Below are positions 1 through 64,000 of a stretch of 64,000 bases of DNA, piece by piece. Source of the DNA: Eucalyptus grandis. Lineage: Eukaryota > Streptophyta > Magnoliopsida > Myrtales > Myrtaceae. The notes beneath the pieces were generated by a model. It worked only from the letters and a program-made list of their open reading frames with translations. It was not told the origin of the DNA and made no database searches. A program made the translations under genes and the position numbers. Numbering within the stretch: position 1 is the stretch's first letter; the number at the start of each line of letters is the position of its first letter. Where the stretch lies: NCBI RefSeq assembly GCF_016545825.1, contig NC_052619.1, positions 27,381,803 through 27,445,802 of the forward strand, given 5' to 3'.

Positions 1-23
1 TACCATTTCTTAATAAGTGATGA

Positions 24-227
24 ATAGAAGAGATTCCCGACCTTCCATTGCCTTTGCGGGATTTGCAGGCGGGTGGTTGTGAATCTCTACATAAGATTCC
101 AGATGTTAGCTTAAATACATGTGATGAATTAGTTGGCAAAGGAATGATTGTGGCTCATGTGCTCCCACTTGAGGTTACACAATCTTTCTCTCTAAATCAC
201 AAGTATTGTTTATGCATGTATACGTAG
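24..227 (+). pseudogene. LRR-like tail fragment of a disease-resistance gene
   Basis: An open stretch follows a stop at 21-23 and ends at TAG 225-227. It reads EIPDLPLPLRDLQAGGCESL and then HKIPDV, the leucine and cysteine spacing of the last TNL leucine-rich repeats (xxLPxxLxxLxAxxCxSLxxIP). There is no start codon or obvious acceptor, and the rest would lie left of the window. It is either the last LRR piece of a neighbouring TNL or an eroded part of the gene that continues at 500. It is too short to separate these. Confidence 0.4.
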
Positions 228-499
228 TGGAAGTGGCCATGCCATTCTAGCGGGTAGTGAAATTACGAGCATTGGTGAATTTACAATGATTACTTACTAG
301 ACTCATATTTATAAAGTGAGATGGTGTGCTCTATATAAACCATATGATCTAGTGAATTCTGATTGCATGTGGCTTCAATTATGACAAGTGATTTTTATTT
401 CAAAATCACAGCCAAATTTTGAAATGAATGTATATCTCACTTTTTTTTTCTTTGATCGTTCTGGAATGTCTATGCAAGTTGGTTTTATTGTTCTTGTAG

Positions 500-1775
500 G
501 ACTTTGAAAAATTGAAGTTCATTAACTTTGGTAAATGCCTGGTCACTGGTTTATATGCCGGACATCTCTTGTATTCCAAATCTTGAGGAATTGAATCTCC
601 ATAGGTGCCAAAACTTGGAGCATGTCCACGATTCAGTTGCAAATCACTGTAAGTTATGGAAGTTGAATTTAGAATTTTGCTTTAAATTGCAAAGATTCCT
701 TGATATTCTAAATAAGAACGAAAGCTTGCGAGAAGTTCTTCTAGGGTGGACTTCAATTGAAGAACTTCCTACATCAATAGGAAATCTTGTCTCTCTCGAG
801 GACATTAGTTTATTTGATTGCAATAAACTGGTAATCCTTCCGTCTAGCATTTACAAGTTGCAAAATCTTAAAGTCCTGCAACTTTGTGGCTGCTCACAAC
901 TACAAGAGATCCCCAAGATTCCAGAGAAATTGAGAAGACTAAAGGCAAATAATTGCAAATCTCTAACTAGAATTCTCTCCAACATATGTGATGTTGGGGA
1001 CTTTGACTTGGAAGAATTGGAGATTTCGAATTGCCAACAACTACAAGAGATCCCCAAGATTTCGAGGAAATTGAGAAGACTAAAGGCAAATGATTGCAAA
1101 TCTCTAACTAGAATTCTCTCCAACATATGTGACGTTGGGGACTTTGACTTGGAAGAATTGGAGGTTTCGAATTGCCAACAACTACAAGAGATCCCTAAGA
1201 TTTCGAGGAAATTGAGAAGACTAAAGGCAAATGATTGCAAATCTCTAACTAGAATTCTCTCCAACATATGTGACATTGGGGACTTTGACTTGGAAGAATT
1301 GGAGGTTTCAAATTGCCAACAACTACAAGAGATCCCCAAGATTCAGAGGAAATTGAGAAGACTAAAGGCACATAATTGCAAATCTCTAATTAGAATTCTC
1401 TCCAACATAAGTGATGTTGGGGACTTTGACTTGGAAGAATTGGAGGTTTCGAATTGCCAACAACTACAAGAGATCCCCAAGATTTCGAGGAAATTGAGAA
1501 GACTAAAGGCAAATGATTGCAAATCTCTAACTAGAATTCTCTTCAACATATGTGACGTTGGGGACTTTGACTTGGAAGAATTGGAGGTTTCGAATTGCCA
1601 ACAACTACAAGAGATCCCCAAGATTCCAAGGAAATTGAGAAGACTAAAGGCAAATAATTGCACATCTCTAACTAGAATTCCCTCCAACATATGTGACGTT
1701 GGGGACGTTGAGTTATATTCAAGTCGGGAGCTAGTCCGTAATGGGTTCCCCGTGAATGATTTGTTCATGCCTGAG
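500..1775 (+). pseudogene. TNL leucine-rich-repeat exon, copy A (frameshifted near its 5' end)
   Basis: This is the LRR exon of a TIR-NBS-LRR immune receptor. A pyrimidine-rich acceptor (TTCTTGTAG) ends at 499. LRR text such as SLVYMPDISCIPNLEELNL and LVILPSSIYKLQNLKVLQLC is followed by six tandem 47-residue LRR units, and the exon ends at a GAG|GT donor (1775/1776). Against the paralogous exon at 37125, copy A has one extra base near 540. The frame entered at the acceptor therefore stops, and the LRR frame is open only from about 528. The LRR frame ends in phase 0, whereas the next exon (2234) needs one carried-over base, so the junction also fails. No TIR or NB-ARC exon lies upstream in the window. 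Probably a pseudogene of the 3' half, although the LRR frame itself is clean over 1.2 kb. Confidence 0.75.
900..1745 (+). repeat. six tandem 141-bp (47-residue) LRR units
   Basis: The block CTACAAGAGATCC recurs at 900, 1041, 1182, 1323, 1464 and 1605, an exact 141-bp period with no indels. Each unit encodes LQEIPKI..KLRRLKA followed by a C..LTRI..N motif and about 20 more residues ending ..LEELE.SNCQQ. Only scattered substitutions separate the units. The last unit diverges into ..GDVELYSSRELV. Copy B has a single unit at this place. Confidence 0.95.
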
Positions 1776-1779
1776 GTTA

Positions 1780-1781
<2 letters not shown>

Positions 1782-1830
<49 letters not shown>
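1782..1830 (+). repeat. (CT)n microsatellite just inside an intron
   Basis: About 49 bp of perfect CT repeat begin six bases after the predicted donor of the LRR exon. The orthologous intron of copy B carries (CT)n at the same place. Confidence 0.95.
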
Positions 1831-1833
<3 letters not shown>

Positions 1834-2233
1834 TTAATATGGAGTAGTGGCTTGCTTTGTGCATTGCAAAAGGCTAAAAATCCCGAAATGATGGGCTAAT
1901 TGAATAATAATAAAAAAAAAAAGCAAACATATAGAAAGTGATTGTGCTGGATTGCAAACTATTTATAAAACTCTACAAGGACTGCCTAATGAAAAACTTC
2001 AATAACACATGTTCATCCGGTTACAAAATCTTCAACAATACATGTCATGTTTCCACCAATTAAGTACAAAAAGAATCTTTGTATTGCTACTGCTAATTAT
2101 ATATAAAACTCTAGGATTGCCACTTAACTCATTCATAATCCTCCTTTTAGGTGCCAATTTAAAAAAAAACTATCTAACAGTCTACATCCATGATAGAAAT
2201 TTTATTGCCAACCAAATCATCGAGTTGTTCTAG

Positions 2234-2739
2234 TTGGAGGAGAGATGCCAGAGTGGTTGCTGCCCAATAAAGAGGGTTATATTTCTTTCGTGGCTTCAAA
2301 GGACTTATATGAAAAGATCCTAGGAGTAGCTTTTTGTGTTGTATTTGAAGTGTTGCATAGGTCATGTGAGAGTACTAAATTTGAGGTTATAGGATCTGTT
2401 AATTGCAAAAGCGCAATACACAGCAGAGAGTTCAAGTTCTTTGATTTGGATAATCTGTGGCTGGAGTATATGGAATTAAAGGATTTGTGGATAGTAGAAC
2501 ATTTTGGTCCAAATGACCGGACTCATTTCCGCATTAGCATTAGAGTATGCAATTATCACGAACTACTTGTGAAGAAGTGTGGATTCCGACTAATATGCAA
2601 GCCACTAGAGAATGATTTAGAGGTTTTGCTTCATGACAATCAGTTGCTAGATCCAGATTTATTCTACGAGGTTTCGCATGAAGATAATCCAATGAGCACA
2701 AAGGAAAAAAGATTGAACATGATTGATTCGTCAATCGAG
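2234..2739 (+). CDS. TNL C-terminal C-JID-like exon, copy A
   Basis: C-terminal jelly-roll (C-JID) region that follows the LRRs in TNL receptors and helps recognise effectors. After a TTCTAG acceptor (AG at 2232-2233) the frame reads GGEMPEWLLPNKEGYISFVA, the family hallmark PGxEIPxWF region. ILGVAFCVVFEV and VCNYHELLVKKCGFRLIC, also typical of the domain, follow. It ends at GAG|GT (2739/2740) in phase 0, and a short (CT)n at 2744-2763 starts the next intron. The exon itself has no stop or frameshift, unlike its copy-B counterpart at 38079. It sits in a gene whose LRR exon is frameshifted, so function is doubtful. Confidence 0.7.
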
Positions 2740-3921
2740 GTATCTCTCTCTCTCTCTCTCTCTATGCCCCTCCCCCTCCCCCTCCCCCTTCTCCCAATGT
2801 GTGCATGTGTATATGCGTGTGTATATGTGTGTGTATATGCATGTGTTGATACGGTGTACATTGGATGTATGTAATGCAAAACTGTAAATTCTAGACAAAC
2901 AAACAAATTTAATATAAAGTGATTCTACACATGTATAAAGCTTAAAAAAATCTCAACTTGATGCAATGATGAAGACCTGATGTTTGTAATTCCTGTATTG
3001 AAAAATACGGTTCAAATCTTAGAAAATCTAACAAACAAATGGACATGTGGTTCTTGATGTTATGGTTGATCATAACAACCGACACCAATAATAGTACTAG
3101 ATCAACTCTATGGACTAAGATAAAATTGCGCAACTATAATAATTCAATAATTCGACATGAGACCTTTTTCACTCTTAGGTGTTTGATGCTAAAATGATAG
3201 GGGACCGTCGTACTACATGCCTAGCTAGCCACATGCAGATTACTTGGACAGTGTGATTTAATTTTATTAATAGAGAGTATTGCATTTGAGATTCTCTTTT
3301 TATATAAAGTTAAAGCAAATATAAAAGGGGCAAGTGGTTGGATGAGGCTGGTTTGTGGAGAGGGCATGCATTAGATTTTCCTTTCCAATTTTCTGTTAGT
3401 TTGAGTGCAAGTAGAAGTTTTTTTTTAATTTATTTTAATAATGTTAAATTTGTTGCAAGCAAGTTGGAGTTCAATTAGGACAGTTTGTATTGAAGAATCA
3501 GTGATCTCCAAAGTGACCTCGTAACAATGAACATTAGACAATGGGGTCTGACAAGGACGATTAATTTCTTGGATATGCTGTTCTATTTTCCATCAATTTT
3601 TCACTTCCTATATAGTACACTTGTATTGTATGAGCTACGTTTAGGGTGATTCAATCTAACATTAGGGGTTTGTCCCAAAAAAAAAAAAAAAAAAATCTAA
3701 CATTAGGGGTGGGTAGCACTTGCAGGGGAATGATTTCCAACATAAGCAACGATCAATATGTCTAATTATTACAAAACTCTTGCTTTAGTTGAATTACTAG
3801 GAATATGCACAAATCAAACTCTTTTTCTTGAACTAATTACAAACTTGGATACTTTTAACAATTTACACATATAACAGAGGCATCGCTATTCCAGCCTTTG
3901 GTCTTATCATAAAAATGTTAG

Positions 3922-4576
3922 CCCCGGAAGAGAGATGCCAAAGGGGTTCATCCGTGTTGAAGATGGTATTATATCTTTCAAGGCTTCACAAGACTTGTAC
4001 AACAAGTTCGTAGGATTTTTCTCTGTGTTGTCTTTGATGTAGAAGATGGAGAAAAGGAAGTATCTTTCGACATCGTATCACGTGTCAACGGCCAAAGGCG
4101 GAATGAGCAATCAGGAACTCTCGGTTCATTTGATACGGATCACGTGTGGTTTCAAATTTTCAAAACAAATGCATTGTGGGGATTCTTGGAGGGAATAGTT
4201 GAACTTGGTCAATTTGACGAGAGTTATCCGATATTTAGCCTTAGTATTAGAGTAGCAGGTGCAATCGTTAAAAAGCTAGGATATGTGTTGCAATCCAATC
4301 CTCTAGAGGATGTTTTGAAGGTTGAGATTGAAAAGAATTGCTTGATGAATCTGGCTTCACTCTTTGAGGATAGGGTGGATCCACAGTACTATGGGAGCAG
4401 GATGGATGGAAGGCATTGTGCAAGAGACTCGAAGATATGCATGGAAGGAGAGACTCAATATATTAGAAGAGGGCCATCATGCCTGGCTCATGTGTCTTCA
4501 ACATGGGGATGCTGCAGGAGGTAAAGCAGAGGCTTTGCGAAAAGATTTGGAGTCATTTCCAAGTTATTTGTATTAA
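3922..4576 (+). pseudogene. second C-JID-like exon, copy A (frameshifted)
   Basis: After GTTAG (3921) the frame reads PGREMPKGF and then ISFKASQDLYNKFVGFF, a second, diverged copy of the C-JID start. About 4012-4025 a one-base slip moves the match to another frame (CVVFDVEDGEKEVSF), which continues as FDTDHVWFQIFKTNALWGFL and SIRVAGAIVKKLGYVLQSNP. Without the slip the first frame stops at TAG just after 4040. The open part (4144-4524) ends in text I do not recognise. Copy B carries the same exon at 40844-41450 with different lesions. Confidence 0.6.
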
Positions 4577-4599
4577 GGTTTGTGTGAATGTGTGTGAGT

Positions 4600-5520
4600 G
4601 ATTGATAGTATCCGCGTGTATAAGGGTTGCAAGTGTGTCTTATTTTTGTTTTCAATTTCTATTTTTTCTTCCTTTTGTGGCCCAATGGGGGCGGGGTAAA
4701 ATCCCTCCATTTCTATATTTGGGCTAGTTTCTCGCCTTAGTGTTTTTTTTTTCTTTTGTTAAACAAATCATTTGATTGAAGAACCATTCCAAAAAGAAAT
4801 TGCTATTTGTATTGTTAGTTGAGCAAACCCAATGAGCTTTTCCATCTCGAGCTTTTTCCAAAATAAAAAAAATAAAAAAAATTATATAGATACCCCATGC
4901 ATATATTAAAATACACTATGCTTTTACATAACTATAGATGGACGAAATCATAACTTGAGATAATGAAGATGATTCGCAGGTTACCGATTAATGTCTTATC
5001 TTTTAAATATGAATACAAAATAATTCTCTACTATTTATTGTCTTACCTTCAAAAAGAGGTTAAAAAATTTTACATACTAACAAATATCATGACGCTGCAT
5101 GTACATAAGAAATTGATATTTTCAAAGTTGGACAAAGTAAATATATTATTTGCATGTAATAAACATGAAGTACCATTTTGCTATACTTCTTGTCTTGTTT
5201 TAAGCTTTAAATCCTAAATATTTTAGCATTTAATACTAAATGCTACAAATTTTGAAGAATTTATACAATGTTCTAGTAATTAAAAATCATTTGAAATGCT
5301 TTCACATGCTTACTTTGTTTGAAATATATGTGATCTTAAACAAACGAAAATTTTATAATCAAATCTACCGTAAAAGTTATACGTGATGTCATGTGACTGA
5401 TTTAAATTATATTGTTACATAATGGTCAAAATTATGTTATTTCGTAATATTTAAATCATTAAATCATGGAAATAAATAGTTGGTGAAATACACAACATGA
5501 AAGAATGCGATTGAGGATGC
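4600..5520. other. non-coding 3' flank shared by copies A and B
   Basis: AT-rich DNA with no convincing gene. Much of it matches 46752-47520 downstream of copy B, for example the block around 5225 with TTTTAGCATTTAATACTAAA and the block ending at the CACTTCCTT near 5520. It marks the segmental duplication rather than a gene. The match is interrupted in copy B by the LINE at 41637-46751. Confidence 0.6.
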
Positions 5521-5524
5521 CACT

Positions 5525-6410
5525 TCCTTAAGGCTCCATCACCATCAATCCATCGTCTGTACCATCTCCGATCGGTGACAACCACCGTCAATTCTCCCTC
5601 GCCGGTCAGCGCAACCTCGGCCGCGACGGAGCAGAGAATGGATGCTCATCACCATCGATCGGAACTTCTCTCGTGCTCTTTCTCCCTCGCTTGGTGCGTG
5701 CGGGAGAGCTGAGGAACCGACCGAAGCAAGAATGCACACGCACGGACCGAGAAAAATATCTTCCAGTGTCCATGCCCGCGGTCGAAGCCAGTTGCAGCTG
5801 AATATCTTCGTCGAGCAATTTCGTCGCTGAATTGATTCGTCGCCTTAGCTTCGTCTTCGTGAGATTCTCCAAGTCTTTCAGTGTCTTCATTTATTAGCAG
5901 GTAACCGTTCAGATCGGACGCGGTCGATTCATCGAGACTGGAATTGCTCGTGTTTGCCTTTTGCCGAGAGATTCAAATTGTTATCTCAAATTGCTCGTGT
6001 TATATTGCTCGCCAATTGATAGGAATTCCTATATGCAGAGCACCTCACCATTCATGATCACCACCTATTCGACGTTTTGCCTCAGAGATGATAATGACGA
6101 ATTTGTCTTCATCATTGATCAATCTGAGATTGCATAGAATGATCTGGATGTTCTTGTTCGACATGCTGATCATATATTGTGCAATTTGATGCTTCATCCT
6201 TTGATGGCAGAGAGTTCTCTTTCCCTTGGTGCTTCGGTTTACTTTGTCTCCTTTGGTTATGTGACTGAATTGTCGTCTGGTATAACAGTAAGTCACTATA
6301 CATTGGTGGTGAATAAATCACGGCTAAGCTATATCAAGTTCAATCTCATTTTGATGCTCATAAAAGACCAGTCCACCAAAGTTTGAGGAAGAGAGTCTTC
6401 AACCTAATTT
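5525..6410. other. duplicated low-copy segment with a conserved short reading frame (unrecognised)
   Basis: Closely matched by 47515-48340. On the minus strand 5606-5890 begins MKTLKDLENLTKTKL and its partner 47547-47819 begins with the same text. The first 36 residues differ by three conservative changes, after which copy A has about 50 bp more. On the plus strand the same DNA looks like a GC-rich leader ending CAG|GTAAC (5900) or CAG|GTAAA (47830), a plausible first-exon donor. A plus-strand block near 6057, MITTYSTFCLRDDNDEFVFI, is also shared. I cannot tell which strand, if either, is genic, and I recognise no family. Confidence 0.4.
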
Positions 6411-6761
6411 AAATTCAAACTAAGCGGAAACGGTACGAGAAATGCTCAGGGATCGGAAGTTTAGTTAAGTTGAGAAATTATGGATATATAAAAGCAGTTA
6501 AGAAATCATGGATATGTAAAAGAAGTTAAGTTAAGAAATGGACATTGACCTAGTAATAAATAAAGGGAATTTAAGATTTACGAATAGAAGATATGCGGAG
6601 GAAAAAGATGTGTTGAAATTATGCCAGAATCCTGCCAAAATTACTGCTGAATTCCCTTTGAGTACCATTGTAATGTCGATGTCAATGTCTCCATTTGAGT
6701 GTCAATTGTACAAACTGTGATTAATTTCAATTCCAGCAATGTCAATGTCCTAGTAATCTCA

Positions 6762-6860
6762 TTTTCAGTTAATTTCATTTGGTTTATTCCTTTTAGTGTT
6801 CTTTGCTTTGATTTCAGTTAATTTCATTTGGTTTATTCCTTTTAGTGTTCATAGGGTGTG
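6762..6860. repeat. 49-bp tandem duplication in copy A
   Basis: TTCAGTTAATTTCATTTGG and the following TTTATTCCTTTTAGTGTTC occur twice, 49 bp apart (marker C at 6766 and 6815). Copy B has one diverged copy near 48740, and its alignment to copy A breaks just after this point. Confidence 0.85.
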
Positions 6861-7129
6861 TTTGACTGATACATTCCATGACTCTGATAATGCCATATTC
6901 TTGGAAAGCTGATTCAATAGTTATTTCATGAGTGCCATGAATGGATGATACATGAAGATTATTCATCTGCTAGCTTTACAAAATGGGACTGTATGTTATG
7001 TTTTCTTGCATAAAAAAGGAAGAAGTTAGACAGAAAGGGATTTTGGTTTCATAATGTACCATTAGTTCTTGAACTTTTTATAGCCAATTGAGACCTTAAA
7101 CAACCTAATTTTATTTTTACTCTCTTTTT

Positions 7130-8370
7130 GTCCCGACTTTAAAGTAGCTTGATTGGTCTCTCGTGCATCGCAATTCTCATCATCTTCTTCAAAGAGACTT
7201 TTTTGCACATCGTGAGTTTTGTTTCACGCTCGAGTGAAGGCTGGGGCACAAGTACAAGGGGATAATGGAGTGCTGCAATGGAAATGATGATTGATGAGGC
7301 GGAGAGCGTGGGTGATAGAGTCCATTTGGACTGCTCTGTTCTGTCCAAAATTCCACGAGGTAAGAATGGAACAAACTCATCCATGAATTTGAATGATGGC
7401 TTGGGCATAGAGGGAGAGTTTAGAGCTTCCAAAGCCATTGAAAGCTGCATAAACAAGATTATCTTCCACCGCCAGTTCTTGTCCCTTCTCTATTTCTTCC
7501 ACTGCCAGCTGCGTAGACTCAATTATTCGTCTGCTAGCTTTACAAGTTCATCCATGAATTTGTGATTTTGCCTAAGTGAATCCAGCTTTAGACCACCCCC
7601 TCCCGAAGGGGGAAAAGAGCCAAACCCATTGTTTAATTTACCGGTTTAAATGTTTTGACTACTAGTTTTGTGAAGTTTGTTCTATTTGTTTTGTTTAGTA
7701 TTTTTATGTAGCAGCTTGTTTCAAAGCAAAGTGATATTCAATCTATTATATCAATGCTCAGGTCAATTTAGATGGATCAGGATATTCTATATACACAAAA
7801 TTTCATGTAAAGTTTCTTTGGAGGATTGCTGCTATCCCTTGGTGCAATGCTGGAATAAAACCAGCGTAATGGGATCTTGTCTTGTAGACTCGTTGTGGAT
7901 GAGAATTGTTCTTATTGCGCTTGGGAGGCAGTCTCTTTTAATCTCATGCTGTTGGTACATATCCACTGGCATCTATTTGTTTTTCCTCCCAATCCTGTTA
8001 AGTTGTTCGCTTTTATATTGATACAGGAAGGACTTATGTTATCACAGGTTTAAAAGTACCAACTATGGATGGAAAGTTGAAGTTAACTCTTGAAATACTG
8101 GTTAGTGGAGGACTCTAACTGAGTTTATTATTATTTTTTCAAAACTTCTGTGCATCATTGCTAGAAAGGGTGATGTCGAGATGACTTTGTTTTCTCATGT
8201 TTTTTTATTTTTTATTTTTGGTCAGATTTTTTTCTTATAAATTAAAAAGTAGAAATGAGAAACTAATTTGAGTTGGATGGCCTCGACTCAATGCTAGGTG
8301 GCCCCAAGTTTATAATGCATCAATTGGGGTGGCATAGATGGAAATATTCTTGCATGCTAGAAGTGCTTGG
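7130..8370. pseudogene. unrecognised gene-like segment, duplicated at 51120-52280
   Basis: A GC-richer block at 7180-7560 is matched by 51160-51550. In copy B it offers a clean start, MGISQCCGGNDNGEAESEGD (51286 onward), while copy A is interrupted by stops. Further matched blocks follow, including CAG|GTTTAAAAGTACCAAC near 8047 and its partner near 51880, which look like an acceptor followed by GLKVP / GLEVP. The last common block (8290-8350 and 52190-52250) contains TTTATAATGCATCAATT. The spacing suggests exons of one host gene, decayed in both copies, but I cannot name it. Confidence 0.35.
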
Positions 8371-8569
8371 ATAGATAGCATACACATCAGATACGGGCGA
8401 TAATTTTAAGAAACATATACCATAGACAATCCTTGTAGGGGAATCATCAAGGGATAGACTTGAACCATAGACAATCCTCGTTGGGGAATCATCAAGCAAA
8501 GGGCCACATGAAGCCAATGTCAAACCATAAAAAAATGAACTCTCCACTACTCAATTTATAGGTCATTAG

Positions 8570-9470
8570 CTGCCTGGCCTTTTTACGTGTCTTTGGAAAA
8601 TGAAAATCTCTTTAATAAGCGCCAATGTTTTGTCACGAAGAAACTGACCGGCTAGTCCACCATCAGAACTTCAAAGACATGAACATTGCAGAATGCACAA
8701 TTAATTGATCGCCCTTCAATATGCAGAAGACCATCTAGATGGTGAAACCTTCCATATGAACTCTCAAGAGTTAACTCCCATTGTTTTCCAAAACTTGGAT
8801 CCTCCTCATACAAATCTTTGACGACTTCAAATCCACCAACATTGATTTACATGGTAGAAGAGAGGAGCGCATATCAGCGGCATAAAGCGTCCTCAACTGG
8901 ATTTTGAGTGCCAGATGTATGTTTGAGAAAGGAATGGAAAGGACTGCAGAAATCCATTCCAAGTTGCATGTGGGCAATTAAGCTTCTGTTGAGAGTTGTA
9001 CCTGTTAAGTGGTCAATGATCAGAGTACAAAACGAACTCTTTTGCTAGCAAATGGTGCCTCCACTGCTTGAGGGCACGGACCGTAGCATAAAACTCATCA
9101 TAGGTCGAATACTTCAGCTCGACATCATTCAAATTTTCATTGACAGGGACAAATGGACGACCTTCTTGATTGAGAACAGCACCAATGCCAAAATTGGAAG
9201 CATTGCAATGAACCTCGAAAACCAAATCAGCGTTCGGTGGTGCTAACACAGGAGCTTTAGTTAATTTCTTCTTTAAGGGTTCAAAACTCTTTTGTGCCTT
9301 TTCACTCCACCCAAACCTCTCTCCTTTTAAGCATTCCGTAATTGGTGCAGCAATGGAAGTGAAACTCTTTCTAAATCTCGTGAAAGCTTCGCATCTCATG
9401 ATGCAACTTCGATTCACAAGCTCCCCCGCGGGAATGCTCATTGACCCAATCAAATGTCACACACGTCCTC
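8570..9470 (-). mobile_element. Ty3/gypsy pol fragment (RT end, RNase H, integrase zinc region)
   Basis: On the minus strand the frame 9453-9013 contains GWSEKAQKSFEPLKKKL, then LVFEVHCNASNFGIGAVL and LKQWRHHLLAKEFVLYSDH. This is the reverse transcriptase to RNase H join of Ty3/gypsy polyproteins. After a stop the same protein continues with KLNCPHATWNGFLQSFPF and GTQNPVEDAL (end of RNase H). Near 8700-8580 come a degenerate FHHLDG and GLAGQFLRDKTLALIKE, the integrase zinc-binding entry. The key RNase H aspartate of the DAS motif is changed (CNAS). Several stops and shifts, no LTRs found: a dead internal fragment. Confidence 0.8.
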
Positions 9471-9639
9471 CCTCTTTTTGTCATAACATCAAAAAGGGCT
9501 TCAGGGGCAAATAAGTAGATCAAGTGCTTTCAACAATTCTATGTACTCGAGCTCAGGTGTACACATAAGCTCACAAGGCAACATGATCAGAAGAATCTTA
9601 AAACACATCTTCAAGTAAGAAACAAGCCACAGTGTTCTT

Positions 9640-10640
9640 GAAAAATAAAGACAACACATAATAACTCTAGTAAGTTGGTGGAGGAAGAGGATATTGTGGA
9701 AAGAAATGAGGATTTTGGAGGAAAATTGAAGCAAATCGACTGAACAATTGAAGTTCCTCCATAATTTCCCGCAAATCCTTGTCGCATCTCATTGCAGACC
9801 ATGTGGGATCTCCCTCAAAGCCAAGTAAGCTGGATAGAGAGGCCTCTACCGATGGATCAGCTCCATTTCCATAGTATCAACTCCAGCAGCTTGTGTTATA
9901 TAGTTGTGGGCTATACCCCTCAAGTTTTGTTTGGCCATCCCAAGTATTCTTCCACATCCAAACTTCTCCTTTCTTTCTGATGTCCATAGTTGTTAGTGTG
10001 GACTCTCCGATAAATTGGTGGTCGTTTAGGACTCTAGGCGTCTCCTCCAAGTTCGACATCAAAAGTTTCAAATATGCCAGTGAAGGCCATTCCCCGCACG
10101 GAAAATTTGGTCCTTTTGGAGGTCGCTTCGGGAGACCTAGAAACTGTTCTTGGACCTTGAATGTCAGCTTGAACATATCAGCTCTGAGACCAGAAACGGG
10201 AAGCAGGCAGTATATCACAATCGTATGGAGACTATGCATATTGACATTCTAATGCAATGTGTTAGGATCATGAACTAACCGCTTCACTTGTTCTGAAAAA
10301 AAAGTGTCATTTTTTCTCATGCTCATGTAAGTATCACCGACAACTAAAGGCTGCAACTCATCCTCGAAATTAATGTTAAAAAATAATCAATGTTCCATTG
10401 ACAAAAATACTTGTAAATTATTTTCTTCTTATCATCCTCACCTTTGATCAAATGAGTATAAAACCCTTTCACAACTTCAAAATAAATCTCCTTGGACACC
10501 AACAAAAAACCAAAAATCCAACTCGCTCGGCTAAACCATTTGCCTAAACAGAAATCTCTCCCATGTGAAAAAACTCAAAGTCTATGTCCCGTCTCTTCCA
10601 ACACACTTCTAGCAACAAACATGCGGGAATGAGACAAATA
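9640..10640 (-). pseudogene. unrecognised repeated gene family, fragment 1
   Basis: Minus-strand reading gives a block around 10330-10190 with SEQVKRLVHDP and IVIYCLLPVSG. The open stretch 10239-9877 contains KLTFKVQEQF, PRVLNDHQFIGESTL and GEVWMWKNTWDGQ. The same text, variously broken, appears at 12840-13860 and in the split copy 52570-52828 / 60113-60680. Conservation of protein text across copies (VHDPxTxHLxVNMR, YCLLxISG, KLTxKV) suggests a once-coding family. I do not recognise it. It may be a local low-copy gene or the coding part of an unknown element. Confidence 0.4.
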
Positions 10641-10747
10641 CGTTTGATTAGCAATTTTCGCAATTTTATATTTCACTATCAGTAAGCTTAACTAGACACG
10701 AGTGTCGACACTTGAATTTTACTTGATAAATCAAATATGCATTTAAG

Positions 10748-10749
<2 letters not shown>

Positions 10750-10787
<38 letters not shown>
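10750..10787. repeat. (TA)n microsatellite
   Basis: Thirty-eight bases of perfect alternating T and A. Confidence 0.97.
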
Positions 10788-10789
<2 letters not shown>

Positions 10790-10791
<2 letters not shown>

Positions 10792-12835
10792 AATGAGAGA
10801 GAAAAAGAAAAGAAAAAGCCCTATCGATCAATTCATGTGGCCCTATTCGCGCAACTCTAGCCCATCTATAAAACCTGCCCATTTCAGCATTCTTAAGAGG
10901 GATTGGGGGAAACACGTGAAAAAGAAAAGGGTATAAAAAAAAAAAGGTCTTCTTCCATACACGGCGTCCTCCCTCCAGAACCTAAGGGGGAGACCAGATA
11001 ATATTCATCCTCATCTTCATCATCATTGGTAATTCTCTCTCAGACCTTTCTCTCTCCATAACCGCTCGCACAAAGGACGCAACGCAAAGGTGGGAATGTC
11101 GGTTTTTTCTGAGTAAGAGGGGACTGAGGATCGTGTTTCGGGGCAATGTCACAGGTAAGAAATTGAGATAGAAATTACTCTGGAAGAAAAAACACAGAGT
11201 GAGGATGAAAATAAATTTTGAGAGCACTCCGGGAGATTTTCAGACTCCTTCCTTCGCGGCCAGACGTCTTCCGTCATCACTCGCGGCCATTCCCTTACCA
11301 CAGCCCAAAAATTCTCTGTTATCCTTTGTTCTTACATTCAATCCATCCTATGTTTTACACTGATCACTGTAGCCGGCGTACTTGGAGTCCTCATTCCGGC
11401 TTTCGATCATTGCTCGTCGCTTTGGATCTCTTGCTTCTGTGAAGATCGGGAGGACCGTTGCCTTGCCTCGTTTCGTAGGCAAAAACTCTAAAGCTGTCAA
11501 GTCCCGCTCGATCTCCACGAATCCATCTCAAGTTCGTTGATCGACACTCACCTGAACCTCCATGGACGAGTTTACTCAGCACTCGTGGTCGAAAATCCCC
11601 CCTCGGCAAGGTTGGTTTTGCAACACTTTTTTGGTCATTTCATAAATGAAGATTGAGTTTGAAGTTGACGCTGGTGTATGTCTGGGAAGAGACCAGGTTT
11701 GAAATCATTTTTTTGCCTCGATGAATCAAACCCTTTCTGCAAAGAAAGAAGTATTTGGATTGTGTTGTGGTGTTGATACACTCACTATGTCTTTTTTCCT
11801 GAGATGCTCACTACCTGTTTGATGGCATGCATGAGTTAAATCAGTGACCCTTGCCTCGTGTTGTTGATTGATTAGGAAGCAAAACTGACACATTCGGATT
11901 GATTTTGTTGAAAGATACTGATTATGGGATGTGGTTGCTAGTCTAAGCATCGTGGATTAAATTTTTTTTCCGCATTTGCTACGGATCTGCTTTCCAGTAC
12001 ACTTTGTGGTCTCTCAATATGTCACCGGCTATCTATTGTTGCTATTTTTTGCATCTCCATGGCCACATGGAGTGGTCGTTTTTCTTGGTGTGAAACGTGG
12101 CTCGAAATCTTTGACCCATACGTTGATTAGCTGGGTAAATCTCGCGCTGGATGAGGTCCAGTTCTTTACGCTCATATCCTGGGTGTCCTTCCGCTAATCT
12201 AGGTTTATGCATGACGATTAACGGACAATGGCCGTGCTCCAGGCGTCTGAAGCCAGACAATGGCAACGTTACATTCAATGGTTGAATACGTTGATCATTG
12301 ATGAGGTTGAGTTGGTTTCTTTAGCAGAGCAGAGCTCCCAGGATGTGCGCGAGGAAGATTATAGGAAGAGGACGGCAGGGCCAAAAAGAAGAGTAAGAGG
12401 GAGAGAAGAGAATAAATAAGAAAATGGGCCTCTTAATGGACAATGAATTCATTGTGGGCTTAGCATGAGAGAGTTGGGTTAGTGCCGTTATGTTCAATAT
12501 CGGTTTTACTGTTGATTGAGCTATAGACCTCGTTTTTTTATAGCGAATTTGGGGTTTGACTAGTTTCAAGAGGGAATTGGGCTCAATCCTATGATTTGAG
12601 CCCAGTTTGAGTTTTTGATTGAACCCTCTTAAGGCAATAAGCCCGGTGAATCGTGCCCATAGATTTGATGTGTCAGCCCGTGTCCTTGCTGGGTCTGAAG
12701 GCCCAGCCTAGACCCCTTTTCGAAATATATAATAAGAATAATAATAAATGAATAAAATCTAAAGATATAAAATATAAAAAAAAAAAAACCGAAAAAATTG
12801 AAAAATGGTCAAACATAGACCTTGATTAGGTCGTT
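10790..12835. other. no gene identified
   Basis: Mixed-composition DNA. The 11000-11640 stretch is relatively GC-rich and pyrimidine-rich and resembles a leader or promoter-proximal region. No reading frame has recognisable domain text. 12230-12420 is open but unconvincing. Confidence 0.5.
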
Positions 12836-12839
12836 AAGC

Positions 12840-13860
12840 CAGTGCTTGAAAAATATGGGCAACACGTGAAAACTCCAATAAAGTTGGTGGAGGAGGACAC
12901 TATGGAAAGAAATGAAAATTTCAGAGGAAAGTGGAGCAAACTGACCGAACAATTGGAGTTACTCCCGAATTTCCCGCAAATCCTGATTGCATCTCATTGC
13001 AGACCATGTGGATCTCCCCTCAAAGCTAGGAAAGCTTGGCAGAGAGAGCCTCTACCAACGGATCACCTTCATTTCCGTCCTAATATCAACTACAACAGCT
13101 AGCCTAATAAAGTGTGGTGGCGATACCCCTTTTGTTTGGTTTGGCCATCCCAAGCATTCTTCCTCACCCAAACTTCTCCTTTCTTCTTGTGATGTCCATA
13201 CCTTTTAGCGAGGACTCTCCAATGAATTGGCGGTTGTTTAGGACTCTAGCGTCTCACCTCCGAGGTCAACGTCAAAAGTTTCAAAAATGCAAGTTAAAGC
13301 CATCCCCCACACAGGATATACAGTCCTTTTGGAGATCGCTTCGGGAGACCTTAAAACCATTCTTGACCTTGGACGTCAGCTTGATTTGTTCCTCGACCAA
13401 ATCAGCTCCATGGCCAGAAATGGAAAGCAGGCAGTACATCAAAATCATATGGAGACTACGCATGCTGACATATAAATGCAGCGTCTTAGGATCATGGACT
13501 AATCGTCTCACTTGTTCAGAAAAAATATCATTTTCTCATAGTCATGTAAGTATCACTGAAAGCTAAACGCTTCAAAATCACCCTCCGGATTAATATTTAA
13601 GAATAAACCACGTTCCAAATAGAAAGGCTCGTGAATTATATTTCCTTCTTATCATTCTCACCTTTGATCGAATGAGTATAAAACCGTTCCACAGCTTCAA
13701 AATAAATCTCCTCGGACACTGACCAAAACCAAATCCAACCCAACCGGCCAAAACCATTTACCTAAATGGAAATCCCTCCTGTGTGAAAAACTCAAAAGTT
13801 TATATGCTGTCTCTTCCAACACACTTCTAGCAGCAAATGTGAGATATCTATCAAAGCAAG
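12840..13860 (-). pseudogene. unrecognised repeated gene family, fragment 2
   Basis: Homologous over its length to 9640-10640, with stops and small indels in all frames. The minus-strand stretch 13511-13281 reads MRRLVHDPKTLHLYVSMRSL, then ILMYCLLSISGHGADLVEEQ and IKLTSKVKNGFKVSRSDL. It ends near 13860 in AGCAAATGTGAGATATCTAT, also present at the end of the split third copy (60660). Confidence 0.4.
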
Positions 13861-13869
13861 CTTGGTTCC

Positions 13870-15055
13870 GTTTGCGGAACCCAACTTGCAGAGGAGTTGT
13901 GACCTCCTATTCGCTTTGTTATGCCCTCCAGTGTGATGGAGAACTGCTTCCCTTCTTTTCCAACTGCGTGTTTGATCGGCATTCTCACAGGAGAGGGAGG
14001 ATTTCTAAGGATTTTTTGGGTGTTTGGGATGGAATTGAATGGATTTGGAAGAAACAGGGTAGATTCGAGGAAGATAAGCTAAGAGAAAGCGATTAGTGGC
14101 TTTGATTTGAAGAAATTTGAAGCAAAATCTAAGTGAGTGAGAAAATTTGTGGATTGAGAGAGAGAGAAATGAGAATATGAGTGGAGAGTAAACAAAATTG
14201 AGAAAAAGCAGCAGATGGGGGAAATTGATTATTTTCATATACAATCAGTCATGCAAAATACAAATATCTCGTACGTGCGTATCGCTTGCATGAAAAGACT
14301 AGTTGTCCATTAAACAAACAAAAAGTACGTAAAATAAAAAAGAACTCAAAGCAATATAAAAATATATATTTCTTAAAAATTAGGCATTTATCGCACAATC
14401 ATATTATTTATCATTGATGAAAAGTAAACAAATTTGTTTTTATGTCCTTCTTTGTGTGTGAATGACACTTTATGGAACAATGGTACATGATAAATTTCTT
14501 ATCTATGTATTTAAACCAACGTGCCCTTTCGTCTCACGCTAAAATTTGCCCTCATCTACATGGAGCGCTCTATCTCTAATTTTGCAATGCAATTTAAAGG
14601 AAAAAAAAAGTGTAAAGTCGGCCAAAGAAGAAGTTAACCTCCTACTTTCCACTACTTGGTGCACTCGGATCTCCTACTTTCCACTACTCGGTGCACTCGG
14701 ATGAAATTCCTCAATTGTCTGGACAGTGAACAACCAACGTCATCTTGTACCATTTTCTATTTTATAGAATTGTTGAATAAATTTTGGTAAGTTATTAAAA
14801 ACATAGCCAAAACGTTCGTTTAGGGTTTGTTTTCTTAAAAAGAATTTGTAGAGGGTAAGATAAGAAAAAAATATCAAGTATTATATATCGTCATCCAATT
14901 ATAATTATTAAATTTTATTATTTGTTTAATATGACTTGCGTGAGGAGTAAAATAATCGTGCATGTGCGTTTATATTTTAATTCCGGGCTACTATCTTTGC
15001 ACTGTTTACATTGCTACCCAACAACAGAGAACGCTATGTAAGCATCAATTTCGAT
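13870..15055. other. AT-rich intergenic DNA with a 32-bp duplication
   Basis: No coding signal. At 14639-14702 a 32-bp unit beginning CTCCTACTTTCCACTAC occurs twice in tandem with one mismatch. Confidence 0.6.
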
Positions 15056-15059
15056 AACA

Positions 15060-17135
15060 AAGGTGACTCGCATCGTCAGACATTTGACCCGATCAGTCCA
15101 TAACTCGATGCCTATTGAATTCAATTCGTTGAAGTGAAGCAAACAACCACCTTTTTGTTTTTTTGATATAAAAATTCATTGACAAACTACGCAACACCCA
15201 AAGTGCCTAAATCTAATTGAAACTAGAAGCAAATCAAGGCCCAATTGACCCAATGGTAGGCTTGAGAGGCATAAATGATATAATGGCATTGAGGTTCATC
15301 AAAAAAGTTACATCGTTATACATTTGACCCAATGGATCCAAAGTTTGACCTGAATTGAGTTCAATTTGTTGCAAATGTGAAGCAACAACCCAATTTGAGA
15401 GCCCAAATCTGATCTAAACTCGATGCAAATCAAGGCCTGATTGGCCCAATGGCTGGTTTTTTTTTGGTCAGAAAAGAACTTTGCATTCAACGCATCAAAG
15501 GGTTACATTGTGCAGATAGAGCATCTGTTATTAACAGGTCTAACAAAATGGGAGAAATTGAGATGGGCCAAATCTCCGAAAGGGCCTCATTCATATGGCT
15601 TTTGGCGGCCCAGTCGGCCACTTCATTGGCCTTCCTTCTACAATGTCGAACCCTAACTTCTGGGCAAGCACGAAGGAGATGGATGGCGTCGTTGAAGATC
15701 ACCCGAACCTCCCATGGCAGATGGGCATCCGTGTTGACAGATTCAACCAGTATGGCGCTGTCCGATTCGATGATCAGTGCATCGCAGTGTCTGCCCAGGC
15801 AATGCAAATGGCTAAGAGTGATCAAAAGGGCCATAAACTCTTATTGTAGAGCCGATGAAGCAGGAAAGGTTGTGGTAAGTCGATCGATGATTCTGCCATT
15901 GTGATCTCGGATTATGCTTGCCATAGAGCCCCTGAGAAGATGTGGCCAGAAAGCCCCATTGATATTAATCTTAAAACTGCCTTGATCTGGAGGACGCCAT
16001 ACCTCCTTTGTACTGATCTGTTGTTGGCTGATTGTTGCAGGGTTACGATAAGAGCAAAGAGCGGATCGAGCGTTGGCGATAGCTCTGTCAAGCACCTGAG
16101 ATGCATCCACCTATTGGTGACGAAAGATAAAGTTGTTCCTGGATTTCCAAATGTGCCATAGGACATAGGCGATGGTGTTCTGATCAGGTACACTTTGATT
16201 TCGAACAAACAGATCTGAAATCCATTCATTTAGGCTCTGTGAATGCTGTGTCTGAATGGGTAAATGAAGCTTGGGGTCTGACCAAATGGCACTAGTCCAA
16301 TGACAACGCAGAAATATGTGATCGGCCGATTCAGGTTCACTATTATGGCAGATTACACAGTAAGGGTCAGGGCTGATATTTCTGTTATACAGATTACCTT
16401 TTGTAGGTAGAACATTGTGTAGTAGACTCCATAGAAAATATTTGATCTTGGGCGCAATGCTTAATTTCCATAGTATTTTCCATAAAGCTATCGGGAACTG
16501 ATGGCTATGCAAATCGCCATCTTGATTGCTGTTGATTTCTGTCGGCCGAGTGTGTATGTAACCACTCTTGACGGTATAGACGCGGTGAGTGGTTTCCGTC
16601 CATATCAGTTTATCCTCTGTATGAGAAGGGCTGATCAGGATGGCGAGGATTTCCTTAACTGTAGTGTCGTCATAGAGGTCATTAAGTAGGGGGATATTCT
16701 AGGCATTGGTATGCCTATCCATGAGTTCGCCTACCATAGCCGATTCATCCCGGTTTGCTTGGCCAACCAGAAGTCCTTGTGGTAGCCACTGATCTTCACG
16801 TATGTTAATCCTAGTTCCATCACCTACTAACCATCGAAGCTTAGGAAGGATTGAATTCCAACCTAGTAAAAGACTCTGCCAACCCCAAGATGGTCTGGCC
16901 CCTTTATCCGCATGTAAAAAATCTCGGGAATGGAAGTAGATACCTTTAAATAATTTACTCCAAAGTGCCGTAGAATTTTGAATCAACCGCCAAGCCTATT
17001 TTCCAAGCAGTGCATTGTTGAAGTGCATGAGATCTCTGAAGCCGATACCACCTTGGTTCTTGCTCTGTTTAAGCACATCCCATCTTTTCCAATGGCCGGT
17101 TTGAGAGGCATAAGTGATACAATTGCATTGAGTAA
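15060..17135. repeat. local duplication of about 240 bp, second copy split by a LINE
   Basis: Unit 1 (about 15060-15295) and unit 2 (15305-15459 continuing at 17089-17135) share blocks such as CATTTGACCC, AAATCAAGGCC and TTGAGAGGCATAA. The text around 15253 (CCAATGGTAGGCTTGAGAGG) resumes after the LINE as CCAATGGCCGGTTTGAGAGG at 17089. This shows where the LINE entered. Confidence 0.7.
15460..17088 (-). mobile_element. 5'-truncated L1-type LINE (ORF2 3' end: RT tail, zf-RVT, RNase H)
   Basis: Non-LTR retrotransposon tail on the minus strand. Its 3' oligo(A) appears as a T run at 15457-15465. The flanks CCAATGGCTGGTTT (15446-15459) and CCAATGGCCGGTTT (17089-17102) are a 14-bp TSD with one mismatch. 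In order on the minus strand come LWSKLFKGIYFHSRDFLHAD and a GDGTRINIREDQWLP motif (16986-16699), the zf-RVT domain with KIKYFLWSLLHNVLPTKGNL and YCVICHNSEPESADHIFLRC (16512-16111), then RNase H (16110-15487). Stops separate the pieces, so it is inactive. Confidence 0.9.
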
Positions 17136-17139
17136 AGTT

Positions 17140-18590
17140 TTTTATATTAAATTGTTATTCATATGAAATGACAAATGAGGTTGTATAACTGTGATCATGA
17201 AAGATTGAAGTGCATAATTGTCTGCTATTATTGTCACCTAACTTATCACTTGGTGAGTAAGTTTCATCTAATTTAGTACTTAGTAGGTAACGAAATATCA
17301 AAGTAGTTATAGCAACTTTCTCATCCTTATTAGTTACTTCTTATACATAAAAGGCATATGCGGTTCTCTTGCCAATGAGTTACATTTCCATTTAATTATT
17401 AATTTTTCAAGATGTCGAGTAACTATTAAAAACTCGGTAATTAGAATTGTCTCATCTTCTAACTTACTTGTAACGTCGAAATAATAACTATCAATATGCA
17501 AAGTAATTGCACTCAATACCTTATTCACAATAAGGGTAAATCGTTATATAATATAAGAGAGAGTGCGCATGTTTTTGCTAGTGTCGGATGGAGAAAGATC
17601 AGGATGCTCTCTCCGTTAGAGACTGGCGGCGAAGACGGGGTGCTACAATAACAAAAATGGGTTATTTGAAGAGGAATAGAATGAACAGACATATATGCAA
17701 GTGGAGGAAGATGTTGCTGATGAAAAGAGCAGGGGTTTGGCGATGGTCAGCAACAATCGCCTTTCAATTGGGTACTTAGAATGAAAGACAATTAGCTAGA
17801 TGCGCCAAAAATGACCTTCTTAGATTCAACCAATGCCCAAAGTAAATAGAGAAGTTATCACACCCAGGCCCATAGAGGGTCGCTCCCTTCTATATCTTCA
17901 AAGAGAAAAGTGATTTTTCTATAAGTTAGTAATTTTCACCTGAATAAGTGGCTTTCAAAATATTAGTAAGTGGTACATTTCCACCTAATTCAATTGGCAA
18001 ATATGTAATTAGTCGAAGTGACTTTTCATTTCATTAGAAACTTTTATACAGAAAAAAGGAAGTATGTACCTTTCAAATTTCTTGGTTTGATTATCAATTT
18101 TTCTTTAGGAAAAGATCATTTTCAATCCATCGAGAGTTCGCAGATTTTAAGTCTTGATTTAAAAAGTCGGAACTTTAATTTTAATTGGTAATTAGTTGGT
18201 ATGGCTTATAATTTTAATATAATAAAATACCTACTAGTATATCAAGAGTTGGCAACATTCACAAGTAGTAGCTATTCTGAAATATTAGATAACCAAATAT
18301 ATTTATGTAGTCAGCAACTACACTACTGCAATAATTTCTTCAATGATCCAGCAATGGCCAGTAAAAATGGCATGAATTTTCTCCGCTTTTAATCTCACGA
18401 CACCATGGGATCACCCATAATGGGAATCTGACACCTCAACAAGATGAATTTGGCTCCGAGGAGGTTCTTTTATGTTTTGTTTGCCAGAACATTGCACAAG
18501 CAAATATATTTTAAGCATTTAAGTAGTTTATGTCCGGATTTTTTGTCTCTTTGTTAGATGGGTAGTTCAAGGCATTGATCACGACGTCGC
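17140..18590. other. AT-rich intergenic DNA
   Basis: No reading frame with recognisable content. The open stretch 17588-17779 is short, basic and unconvincing. Confidence 0.5.
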
Positions 18591-18624
18591 AGGAAGATCG
18601 TTGCTGGGGAAAGGCTCCATCTTT

Positions 18625-19010
18625 TTTCCCTGGAGGAGAGATGCTGAAGTGGTTGCTTATGGCTTCACATTGCTTCGCGACGAGTTCCTAGGATAAGCTT
18701 TTTGTTTTGTATTTGGACCAAGAGGAGGAAAAGTGGTTGCCCCGGTCCAGATCCTTCCACACATTAATGCCAAGAAGGGGAGAGGGAGTTCTCTATATGC
18801 ACCATACTATCAAGTCATTTCCGATGACGTGGCTTGCATATTACCAACCAAGAGCAGAAAAGTCAATTTTAATCAAGATGATTTGAATCATTTCCAATTT
18901 AGCCTCAAGAGTAATGGGAGAAATCTTCCAAAAGTGGGGATTCAGAATAATGCTGGGCAATTAGAGGACAACTTGAAGGCCGTGATTCCAGACAATCAGT
19001 AACTCAGCTT
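18625..19010 (+). pseudogene. isolated TNL C-JID relic
   Basis: Starts FPGGEMLKWLLMASHCFATS followed by a stop. After a frame slip the text FLG*AFCFVFGPRGGKV matches the C-JID hallmark FLGVAFCVVF. The open part 18733-19002 includes YYQVISDDVACILPTKSRKV and FQFSLKSNGRNLPKVGIQ. No LRR, NB-ARC or TIR exon is attached, so this is the remnant of a third TNL in the cluster. Confidence 0.65.
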
Positions 19011-19879
19011 GATCCAGCTTTCCTCTATGTGGTTGGTCACTTACACTCTTCGAGGTTTGTCATGCTGAGGTATCAAACAAATTCATAAGAAGAGAGCTCA
19101 AGAGAAGCAGATTTACGGGAGAACCCACCAGTACCAGCTTTATAGTCCATGAAAAAGGGACTTGCATCTAGAGCTATGAAGGAGGATATTGCACTTTGGG
19201 AAAATGGCCCAAGTCAAACGGATCACGAGGAAAGTGGCCCAACAGTGCAGAGGAATGCATGATGGGGCTGCATAATACTGAAGCTGGAATTCTCGATTTA
19301 TATCAACTGAATTTGCGTGACGATTTAGTGGAAACTCTAGTGACATCTATAATTATTGGGAAAGACAGATAAAACTCTTTGAGAGACTTCTAATAATGGA
19401 TTTTAAACTTTGGAATTATTGCTTTTAAATTTCTTACATTTCCTATATCAAGAATGCTACGTTGAAAGAATGATCGAATATATTTGTGTTATTATTCTAC
19501 TTACACATTTTTTTTTCCAATAGTAGTTTAAGCTTGTCCGTTCAATCATGTAATGACCATGCAATGTGGAATAATGAAGATGACACTGGCATTGGGGCTG
19601 GTTTTCAGAAAGCTCGCCAAAGGTATTCAATCAAAATCACAGCTTGTTGCAGCTTTTTAAGTCGTCTTAGTTAAAATCATGGAGCATCTTTAAAAAAAAT
19701 AAAGAAAATTTCCAAATAAGGGCTTAAAGTGAGGCCATTTTTTTTAAGAGAGCCTAGAGTGGAAATTATTTCAATGAGGGCCTTAAGCGGCTAAATCAAT
19801 ATCAAATAAAGACCTAAGCTCATTGGTCAAATGCTCGCTGGCTGACAAGCATATGATATTTCCAACAATTGGAATAGGG

Positions 19880-20650
19880 GCATTTTTGTAACGGAAATAC
19901 AATGGAAAAGAGATAGGGGACTCGAGCCCTGGATTCACTCTAGAAATGAACATGTAGAAGGAACAAGGTGGTGGGGCCCACCTGCCCATCAAAATCAACT
20001 TTATCTTTTTCTCTTTCCACAGCGAAGTTGTGTGGAGGTGTGAGGTGAAGTTGCATGGAGGGAACTTGGCACGAAAGTGATGAGCTATTCCTAGCACTTT
20101 TGACTAAGCAAAAAAGACAGAAAAAAGGAGAGATATTGTCAAATCACATGGAGTTCACAATGATTGGTGTAGTTAGTGCGCTCGATTAATATTAGTGATG
20201 CTCATCTTTAACATCGATTTAAATAGTAACAAAATAAGCTAAACTCTAAACGCAATATTTATCACATCATCCAACTTTAGTGGACGATCTATACTTTCGA
20301 AGTGTCATTTTTCATTAAAGTCCAAACACGAAAATTCTCTTTCTAGACTAAATAATCTGAATGTAATGTGCTCTTTCACAACTAGGCGGGGTCTTTCTTA
20401 CGAACTCTCATATGAAGTATCCAATTCTTTTAACATCGCTAAGCAAATGAATTCCAAAAAGCATCCAATGAAAAAGGCCCTATTCAAGCGAAGGATCCTT
20501 TGCTCCAAAGTAATAGAAAATAAGTTATTGGCATTCTAATTAATCACAAAAAGGTGTTCTTCTAGAGAAATTTCTCATTTCTTTGAATCTATAAATTAGA
20601 AACAACTGCATTACATTCAATTGAGCAAAAAGCTTGACCTTTCATCCCCG
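19880..20650. repeat. non-coding repeat, copy 1 of 3
   Basis: About 770 bp that recur at 21850-22640 and 23060-23853. Shared landmarks in the same order are CATGTAGAAG, TTTTGACTAAGC, ATAGTAACAAAATAAGC, CATTAAAGTCCAAA, TCTTTCTTA and AAAAAGCTTGA. No frame is conserved between copies. Preceding DNA (19690-19810) has a diverged partner at 21690-21780. The element type is unknown and no TSD was recognised. Confidence 0.75.
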
Positions 20651-21849
20651 ATCTATGAATGAATACTAATCACACAACGAGACTATATACCCTCTTCCTC
20701 TTCCCCTTATTCGCAATTTATGGGATAATATTTGTCACAAAACTTGTGCAATATAGACTTAATTTCTGTGCTCGTTGTTTGGTAATCTGCATTCATACTC
20801 CTGTTATGGCACAAAAATGCCCTTGCTATGGTGAGGGACCTTATCGTTGGTATGATGATTAAGCTCAGTGATTATGGCCTCCAGTGCAAGAGCTAATGAA
20901 AAACCAACATTTTTTGCTGATAAGGTGAAAAATCTTATCCTTGGCATGGTGAATGTGCTATGGCTCAAATCAAAAAGCAACAATTGAATTCCATGCCGTG
21001 TTCACGAGGTTTGGCCATTGACGACAAAGCATACGCTAGGAAAAAAATGAAAGCATTAAGAAAATTGCAAAATAGGGACCACTACCAACATGTAGGATCA
21101 CTACGGCAGTAAATCCAATTTAAAAATACATTGTGGATGCAATTTATATGCGTTACAAAAGGAGACATAATGCACCCAAAAATCTAACAAAACAAGCAAA
21201 AGCAATACTAAATACAAAAAGTTCTCCTACCATCACTATTCTCGCTATTATCGGTGTGAAATTCTACTACAAGCCTACACCTTATTGACATGTTGCTTCA
21301 ACAAAATGCAATTGTTTTCTCTTGGTTGAATGAAGGATTGGCTGCATCAATTTGAATGAGACTAACCTTAGTTGAACGTAAGTGGAGATCGAAGTCCATC
21401 GCAACCTTGAGAAAAGATGATGGAGAGTCGAGGCCCTTGTGTAAGATTTGAGTGTATTACTAAAAGAAGAGGTGAGCCTTGCTCGAGTTATGTCTTCTTC
21501 TCTCTAAAGAAACGAAGATCGGAAGCAAAGAAGAACATGTGAAGAAACAAAGGAAGAAGGATTTGAGTTTTTTATTTTCTTTTTAAGGTTTGCAATTGTT
21601 TACTCAAATTTTTTGGACAAAAGTACCCATATTATAGCCACTGGAAAATCATACGCTCGTTGGTCAACAAACATTTGACCGATCAATGAGTTTAAGCTTT
21701 TATGAGAGACAAATTTAACTACTTTAGGCCATTATAATAATGTCCATTTTAGGTCCCTTTTTTATAAAATGGCCAAATTTGAAAATTTTCCAAATAATAA
21801 CTACTAAGCCGTTTATGTTAGTAGCAAAAAAAAAAAAAACATGGAGGAT

Positions 21850-22830
21850 AAAAATGCAATGAAAATGAACCTCTGGACTCAAGCCTTGGATTCGCTCTAG
21901 GTATGAGCATGTAGAAGAACGAGGTGGTGGGGGCCACCTACCAACTTGATCATTTTTCTTTCCAAAGCGAAGTCACGTGGAGTGCTAGCATAAAAGTGAT
22001 GAGCGAATAATCCTTTTGGGCTTTTGACTAAGCGAAAAAGAAAAATAAAGATAAAAAGACATATCATCAAATCACATTGAATAATAATGATCGGTAAAAT
22101 TAGTGCACTCTATTAACATTAATGACGTTCATATGTAACATCGATTTTGATAGTAACAAAATAAGCTAAATTCTAGATGCAATACTTGCCATATCCAACG
22201 TTAGTGGACGCTGTACACTTTAGAAGTGCCATTCTTCATTAAAGTCCAAATGCGAAAATCATGTTTTGGACTAAATAATCTAAATGGAATGTGTTCATTC
22301 ACACCTAAACGACGTCTTTCTTATGAACTATTGTATATGAAGTACCCAATTCTTTTGAAGATGACTTGTACTTTTTCTAGTTTCTTCTTCCTAGGACTTG
22401 CACTTTGATTTGATAGGAAATAACATCACCAAGCAAGTGATTCTATCCAACGAAGAAGGCCCTACCTGAGGGAAAGATCTTTCCCTTCAAAGTAAACAGA
22501 AAATAAGTTATTGACACAGCAATAATCATTTAAAGGTGTCCTTCTAGAAAAATTTCTCATTTATTTGAATTTAGACATTTGAAACAACCACATTACTTTC
22601 AACTAGGCAAAAAGCTTGATCTGTTTTTGTGCTCAAGCTATGAAAGGAAAAGGTAATCCTTATCCAATTCATAACTAAGAATGCCTAACAATGCATAGAA
22701 AATGTGACGTATCAATTATTGGCGAAGACATACTATCGAAACCCTTCTCTCAAGTCGGTACAAGTATTTATCTACTTGCATAACTAATACATCTTGCATA
22801 GGATATTACGAAAGTTCTAAAATTTGTTCT
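21850..22830. repeat. non-coding repeat, copy 2 of 3
   Basis: Homologous to 19880-20650. Beyond the shared end it continues with ATGAAAGGAAAAGGTAATCC and CATAACTAATACATCTTGC. This extension reappears at 26660-26830, on the far side of the retrotransposon that splits copy 3. Confidence 0.75.
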
Positions 22831-23853
22831 AAAACTTATTATGAAAGTCTAATCGAATCCTAAAACTTTCAAAGGTATAACCAATAAAGGACTTGGTTAG
22901 ACAAACTTAACAAATTTGAAAACTTGATTACACTTTTGAAAAGTTTAAGGATTCGATTGTACTTTCATAATATGTTTTATGATTTAATTGTACTTTTGAA
23001 GGTTTTTGAACTCAATTACATTTTTGTAATAATTTTAAGATTTCTAATACACTTATCCAAAAAAAAGGGATAAAAAATGTAATGAAAATGAGCAACTGGC
23101 CATCAAAATCAAATTAATCATTTTTCTTTCCAAAGTGAAGTCGTGTGGAGCGAAGCTAGCAACAAAGTGATGAGCAAATATTTCCCTGAGCTTTTGACTA
23201 AGCAAAAAAGAAAAATAAAAAAGAAGGAAATTTGTTAAATCACACAAAGTCCATAATGATAGGCGTAATTAGTGCACTCTATTAACATTAGTGATGCTCA
23301 TATGCAACATTTATTTAAATAGTAACAAATAAGCTGAAACTCTAAGCACAATCCCCACAATATCCAACGTTAATGGATGTTTTACACTTTCGAAATGCCA
23401 ATCTTTATTAAAGTCTAAACACAAAAATCCTCTTTTGGACTAAATAATCTGAAAATGAGTCCTTTCTCACTTAGATAAAGTCTTTCTTATGAACTTTCGT
23501 ATGAAATATCCAACGTTAACCACCTTCTTTGAAACATCAAATTTGGCGTCCCCAAAGCTTTAACTGGAAGAGTGGAGCAGCGCCAGAAAAAGCAGATTTC
23601 CACAGGGGAAGGGGATCCTCGAAGGGGAGAGTCTGTGAAATTTATTCCCAAAAAGCATCCAATGAAAAACGTCCTACTTGAGCGGGATATCCTTCGCTCC
23701 AAACTCCAAAGTAAAAAAAAAAAAAAAAAAAAAAAAGTTATTGACATACCAGTTAATCATTTAAAGATGTTGTTCTAGAAAATTCCTTGTTTTTGAATTT
23801 ATAAATTAGAACCAATTGCATTACGTTCAACAAAACAAAAAGCTTGATCTATT

Positions 23854-24360
23854 TGTTGGAGTCAACACCTAATATAAAAACAAGAAGTCCATTATGCATG
23901 AAGTCTAAACATAACCAAAAGGATTTGGAGGGAGAGAGTGCACACACAAAGAAAGACTATTTTACACAATATGCCTTTGTAAAGGCTTAATGGAGTACAC
24001 ACACAAGCTTTGCTAAACATAACTCTCTCTAAAATCTCACTCTCTCACTGTCTCTCTCCCTACTCTAAATAAACTAACGTAACCCTATATTTATAAGCAC
24101 TTCACCGCATGAACTGCAAACTTGCAAGAGTTAAAGTTAAACTTTTCTTCTTGGCAGTCAAAAAACGTGGGCTGCGTTTCCTTCACGTGCAAGTACTAGC
24201 AAAGTTAAACTTTGCTTCTTGCTCCTTGAAGACTCCAGTAACAATTATACTATTATTTTAATATGTGCCCATTCATTCCTTCATGGGAACACTCGCTGCC
24301 CACGTCCAGACTTCATGCATAATGGACTTCTTGTTTTTATATTAGGTGTTGACTCCAACA
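23854..24360 (-). repeat. 3' LTR with an inverted copy of its other end
   Basis: From about 23909 to 24360 it matches the right LTR from AACCAAAAGGATTTGG to TTGACTCCAACA. The outer end is not the expected TGTTGGAACC. Instead, 23854 onward reads TGTTGGAGTCAACACC and about 52 bp that are the reverse complement of this LTR's inner end (24309-24360). The inverted block joins the normal LTR text at about 23905-23909. A 67-bp segment around 24160-24225 is absent from the right LTR. It is bounded by the direct repeats AAAGTTAAACTTT and CTTCTTG. Confidence 0.9.
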
Positions 24361-24376
24361 CTCTCCCTCAACACCT
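24361..24376 (-). other. polypurine tract of the gag-only element
   Basis: Directly inside the 3' LTR the minus strand reads TTGAGGGAGAG, the expected plus-strand primer site. Confidence 0.8.
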
Positions 24377-24388
24377 AATACTCTTCTT

Positions 24389-26086
24389 CTATAGCATTTG
24401 ATATTCATCTTCTTCAGTTGCCGAGGCAACTGTGACTTCCAACTGAGCTTTGCGAAGCTCGGATTTCATCAATGCCATTTCACTTTGCGTATCAGTCTCT
24501 TTTTCCTTCTCATGGAACTTCTTTTCTATAATCTTCCATTTGTTTTTGCCCCTGGGGATCTTTTTCTCTGGGCAACATTTCTTTAGCCTTTGCAATTCCT
24601 TGAGCTCGTACCGGAGCTTCTCCTGCTCCCTTTCTTTGAGCTTGAGCTCCTTGTCCTTTTGCTTCAGCATTTCATCTTTCTCTTTCAACATCTCCTGCAT
24701 CTCTTGTAGTTCCTTCTCACGACTGCTTGTTGAAGCTGCTTCTTGCTTCTTTGAGCTTGCCCATGGCTTGCTCTTCTTTGGGGATGTCTCAATGGCTGTC
24801 ACATCATCTGCCTTGATGATACCGGTGGCTACTGGCTCTTCTTGCTCCTTTGCTGCAACAATCGCTTGGAGACTCCATTCTTCTTTACTATGGTTCTTCT
24901 TCTTGGTAAAAGTTGTAGCACCTTGTTTTACCTGCTTGAACCAACAGACTCTAGCAAAGTGGCCTACTTTGCCACAAATGTAGCACCGCTTGCTATGCCT
25001 TTTGTTGTCTTTGTCACAGTCTCGGTGTGCTCTCCCTGGTTGAGTGCTCCTTGCTATTGGTCGCCTTTGCCATTCACTATGACTTTTCCACTGTTTGCCA
25101 TTCCTAATCTCGACATCATTTCTCCATTGGCTCTTGAAACCTCTTTTATTTCTAGAGAGAGTATGCACATCATCCACGGTACATGCTAGCACCACATCTT
25201 CGTCATCATTGACGATATGTGCATGTTCCGTCACCTCTGCTTGACATTCGGATTTGTAATGTCCGAATTTATTGCACTTGAAACACCTAACTTTTGATTT
25301 GTCACGTGTTTTATATCTTCTGGTGAAATTTGAATTTCCACCCCTACCTCGGGCACCTCCACGACCTCGTCCATCTTGATAATCTCCTTGATTTGACTGA
25401 ACAACCTGACTCTGCAGTACTTGCTCGGGATACGAACCGATGGACTTTTGATTCATTCTTTGCTCATGCGAGCATAATGAACCCATCAACCGCTCCAACG
25501 TCATGGTTGATATATCTTGGCCTTCTTCGATCGCCGCAACCACGTAGTCAAACCTTTCAGTCAAAGACCTCAAGATTTTTTCTACGACTTGTACATCTTG
25601 GAGTTCTTCACCATTAACCCTCAATTGGTTAACAATGGTTTGTACGCGATCAAAGTAAGCTAAGATAGATTCAGAGTCATTCATGCGTAAAGACTCAAAA
25701 TCTCCTCGAAGTGTTTGGAGTCGCACCCGCCTAACACGATCATCGCCTTTGTAGGATTTTTGCAATATATCCCACGCTTCTTTCGCAGTCTCCGCACTCG
25801 ATATTTTTTCAAATATCGTCTCCTCCACAGCTTGAAAGATCGTAAATAATGCTTTCTGATCTTTCTTCCGAGTTTCCACCAATAAATCTTTCTCCGTCTT
25901 TCTTAAAGCATCGAATGCTTCGGCATCGGCCACTTTGATGTAGCCGTTCTCCACCAGGTTCCACAAATCTTGGGATTTGAAAAGAACCTTCATCTGGACG
26001 GACCAGTTGTTGTAATTCTTTCCATTCAACTTTGGGAGTAACAGTTGAACAGAGTTGGTGGAAGCCATTGCTAGCTTTGAGTTCAC
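24389..26086 (-). CDS. copia gag protein, UBN2 type, with two zinc knuckles and a coiled coil
   Basis: Structural capsid/nucleocapsid protein of the small retrotransposon, 565 residues, uninterrupted. The family start is probably the internal Met at 26068 (MASTNSVQLLLPKLNGKNY), seven codons after the first Met. Residues about 20-210 are the UBN2/gag domain (NWSVQMKVLF, AKEAWDILQKSYKGDDRVRR). A Gly/Arg-rich linker near 240-250 precedes two CCHC knuckles, CFKCNKFGHYKSEC (about 268-281) and CYICGKVGHFARVC (about 368-381). A strongly charged heptad region follows (about 455-510, KEKDEMLKQKDKELKLKE). Copia gag usually has one knuckle and runs into protease. Here translation ends after the coiled coil. 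Confidence 0.93.
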   Translation of the reverse strand: MNSKLAMASTNSVQLLLPKLNGKNYNNWSVQMKVLFKSQDLWNLVENGYIKVADAEAFDALRKTEKDLLVETRKKDQKALFTIFQAVEETIFEKISSAETAKEAWDILQKSYKGDDRVRRVRLQTLRGDFESLRMNDSESILAYFDRVQTIVNQLRVNGEELQDVQVVEKILRSLTERFDYVVAAIEEGQDISTMTLERLMGSLCSHEQRMNQKSIGSYPEQVLQSQVVQSNQGDYQDGRGRGGARGRGGNSNFTRRYKTRDKSKVRCFKCNKFGHYKSECQAEVTEHAHIVNDDEDVVLACTVDDVHTLSRNKRGFKSQWRNDVEIRNGKQWKSHSEWQRRPIARSTQPGRAHRDCDKDNKRHSKRCYICGKVGHFARVCWFKQVKQGATTFTKKKNHSKEEWSLQAIVAAKEQEEPVATGIIKADDVTAIETSPKKSKPWASSKKQEAASTSSREKELQEMQEMLKEKDEMLKQKDKELKLKEREQEKLRYELKELQRLKKCCPEKKIPRGKNKWKIIEKKFHEKEKETDTQSEMALMKSELRKAQLEVTVASATEEDEYQML

Positions 26087-26237
26087 GATCCTTGATTGAT
26101 TGCTCTAGGTTCTCGGTCTCCAGCCACTGGTTTTGATACTCCGGTTCCTGACCTCCTAGGCTTTGACACTCAATCCTTGGCCTGCTTTGGATTCACGATC
26201 CCTAATCGCTAGCTTTGACACGGTCCTTGGCCGACTA

Positions 26238-26249
26238 GCTCTGATACCA
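26238..26249 (-). other. primer-binding site complementary to initiator tRNA-Met
   Basis: The minus strand reads TGGTATCAGAGC two bases inside the 5' LTR. This is the standard Ty1-copia primer site for the 3' end of initiator tRNA-Met. It is not a tRNA gene. Confidence 0.93.
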
Positions 26250-26251
26250 AT

Positions 26252-26641
26252 TGTTGGAACCAAAAGGATTTGGAGGGAGAGAGTGCACACACAAAGAGAG
26301 ACTATATTACACAATATGCCTTTGTAAAGGCTTAATGGAGTACACACACACAAGCTTTGCTAAGCTTATAACTCTCTCTAAAATCTCACTCTCTCACTGT
26401 CTCTCTCCCTACTCTAAATAAACTAACGTAACCCTATATTTATAAGCACTTCACCGCATGAACTTCAAACTTGCAAGAGTTAAAGTTAAACTTTTCTTCT
26501 TGCTCCTTGAAGACTACAGTAACAATTATACTATTATTTTAATATGTGCCCATTCATTCCTTCATGGGAACACTCGCTGCCCACGTCCAGACTTCATGCA
26601 TAATGGACTTCTTGTTTTTATATTAGGTGTTGACTCCAACA
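26252..26641 (-). repeat. 5' LTR of the gag-only element
   Basis: 390 bp, with TGTTGGAACC at the inner edge and TTGACTCCAACA at the outer edge, the normal TG...CA termini. A TATA-like CCTATATTTATAAGC lies at about 26431-26445 (minus-strand GCTTATAAATATAGG), a likely promoter. Confidence 0.9.
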
Positions 26642-26844
26642 CTATTTTCATGCCCGAGCAATGAAAGGAAAAGGTAATCCATATGCAATTTATAGCTAGA
26701 ATGCCCAATGCATAGAAAATGTGAAGTACTAAGTATTGGTGAAGACATACTCAAATCATAATCCTTTTCTCAAATTGGCACAAGTATCTCCGTACTTTGC
26801 ATAACTAATACATCTTGTGTAGGTTATTACAATTGATTTACATG

Positions 26845-27925
26845 TCAAAGCTATCCTCTCGACTTACCCAATAGGCCCCACTCTAAATTCGGATTTCTTC
26901 AATCATGAGAGACTAATTTAGCAAACAATTATATAAAATGGAAGCACCAAGTTTCTGCATGAAGGCATAGTCATGCGAATTTTAGCTATCGAAACAGTAA
27001 AATCTGTTGTCCCAACGATGCATACGTTATAGACTTAATGGAATAACTTTTAAATACTGAATTGCAATATATTCAAGTATATTTCCACCAAGAAATTCAC
27101 TTGATTTTTTAGATTTAAGGAGGTAAATATTTACGATTATCAAAGTGAAATAATTCTCTAATAAATCCATTGATTTTGTGGAAGAGAATATGAAACGTGG
27201 CGAAAAATCCACTGTTATTCCCTGAAGATTTGAAGCGCAATCCTCGTAGTTTCGTCGTACCCCAACCGGCAACTAACAACATCTACTTTGTGGTCTTCCT
27301 CAGTGTCGTAGCATGGGCGACTTATGAGAATGGGCTTAGAGTGTCGCCTGGGATTTGCTTTAGACATGAGCGCGTTTTGTTCCAAAAGTAGGAACAATGT
27401 AGTGGGGCCCACTTGCACATAAAAGTCTCCTGGATCATTTTTATTTCCAGAGCAAGTTGCCTTGTTTTATTAGAATAAGGGCTTTATTAACGTAACGATT
27501 TTTGAGTTAATGTAAACAACACTTTATTATGAGTCACAAATTCTTAGAGGAGTGAACTTTAAAATAATTTATAATTATTTATTATTTAATTTTTATAGTC
27601 CTAAACAGATCACTATTCTCATAATAGATTAAAAATTGTCACTCAAATATTATTTTTTTAATTATGATGGACCGTCGTAAACATATGTAAACCATTGCCA
27701 TTTAAAAAAAAAAAAAAAAAAAAAAGGACTTTTAGGACATTCTATTCCTTGTTCCAATGTGATGCCGTAAACATTTTGAACAAGCATAAATGTTCTTTTT
27801 TTTAAATGCAAATTTATAACGCTTTGGTCTTGACTACGACGGAACTTTATAACTCTTCATAACTTGTCATTATTCAAAATTTTCCATATTCATAATCCAT
27901 GTTCTTTGTTACAACTGTGTGTACC
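26845..27925. other. AT-rich intergenic DNA
   Basis: No gene. 27290-27450 resembles part of the 19880-type repeat (GTGGGGCCCAC, TCATTTTT, CCAGAGC). A T-rich/A-rich stretch with an A run lies at 27700-27725. Confidence 0.5.
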
Positions 27926-27928
27926 AAC

Positions 27929-29909
27929 TGTTGATGCCTTAATTTTATTTAGATTTTATTTTATTAATTAATTTTTCGGATAATAAAAAAACAAACAAAA
28001 AAAGCAAAAATAAGAAAAGCAAAAGCAAAAGCCCAGCCCAACCCTTCCTCCCTTCGCGTGGGCCCTAGGCCCACTCTCCTCCTTCTTCACCCCAAGCCCG
28101 ACCCCTTTCTCTCTTCTTCTTCCTCCTTCCCTCTCCTTTGCCGCTGCAGCTCACGCGCTCGAGGGAGGCCGACGCGCGAAGGACGGCCTACGGCCAAGGA
28201 GAGTAGGCCGACGTCGGTCGGAGAGGATAAGATCTCAGGCGCCATTAATGCTGAGCAGGCTTCGCTGGAAAGCTCGATGGGACACTGATTTAGCCAAGGG
28301 GAACCGGTGGGCAAGCTGGAAGCCGACGACCGGATTTCCTTTGCCTATAAATAGGTGGCCACAAGCAGCGTCGGAGGGTGTGGTGAGCTTGAAGATCTTT
28401 CACTGAGAGACATCGGGAAAGATCAAAGGGCGAGCGCAGGGGAGAACTCGAGTCGTGAGCTTAGCCACCCTCCACCGAGAGACTTTGGGGAAGGCCGGCG
28501 GTGAGCGAGTTCAAGAGGGTCAGATTTGGCTGGTGGAGGCTCGGATTTGGCCGGAGTGAGAGAAAATCAAAGCTGAGGAAGGTCCGGCCGAGATCTGCGC
28601 CTCAGATCTGGGGTGACCGAGCCCCTCCGCGGCCCTGACATCGTGCCACCATCCTGACGCCGTCGCCGCCGTCATCGCTGTCACCGTTGCTTCTCGAGAA
28701 ACCCTCATCGTGCCTCGATCGTCGTCGCCAGGTGGGAGGATGTTCGTCATCGTTCTGTTCGAAGAAAAGTGAAAAGCCCACTACTGTTGCCTTTGCTATT
28801 CATCTCAATCACCGTTTTTCGTTGACCTAGCTGCCGTCACTGCCGTCATCACCGTTGCCGTAGCCGCCGTAGCCACCGTCACCGCCATAACCCCTCCGTT
28901 GCCCGCCTTTAGCGCCGCGGATTCGCAAACCCTAGGGTTTGTGATTTTTCGGGTCACGAAGCGGATCCAGGTCTCGAAAGTTGGGTAGGGTTCACGATTT
29001 TGGGGTGGCTGGAAGACGGGTCGCGAGCTAGAGCCGGGTCGGGTAGGGTTTCGCCGGGAGATCGGGTTGCCGGGGTCGGGTCATCGGGTCGGGTCGGGTC
29101 GTTTTAAGGATTTAAAAAAAAAAAAAAAAAAAGTCGGGCTGCATAGTGGGCCCATTTGCATTTGGGTGCCTGGAGTCGGACACAACTCGTGGATCCGACC
29201 GGGTCGGTTTTATTATTTAAAATAATGTTTTAATAAATAAAAATAAATAATTTATTTATTTTCAAAAAATCAAAAAAATGATAAAAAAATGATTTATTTT
29301 CGAAAAATATTAAAAATAGTAAAAATATTTTATTTTCCAAAAATATTAAAAAATATTTATTTTCCAAAAAAAAAAATTTCATATTTTCCAAAAAATGCCA
29401 AAAATCCAAAAAAGCCAAAAAGTCATGAAAAAGCCCAAAAAATTCATAAAAAGCCAAAAAGACTTGTATTTTCTAAAAATACCCAAAAATCCAAAAATCC
29501 CTTTTATGTCAAAAAAAAAAAGAAGAAAAAGACCCAAAGAATGTTTTTTCATCCCCAAAACGCATGAAAAATCCACCAAGCATCCAAAAAACCTCGGGGT
29601 TTAAACAATATTAGGTACCGAAAGGGCATTAGTGATTAACTAGTGTAATCAAGTTCGCGATCCTAATTTCTCTGGTTGTGTAGGAGCGAGTATTTCTCCC
29701 AATACTTCGCATGGGTTTCTAATCAATCTACCCCGAATCAATTAGTGGCAACTCCGTTTTAAAAATTAACTTGCAGGTTAAAAACGTAGACTATTAAAGT
29801 CGTAAATTGGTGAACTTGGGAGAGTCCGGTATAACTAAATTCAGTCGAGCCATTAGCTTCCGCCGGTGCCCGTACCCGATTGCGGGTGCTGAAAAAAGAG
29901 GTCGCGATA
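27929..29909 (+). mobile_element. solo LTR, probably Ty3/gypsy lineage
   Basis: 1981 bp flanked by CCAAC (27924-27928 and 29910-29914), a perfect 5-bp TSD. It begins TGTTGATGCC. It ends GGTCGCGATA, which fits an original ...GACA terminus with one C-to-T change. A TATAAATA box lies at 28346-28353, followed by a GC-rich leader (28360-28990) with many CCG/CGT triplets, GGGTCGGGTCG runs (29030-29100) and a long A/T-biased tract (29220-29550). No gag-pol and no second LTR, so recombination between LTRs probably removed the body. The strand is inferred from the TATA box. Open frames inside are compositional. Confidence 0.75.
28346..28353 (+). promoter_or_regulatory. TATA box of the solo LTR
   Basis: CCTATAAATAGG lies about 420 bp into the LTR, just before the GC-rich leader. 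Confidence 0.6.
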
Positions 29910-30049
29910 CCAACCTGTTGTAAATTATTGCAATTAAAAGTATTTCAAATTTTACAATATTTGGTTATTAGTTACGGTAAATCGTCATAAATTTCAAAAT
30001 GGTGAAATGTCGTATAATTTATGAGTTTTTATGAGTATCTAGAGGTCTA

Positions 30050-30500
30050 ATTAAGTAGAGCTAGGTTGAAGCATTACTAAGCTCTAGCTTGACTCAATTC
30101 CACTCAAATACTTGGTGCTTGAAACTTGACTCTGCTCAATCGAGTATCAAATTTTCTACTCGAGTTAGATACTCGAATTCAACTCGACTTCACTCGATCA
30201 CAATCAACATATAAATAAGACTCAATCTCATTTTTTATAAGTTCGAATATTTTTCTATCTATATTTCTTATTATTAAATATTTTTTAAAAGATAATGAAA
30301 TCTCGATTAGACTTACGAGCCTATTGAGCTGAATATTGATAAGCTCGAGCTTGTCTCGACAAAAAACTTGAGTAGCGTGCACTCTACCTCGACTTAGAAC
30401 TAAGTGAACTGATCTCAAGTAGTCATCAAGTCGAGCCCAGTCAACTTGCGAGCTAATGATCTCCCTATGTACTACTGCAAGCTGTTCATAAGTACATTTC
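30050..30500. repeat. degenerate CTCGAGT-rich repeat
   Basis: Short words such as ACTCGA, CTCGAG and GAGCTTG recur every 10-25 bp. A mobile-element relic is likely but no ends were found. The open frame 30179-30502 (minus) is a by-product. Confidence 0.4.
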
Positions 30501-30504
30501 ATAG

Positions 30505-32130
30505 ATGAATCAAACCTACATATGTTAATTAATCATGCTTAACCTACATATCTCAAATAGAACTCAGGATTTTCCAATAAATAGTTTGGACCTTTCTTAC
30601 GCGACATTTGCAACTTATCCAGCTTAACCATTTTCACAAATTTATGAAACAAACCTACATATGTTAATTAATCATGCAAGCTAATGTTAGTGGACGTGAC
30701 ACATATAGGTAAATATACATAATAACTTACTGCAGAATTTTCTTACATAACAATATTTAATTTAAACATGTTTAACGTGTTCAATCATATATCACATTCA
30801 ATAAATATGTCATTTTTCACTTAGACCGAAACTATCCACAGCGTGTTTATGAAACGACAAATTAACAAAGTTTTATGATGCTATGTCGTTATTAAGGACA
30901 AATTTATCATATATCCGATGATTTTTACGACGTTCTCGTCATGTTTACAATGGGTTGGGCATTTGCCGGTTTTAAAACCTGAGGAACAATCCAACAATTT
31001 ACTGTAGGAAATCCCCCATTGTCTTCTCTGTTATTTTGGGCACCGCCACGCCCACAGATGACTGAAAAAAAAAAAATTAAAAGAAGAAGACGACGAAGAA
31101 GAAGAAACTTAAAATCTCTATTCAATCGGCACCGCGCCGAAAGATGCTCGACAGTAAAGGCTGGAAGAGAACAGACCAATGGCTCTTTTTTAAAGAAAGA
31201 TCGTTGCGCTCGATGCCGAAAATCTTTGACCGTCAAATCTACGATATTGATGCCCACGGAGGACTGGAGAGATGGGACACTTTATTTTTCGCGTAAGAAA
31301 AAGAAACCAATAATTAAGGAGATGGAAGCCATTTCCCAAAAACATCAAATCATGATAGTATAAAATTAAATTAATATAACAAAAAATTCAAATATTATAT
31401 ATTTATTACAAATTTATTCAGATTAATATATCTATAATAAATTTATCATCCATTAATTCTCATTAATTTTTATCATTAAATTATTGATTTATTAAATAAT
31501 ACATCAATTTGAATTTTGTTTTTTGAGTTGATTTGATTTTTGGTTTCTCATGTAATTATTCAATTTAACAGAAATTAATGATAGATAAATTTATCATGAA
31601 TATTATAATTAAAAAAATTTATAGTCAAAATATTAATTTAAAATAAATGTATGATATATTAATTTGAATTGTTTTTGTAATATTAATCACTGGAATTATG
31701 ATTGTAAAGATTTATCTCATGTCGACCGACGGCATCTGCTTGTTTTTCACGGCGTCAAAGCCCGAGCCGAGCTTGCTGAGGCCGGCAGGCCCCACCGCCT
31801 CCTTCTCTCCAATTCCCTCGTCCCTCTCATTTGCTTTGCCGACAACGTGTGGCTGAGGATTCACCGTCCTTTTTTACAGCTAACGGTACGGTTAACCAAG
31901 CATTACACTTAATATAATAATCTCTGTCGACCCACGAAAAGGAAAGTAATGCCTCTTAATACGAAGAAGATACTGAGGGGATTCGATGGGGAACAAAATC
32001 TCACTGGTTGCGAATCCCATTTCCTGGAAGCCACGACCAAGTATTTTATTGGGGGAGCCAATGGAGTAGCTTTCCTTTTAAGATCTCGGTTTCATCTTCA
32101 CCAGCACCTGCCTTGTTTCACCAAATTCTA
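30505..32130. other. intergenic DNA upstream of the TNL
   Basis: Mostly AT-rich with no gene recognised. 31730-31860 is GC-rich with an open but unrecognised frame. The TNL promoter should lie in 31870-32130. CTTAATATAATAA at 31908 is a weak TATA candidate. Confidence 0.45.
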
Positions 32131-32624
32131 ATGGCTTCTTCTGCTGCTTCTCCTTCTTCTTCTTCGAAATGTAAAAAAAATTACGATGTCTTCTTAAGTT
32201 TCAGGGGCACTGACGTTCGCAATAACTTCCTCAGTCATCTTGAGACAGCTCTATACCAGAAAAATATATCCTATTACATCGACAGCAAGGAAATGAGGAA
32301 AGGAGATCAAATACGGCCGGCGCTTACGAAGGCGATTGAGGAATCGCAATTTGCGATCATCATTTTCTCCGAGAACTACGCTTCCTCGTCATGGTGTTTG
32401 GAAGAGTTAGCGAAAATCATGGAGTGCAAGACACAGAAGGATCTGATTGTGTTGCCAGTGTTTTACAAAGTGGAACCAAGAGAAGTGAGATGGGGTAGAG
32501 GGAGTTATGGGAGAGATATGGCTAAACATGAGTCTGATTTTGGGAAAGATTCGCACAAAGTGAAGAGATGGAAGAAGGCTCTTTTTGATGCCAGTGAATT
32601 GTCTGGGTGGACCTTGAATGATGA
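32131..32624 (+). CDS. TNL copy B exon 1: TIR domain
   Basis: N-terminal TIR domain, an NAD-cleaving and self-associating module in plant immune receptors. The start at 32131 gives a Ser-rich leader and then KNYDVFLSFRGTDVRNNFLS, the canonical TIR opening. The frame is open upstream to 32008, but that text is not TIR. The region SSSWCLEELAKIMEC holds the conserved glutamate of TIR NADases, and VLPVFYKVEPREVR is the usual beta-strand plus box. The exon ends in phase 2 at a strong donor, GATGA|GTAAGT (32624/32625). Confidence 0.92.
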
Positions 32625-32765
32625 GTAAGTGTTAATTGATGTATTGCACTGCTTTGTCCCTGTTTTTTATCTACTTAGCCACATCCTCACTCTGTTTTCA
32701 TGAAACTTAATCATTTCTTTGAATTGCTAAATCAATATGTCAAGTACTATTCCGGTTTTTTTCAG

Positions 32766-33846
32766 AGTTGAAGCGGAGCTTATAAAGGAAATTGTGAGCA
32801 AGATCTCTATGCAGATTGACCAAAGACCCGTACATGCTGCTGAGCATCTGATCGGGATACATCTTCGACTGATAGAGCTGAATTCAATGTTAAAACTCGG
32901 GTCTGATGAGGATGTTCGCATGATAGGATTATGGGGACCAGGAGGCATAGGGAAGACAACTTTAGGTTTAGCCCTGTACAATAATATTTATAGGCAATTT
33001 GAGGGTTCATGTTTTTTGGCGGATGTTTGCAAAGCTTTGGAAGGTCCCAAGGATTTAGTTGCTTTGCAAAAACAATTGTTGTTTGACATATTACCGGGAC
33101 GAAGGTTAGTGGTGTCTAATGTTCATAAAGGTATTAGTTTAATGCAAAATAACCTTTACCACAAGAAAGTTCTCCTTGTTCTCGACAATGTTACTGACAG
33201 AAGTCAGTTAGATGCTTTAGCTGGAAATCTGGAGTGGTTTGGTGCAGGAAGCAGGATCATCTTTATAACGAGAGATAAGCATTTGCTAATTTCTTGTAGG
33301 ATAGATGAAGATTATATCTATGAAGTTAAACCTCTAAAGAAATGTGATGCTTTTGACTTTCTCTGTAGACATGCTTTTTCGAGTAACAACAGTAGAAGGA
33401 GGGATCTTGTGGATAAGGTTTTGCATTATGCTAATGGACATCCTTTAACACTTAAGGAATTGGGTTGTTACCTGTATCGTAGAAGTGAATGTGAGTGGGA
33501 AAGTTCACTGCGTATTCTCACCACAATTCTTAAAAAAACCAGCATTGATACTTTTAAGTGGAGTTATGATGGACTAGATGACAACGCAAAGGAAATCTGC
33601 CTTGATATTGCCTGTTTCTTCACGGGGTACTCTAAAGAGTATATTGTGAAAGTTCTTGACTCCTGCGACTTTGAACCTACTATTGGAGTAAAAGTTCTTG
33701 TTGAGAAGTCCTTGGTAACTGAAGAGAGAGAGACCCTACAGATATGTAACATGATTCAATTGATGGCCATGGATAGCGTTAGACAAGAACATCCTAGCAG
33801 GTTATGGCTTCTTGATGATTTTCGTAATGTTTTGTCAGGGCATTTG
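32766..33846 (+). CDS. TNL copy B exon 2: NB-ARC domain
   Basis: Nucleotide-binding switch of the receptor. The acceptor TTTTTTTCAG ends at 32765 and restores the frame (GA|A, VEAELIKEI). Motifs in order are P-loop GPGGIGKTT, kinase-2 KVLLVLDNVTD, RNBS-B GAGSRIIFITRDKHLL, a GLPL-type motif altered to GHPLTLKELG, and RNBS-D LDIACFFTGY. The MHD motif that holds ADP is missing: where MHDLIQ is expected the text is NMIQLMAMDSVRQE. It ends in phase 0 at TTG|GTAAGA (33846/33847). Exons 1 and 2 together are exactly 525 codons with no stop. Confidence 0.92.
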
Positions 33847-33930
33847 GTAAGATTTGTTGGTGTTGATATTGATTTTGCTCTCACTATTTAATTTTGTATA
33901 CTAATTGCACTGCAAATTCTATAAATACAG

Positions 33931-34224
33931 GTAGCAGATGCATTACAATCGATAGTTTTAATTTTACCCAAGCCAGAGAAGATAAACATAGGTCCTAATG
34001 CTCTCTCAAAATTGAGAAGGTTGAAGAAGCTTATCATGAATAATGTGCATAACTCTTTTCAAGGTCCTATCCATCTTCCTAATAAACTAAAATGGTTTGA
34101 ATGGCCCCAATGTTGTCCTTGGATCCCAGCATTTTCCTCTAGTCCTGAGGAGTCAGCTCAACTTGATTTGCATGAAAGCAACATCCAAGCACTGAGTAAG
34201 CAATTTGAGTGCGCATTTAAATGA
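33931..34224 (+). CDS. TNL copy B exon 3: NB-LRR linker, open to a stop
   Basis: The acceptor AATACAG ends at 33930. The frame reads VADALQSIVLILPKPEKINI, LSKLRRLKKLIMNN and NKLKWFEWPQCCPWIP, the standard linker plus first LRR of TNLs. A family exon of this kind should end near 34209 with a GT donor. Here QFEC runs on to TGA 34222-34224. The only GT sites nearby (34194, 34209) do not put the next LRR exon (37125) in frame. Exons 1-3 could therefore encode a complete 622-residue TIR-NBS protein without LRRs. Confidence 0.75.
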   Translation, partial: VADALQSIVLILPKPEKINIGPNALSKLRRLKKLIMNNVHNSFQGPIHLPNKLKWFEWPQCCPWIPAFSSSPEESAQLDLHESNIQALSKQFECAFK

Positions 34225-37124
34225 ATAGTCTTTATTTCCTTATCTTCTACATATCCATATCTATTTGCATATGAATATGCATGTGCATTACTAAGAACTT
34301 TGAATGCGACAATTACTAACTTGGATGATGCTTGTTAATGTTCTTAATAAACATCCGCATCTATTAAATTGTTTATATTTGATTAAAGCATTAATTACAG
34401 GATGTCGATCTACTACATGAACCAACATAAACTGAATCATCCCGTTTTAGGGGAGTCTTAAGCACTTTCTCATGAGAATCATGATGTTGATTTGAACAAA
34501 ATGTATTCAAGAAGAAAGTCCAATCTCATTTTCAATATATTACTGGTATCTTTGAAACTTAAAAGAACAATGAAGCAGAAAGCACCGATAACTCTTGAGT
34601 ACCAAAATTTGGAAGAAAAACTTATCGGTGATATAATTTGACCATTGAATGATGAGTGTGCTTACATTTTTAATAAACACAAATGGCGATTTAAATTGTA
34701 TTTTTATTTTTTGAAATGATAAGACTCTGAAAATGTTATTCAAGATTCTATATTGTATAATAAAGACGGGCTGACAATTCTTTTCAAAATTGTGTGTGGA
34801 AAGAGAAAAATATTTTTCTTGTTATCTGCTTAATCATGAAGTGAGTTTGCATTAAATACTTTTGATTGAACCTCCCATTGTTCTCTCCAATAGTATGTGG
34901 CTGAAAATGAAATGACATGTAGAAAGTGTGTAGTGAAGAATTTCTATAGGAAGCTAGTCTTACTTAAATTGGTCCAAGCTTGACAACTCTCAAACAACGA
35001 CAAAAAGGTCCCATTTCTCTTTCGGTTGGGCTAACCTAATCGACGATTTCCGACAACTATTTCTTTATATTTAGAGGGAAGAAAGAAGCAAAACTGCAAG
35101 AATTTTAATGGATGACAAGTTCTATTTCAAATATAGTTGGACTTTTCATCAAAGGAATCTCTCCTTCTCCTTCCCAATATGTAACTCATTCCCCTCCTTT
35201 CCTTTCAATTGAGACATCGGTCAGTGCCTTTAATCTATTTCAACCTGATGTAAGAAATCACGAGATAGATAGCGACTCTTCTCATCCCCTTGTTGAGGCA
35301 TCCTCTCGCCTTAGCGGTAGAACAACTAGGGAAATAGATTGATCAACCAATTCTATCTCTCGCTTTTGAAAACAAGGCTTGTGGAGTGCGACTCCATTGA
35401 AGAGCCTTACTCTATAGATATGCTAGGGCGCTGGGTCTAGCACTTGAGCCACCTTCTCATGAAAATTCCACATAAATAGCTTGCTCGCCTTTTTGCAGCA
35501 AATCGATGGCACGAAGGTGGAGAATTCAACACAATTAAGGAAAGTTATTAAGAGACAAGAGTTTACATTATTACCTATAGATTTCATTTTCTTTAAGCTC
35601 TGTTGGTTCGCAAAAAACAACTTTTAGGAAAATATTTTATAGATTTTTTTATCGTTCATTTCACGGAAAATGAACTAGTTAAAGAAAACGTTTTCTACTG
35701 TTGGAAAAAACACATTCAAAACTGGGCAAAATGTTTTCCACTTTTTAGAAAGTTGAAAATATTTTCATAACTTCCACCACCTCACAATCTTTTACCAAAT
35801 ACAATTTTCTTTTATTTTTATATTTTCTTTTCCTTTTTTTTTTAATTTTTTTTTAAATCACGTTTTAATTTTCTTTTTCTTTGTTTTTCTTCTTCTTCTT
35901 CCTTGGTCGGCAACCGGCCATTAACTCAGACCTTGCTGGATTCGGCAAGTTGTGCGGGGCTTGGGCCTCGCCAAAGGTCGCTAGAGCCTCGTTGACCTCT
36001 AACAACCTTGAGTGAGGCTTGAACCTCGCCCAGCTTGCTGGAGTGTCGCCAATGGCCAATTGCCGGCCGTTCGATGGCCGGCCAAGGCCAAGGAAAGGAA
36101 GGAAAAAAAAAAAAAAAGGAAGAAAAAAAAAAGAAAAAGAAAAAGAAAAGGAAAGTAAAAAAATTAAAAATTAACAAATCGATTTTAAAAAGTAAAATAA
36201 TTTAAAAAATGAAAATGAGTGCATGCAGGAAAAGATTTTCCTTACTAAATGGAAAAAAAATATTTTTAATTCATTTTCAAATTTTAGTCAAGGAAAATAA
36301 GATTATTTTTCTGGAAAATGGCTTTTTGAAAACAATTTCTATAAATGCCACATTTATGTTTGAAATATTGCATATACTTATATCATTATTCAATAAACAT
36401 TGCAATTTTTGTCTTATGGTTACTTTTATTTAGAGTAAATCTCCATGATGAGGTTTGGATTAACGTTAAATAAAGTTTCACGTAATCTCTAGTGTAGAAT
36501 TTGATTAATGTGGATATTTATTTTGTTATTATTTTTCTGCATATATCTTATTTCTCTTGTGAGAAATTCACTACGGTATCAACAATTAAAACAATACAAA
36601 CACACAAGCATCTTACTAGTTTTCTATAAAACATTGGTAAATTTAACTTATTGGTAAGTTACTTAAACATATGGGTAAATTATAATATAAGTTGGTAATT
36701 TAAAATTATCAAGCAACTGATCTTGAGTGTGTTGTTAACTTACCAATGCATTGCTTCTGGTCAAAGTTTTGTTAGCCATATAATTTGATAGTTACTAATG
36801 TCTTTCACCTTTTACCAGCACGTAACAGTGATCCGATTTTTGCATTATGGAATAGCAGAATCATCCTTTTGTTATATGTTTAAAAAAACTATGAGGAAAA
36901 TTTATTCGATCGTGGACAAATAGAAGTAGTTACTTGTTCATCAAAGTTTTCTGATGATGCTTATGAGTTATGATGTGTGAAAATTTTTATATATAAATTC
37001 CCAGTATATGGACATACCACTGCCTTTTTATAAAAAATCAGAGACAGTTTTGAATTGAAAATTTGTCATAGATTTTCCTTTTTGTCCAGAATGTCTATCC
37101 TTATTGGTTTCATTGTTCTGGCAG
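34225..37124. other. 2.9-kb intron or gap between TNL linker and LRR exons
   Basis: AT-rich, without recognisable coding text. It is far longer than the introns around the TIR and NB-ARC exons (about 80-140 bp) and contains the transposon-like block 35595-36335. Its last 50 bp match the DNA before the copy-A LRR exon. Confidence 0.6.
35595..36335. mobile_element. non-autonomous DNA-transposon-like element with GC-rich core
   Basis: The ends are imperfect inverted repeats: left GCAAAAAACAACTTTTAGG with GGAAAATATTTT, right CTGGAAAATGGCTTTTTG. Short words such as GGAAAAT and TTTTCC recur inward. The centre (35895-36085) is GC-rich, with GGGCCTCGCC, GAGCCTCG and GGCCGGCCAAGG, between a pyrimidine tract (CTTCTTCTTCTTCC) and a purine tract. 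The exact ends and TSD could not be fixed. Confidence 0.5.
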
Positions 37125-37586
37125 GACTCTAAAAACCTGGAGTCCAATAACTTCAGTGAATGCCCATCGCTGGTTTATATGCCGAACTTCAGTGAACGCC
37201 CATCGCTGGTTTATATGCCGAACTTCTTCGATGGAACTCCAACTCTCGCGGAATTGGATGCCTTTGACTGCACCACTTTAGATTTGCCTGGAAACAATTT
37301 TACTAACCTTCCTACATTGGGGAGACTAAATGACTTAAAAGAATTGAAGTTTTTGAATTGCCAACAACTACCAGAGATCCCCAAGATTCCAGGGAAATTG
37401 AGAAGACAAAAGGCAAATAATTGCAAATCTCTAACTAGAATTCCCTCCAACAAGACTAAAGGCAAATAATTGCAAATCTCTAACTAGAATTCCCTCCAAC
37501 ATATGTGATGTTGGGGACGTTGAGTTATATTCAACTCGGGAGCTAGTCCGTAATGGGTTCCCGTGAATGATTTGTTCATGCCTGAG
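37125..37586 (+). pseudogene. TNL LRR exon, copy B (49-bp duplication and 1-bp deletion)
   Basis: The acceptor TCTGGCAG ends at 37124 and the frame reads DSKNLESNNFSECPSLVYMP. A 45-bp segment is repeated in frame (SLVYMPNF.. twice), then LRR text ends LPEIPKIPGKLRR. At 37403-37451 a 49-bp block is repeated at 37452-37500. This shifts the frame, which stops at TAA 37467-37469. The text resumes with VELYSTRELVRNGF, but one C is missing relative to copy A (37560), so CCG is followed by TGA. The donor GAG|GT is at 37586/37587. Only one of the six LRR units of copy A is present, plus the partial duplicate. Confidence 0.85.
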
Positions 37587-37588
37587 GT

Positions 37589-37590
<2 letters not shown>

Positions 37591-37627
<37 letters not shown>
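37591..37627 (+). repeat. (CT)n microsatellite at the intron start, copy B
   Basis: Perfect CT repeat starting four bases after the donor, in the same position as 1782-1830 in copy A. Confidence 0.95.
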
Positions 37628-37631
<4 letters not shown>

Positions 37632-38078
37632 ATATAGAGTACTGTACATGTTGGCTGCATTGAGTGTTCGAGCATTGCAAAAAGCTAAAAATCCCAAAAT
37701 GGTGGGCTAATTAAAAAAAGCAAACATATAGAAAGTGATTCTACGTATATATGTAGTGGAGGTTGCTATAACACAATGCAAAGGATATTCTCTTTATTTA
37801 TAGAACTCTAGTTCATAGTTGAATCACAAGGATCACCCAATGAAAAATTTCAATAATACATGTTCATCTAGTTACAAAATCTTCAATGGTACATTTCTTG
37901 TTTCCATCAATTAAGTACAAAAAAATATTTGTATTGCTATTGCTAACTATATCTAAAACTCGAGGACTACCACTTAACTCATTGAAACTCCTATTAGGTT
38001 CCAGTTACGAAAAACTATCTAACAATCTACATCTAGAATAGAAATTTCATCACAAAACAAATTGCTGAATTATTCTAC

Positions 38079-38567
38079 CTGGAGAAGAGATGCCAAAATG
38101 GTTGCTTCCCAATAAAGAGGGTTATATATCTTTCATGGCTTCGAAGGACTTATATAAAAAGATCCTAGGAGTAGCCTTCTGTGTTGTATCTCAAGTAGTA
38201 CGAAGGTCGGATTCCCCCATTTCATGCTGTCCCATTTGAGCTTATAAGATTTGTTAATTGCAAAGGTACAAAACACGAGAAGTTTGTTTGGCCATTTCAT
38301 TTGGATCATGTGTGGCTTGAGTACATGGAATCAAAGGATTTGTGGATATTAGACCATTTTGGTCCAAATGACTTGAGTCATTTCCAACTAATATGCAAGC
38401 CATTAAAGAATGATTCGAAGGTTCTACTTCAAGACGATAAGTTGCTAGATTCAACTTTATTCTACAAGATTTTGCATGAAGATAATCCACCGAGCACAAA
38501 GGAAGAAAGTTCAAGTGAAACATGCACAAAAGGAAAAGGATTCAACACGGTTGACTTCTCAATTGAG
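38079..38567 (+). pseudogene. TNL C-JID-like exon, copy B (acceptor lost, frameshift)
   Basis: From ATG 38090 the text MPKWLLPNKEGYISFMASKD matches the C-JID exon of copy A. The acceptor TTCTAG of copy A is TTCTAC here. The frame stops near 38238 within CCPI*, where copy A continues KFEVIGSVNC. The matching text resumes in another frame (FVNCKGTKHEKF, LDHVWLEYMESKDLW, DHFGPNDLSHFQ) up to the donor GAG|GT at 38567/38568. A short (CT)n follows again. Confidence 0.8.
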
Positions 38568-39169
38568 GTCTCTCTCTCTCCCCCTCCCTCCCTCCCTGAA
38601 TGTGTGTTGATACGGAGTGTACGTTGGGCGCACGTAATGCAAAAGCTGAAAATTCTAGAGAAACAAACAAATTTAATATAAAGTAGTTTGCACATGTATA
38701 TAAATCTTAACAAAATCTCAAATTGATGCAATGACAGAGACATGATGTTTGTAACTCATGTAGTGAAAAATAATGTTGAAATCTTAGAAAATCTAACAAA
38801 CAATTGGACATGTGGTTCTTGATGTTACGGTTGATCATAACAACCAACACCAATAATAGTATTAGATCAACTCGACGGACCAAGATAAAATTATGCAACG
38901 ATGGTAATTCAATAATTCGACATGAGATCTTTTTCACTCTTAGGTGTTCGTTGCTATAATGATAGGGGACTGTCGCACTACATGCCTTCTAGCCACATGC
39001 CAATTACTTGGACAATTTGATTTAATTTTTATGATAGAGAGTGTCAGATTTGAGATTCTCCTTTTATATAAAGTTAGAGCAGACATGGAAGGTGCAAGTG
39101 GTTGGATGAGGCTGGTTTGTGGAGAGGTATGGATTGGATTTTCCTTTTCAATTTTCAATTAGTTTGAGT

Positions 39170-40360
39170 TAGACCCCTCAAATGGGTGGATCAAGTCGGG
39201 TTTAGGTCGGGTCGAAAATGGGTCGACCTATATTTGACTCATTTAACCCGTTTTGACCTATATTCATGTAATGTAAATCAAGTGACCCATACCCGACCCA
39301 ACCCGTATTGCTAAAACCTATTAATATTCTAGGAAAACCCACTTCTACTATATGCTAATTGGATTAAAACTTCAAATTAAATTAAAAATAGTAAATAAAA
39401 TAAAATAAAAGTTAAAAAAACCTATAAATTGAAATATTTATAAAAAAAATTAGACTATGCATGTGCTTCTCTTATTTGAAGTGAACATACCATTGAATAA
39501 CTAAAAATTGTAACATGAAATTTTTTTAACTAAACCTAAAAAGCTCATTTTATGATTTTTTTATAAAAAAAAGTATTGTTAAAAAATTTTTATGCAATAC
39601 AAATTTAATGGAAAATTTTTATAATTCTTTTTAAAATATTTCTTTTAAAATCGAATTTTTAATTTTTAATAATTATTGTTTATTTTCTCTTTTCTTTCTT
39701 CTTCTTCTTCGATTGACCGCCGACCACAACGACGGCCAACCGCCGACCACGACGACGGCCGGCGACCAGCCACAAGTAAGATCGAGCTTGCCAATGTTGG
39801 GCGGGGCCTCGGCCTCACCAAATTAGTGAGATCGAGCCCCGCCCGGCTGGCGAGCTCGAGCCTCGCCGGTCATCGGCGAGGCTTTAGCAAGGCTCGGCCT
39901 CTAAAGCCTCGCCGGCATCGGGTGAGGCTCGATCTCGCAGATCTAGCGAGGTTGAGGCCCCGCCCGACGTCAACAAGGCTCGAGCCTCGCCAGTCGTCGG
40001 TGACTGCCGATGAGCTCGAGCCTCACCGGGCTGTTGCCAATCGACGGGCGATTGTCGCCCCTCTAGGCCGCCGGCTAAGGAAGGAAGAAAAATAAAGAAA
40101 AAGAAAAAAAAAAAAATTGAAATATGAAAAATAATTATAATTTCGATTTTTTATTAAAAAATATTTTATAAAGTTAAAAAAGGCCATGGGTTTAAACTTT
40201 AAAGTGGGTTTCTAATAACCCATTTAGATCGATTTCTTTCTGTGTTTTACTTTCTCAGACCCAATTCTAACCTATATTTAACTTTCACTTGATCCATATA
40301 TGACCCATTTAAATAAAAATGGATCATAATATGGGTTTATGACCCATTTTGCAAGCTCTA
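39170..40360. mobile_element. non-autonomous hAT element with GC-rich core
   Basis: 1191 bp. The 8-bp TSD is perfect, GTTTGAGT at 39162-39169 and 40361-40368. Copy A shows the empty site (TAGTTTGAGTGCAAG near 3400). Termini are TAGACCCCTCAAATGGGT and, reversed, TAGAGCTTGCAAAATGGGTC, classical hAT ends, with many GACCCAT/ATGGGTC words below them. The core (39710-40080) is very GC-rich, with GAGCCTCGCC and its complement in several phases, between TTTCTTCTTCTTCTTCG and GGAAGGAAGAAAAATAAAG. The open frame 39676-40095 is compositional. No transposase. Confidence 0.9.
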
Positions 40361-40843
40361 GTTTGAGTGCAAGTAGAATTTTTTTGTTTTATTTATTTTA
40401 ACAATGTTAAGTTTGTTACAAGAAAGTTGGATTTCAATTAGGATAGTTTGTATTGAAGAATCCGCGATCTTTAAAGTGAACTCATGACAATGAACATTAG
40501 ACAATAGGGTCTGACGAGGGCGATTAATTTCTTGGATGTTCTATTCTATTTTCCATCAATTTTTCACTTCCTATATAGTACACTTGTATTGTATGAGCTA
40601 CATTTAGGGTTATTCAATCTAATATTAGGGGTGGCTAGCACTTGCAAGGGAATGATTTCCAATAGAAGCAAGGATAGATATGTCTAACTATTACATAACT
40701 CTAGCTTTAGTTGAATTACTGGGAATATGTGCAAATCAAACTCTTCTTGTTGAACTAATTACAGACTTGGATACTTCTAACAATTTACTCATATAACAGA
40801 AGCATCGCTATTCCAGCAATTGGTTTGATTACCGAAATATTAG

Positions 40844-41450
40844 CCCCAAAAGAGATGCCAAAGGGGTTCGTCCTTTTCGAAGACGGTATAATGTCTTTCA
40901 TGACTTCACGGGACTCGTACTAAAAGTTTGAAGGTTTGTATCTCTGTGTTTTTAGTGTAGAAGATGAAAAAAAGGAAGTATCTTTCAACATCGTACCACA
41001 TGTTAACGGCTAAAGGCGGAATGAGCTATCAAGGCGGAATGAGCTATCAGGAACTCTTCATTCATTTGATATGGATCATGTGTGGTTTCAACTTTTCATG
41101 CCAAATGTGCTATGGGGATTAATGGAGGGAGTTGTCGACTTTGGTCAATTTGACAAGAGGTATCTACAATTTAGCCTTGATATTAGAGTAGATGTGCAAC
41201 TGTGAAAAAGTTGGAATATGTGTTGCAATCCGATCTACTAGGGAATGTTTTGAAGGTTGAGCTTGAAAAGAATCGATTAATGGATCCAGCTTCACTCTTT
41301 GAGCATAGCAGGAATCCATTATACTATGGGAGCATGGGATGGGAAGATTTGTGCAAGAGACTCGAATATTAGAAGAGGGGCAGCACGCCTGGCTCATGTG
41401 TCTTCAGCATGCGGGTGCTGCAGGAGGTAAAGCATACGTTTTGCGAAATG
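40844..41450 (+). pseudogene. second C-JID-like exon, copy B (stops and frameshifts)
   Basis: Homologous to 3922-4500. From ATG 40855, MPKGFVLFEDGIMSFMTSRD runs into TAA at 40921-40923. Later matches (ATGGATCATGTGTGGTTTCA, CAATTTAGCCTTGATATTAG) lie in different frames. The word AGGCGGAATGAGCTATCA is tandemly repeated near 41015-41050. The pseudogene lesions are independent of those in copy A. Confidence 0.8.
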
Positions 41451-41639
41451 ATTAGTAGTCATTTCCAAATAATTTGTGTTAGGGTTTGTGTGAATGTGTG
41501 ATTGATTGATAGTATATGTGTATAAGGGTTGCTAGCGTCTTATTTTATTTTATTTTTCAATTTCTATTTTTTCTTCCTTTCGTGGCCCCATGGTCGGGCG
41601 GGTAAAATCCCTCCCTTTCTATATTTGGGCTTGTTTTTT

Positions 41640-44611
41640 TTTTTGGTTGAAATACGGAAACTATATTCAAGAGTTAAACCTAGTACAACCCGCTGCTAGT
41701 GCATCTGCACATACAAGGTGTATTAAATAAAACAGAGGAAAGACAGCCCAATTTTGGGATGGGTCTGCGCGATTGTGGGCCTTCACAGCCCAATCAGCAA
41801 CAACATTGGCTTCTCATCTGCAGTAGCAAAGTCTGAGATTAGGGAAAAAGGGAATACAGAGAGGCAGCTTCGGAGAACAGAGCACGCTCCTCCCATGGCG
41901 GCTCTCTGTGTCGATTCAGCGTCTCGACAAGGACTAGACTGTTCGATTCAACGAGCAGATTCGTACTATTGAGGGCTTGGTGAAGCAGGTGCTGTAGGGT
42001 GAGAGAAAAAGCTTGGATCTCCTCCTGTAGGGCTAAACTTGCAGCAAAGCGTTCAGAGAAGCCGTCGGTAAGCCGTCCATGGTGATCTCGACAAACACAA
42101 GCCATAGTACCTTCGTTACTGCTTGGCTGATGTGCTCCATCGATGTTAACTTTCAGGAAAGTGCAAACTTTTGGGATAGTTTGCATGGTTCGGATTTTCC
42201 TCCATAGCCATCTCGGATTCTGATAAGATGTTGAAGTTGTGCAGTCTGTCTGAATAGCTGCTGATAGTGTGAGTGCATGATATGCAGTTTTAACAGTGTA
42301 ATGTCCATGTTTGGTAGCAGTCCAAATAAGTTTATCCTTAGCAAAGTTGGGTTTTACTGGAATGGTAATAATCTGATCTATCACCTGCGAGTCAAAGAAT
42401 CTGTTTAGCAAATTAATATTCCAGGTGTTATGAGTCTGATATATGAGGTCAGCAACCATAGAAGGTTCTTTGCTGTCTACAGGTCCGCTTAAAATTCCGA
42501 TAGGTAGCCACCTATCTTTACATATTTTGATTGACTGCCCATCTCTTATAGACCAGCGAACATTAGGTTGAATTGCACCCCTTCCAATTGGAAGGCTCTG
42601 CTAGCCCCAAGATGGGCGAAAGCCTTTTTCTGCAGTGCAGAAATTCCTTGAATGAAAGTAAAGTCCTTTGAAAACTCTACTCCAAAGAGATAATGGCTGA
42701 TGAAGTAAACGCCATGCTTGTTTTCCCAGCATGGCTTTATTAAAATTCATAAGATCTCGAAATCCTAAACCACCAGCCTCTTTTCTCCGTTTCAGAACTT
42801 CCCAACTTTGCCAATGAATCCCTGTTTTGCACTTATCATTCTGCCACCAAAATTTTGCAATTCTTTTTTCAATAGATTTGCAAGGAGACACAGGTAACTT
42901 GAAGATAGACATGGCGTATTGTGGTATCGCTTGTACTACTGTTTTAAGAAGGATATCCTTCCTGCCATTTGAAATGAGATTTTCTTTCCATCCTTCTAAC
43001 TTTGCATGAACTCTCCCCATCATCCAAGAAAACATATCCTTTTTTGAACGCCCCTAATCAGATGGTATTCCCAAATATTTACCATACTTTTGCAACACAA
43101 GTACTCTTAGCTCTCTGGCCATATTCTCTTGTAAACTAGCAAGGCGAGTTTTACTGAAAATATTCCGGATTTATTTCGATTAACTTCTTGCCCTGTCGCT
43201 AAGCAATACTGATGCAATATATTTGCTAAATTCTGACATTCATGAATAGTACCATCTAGAAAGAAAATAGCATCGTTTGCGAAAAACAGATGGGATAGAG
43301 TAGGACACTAGCTGCTTAGTTTGATACCCTTGAGGTGTCCCATGTTGACAGCATTGTTGATAAGATAAGATAAGAGATTAGCCATCATGATGAAAATATA
43401 TAAGGATAGAGGATCACCCTATCGAAGACCCCTGGTAGGATGGAAATACTATAGATGTTCTCCATTAAATTTAACACAGGAAGATGTTGTTATACACTAC
43501 ATAACCCACTGGATCCACATGGAATGGAAGCTTAATTTGAGTAGATAATCGTGAAGAAAATCTTATTTCACCCTGTCATAAGCCTTCTGCATATCCATTT
43601 TTAGAACAGCTTGAAAATGACACTTCCTTTTCTTTATCTTGAGTTGGTGAAGAACCTCCTGGACTATTAAAATATTGTCCTGTATTTGCCTACCACCCAC
43701 AAAAGCTGACTATTCCTTAAAAATCAGATCTGGTAGCATAGTTTTTAAACAATTAGCAATCACCTTGGAAATAATTTTGTAAGCATAATTACATAAGCTG
43801 ATAGAACGGTATTGATCCAAACGTTTGAGACGAGGGGTTTTTGGAATCAAAGAGATAATAGTCTTGTTTAGAGCAGAGGGTAAAATCCTTGATATAAAAA
43901 AGTTTTTCACTGCTGTGAAGAGGTCGTCTTTAATGATTTCCCAGTGCATTTGATAAAATAAACCATTAAGGTCATCTGGACTTGGAGCTTTGGTGGCTCC
44001 TAACTGAAAAGTGGCTTGATGAACCTCTACAGGAGTTACCATCGCTGTTAAGACATCATTCATCTCCATCGTAACCACACAAGGGCATTGGTCTAATATT
44101 GGTCCATAGCTGTGACTTCCCACTGTGGTATATAAACCTGAAAAAGTGGATGCCATCTCTTTTAACTGTCCAGAGTCCCACACCCAAATGTGATTGTCAT
44201 CCTGCGACATACTAATTCGATTCCTTTGTTGTCGTTGTATGGTAGTGGCATGAAAAAAATTGGTATTCTTATCTCCCCATTTCAGCCAATTAATTCTGGA
44301 TCGCATTGTCCAATACTGTTCTTCTTGTTGCCACACCTTTTGTATCTCCTCCCTCAATGCTGTGGCTGTCGATTTGTCATAAAATCTATGCAGTTGGTTG
44401 GTAAGTTGCTGTAGTTGTTGTTGCAATGCTGCCACTTTGAGGTGATTATGCAAGAATTTGTTGCGACTCCACTTTGTTAAAGCACCTTAAACCACCTGAA
44501 TTTTGTGCAGAAAGTCAGAGTTCTTCACCTGTTCTAAATTCCATGTGGTGTCTATAATTTCTTGACATTCACAATCCTGGTTCCAAAAAGCTTCAAACAT
44601 AAAGTGTCGCT

Positions 44612-44657
<46 letters not shown>

Positions 44658-45360
44658 AGTAGGTGCTATGGTATTTAATAAGAGAGGGCTATGGTCGGAA
44701 CCCATAGCAGGTAGTGCATATACTTCGGCCCTAGGAAACAATAAGCGCCATTCTATAGTAAATAGGACTCTATCAAGACGTTCCTTTATGAAATCATCCC
44801 CTTCTCGGTTATTCATCCATGTAAAGGCACACTCCTTTGAATCTATATCCATTAGAGAACAATCGTTCAAAACAGCTCGAAAAGAAGATAAGCGATGAGA
44901 ATCTACAGGTCTTTTCCCTACCTTTTCCCAAGTGGTAGATGATTTCATTAAAGTCTCCTACACATATCCAAGGTAGATGATTGCCATTGCTGATTTGTCT
45001 GAGTTCCTGCCATACCTATTGTTGTAAATAATAAACTGCAGGGGCATGGAGACAAGTAAGGCGCCAGGTGTGGTCCTCCATATCTTCCTTGCATAGCATG
45101 TCAAAGTAGTCCGAAGTAGACTTGATAATTGTTAAAGTAAGCTTGGCATTCCAGAACACAGCCAAGCCTCCAGCCGAGCCAATCGGGCTATGTACAGAAA
45201 GATTCAAAAAGTGTAAGCAGCGTTTCAATCGTTGAAGAACAACTTCTCCATTTTTAGTTTTCATAAAAAAAAATGAGATCGGGCTTTTCCTTAGCCACAA
45301 GGGCCTTTAGTGCTTGGACTGTCAAGGGATTGCCCAGACCATGACAGTTCCAACTTAGGA
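41640..45360 (-). pseudogene. LINE ORF2 (endonuclease, RT, zf-RVT, RNase H), broken
   Basis: On the minus strand: endonuclease with SAGGLAVFWNAKLTLTIIKS (45300-45016), then DCSLMDIDSKECAFTWMNNR and the catalytic-loop text MGSDHSPLLLN (44948-44487). RT follows with SRINWLKWGDKNTNFFHATT, LIPKTPRLKRLDQYRSISLC and KIISKVIANCLK (44453-43710). Next come the RT tail [20 protein letters not shown] (43035-42601) and RNase H with FLKVNIDGAHQPSSNEGTMA and VESNSLVLVETLNRHREPPW (42459-41839). At least six interruptions. A 43-bp T run at 44613-44655 sits inside the endonuclease to RT stretch and would encode polylysine. Confidence 0.9.
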
Positions 45361-45363
45361 GTT

Positions 45364-46350
45364 TCATTTGTGAATAAGTGGTTGTTGAGGGCCAGCCACC
45401 TTAGCCCATCTTCCATCTTCGCAAGCTTCCATGATGGGTGTGTCCAGGAGGAGTGATTCATCTATGTTGTCTTGAGCTATAATTCTCATATCATAGGGAT
45501 TGTAGCGCTTTAGTTTCTTTGCAGGACCAATCTTTGGAGTATGGCGAGTGGTTTTTATTTTCTTGGCTTGCGGTAAATCAATCAGCTGGACTTGAACCCC
45601 CTTCATCTTTTCTGTTGCAGGTATCCATGCAGGGGGTATAATGCTACGCGGCAGAACACCAAACTGATAGTGCTGATCCTTTGGAGCTGTCGAAGGATTG
45701 CTGATGGCTGCAATGGACTGTGATAGCCACTCATAACGAAAATCTAGCCATAAAGATTTGTTGTTGATTCTAATTAGTTGGCCTGTCTTCAGTGGTTTGT
45801 GTAAATTGATTTCGACTCTTGCTCTGCCCGCTCGAAGGGTAGAACCTTCTTTTGTATAAGCTTTTACTTCTATCACTCAGCCTACATTCTTAACTGCTTT
45901 GCAAATCATCTGTTCAGTGTACCACTCCAAAGGTAGACCAAAAACTTGCACCCAAAAGGTGCAGGTGGAAAAATCATAGTAATGTAGCGGAGTATTCGGA
46001 ATCCATGGTTTGAAAACTACCAGATGACTAGAAAATAGCTAAGTTCCGCCCTCTAAAATCCTATGTTTATCTGTTTCCGACTGAAATTTTGCCACATATA
46101 GACTAGCCTCTCTTTGCGAAATATCAACCTGTTCTATTCTCCATGCCTGCTTCAATGTGCTTTGACATGCTTGAAAATTGATAGAGGAATTAGAATGGAT
46201 TTTACCTATAAGAGTTAATCTGCATTCCTCCAATTTTTCAGGGGGTGGCTCATCCTCCCAGACCTCGACCTCCTGTTCCAGGCAGAGACGTCCCAGGCGT
46301 TGACATAGTGTAGCAAAACGGGATGAATTCTCGTCGTCTTCGTGGTCCAT
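45364..46350 (-). pseudogene. LINE ORF1 (DUF4283-type RNA-binding protein), broken
   Basis: Start MDHEDDENSSRFATLCQRLG at 46350, then LIGKIHSNSSINFQACQSTL and WRIEQVDISQREASLYVAKF, the N-terminal domain of plant L1 ORF1. Stops near 46037 and 45877 separate it from VEINLHKPLKTGQLIRINNK and LWLDFRYEWL (45876-45364). The C-terminal part is lysine-rich and lacks a visible CCHC knuckle. Confidence 0.8.
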
Positions 46351-46751
46351 GAGCTAGCTGAACAGAGTCGAGGAAAAGGAAGTAGCAGCTGGGTCAGAAT
46401 GATGCTGCTAAAACAAAAGCAAGCGCAATCTGGGATGTCGATTGGAATGGGTATTCTCGGGAATGTCCAAAAGAGGCCATGCAGAAAGTAAAAGAAGATT
46501 CTGAAAGTAGAAGAGGTGACGAGCAAACAGAATTGAGGCAGAAACAGGGGCGAAAGGGTTGGGGTGTCGATGATGTAGAAAAGATCAAGCCAACAAGAAA
46601 TGTAGGTGGGAATTCAGGGTAGATGAAATTGCCATGGCCGAGCTATAGATTAGGTGGACGGAAAGGATTAGGGTTTAGGGTTTGAGCTACCATTGAGGTA
46701 GAAGATGACTACATATCGAGAGGACTCTTAGCCCCTCCAATGGCTAAATGT

Positions 46752-48800
46752 ATATATGGGCTTGTTTCTTGCCTTGGTTTTATTTTTTCTTCTTGTTTTA
46801 AAATCATTTGATTACAGATCGATTCCAAAAAGAAATTGTTATTTGTATTATTAATTGAGCAAACCCAATGAGCATTACCATATAAACTTTTGCCAAAAGA
46901 AATTATATAGACACGCCATGCATAAATGTAGAATACACTATGCTCATATATAACTATAGATGAACGAAATCATAACTTGCGATAATGAAGATGATCACAG
47001 GTTATCGATTAACGTCTTATCTTCTAAATATGAATTCAAAAGATTCTCTAATATTTATTGTCTTACTTTCTAGAAGGGTTCAAGGTATCATGACTGTGTG
47101 TACATAAGAAATTGATATTCAAAAGTTTAACAAAGTAAAGATATTATTCGCACTTGGTAAACATGATGGTACCATTGTGCTATACTTCTTGTCGTGTTTA
47201 TTGTACTTTGGCTTTAAATCCTAAATTTTATAGCATTTAATACTAAATGCTAAAAATTTTAAGAAATTTATACGATGTTCTAGTAAAAATGCTTTTACCT
47301 AATTTGTTTGGGATATATGTGATCTCAAATAAATGAAAGAATTATACAATCAAATCTACCGCAATAGTTATACGTGATGTCGTGTGACTGATTTGAATTA
47401 TATTGTCACATAATGGTCGAGATTTTGTTATTTCGTAATATTTAAATCATTAAATCATCGAAATAAATAGTTGGTGAAATACACGACATGAAAAATGTGA
47501 TTGAGGGTGCCCCTTCCTTTCGGCTCCATCACCATCGGTCGATCGTCTATACCATCTCCGATTGGTGACAGCCACCGTCAAATCTTCCTCGCCGGTTAGC
47601 GCAACCACGGCCGCAACGGAGCAGAGAACGGACGCTCATCGCCACCGATCGAAACTTCTCTCGTGCTCTTTCTCCCTCGCCTGATGCGTGCGGGAGAGCT
47701 GAGGAACCGAGCGAAGCCAGTTGCAGCTGAATATCTTCGTTAAGCAATTTCGTTGCCGAATCGATTCGTCGCTTTAGCTTTGTCTTCGTGAGATTCTCCA
47801 AGTCTTTTAGTGTCTTCATTTAATAGCAGGTAAACCATTCGGAAGGATCTCACCCCAGGTAGGATTCGGTCGATTCATCGAGACTCAATCATACGATTGT
47901 TTTGTGTTGGCCTTCTGCCGAAAGCTTCAAATTGTTATCTCAAATTGCTCATGTTATATTGCTCGCCGATTGATAGGAATTCCTATTTGTAGAAAACCTC
48001 ACCCTTCATATGATCACCACCTGTTCGGCGTTTTGCCTCAGAGATGATAATGACGAATTTGTCTTCATCATTGATCAATATGAGATTGCATAGAGTGATC
48101 TAGATGTTCTCGTTCGACATGCTGATCATATATTGTGAATTTCCATGCTTCATCCTTTGATGGCAGAGAGTTCTTTCCCTTGGTGCTTTGGTTTACTTTG
48201 TCTCTTTTGCTTGTGTGACTGGATTGTCGTCTGGTATAACAGTAAGTCACTATACATTAGTGGTGAATAAATCACAGCCAAGCTATATCAAGTTCAATCT
48301 CGTTTTTATGCTCCTAAAAGACCATTTCACCAAAGTTTGAGAGAGAGAGAGAGAGAGAGAGTCTTCAACCTAATTTAAATTCAAAATAAGCGGAAACGGT
48401 ACGAGAAATGCTCATGGATTGGAAGTTTAGTTAAGTTGAGAAATTATGGATATATGAAAGCAGTTAAGTTAAGAAATCATGGATATATAAAAGAAGCTAA
48501 GTTAAGAAATGGCCATCAACCTAGTAATAATCATATGGAATTTAAGACTTATGAATAGAAGATATGCAGAGGAAAAAAGATATGTTGAAATTATGCCAGA
48601 ACCCTGCCTAAAATTACTGCTGATTTCCCTTTGAGTATTGTTGTAACATCAATGTCAATGTCTCCATTCGAGTGTCATTTGTACAAACTGTGATTAATAT
48701 CAATTCCAGCAATGTCAATGTCCTAGTAATCTCGTTTTCAGTTAATTTCGTTCAGCTCGTTCCTTTGAGTTTAGTGTTCTTTGCTTTGATTTCCTTTATT
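46752..48800. other. copy-B counterpart of 4720-6790
   Basis: Aligns block by block with copy A. It includes the conserved minus-strand frame MKTLKDLENLTKTKL (47819-47547) and the block RDDNDEFVFIIDQ on the plus strand near 48045. A (GA)n run of about 20 bp at 48342-48361 is absent from copy A. Similarity ends around 48790. Confidence 0.6.
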
Positions 48801-50635
48801 CCCTGCATTGCACCTTTAAATAATTCATGGTACTTCCACTTTAATTTCCAAGCAATTTTCTATTCCTGTCATTTAGATCAATTTCCATCAAACAATTTCA
48901 TCCATTGCTTCCAGGAGCTAGCATGCATACACGCACACCATCAAAGCCATCTTTGGAAAAATTGTTTGTGGACAGTTTAAACACTTTAGAGCCAAAGCTA
49001 GAGTAAGAAAGTAAGCTTGAAACATAATAACGAAAGAATACCTAATTCCATAGCTATGAAAACCCGCAATTTAGCGAAATTCACCTCGATTAATCCCTTC
49101 GGAATAATATGTATATATAAAAAAAAGATCCAAAAAAAAAAAAAAATCATTATCGTGTTCTTCATCATGTTTATCTTAAGCTACTCCACCAACTGAATCG
49201 CGATCCTTAAACCACAGCCTCATCCCGTCATGATAGGTCGATCGATGATGCTCCCGCTCCCTCGAATCGGAAAAAGCAGCGGAAAAGCGGCCTCTTCCGC
49301 CGTCGAGTTTTTGAGCGGTTGTGGCAGGCGACGGTGGGGCGGGGCTCTTTTCTCTTGGTGTTTTTGTTTTCTCCGTTTGGCTTCCTGCGGGCGCCGTTTT
49401 AGCTGCCACCAGCGGTAGCCCGCGGGCAGACACGTGTTGAGCGGCCAAAACGAAACTGTCCCTGTCGCGAGAGAAGAGCCCCCCCGGCTGGGCCGTTCCC
49501 AGCTCGTCTTTCGCACCGTTAGATTGTCCACCGGTCCAACGGATCGTGCGATCAATCTCTCCCTCTCTCCCTCTCTCTCTTTGCTTTCTTAGCTTTCTTC
49601 GCTTTTTGGCTTTGACGGTCAGCGGTCAGCGGGCGGAGGGGCTAAACGGGTTCGTATCGGCTTCTTGGGGGAAATGATTGGGTGCGACGCGGCGTAGGTG
49701 AGGGAGTTAGTTCGTGGCTGTTGCCGCCACTCTTGGCTCTTCGTTACTCGTTTCGTTGCTGTAATGACGCCCGCGTTGACCGTCAAATTCGAATTTCCGT
49801 AATTGTTGAACGTGAAGAATTCCATGATCGTTTTTGATTTCCCAATGGCCCCATCTCTGAGCATCTTTGATTTTCTTCCTCCCCAGTCCCCCCCAACAGC
49901 AACAACAAAAAAATAGAAGAGTAAAATCTGGCTATCTCACCAACATCCAAATTTTTGAAGAGCATACATACAAAAAAATATGTGAGGATTTGACAGTTCA
50001 TCCTGACAAGGTTTAAGAGGTGACTTCCATGACGTAGCACTTTGTCACGTGTGGCATTTAGTTCTCATTGTACACAAATGCTAATCCATATTCGATGCAC
50101 ATGCCTGATGTCATCCGTTCAAGTATCTCATGCTTGATATCTTACATAATAAATAATGATTTTTCAAGTAGATTTGTGATATACAAGTATATACTTGTCT
50201 CCAACCCCATATGATATTCAATATTTCAGAGATGAAGGAATGTGCCGAATCTACATACTAGATTGCGCTAGCTCTAGAATAACTTGTTACATGTCCACTT
50301 GGTAAATTCCAAATGGAAGTCCGTATTGATGCAAGCTTTACCATCAAATTACTGACATGCCAAGAGAATTGTTGGGTGCATGAATGATGGTTAAAATTAT
50401 CAATCAAAAGCATGATATATAGTTTCTACTTCCTTTTTGATATTTATGAAGAGCAATGTACCAGACCTAAATTTGGTGATAGTGGTTTGAATTTTCCTTG
50501 TGGGATTTCGATGCACAGACTTAATTCTTGCTCAGCTCATAAATCCGAAAATTTTCAGCATGAATATAAGTATTTTTTGGCCTAATCAACATGAAAATAT
50601 GAGAGGGCTAGCTTGCTTAATGTCTGAGGATGTAT
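48800..50635. other. DNA present only in copy B, no gene identified
   Basis: About 1.8 kb between duplicated blocks that adjoin in copy A. 49200-49700 is GC-rich and open on the minus strand (49555-49220, 49448-49176), but the two frames show no recognisable domain. Ends and TSD not found, so insertion in B and deletion in A cannot be distinguished. Confidence 0.45.
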
Positions 50636-52290
50636 GTGATCGATATCTTCCATGACTCTGATAATGCCATATTCTTGGAAAACTGATTCAATAGTTATTT
50701 TATGAGTGGAGTGAATCGGATGATGTATAAAGATTATCCATCTGCTAGTTTTACTAAATAAGATAATCTGCATGTCATGTTTTGCTCAGATAAAAGATTG
50801 AGAAGTTAGATAGAAAGGTATTTTGGTTTTATGATGTATCATTAGTTCTTGAATTTTTTATAGTCAATTTGAATCTCAAACAACCTAATTTTATTTTAAC
50901 GGGACCAGAGCTACTGAAAATTTACTACCTTATGGTATACGAAATGAGGTGACGGTTGATGAGGCCGATTACGTGGGCACTTGACACGTCACTTGGTAAA
51001 CGCCAAGTCTGTAAAAATAATAGAAAAAAAGGCAGGAAAGAAGCAACTCAGGATAGTTGAAGATCAGGTCTCGGATCAAACGTTTCAGTCTTATTCAAGT
51101 CTCCATCGTCTGTATTTCCTCCTCTCTTTTTTCCGATGACTTTAAAGAAGCTCGATTGATCTCTCGTGCGTCGCGATTCTCCTTTGCAGCCGTGGTACTC
51201 TATCCTCTCGCCTTCTTCCAAACGTTCTTTTACACGTCGTGAGTTTTGCTTTGTGCTCGAGCGAAGGCTGTGGCGCAATTACAATGGGGATATCGCAGTG
51301 CTGCGGCGGGAATGATAACGGTGAGGCAGAGAGCGAGGGTGATAGAGCTCCCTTGGACTGCTTTGTTATGAATAATGGCTTAGCCACGGATTGAGAGTTT
51401 AGAGCTTCGAAAGCCATTTGACAACTGCCTGAACAAGATCATCTCCTACCGCCAGTGCTTGTCCGTTTTCACTTTAGTCTGAAGAAACCCCACTGTCTGA
51501 CGTCCACCGGATGTTTATGATTTTGCCTTCCCGAATCCAGCTTTTGACCGACCCCTCCTCCCAAGAAAAACCAAACCCATTGTTTTTAATTCAAGGAATT
51601 AAACGTTTTGACTACTAGTTTCGTGAATTTAGTGCTCTTATTTGTTTTTAAGATATGTAGCAGCTTGTTCCAAAGCAAAGTGACCTTCAATCTATTGTAG
51701 AAACTTTGGGAAGGGATGCTGTTGTCCCTCGGTGTAATGTAGCCGTGTCCTGTAGACTAGTCCTAATTGAGAATTGTTCTTATTGTGTTTGAGAGGCAGA
51801 GTCTGTTGGTAAGGTATCCCTTTGATATCTTATGTTGTTCGTTTTTATGCTGATCTAGTATGACTTATGTTCTTCACAGGTTTAGAAGTTCCAACAATGG
51901 TTGGAAAGTTGAAGTCAACTCTTGAAAAAAGTACTTAGTGGAAGGCTCTAATGGAGCCTAACTAATCGTAAGAGAGACGACAGAGCATGGGGGGAAAGTT
52001 TTGCATTTGAAAATATGTGAAGTTCTGGTTAGGTACCATTTGAGAAGGTAACATTGCTGGAGTTGTTATTATTTTTCCTTTCTGTGTTCCGCTGGAAAGA
52101 ATGATGTGGAGATGACATTGTTTTCTTATGAATCAGAAATTAGAAATGAGAAAATAACTTTGTGTTGGACGGCACTCAATCGAATGTTAGCTGATCCCAC
52201 GTTTATAATGCATCAATTATGGGAGCACAGATGGAAAAATTCGTGCATGCTGGAATTGCTTCGACAAATGGTCGGTAGCTTTGTTGAGTA
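50636..52290. pseudogene. copy-B counterpart of 6880-8370 (unrecognised gene-like segment)
   Basis: Begins with CCATGACTCTGATAATGCC, shared with 6880. It contains a leader-like block and MGISQCCGGNDNGEAESEGD from 51286, which stays open for about 36 codons and stops at TGA near 51392. It then matches copy A through GAAGTCAACTCTTGAAA (about 51910). Copy B lacks some stops present in copy A. No family recognised. Confidence 0.35.
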
Positions 52291-52569
52291 AATGGTACTC
52301 AAAGATGGTCTGTTTTACCCTTTCGAAACTCTCCAAAAAATGCTTAAATACAACATCTATAATTCCAAATAATCAATAACATATTTAGGTGAGAATTTTA
52401 ATCATAAAAATTAAATTAGGGTCATGAATCTCTTCCTTTTTTATGCTAACAAAATCACATAAAATTAATCAAATAGAAAATCCAGATGTAGAAAGTCCCT
52501 CTACATATATAAACGAGGAAAACATAATTAAAAAACTTTCTTGATGTAATTTAAGTCCTTGGTGAAATT

Positions 52570-52828
52570 TCAATCATGTGTAAAGTAAGCTTGGTGGAGG
52601 GAGCCTCTTACAGATGGATCATCTTCATTTTCGTCCTCGTGTCAACTTCGTCGGCTCGCCTTTTGTGACGATGGTGGCGATGCCCCTCGGGTTCAAGTCG
52701 GCCATCCCAATCATTCTTCCTCATCCAAACTTCTCTCCTTGATGTCCAAACATTTAGTGTAGACTGTCCAATAGATTGGCGGTCAGTTAGAACTCTAGGA
52801 GTCTCACCCTCGAGATCGACATCAAAAG
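52570..52828 (-). pseudogene. unrecognised repeated gene family, fragment 3, right-truncated by an LTR
   Basis: The minus-strand text ETPRVLTDRQSIGQSTLN and REVWMRKNDWDGRLEPEGH matches fragment 1 (PRVLNDHQFIGESTL, GEVWMWKNTWDGQ). The match breaks exactly at 52828, where a TG-starting LTR begins, and resumes at 60113. Confidence 0.6.
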
Positions 52829-53680
52829 TGTCACGCCCCAACCCTCGGTTATGTGACCATCCTTCAATTTTGGTCGATTTTGAAAATGCGATATCCCAGG
52901 ACTACATATCGCCGACCCTTTCATTTTTAATAGTACATGCGGAAGCCGTTATAAAAATCCCCAGACAATAAAGCAATGGGATATACAAGTAGGACTAGAA
53001 ACTTGAACCCGAAAACCAACACCCTTATGTACATATACAACAACTCAGTCATTCATGTACATATACAAGCCATGCTAAAAAGGTTGTTTTCTACTCAAAC
53101 AGATTCTACAGCAAAGGTCATCAAATAGGAGTGAAGTCTCAATCCTCATCAAGATCTTACTCTAGATCATCATCGGGGTTCTCCTCCAGATACTCCTCTT
53201 CGGGTTCTTTCTTCTTAGGTTCTTCATCAGGGTCCTGAAATGTTGTCCCACAACCGGGATGAGATTACGTCTCAGCAAGTTCTACCCCCTAAGACCCGAT
53301 TAGTAAACTAATACATCTTAGGGTTGCCTATGCACAACATGAGTCAGAAGATTTACCTTGGCCTCAGATTCCACCTGCATATTAGCACATATCAAATATA
53401 TATCCAAGCAATCACATCATTAATCGAAGCATCGATCAAATCGACCTAATCGATTACACGCCAACAAGACCACTCACGGTTATTTCCACTCAATCAATCA
53501 ATCCACAACATCAAACCAAAGTAATGATTAATCACATTAAATTACACTCAGATCGAATCATCGATCAATCGACCTAGTCGATTACAAGTCAGTCGAATCA
53601 TTTCTAGGTCATTCATTCCATCTCATATAACCTCCAATAGTACACTTAGTCACAGAGCTCCATTAATACTCTTGGGTGTC

Positions 53681-54008
53681 GTTTTCGCACAGTGATTTTT
53701 TTCATCACCGAACCACGCCCGTCATAGATCATAGACAGTTTACGTGCGTTCTTTAAGGCGCCGTTTTCGCGCAGTGATGTCCTTCATCACCGAACCACGC
53801 CTGTCACAAATCATAGGCGGTCTACGTGCATTCTTTAAGACACCGTTTTCGCACAGTGATATTCTTAATCACCAAACCACACTTGCCACAAGTCATAGAC
53901 AGTCTATGTGCATTCTTTAAGGCGTCGTTTTCGCACAATGATATTCCTCATCACCGAACCACGCTTGTCTATACTTCGTACTTGATCGGTCTCAACCAAT
54001 AGAATTCT
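53681..54008. repeat. four tandem 82-bp repeats in the LTR
   Basis: GTTTTCGCACAGTGAT or close variants start at 53681, 53763, 53845 and 53927, spaced exactly 82 bp. Each unit continues CATCACCGAACCACGC and TTCTTTAAG. Differences are substitutions, many of the C/T or G/A type. Confidence 0.95.
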
Positions 54009-54149
54009 TAGTTCACTCTCACGATTCTTTTCACTTTACAACTCATCAAAGCATTATAAAGGTTAGAGAACCAAACTCGGCCATCTACCGATCAATCATT
54101 TAATTCCACTCAATTTCAATCAATTAAGGAATAATTACCTAAATTGCAC

Positions 54150-54460
54150 AATCAATTAAATTAAACACAATGTGGAGTTCAAATAAATAAATGGACTGCA
54201 CCACGATGAGCAGCTCAAAATTCCAATCACCGACCATCCCGGTTGAATTTCTGGAAAATAAATAATTAAATAATTAATTTCGAAAATAAAATAAATAAAT
54301 ACAATAAATTCAATTTAGCACAATATAAAGCTCAATTAAATAAACGGACTGCACCACGATCATTAGCATAAAATCCCGGTCACTGGCCATCCCAGTTGAA
54401 TTTTCGGAAAATAAATAATTAAATAATTAATTCCGAAAATTAATATTTAATTCTAAAAAT
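54150..54460. repeat. two tandem 153-bp repeats in the LTR
   Basis: GGACTGCACCACGAT occurs at 54193 and 54346, followed in both units by CCATCCC.GTTGAATTT and AATAATTAAATAATTAATT. Confidence 0.9.
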
Positions 54461-55574
54461 TCCATTTAGGCCTGAATTGCCTAATTAACACCCGATAAGG
54501 GTCGGGAAAAATCTCAAGAAGCATCGAATAAATACTATAGGCAATTCTCTATCTAAGTACACTAACCACCTAACTAATATGCAATACAATCAACTAATAA
54601 TCACTAATCCATTCTAATCTAACCACCTAATTACATTTAATTAACACTAATCAACATTTAAGTATAATTAGCAAACTAAGAAGGCATTAGTGAGCAAAAC
54701 TCACTAGATTAAAGATCCGCTTGGATCAAATCGACGAGCACGCGACAAAGCTCGATCCTCTCCAAGGTGAGTCCACCAACCGGGGCCCGGAACGGCCCAA
54801 AATCGGCCACGCAAGCTCGCAGCTGGGCTGGAGATTCTGTTCCCGCGCTGTTGATCTTGCTGATTTGATGAAGAGGGGCCTTCAAGCAGCTGAATGGAGC
54901 GGCCAAGAGATCGAGGAACGGTGGCTGATGGGCTTGGCGAGCGGAGCTGCTGCGGCTCAGTTCTAACGAAACGGGGGTGACGCTGGCGGAGAGGTGCCGC
55001 TGGTTTCGGTGGCTTCGCTGGGTTGATGAAGGAACGAACGCGCGGCTTCGTGGCTGGGTCAACATATTCACTGAAGAAGCAACTTCGGTTTCACTAGCTG
55101 ACCGAAGATGGCTGCGCCGCGGACGTGTGGCCAAGGGTTGCAGGGGCTGTTCGGTGGAGGTGGCCGCAAGAGAGAAATGAAGAAGCTGCTTCGTCCGTTG
55201 AACCAGCAAAAAGCAGAGAAAATGAAGAAAAGGGAAGACAGCTAGGGGATGTCGGCCGAATGAGGGGATAAACATTGACTCAAGTCAATGAAATAAAGCC
55301 AAAGAAAATTAATCCTGCAGAGGCTGTCGGCTGGAGAAAGGAAAACGCACGAGAGAGAAAAGGTAAAAACTAAGGGTGTAAACGGTTCGGTTTGGTTCGG
55401 TTTTTCAAAAAAACTTAATCGAACCAAACCGTTAAAGAAAATTTCGAACCGAACCGAATAAGTTTGGTTGAACCGTTCGAAAGTTTGGTTCGGTTTTCGG
55501 TTTTCAAATTTTGGGTTTCGGTTTTTGGATTTCAGTTTTTTTTTTTTTTTTTTTTTTTTTTCAGGACGGCTTAC

Positions 55575-55703
55575 CTTCTGTATAAGCTCCTTGAAGCATT
55601 GATTGACGTTCTCTCTAGTTTTTGAGCTATATTCAAGAAACGAACATTTATGTCTTTGAGCTAGATGTCTTCCTTCTTCCGTTGTCACGGCCCTTTTCCT
55701 TTC
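55575..55703 (-). pseudogene. captured exon of a RABC (Rab18-type) small GTPase gene
   Basis: A complete 129-bp exon between AATTTCAG and AAG|GTAAG, open for 43 codons: AVTTEEGRHLAQRHKCSFLE, then YSSKTRENVNQCFKELIQK. This is the C-terminal part of the Rab G domain, including the G5 box (normally ECSAKT, here EYSSKT) of plant RABC proteins. No P-loop or switch regions are present. The reading frame is intact, but the SAK-to-SSK change and the missing rest make a working GTPase impossible. Confidence 0.85.
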
Positions 55704-56107
55704 CTGAAATTATCACATCATGAGAAGCGAGATGACTTCTCTTCGAAGAGAAGTCAAGCAAGAAGAAACCAGGGAGGATAAGAAGTGACGATGAGGACGG
55801 GAGCTCGGAATGTTGCGTGAGAATTCTTTGGAAGGAGGATGGCGTCCCGAGACATGGTTTCTTTTGTGGGCTTGTCCTGCTTTTAGCTTTTCCAATGTTA
55901 ATTTGTTCCCCGAAGGAATATTTGGTCCTACATGCAGTGTAGCAATTTTAAGTGTTTTTTTGACACTAGTGATTCGTAAATACAGCCATAAGCATATGAA
56001 ATCGTGATAAAGTATGCTAACTTATCTTCTCATCTTAATGTTCTACTATAGTCTTTATGCCTCACATCACATTTCACTCAGCAAGTATACCCATTTAGTC
56101 TAGGAAA

Positions 56108-56222
56108 TTGTCCTTCTCCAAGGACAAGAGAATCTAGACCTGCTGAGACTTCAAAAAGATGTTGTGTAGCATCCCCATTGTACAACAAAAATCGGTGTTG
56201 ACAAAGCTCTGAAACAGGGATT
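56108..56222 (-). pseudogene. captured glutamyl-tRNA reductase exon (downstream piece)
   Basis: After TTGGTGAACAG the text reads [20 protein letters not shown] and [18 protein letters not shown], the N-terminal catalytic region of plant glutamyl-tRNA reductase (first committed step of chlorophyll/heme synthesis in plastids). Homology ends abruptly after GEGQ, where the family continues ILAQVK. This marks the capture breakpoint at about 56108. Confidence 0.88.
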
Positions 56223-56387
56223 CTGTTCACCAAAGAATAAGAGAAAAAAAAGTAGAAAGAATCTCGGATTAACAAGAACTTAAAGGAAACTAGTGCTTTT
56301 CATCCATAAAACAGGTATCATAGGGCAATTAATTATTGCAAGAATCCAAATTATAGTCATGGCAAGGAGAAAAAGTAAATCACATTA

Positions 56388-56612
56388 GACATCCATTCAG
56401 TCACTTCTTTAACCCCACGATGCTGAGACAAAGCGACAACATATATCTCCATTATGTTACAACCGCTTCTTCTATATGATTCAAACTACAGAGTTCTCCA
56501 ATGGCTCAAGGCCATTATGCCTCAGGAATGGCAAGTTTCTCACGCATCTCCACAGGAGTTGTGTGCACGCTAAGCCCAATAACCACAATGCTGCTCCTTT
56601 CTTTTGTATACC
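56388..56612 (-). pseudogene. captured glutamyl-tRNA reductase exon (upstream piece)
   Basis: After TTTTGGTCAG the text reads [20 protein letters not shown] and [11 protein letters not shown], then a stop where the family has Glu-Trp. It continues as [11 protein letters not shown], loses the STCNR stretch that holds the catalytic Cys, and resumes [20 protein letters not shown]. The intron to the next exon (56223-56387) is kept, so the fragment was taken from genomic DNA, not from mRNA. Confidence 0.85.
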
Positions 56613-57044
56613 CTGACCAAAACAATTAAAATAAAATTAGTAATCTCAACTTAGGAATCTGATGTCACAATATATACTTTTCGCTTATGTGTTTTCTATT
56701 TGCATCATTGCTTGAAAAGGAAGAAAGTCACTCTCTATGAACATGCAGGATTGTTTTAAGCTCAACATATGTAAGAAGAGAGGGAAATAAGTAGTTCCAC
56801 CTCAAAGGTGAAGAAAGTGGTACATCACCATAGGAACAGAATAAAATCAGAATTGCTCAAACCCCAGACTAGATTCTCAAGTTCAATCGAATCATTACGG
56901 TTTCCAGCTTAACCTTCAGGCAATTCATACCCGCCCTACAGAGCTAATGAGTATCTTCTCAAGCAAACCAGATTCACAACTCAGAGCGTCAAGCCAATAC
57001 AAAAATGTCATCACTATGGTTCCACCTAGCTAAAAAATAGCATA

Positions 57045-57104
57045 CCTCCTAGTAATTTTGAAGGGGCCCAATTTTGCTAAAGCTCGCTCCACTTCTTCAC
57101 TAAC
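57045..57104 (-). pseudogene. captured CBP60 exon (downstream piece)
   Basis: VSEEVERALAKLGPFKITRR follows the other CBP60 piece in the family protein (..RRVVSEEVERALAKLGP..). About 450 bp of intron-like DNA separate the two. Confidence 0.7.
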
Positions 57105-57554
57105 TTGGTCAATATTTCAGAAAGTAAGTTCTTAAGCTACGTTAAAAACTTCAAACATAGCAAATTCCTTTATGACCAATTCTGAGGAACATTGTATCGT
57201 TATGCAGGCAAAAGCATGATGCATTCCCTCAGTTCCAAATTAAAAGTGTAAACTAAACTATCATAGTCACTACATGATATTTGGCAAAATCAAAGATGAT
57301 ATTGCTAATGCATAGTCACCCTAAACGCAAACATACTACACTATACATGAGATTTTCACTTCTCAAGGCTCTCAAGCCAATTTAAGGAGACAGTGATACA
57401 TATAGAATCAGAATATCACTCACTCCCACAAATCATGATAACCACTGTTCTCTAGTTTCTTCATCAACCAATTTTACTACTCTTCCATTAACCAAGAGAA
57501 AAGAACATGGAAACACAATAAATGAATAGCATGCGGCTGCCAAATTTATCTTAC

Positions 57555-57627
57555 CACACGCCGAAGTATGGGCTCTAATGATGAGCAAAGTTTATGCAAA
57601 CTATCCACCTTGAGAGCTTCAATGACA
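57555..57627 (-). pseudogene. captured CBP60 calmodulin-binding protein exon (upstream piece)
   Basis: Between TTGATGCAG and GTG|GTAAG the exon reads VIEALKVDSLHKLCSSLEPI and LRRV, a conserved N-terminal signature of plant CALMODULIN-BINDING PROTEIN 60. Open frame. Neither the DNA-binding nor the calmodulin-binding region is present. Confidence 0.75.
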
Positions 57628-58449
57628 CTGCATCAATATAAAGGAACATTAATATATTTATAAACCTCAAAGGAGCAACCATTTTTACATAAGATGCATA
57701 ATTATAGATAAATTCCCTCTGAAGAAGGCAAGGACACATAACAGAGACAGATCCAGGGCCCAAAACTTTTAGCTACATTAGATGCTATCTATGGAAGATG
57801 GTAGAATTCAAGTTCGTATAGAAAAGAAATAGGAAAACAGAAGAAAAGAGTCAAGAATCTACAATGAGAAGTTGGAACCCTTTTCCAATTGTCGAACTTG
57901 ATACTTTTGTGAAAAAGAATAATAGTTTAAGCCAAACACAGATGAAGAGACAAAGGGAAAAAAGAAAAACAGATGAAAAGAATCAGGAATCCACACAAAA
58001 AAGAAGAAGTCAGGACACCCTTTTCAGAAAGGCAAACATAACTATATTAGGAATAGAGAGATAATTTAAGCCAAACACGGCAAAAAAGAGGAGGTCAAAT
58101 TAAGAATCTGTAACCCAAAGCCAGAACACTAACACCATACAAAATAGCAAGAATCTGCGTTACTTTGCACCTTCTAAACATGAAATCAACCTTGAAGTCA
58201 ACCACTGCAAGCATTTGATCACTTTGAAACTTGGTGCAATATTTATGTTGGATCTATTAGTAGTCTGTGTTACATAACACCGACAATGCAAAAAGGGTTC
58301 TTCAGCAAAAAATCATTAATTATCCGGTAAACCACACGCATTATACAATTAGCAGCCCTGCAACTTCCCAGTCCGAGTCTCGCTCCATTTACATGTTGCC
58401 CAATACGATAACATCAAAACAATTAACCTCAACTGTTTGAAGACAAACC

Positions 58450-58690
58450 TGAAAGCGAGCGATGGCATTAGCAGCAATGGTGGTGTAGGCGCTGCCCAGT
58501 GCCCATGTGAGGAGGGGCATTGACGTAGTAGAGTCGCGTCGTGAGGACAAAAAGGGTCAGTCTCCAAAGCGCCGTTGCTCGACCCAGCACAGCACACAGT
58601 TCCACGAGTCGCCGGCGCGCCGCTGCCGATGAAGAAGGAGAAGAAGAAGAGAAAAGGGCGTGGCGGAACAACCGGTCCCTCAATCGGTCG
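58450..58690 (-). pseudogene. captured first exon of an organellar-type methionyl-tRNA synthetase gene
   Basis: A Ser/Arg/Ala-rich leader like a plastid/mitochondrial transit peptide (HALFSSSSPSSSAAARRR) leads into [17 protein letters not shown]. After a 7-bp insertion it continues [16 protein letters not shown] in another frame. The family text is [27 protein letters not shown], including the ATP-binding HxGH-like motif. It ends at CAG|GTTTG (58449). Being a first exon, it may have brought its own promoter. Confidence 0.85.
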
Positions 58691-60112
58691 CCATCCCTGC
58701 CGCCGTCGCCGTCATAGTCATAGTCGCCGTCACACCTTCAAGATGAGAGGAGACGGGAGAGAATAAGAAATAGGGTTGGCCTTTTTGCTGTGCATGGTTA
58801 TTGGTTCTATTTTTCGGTTTCTCGGTTCGGTTCAATTCGGTTAACCGATAAAAACCGAACCGAACCGAAAATTTTCGGTTTTTAATGAAAACCGAACCGA
58901 GATGAAAATCGAACCGAAAAACCGAATGTTTCGGTTCGGTTCGGTTCGGTTTTCGGTTCGGTTTGGTTTTCGGTTCGGTTACTGACACCCCTAGTAAAAA
59001 GAGAGAGAGAAAAGGAGAGGCACGGATGTGAGGGGGGTTCGTGCGTGGGTCTTCGACGAAGAGAGAGAGAAGTCAAAGGAGGGAACGTGCGCAGCAAGGG
59101 GGGAAGAAATAAGGAAGAAAAATAAAGAAAACTAAAAGAATTTTCTATAATCCAAAAATTATTGTCCTATTTGCTTTTGTTTAGCTCAAATTGGTCCCCA
59201 AAAATCTCCATGCTAAAGTACTCGACCCTTACTTGCTTTCTTGTACAAAATTTCCCTCAAACAACAAGTTTTGGACAACAACAACGGCAGTTTCCTTCAA
59301 TTCCGAATTTTAATTCATTTCTTTTCGGAATCCTATTTTCTGAACAAACAAATGCGGTTGAGGTCCAAGTTGAATTCAGAAAAATCCCAAACAACTTCCA
59401 TTTGCCAAATCACTCACACAAAATGCCAAAATCTCTTCAAATTGGCCAATCTGAATTTCCATTCATTTTCCGAATTGTCCGCAACGATTTTCCGTGAAAA
59501 TCTCAAACTCGCCGGAAATTTCTCAAAAGTGAGTCGGCGTTCCTAGAATGACTCATGACACGACAAGACTTCCAATTTCTGAAATCGAATTCAAATTTGC
59601 AGTTATTTTCAATCAAACGTGATTTTAGTATGACATTGCCTACCGGGTAGCTTTAGGAATTCTTGGTATAATTGACCCGTGGTCTATTTTCTTCGAGCTA
59701 CTCGTACCTCTTCGACACATTAGCGACTCTCGATGGTTGTGAAAATCTCGAGGTTTCAAATACGGACACAGGGTACAAAAACGATAAGAAAAATCGGTCT
59801 AGTGCCGGTTGACAAGAGTTTTCTAATTTAGTGGTGTCACCCACGATTAGTAACGTATCTTAGTCGAACCGACCTATCTCTGATCTCAAATCGATTTATA
59901 TCTGTGTCATAATGACCTCTAAAGATGGATATGGTCGAGAAGCCGATTTCTAGTCGAATTCTCAAGTCTATTGCCTTAAAATTCCTTAATGGCTTTCCCA
60001 TATAGTCTAGTTATCTCATGAGTGGCCAACTCAGAGAAAAACACTATAGTCGCATTGACGAAAGGCCCATCTTATCCGATCGAAATCAGAACCTGAAAAT
60101 CAAGATATCACA

Positions 60113-60690
60113 AAAAGTATCATCCAACTGAAGGCCATCCCATGCGGAAAATCCTGTCCTTTTGGGCCAGGGCATTTCATCATACTATCACGGATTAGGT
60201 GGCACAGGTAGACCGTATAACCATTGTTGACCTTGAACGTTAGCTTGGTTTGTTCCTCAAACGAATTAGTTCTATGGCCAGAAATGCAAAGCAGGCAATA
60301 TATCACAATCATCTGGATAATGCGCATATTGACATCCAAATGTCGCCTCTTAGGATCCTGAACTGATTGCCTCACTTGTTCCGAAAAAAATATTATTTGT
60401 CATAGTCATATAAGTATCATCAACAGCTAAGTGCCTCCAATCTCCCTTAGATTAATGCTTAAGAGTAATCGATATTCCATTCACAAAGGATTCATAAATC
60501 GTCACATCAAATTAGCACGAAATCGTTTTAGATCTTCAGAATAGATCTCCTCAGAAATTGACCGAAAACCAATCCAACCTCCCCACCTAAACCGTCTGAA
60601 CAAAAATCTATCCCATGTGAAAAACTCAAAGTCTATCTCTTGTCCTTCCTACACACTTCTAGCGCCAAATGTTCGATATCTATCAAGGCA
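60113..60690 (-). pseudogene. unrecognised repeated gene family, fragment 3, other half
   Basis: Continues the 52570-52828 fragment after the LTR. Minus-strand 60375-60100 reads QSVQDPKRRHLDVNMRIIQM, IVIYCLLCISGHRTNSFEEQ and TKLTFKVNNGY, matching fragments 1 and 2. It ends with the shared block GATATCTATCAA near 60675. Confidence 0.55.
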
Positions 60691-60694
60691 AATC

Positions 60695-62560
60695 TTTGTG
60701 TTGGTAATTATTATGGAAGTTGTCAAGACGGATTATGATTTGATGAAAATTTTGCAGATGCTCAAACGAAGACCGTATAAAGAAACGAATGATAATACGG
60801 CTCGTGTTTCTTTTCCTTTCTAATTCGAACCCAGTGGGCAATTGGCGTACATGCCGGTTTGAAAGTATTGTGCGCGTATTTTCTGTGAGGAGTGGAGGCA
60901 ACTTTGCTACTTCAATTTGCTTTATTTAATAAAAGCGAAAGCGCACTTGAGATGATTCTGTCCAGTTGAGATTATTCAATGACCATAATGGCTGGCAACT
61001 GTTGTTTTGTCCTAGATTGACAATATTTAAAGGACCAATTGGTGAGACAACCTCTGAACTATTCTTGACCAGATTCATTTGGCTAAGGAAAGTGTGTACC
61101 CTTGGAGATGATGAAATTATATCTTTGGGGATCATGTGCTTGGTGCTCCATTATCGATTCTACGAGTTACATGCTTGATTGGGAGGTCTGAGTATGGTTG
61201 TCTTGATGTGTTGGACTGATCAAAAATCACATTTCATAAGCAACTTTTGCGATTTCCTATGCTCATTGTGAAGAGAATCCTCCAGACAAAAAAAAAAAAA
61301 AAAAAAAAAAGTGGTAGCTCATTGGGAACAGAATCCACCAAACACAAGAAAAAGGGTACGAACCACATGCTATGTTACATTCAATCCACCAGAATCCACT
61401 AATTAGAAACAGCAAATCGAACTTCCCCACATACCATCGTCACCAAACTGAATCTCTAAGATAAAACCTAGTGCTATCAAAAAGCCTTCAAAACAGGATT
61501 GATAGCCAAGAGACAACACTACAAATTATCTTCTTTTGTTTTTCACTCCTTCCTTTTTTTAATAAAAGGGACGAGCAAGGATATACGAATCGAGGTGCGA
61601 GTGTGTGTCGATACAAGTAAACGTGGGTTAGTATAAAAAGAACTACCTTAAAGTACATGATTTTGCGCCAAATTTTGGTTCCCACTTGTTCCGCATCTCA
61701 TTCTAAGAGGTGCTTAGTGTCAGCATGAGTAACATTTGACAAATATATCACATAGACTCACGATTTTATATTAAAGAGATAATAAATCAATTGTTGAAGA
61801 AAAGCAATTTCTACATTTTGGAGACTACATAATCAAATCATAGGAAAATGGAGCTAAAAGGTGACTCCTAGTTTAAGAAGCACCAACACTCTTCGGGAGC
61901 TTTCGTGTCATGTTTGAAACTTTGACACTTAGTCAACGAGTCTTAGAAAATCCGACACACGGTCAACTCTCCTCGACATGCTCTAACACGAGAGCTTGGA
62001 ATTCCGACACGCAATTCCGACATGCATTGGGTCAATTTTAAAAATTTCCAATACTTGAGGGGTCAAAATATAAATAGATGAAAAATAATAAAAATAACAA
62101 AAATAGGTAACCAAGAACCCAAACTAATCATCTCCTTTCTCCTCCCTCCATCACAGTAGAAGATAAACCACCACTCCAATCCGGCTAGCCTCCGCCGTCT
62201 TCCTCCACCTCCCCGCCATCGCCACCGACCTTCTTCGCCCCCATCGAAGGAGCTTGACGAGTTATGCACATTGGCCACCATCGCTGCTAAGCTCCAACCA
62301 GCTAATCCTCAATAGCCGAGAGGTGGAAACGAGGCATCGCAAATGTTGACCCTACAGCCGCCTCAGTGCCTATTCTCTCTCCCCATCACTTTTACTAGAT
62401 CTAGCGGCGGCGCGCGTCCCTTTCTTCCTTGCCGTTGGGTGTGAGCCGGCAAGTTAGGTGTGATTCGGCATTGGATGGTCAGTGCAGAAGTGTGGCTTGC
62501 GAAGGAAGGCCGTGAGAGTGAGGAGCGTAGGGAAGGAGGAGGCTGAGCTTGTAGTTGAAA
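60695..62560. other. intergenic DNA, no gene identified
   Basis: 60966-61178 is open on the plus strand but unrecognised. An A run lies at about 61288-61310. 62110-62540 is GC-richer, with leader-like CCACCT/CCGCC words and no domain text. Confidence 0.45.
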
Positions 62561-62567
62561 GGGCTAG

Positions 62568-63482
62568 TAATAACACCTAGAGGGAGGTGAATAGGTATAA
62601 ATACAATTTTCTTGCAAGACAGAATAGTAATAAATTCTCTCTTAAAGATAATTGAATAAGAACATAAATAGCTTTAAATAATTATATAGAGCATCGAATA
62701 AAAGTAAGGAGTTAAGGAAAGTGAATTGAAACACAAAGTTTATAGTGGTTCAACTTAAATCAAACCTACGTTCACTCTCCCGCACTGACAGCCCACTGGC
62801 TGGATTTCACTATGAATCAAAAAATATTTTATAGTCTCACATCCTTGACTTCTTAGTGTAGAACCTCTACTACACTCTTACAAAGTCTCACAGGTGTTTG
62901 CTCTCTCTTTTGAGTACGACTTTTAACTTGAAAACTGAAGTAGCAAAGAACTAGGAAGCTTCAGACATTGAAATTTTTCTTTCACACACCACCTCGAACA
63001 ACTTAAGAGTCTTCCTTATATACTTCCATGTCTCTACAACCGTTGGCACTTTCCAAATGAGTTCTTCCAATTTACCCATTGGACATAATCAATTAAGGAG
63101 ATCTCGAGTCATTTAAGGAATGTGATGATAGCCCATCAATCATGCTCCCCATACAATCAGGATCTTAGTTTCCATAAGTAGAACCTTCCAAGTTTGTTCG
63201 CTCTTCAAAAGATCTTCATATCGGAAAGGATTCCAATAAGAATAAGTGATCATAAAATGCTATGTCTAGCCATAATATCTTCCATAAACCAAACGAACCG
63301 AATCCTTAAAGATAAACATTCTTCTGGATAAGTCTTCATTCTTCGGTCTGGAATCTATCAGTGAGGTCAGACTTTGAGGTTAAAGTCTAGCAGTCTTCAG
63401 ACTTTGACAATTGTGTCTAGAGTTCTTCAAACTATGGGAAAGGTTTTGTCAGTTTCAAAACAATAATGAGTTTTCTCCAACA
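62568..63482 (-). repeat. 3' LTR of a SIRE/Maximus-like Ty1-copia element
   Basis: The right edge is TCTCCAACA at 63482, next to a polypurine tract, so on the minus strand the LTR begins TGTTGGAGAAAACTC. The left part contains AACACCTAGAGGGAGGTGAA, common at the 3' end of such LTRs. The left border is approximate because no TG terminus is clear and the left flank cannot be compared with the far end, which lies outside the window. Confidence 0.65.
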
Positions 63483-63502
63483 ATCTCCCCCTTTTTGATG
63501 GT
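63483..63502 (-). other. polypurine tract of the SIRE-like element
   Basis: The minus strand reads CATCAAAAAGGGGGAGAT directly before the LTR, the hallmark PPT of SIRE/Maximus elements. Confidence 0.8.
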
Positions 63503-64000
63503 GACAAAACTTTCCTGCAGATTTGAAAATTTTTAACCTGCAAAACAACACTTAAGCCAAACATGATATCTTATAAAAGTAAGTTGATTAGGACTTGGAT
63601 AACATCTATTTTGCATCCATAGAAAACATGTTAATCTAGTAAGATAAAATAACTATCCATCCATAATCAGTATCACAGGCTAAGTTACCGCAAACTTCAA
63701 AGATTCAAATCAAGATAGCAGTCAAAGGTCCAAAGTCAGAAGTCCAAAAACATCCAAACATCAAAATCAAACCAAAAACTCAAAAGGATAGATAAATCTG
63801 CACAAATCTACACCACTTCTCCCCTTTTTGTCAACAACAAAAAGATTAAGTGATAAACAAGCAAAAAGATTGAAAGAGTTGAGTGAAAATCAGGGCTATT
63901 TTAGAATCTGAACGAGCTGAAATTCTCCCATGGATTTGACTGTGTCCTCAAGCTTTCCAAGGGTCTCCTTTAGTTGCTGTAAATATTCACCCTTCACAGT
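63503..64000 (-). mobile_element. 3' internal region of the SIRE-like element, running off the window
   Basis: A second PPT-like AAAAAGGGGAGAAG (minus) lies near 63820, as is usual in this lineage. The minus-strand frame from 64000 reads TVKGEYLQQLKETLGKLEDT and ends near 63900. It could be the end of the extra 3' reading frame of SIRE elements, but it is too short to assign. Confidence 0.55.

Follow-up and report, generated by a model that had tools for sequence, protein, structure and literature searches.

The way in which Pack-TYPE transposons come by their gene fragments is still debated, and the question is raised here by positions 55371..58993 of the window (the whole 64,000-nucleotide stretch of Eucalyptus grandis DNA that was analysed). 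An initial annotation had read this segment as a Pack-hAT element that gathered fragments of four host genes from genomic DNA by sequential captures. Because one genome contains the source genes (~94-96% identity), elements that bear a transposase, others with different cargo subsets, deletion derivatives and base-level junctions, template switching can be tested against the fusion of neighbouring insertions. Our analysis indicates that, very probably, a hAT family collected host pieces in a transposase-coding element by microhomology template switching, and that internal deletion in such an element gave rise to the non-autonomous copy in the window.

Element boundaries and target site

The element is 3,623 bp long, with exact boundaries, and its ends and flanks consist of the following features.

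55363..55370, no strand: left target site duplication GTAAAAAC
55371..55379, + strand: left terminal inverted repeat (TIR) TAAGGGTGT, start of the element
55380..55563, + strand: left subterminal region; contains ACCGAACC/GGTTCGGT motifs and, at 55536-55561, a T26 run
58670..58984, - strand: right subterminal region
58985..58993, - strand: right TIR TAGGGGTGT, end of the element at 58993
58994..59001, no strand: right target site duplication GTAAAAAG, 7/8 bases matching the left copy

The TIR pair of the window copy (TARGGGTGT) is 8/9 identical, and short terminal repeats are common to the family. A related empty site at C5:54867139-54867419 contains a single GTAAAA; together with the exact ends and the 7/8 duplication, it bears out the element called in the initial annotation. 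The left end (query 55371-55670) matched at least 38 other loci, the RABC gene not counted. With the right end (query 58800-58993), 40 of 444 first-look genome candidates were scored. Target duplications with at most one mismatch were present at 11 of the 19 loci tested, window copy included (8/8 at L025 and L032); at 8 of the 19, no TIR pair accompanied by such a duplication was found. The duplications differ from locus to locus, which, with the related empty site, indicates that the cargo-bearing unit has been mobile. The 8-bp duplication, the short shared TIRs and the transposase in larger members place the family in the hAT superfamily; host gene fragments between the ends, a copy without transposase and source genes elsewhere in the genome identify the window copy as a Pack-TYPE element.

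Cargo pieces and their source genes

Source genes were sought in the window's own genome (616.5 Mb) for each of the cargo pieces.

55564..55752, - strand: piece 1 of a RABC-like small GTPase gene; a single exon (55703-55575) that keeps its AG and GT, and intron
55753..55984, + strand: fifth gene piece, inside the RABC intron, in opposite orientation
55978..56112, - strand: RABC-like piece 2 (intron), 93.5% to source L031
56104..56903, - strand: HEMA (glutamyl-tRNA reductase) piece; exon 56612-56384, exon from ~56221, intron sequence
56900..58434, - strand: piece of a CBP60 (calmodulin-binding protein) gene; introns and the exons 57627-57555 and 57104-57046
58434..58669, - strand: piece from exon 1 of methionyl-tRNA synthetase (MetRS), closing at a retained donor site (last exon base 58449)

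Over ungapped columns, identity to the sources is 94-96% for the RABC-like, HEMA, CBP60 and MetRS pieces (window copy: RABC 94.1, HEMA 94.3-94.7, CBP60 95.7, MetRS 94.3), and their breakpoints in the source genes are sharp. RABC-like piece 1 has its source at C7 near 52487403 (L031; 91.2% with gaps), and its exon matches the Ras profile at 8.7e-9; the searches themselves show a Ras-family gene, which we take to be of the RABC subfamily. The HEMA piece, with sources at C7:32764494 (L028) and C6:3891090 (L029), matches Arabidopsis GluTR (4n7r) at 3.1e-13 and 6.1e-18 and contains two stop codons and two deletions within introns. The CBP60 piece had no match in PDB, Pfam or NCBIfam. It aligns at 96.0% over 1,542 columns to C5:50162528-50163211 and onward (L027), an alignment within which 57690-58390 falls, and downstream exons of this source locus match Calmodulin_bind at 4.3e-30. 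The MetRS piece (source C10:766107, L039; 87.6% with gaps) matches tRNA-synt_1g at 5.9e-6 after a 7-bp insertion is skipped; the source locus scores under the Pfam model cut-off, and its exon still continues as MetRS. Because this piece begins inside the exon, it carries neither promoter nor start codon, and a role as promoter donor was ruled out, since the capture stops 90 bases inside exon 1. The fifth piece (source C2:13088273-13088788, L048; 91% in two blocks) is the start of a gene, with an internal deletion in the window copy; its source gene appears to extend into the NAD_binding_11 domain seen in L049.

Four of the five pieces share one orientation with the transposase of the sisters; a common orientation of all cargo was ruled out by the reversed fifth piece. 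Source sequence aligns across nine of ten exon borders, introns included, and native splice dinucleotides are kept at eight of the ten. Because introns align to the source genes, capture was from genomic DNA, as had been proposed. The four gene texts of the initial annotation are real, HEMA, RABC-like and MetRS by profile or structure matches and CBP60 by source-locus alignment, and the search of the same genome recovered the parental genes of all four (L027, L028/L029, L031 and L039); its count, however, rises to five with the piece at 55753-55984.

The alignment across introns also argues against a retroposed chimeric transcript trapped between hAT ends, as does the reversal of one gene piece; although an A26/T26 run at 55536-55561 adjoins the RABC piece, we regard such an origin as extremely improbable. 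Somewhat less remote, if still very unlikely judging from the sequence, is that the window copy might act as a chimeric gene and not as a decayed passenger. The co-orientation of four pieces with the transposase and the intact splice dinucleotides would suit such a gene, but the HEMA stops, the MetRS insertion, the reversed fifth piece and the missing MetRS promoter and start codon speak against it. No reading frame stays open across the joined exons: HEMA and MetRS contain stops and frame breaks, and one piece is reversed.

Sister elements and transposase

Larger sisters carry hAT transposase adjoining HEMA, several with their own target duplication. Transposase sequence is present in L024 (6,457 bp), L032 (5,907), L034 (5,996), L043 (7,372) and L044 (6,656), all with target duplications of 7/8 or 8/8; in L032, zf-BED (1.2e-6), hAT-like_RNase-H (6.1e-21) and Dimer_Tnp_hAT (1.1e-22) domains lie in separate frames. 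Both sides of the window's deletion are present in L024, with transposase between them. Nothing in the window copy matches this segment of L024, nor does any window frame of at least 120 aa. Given larger sisters with transposase beside HEMA, the window copy is therefore not the collector but an internal-deletion derivative, so that the patchwork read in it earlier stands as to cargo and fails as to where the cargo was assembled. An autonomous hAT sharing these ends, for which the initial annotation had proposed a search, was found in part: transposase-bearing sisters exist, but a whole open transposase was absent from all 18 loci examined. An open transposase relative (76%, 698 aa) was found, with no TIR pair or cargo within the 6.5 kb examined.

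All five pieces are present in three copies among those found. CBP60 and MetRS occur with ends in L022, L025 and L026, together with a RABC remnant of 43-98 bp; RABC, HEMA and transposase occur in L034 and L035, with no CBP60 match; and CBP60 remnants lie beyond the transposase in L033 and L038. Across the loci read, the cargo comes from six source genes and, for one piece, from a tandem cluster on C2. Because CBP60 is absent from related elements L043 and L044, and HEMA and RABC from L040 and L041, more than one capture step took place, in agreement with the sequential captures proposed earlier; their order is resolved only in part, and identities to the sources are alike. Ordering the captures by identity was dropped, as the RABC, HEMA, CBP60 and MetRS values show no clear order.

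Junctions and proposed history

Microhomology at seven junctions, two of them deletions within HEMA and one the later deletion, measured 0, 7, 4, 4, 5, 4 and 1 bp (sum 25, median 4); among capture junctions, one has 0 bp and one 1 bp. Under a random-join null, which does not mimic how breakpoints were chosen, the mean sum was 4.8 and none of 20,000 draws reached 25. The order RABC, reversed fifth gene, RABC again is the outcome expected of a template switch and return. The transposase-removing deletion is marked by one feature.

56900..56903, no strand: GTTT microhomology; L024 has ~2.7 kb at that point

We propose that a transposase-coding hAT would have taken up host gene pieces on both sides of its transposase, presumably through template switches at short microhomologies while repair synthesis copied genomic DNA. 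Deletion at the 4-bp GTTT junction would have removed the transposase together with the end of the HEMA piece and the end of the CBP60 piece that adjoined it. Insertion at the present site left an 8-bp target duplication, and the deletion may have preceded or followed this last move. We infer that transposase acted in trans. Counting against this history are the lack of a whole open transposase at the 18 loci examined, the 8 loci at which no TIR pair with duplication was found, the two capture junctions with 0 and 1 bp, and the sub-threshold Pfam score of the MetRS source. The enzyme-carrying larger sisters in the same genome show how gene patchworks can form.

Fusion of neighbouring insertions is the model favoured for Pack-hAT and Pack-TYPE elements of maize and rice in the accessible part of the published account (PMC8903248), whereas the cargo here is common to transposase-bearing sisters. 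Applied to the window copy, it would mean that two Pack elements, the first bringing RABC and HEMA and the second CBP60 and MetRS, landed close to each other and were mobilised together. Elements with mainly one half do exist (L022, L025, L026; L034, L035), but half-elements look like deletions, given the RABC remnants in L022, L025 and L026 and the CBP60 remnants in L033 and L038. Moreover, L024 links both halves via transposase sequence, BLAST against the window element revealed no end sequence between the halves, and trees built from each half place the window copy without supported conflict, though the CBP60 tree is poorly resolved. We therefore consider fusion unlikely and favour template switching in a transposase-coding element. 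A broader suggestion, to which we give somewhat less than even weight, is that the transposase-coding hAT is itself the collector, in which the repair of breaks or gaps, by repeated template switches at microhomologies into host genes, may build a changing multi-gene library, Pack-hATs being deletion by-products. If true, this would reverse, for this hAT family, the picture of the non-autonomous element as gatherer.

Literature searches, judged by title and start of abstract, brought up nothing on point about the plant itself or about gene-capturing hATs that bear a transposase, and no paper with a CBP60 sequence word. According to the accessible parts of the papers compared, copies of Hatvine-6, a grapevine hAT family, share transposase and TIRs, while the rest of their sequence is variable and similar to exons and introns of genes as well as to non-genic DNA (PMC2528002). 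The shared transposase/TIRs and variable gene-like interior recur here; what differs is that a single element now has its source genes, breakpoints and deletion derivatives mapped, and that it packs five genes into 3.6 kb, a count with no counterpart in the accessible Hatvine-6 text. Tgm-Express1, a 5.7-kb soybean CACTA element, contains exonic and intronic sequence from five host genes that are unrelated to one another (PMC1947982), a similar cargo in a CACTA rather than a hAT; spliced chimeric transcripts were demonstrated for it, and none are known for the window element. As far as these partial sources go, transposase-bearing capture (Hatvine-6) and five-gene cargo (Tgm-Express1) are already known, and what is unusual here is the readable history. 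In the available part of an animal study of Pack-TIRs, gap filling and FoSTeST, breakpoint microhomology and template switching are described (PMC8277862); as here, microhomology occurs at capture breakpoints, and where present its length is 1-36 bp and its median 2, compared to 4 over our seven junctions.

Host-gene pieces and their sources

We searched the window's own genome (616.5 Mb, 36 contigs), in which the window is C8:27381803-27445802 and the matching loci are spread over eleven contigs of 38.8-74.6 Mb. Genome match counts are lower bounds, and 29 stretches were read. The initial annotation had proposed that the Pack-hAT at 55371-58993 carries text of four host genes, MetRS (methionyl-tRNA synthetase), CBP60, HEMA (glutamyl-tRNA reductase) and RABC. 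Source genes for all four were located in this genome, at 94.1-95.7% on ungapped columns; the total of four did not hold, as there is a fifth gene piece at 55753-55984.

55564-55752: RABC-like piece, 91.2% to a source near C7:52487403
55753-55984, aligned in plus orientation: fifth gene piece
55978-56112: RABC-like piece, 93.5% to the same source
56900-58434: CBP60 piece, 96.0% to a source near C5:50162 kb
58445-58669: MetRS piece, 87.6% counting gaps, source C10:766107

The HEMA piece matched PDB 4n7r (3.1e-13 and 6.1e-18) and, with its exons joined by hand, Pfam GlutR_N (2.2e-22). A Ras match (8.7e-9) was obtained with the piece that we take to be of the RABC subfamily. The MetRS piece matched tRNA-synt_1g (5.9e-6) and PDB MetRS (1.2e-7) when a 7-bp insertion was skipped, and reached 0.053 when it was left in; the CBP60 fragment had no match in PDB, Pfam or NCBIfam. 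On ungapped columns, identity to the sources was 94.1% for RABC-like (324 bases), 94.3% for MetRS (209), 94.3-94.7% for HEMA (804 and 788 bases) and 95.7% for CBP60, whose 1,640 bases exceed the piece size, so that some matches are counted twice.

HEMA has two sources, C7:32764494 (L028) and C6:3891090 (L029), and a third HEMA gene lies at C6:34162167. L028 and L029 are 96.9% identical across 1.86 kb, introns included, and are apparently a recent duplication. Judged by sequence, the source loci look like genes: the HEMA sources have GlutR_N, Shikimate_DH and GlutR_dimer domains, the CBP60 source Calmodulin_bind (4.3e-30) and Calmod_bind_M, and the RABC-like source a Ras P-loop exon (3e-5). The MetRS source reached only 1e-3 with tRNA-synt_1g, below the model's cut-off, but from its start codon the C10 exon continues as MetRS protein.

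At nine of the ten exon borders the alignment to the source extends into both exon and intron, and native splice dinucleotides are kept at eight. The second CBP60 acceptor is AA, and the second HEMA acceptor falls within a deletion, where a chance AG stands instead. The HEMA piece has two stops at the source's EWPR. We regard the window copy as a decayed passenger, which could be spliced if transcribed.

Positions 55753-55977 do not match the RABC-like source. A sister element, L032, holds a longer version of this segment that matches C2:13088273-13088788 at 89 and 80%, with a second match 8 kb away. Two window blocks, 55753-55877 and 55878-55984, align to this fifth gene's source stretch (L048) with 91% identity. 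An NAD_binding_11 exon (1.6e-9) lies ~3.9 kb downstream on the same strand, and the two probably belong to one gene. Beyond the fifth piece the RABC intron resumes, with a 7-bp overlap at the join, so the plus order is RABC, reversed fifth gene, RABC, HEMA, CBP60, MetRS.

Element ends, sister elements and transposase

The hAT-like inverted ends first noticed by eye were borne out: the element begins at 55371 with TAAGGGTGT and ends at 58993 with TAGGGGTGT (minus strand), flanked by GTAAAAAC/GTAAAAAG. Thirteen of the window's 16 ACCGAACC/GGTTCGGT sites are within its two subterminal regions; the other three are inside a tandem repeat at 53680-53969. C5:54867139-54867419 matches the joined flanks at 92% over their full length, with one GTAAAA only and a few additional GA bases at the junction, so the surrounding repeat has a relative that lacks the element. 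C7:56213236-56213396 likewise covers the junction, with the target letters themselves absent.

Searches with each gene fragment and with the left end, as the initial annotation had suggested, recovered sister elements with other cargo subsets. For the left end (55371-55670), of whose 240 first-look candidates 40 were scored, matches outside the window came to at least 38 element loci plus the RABC gene. The HEMA piece matched 22 other loci and three HEMA genes (27/27 scored), and one of the 22, C8:15427858, had no left end among the matches listed for 55371-55670. CBP60 matched 12 other loci, some over just 50-100 bases, and one gene (15/15). With MetRS and its flank as query (40/41), at least six other loci matched nearly in full and many more in part. 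Three loci combine HEMA, CBP60 and near-full MetRS, namely the window, L023 (C1:18.42 Mb) and L024 (C3:32.29 Mb), and each also has RABC and the fifth piece. In L043 and L044, RABC, HEMA and transposase are joined by a longer MetRS, and CBP60 gave no match. L040 and L041 share this longer MetRS, with HEMA and RABC absent within the 9-9.5 kb read, and L041 retains bits of the segment immediately beyond the transposase end. Of 19 loci, 11 are flanked by target duplications that differ at one base or none, and those of L025 (2,730 bp) and L032 (5,907 bp) are perfect; none was found at L021, L022, L026, L033, L035, L038, L041 or L042. L032:6628-7815 carries further host pieces, including an Esterase-domain exon (Pfam 4.5e-7; presumably S-formylglutathione-hydrolase-like) with a source candidate at C11:21690477 (91%). 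L032 also has a 149-bp piece with matches at many C2:27.1-27.9 Mb loci.

Between HEMA and the CBP60 side, L024, L032, L033 and L038 contain a ~2.3-2.4 kb segment encoding zf-BED, hAT-like_RNase-H and Dimer_Tnp_hAT; L034 has the same segment and no CBP60 match. A whole open transposase was found at none of the 18 loci examined, where the longest frames were 538 aa (L034) and 458 aa (L032). Genome-wide, at least 98 rows matched the transposase (92 of 771 candidates scored). A relative at C6:53470779 (L047:1495-3591, C6:53469000-53475499) has 76% identity and an open 698-aa frame; neither a terminal inverted repeat pair nor cargo was found within the 6.5 kb read, and it is possibly domesticated or immobile.

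Earlier accounts describe grapevine Hatvine-6, with constant transposase and terminal inverted repeats and a gene-like remainder (PMC2528002), maize Pack-hATs, and maize Pack-TYPE elements that often hold DNA from more than one locus (PMC8903248), as well as Tgm-Express1, with five genes within 5.7 kb (PMC1947982). No printed account of this hAT family was found in the literature searched, which falls short of the whole literature.

Junctions and origin of the window copy

Compared with both sources, seven junctions have overlaps of 0, 7, 4, 4, 5, 4 and 1 bp, summing to 25. In 20,000 draws that joined these sources at random, the sum averaged 4.75 and never exceeded 20. The seven include two deletions within the HEMA piece and one HEMA/CBP60 deletion (GTTT), without which the sum is 21. 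At the CBP60/MetRS junction, the MetRS side was read from sister L043.

In L024, HEMA runs beyond the equivalent of 56903, CBP60 begins ahead of the equivalent of 56900, and the transposase separates them; in the window, HEMA and CBP60 join at a common GTTT. The window copy is therefore a deletion derivative of a gene-carrying transposase element, much as Ds is a deletion derivative of Ac. L021 and L023 have another deletion, in which CBP60 stops at source position 5186, ~54 bases from HEMA position 2997. A tree of the HEMA part groups the window with L023 (90/91), with L024 near; the CBP60-part tree is poorly resolved.

Other features of the window

TIR and NB-ARC resistance-type frames lie at 31960-33891, plus strand (Pfam 1.5e-46 and 1.2e-19). 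A 141-bp unit, in 5.8 copies at 94%, occupies 896-1711 within a frame that is leucine-rich-repeat-like by eye, and a related copy of this repeat is at 37.3-37.5 kb. A 2.1-kb direct duplication of 82% identity (4714-6815 and 46751-48793) belongs to a collinear series pairing 3.4-8.4 kb with 40.4-52.3 kb. On the minus strand, 24389-26104 holds a 571-aa frame with CCHC zinc-knuckle text, by eye a Copia-type gag.
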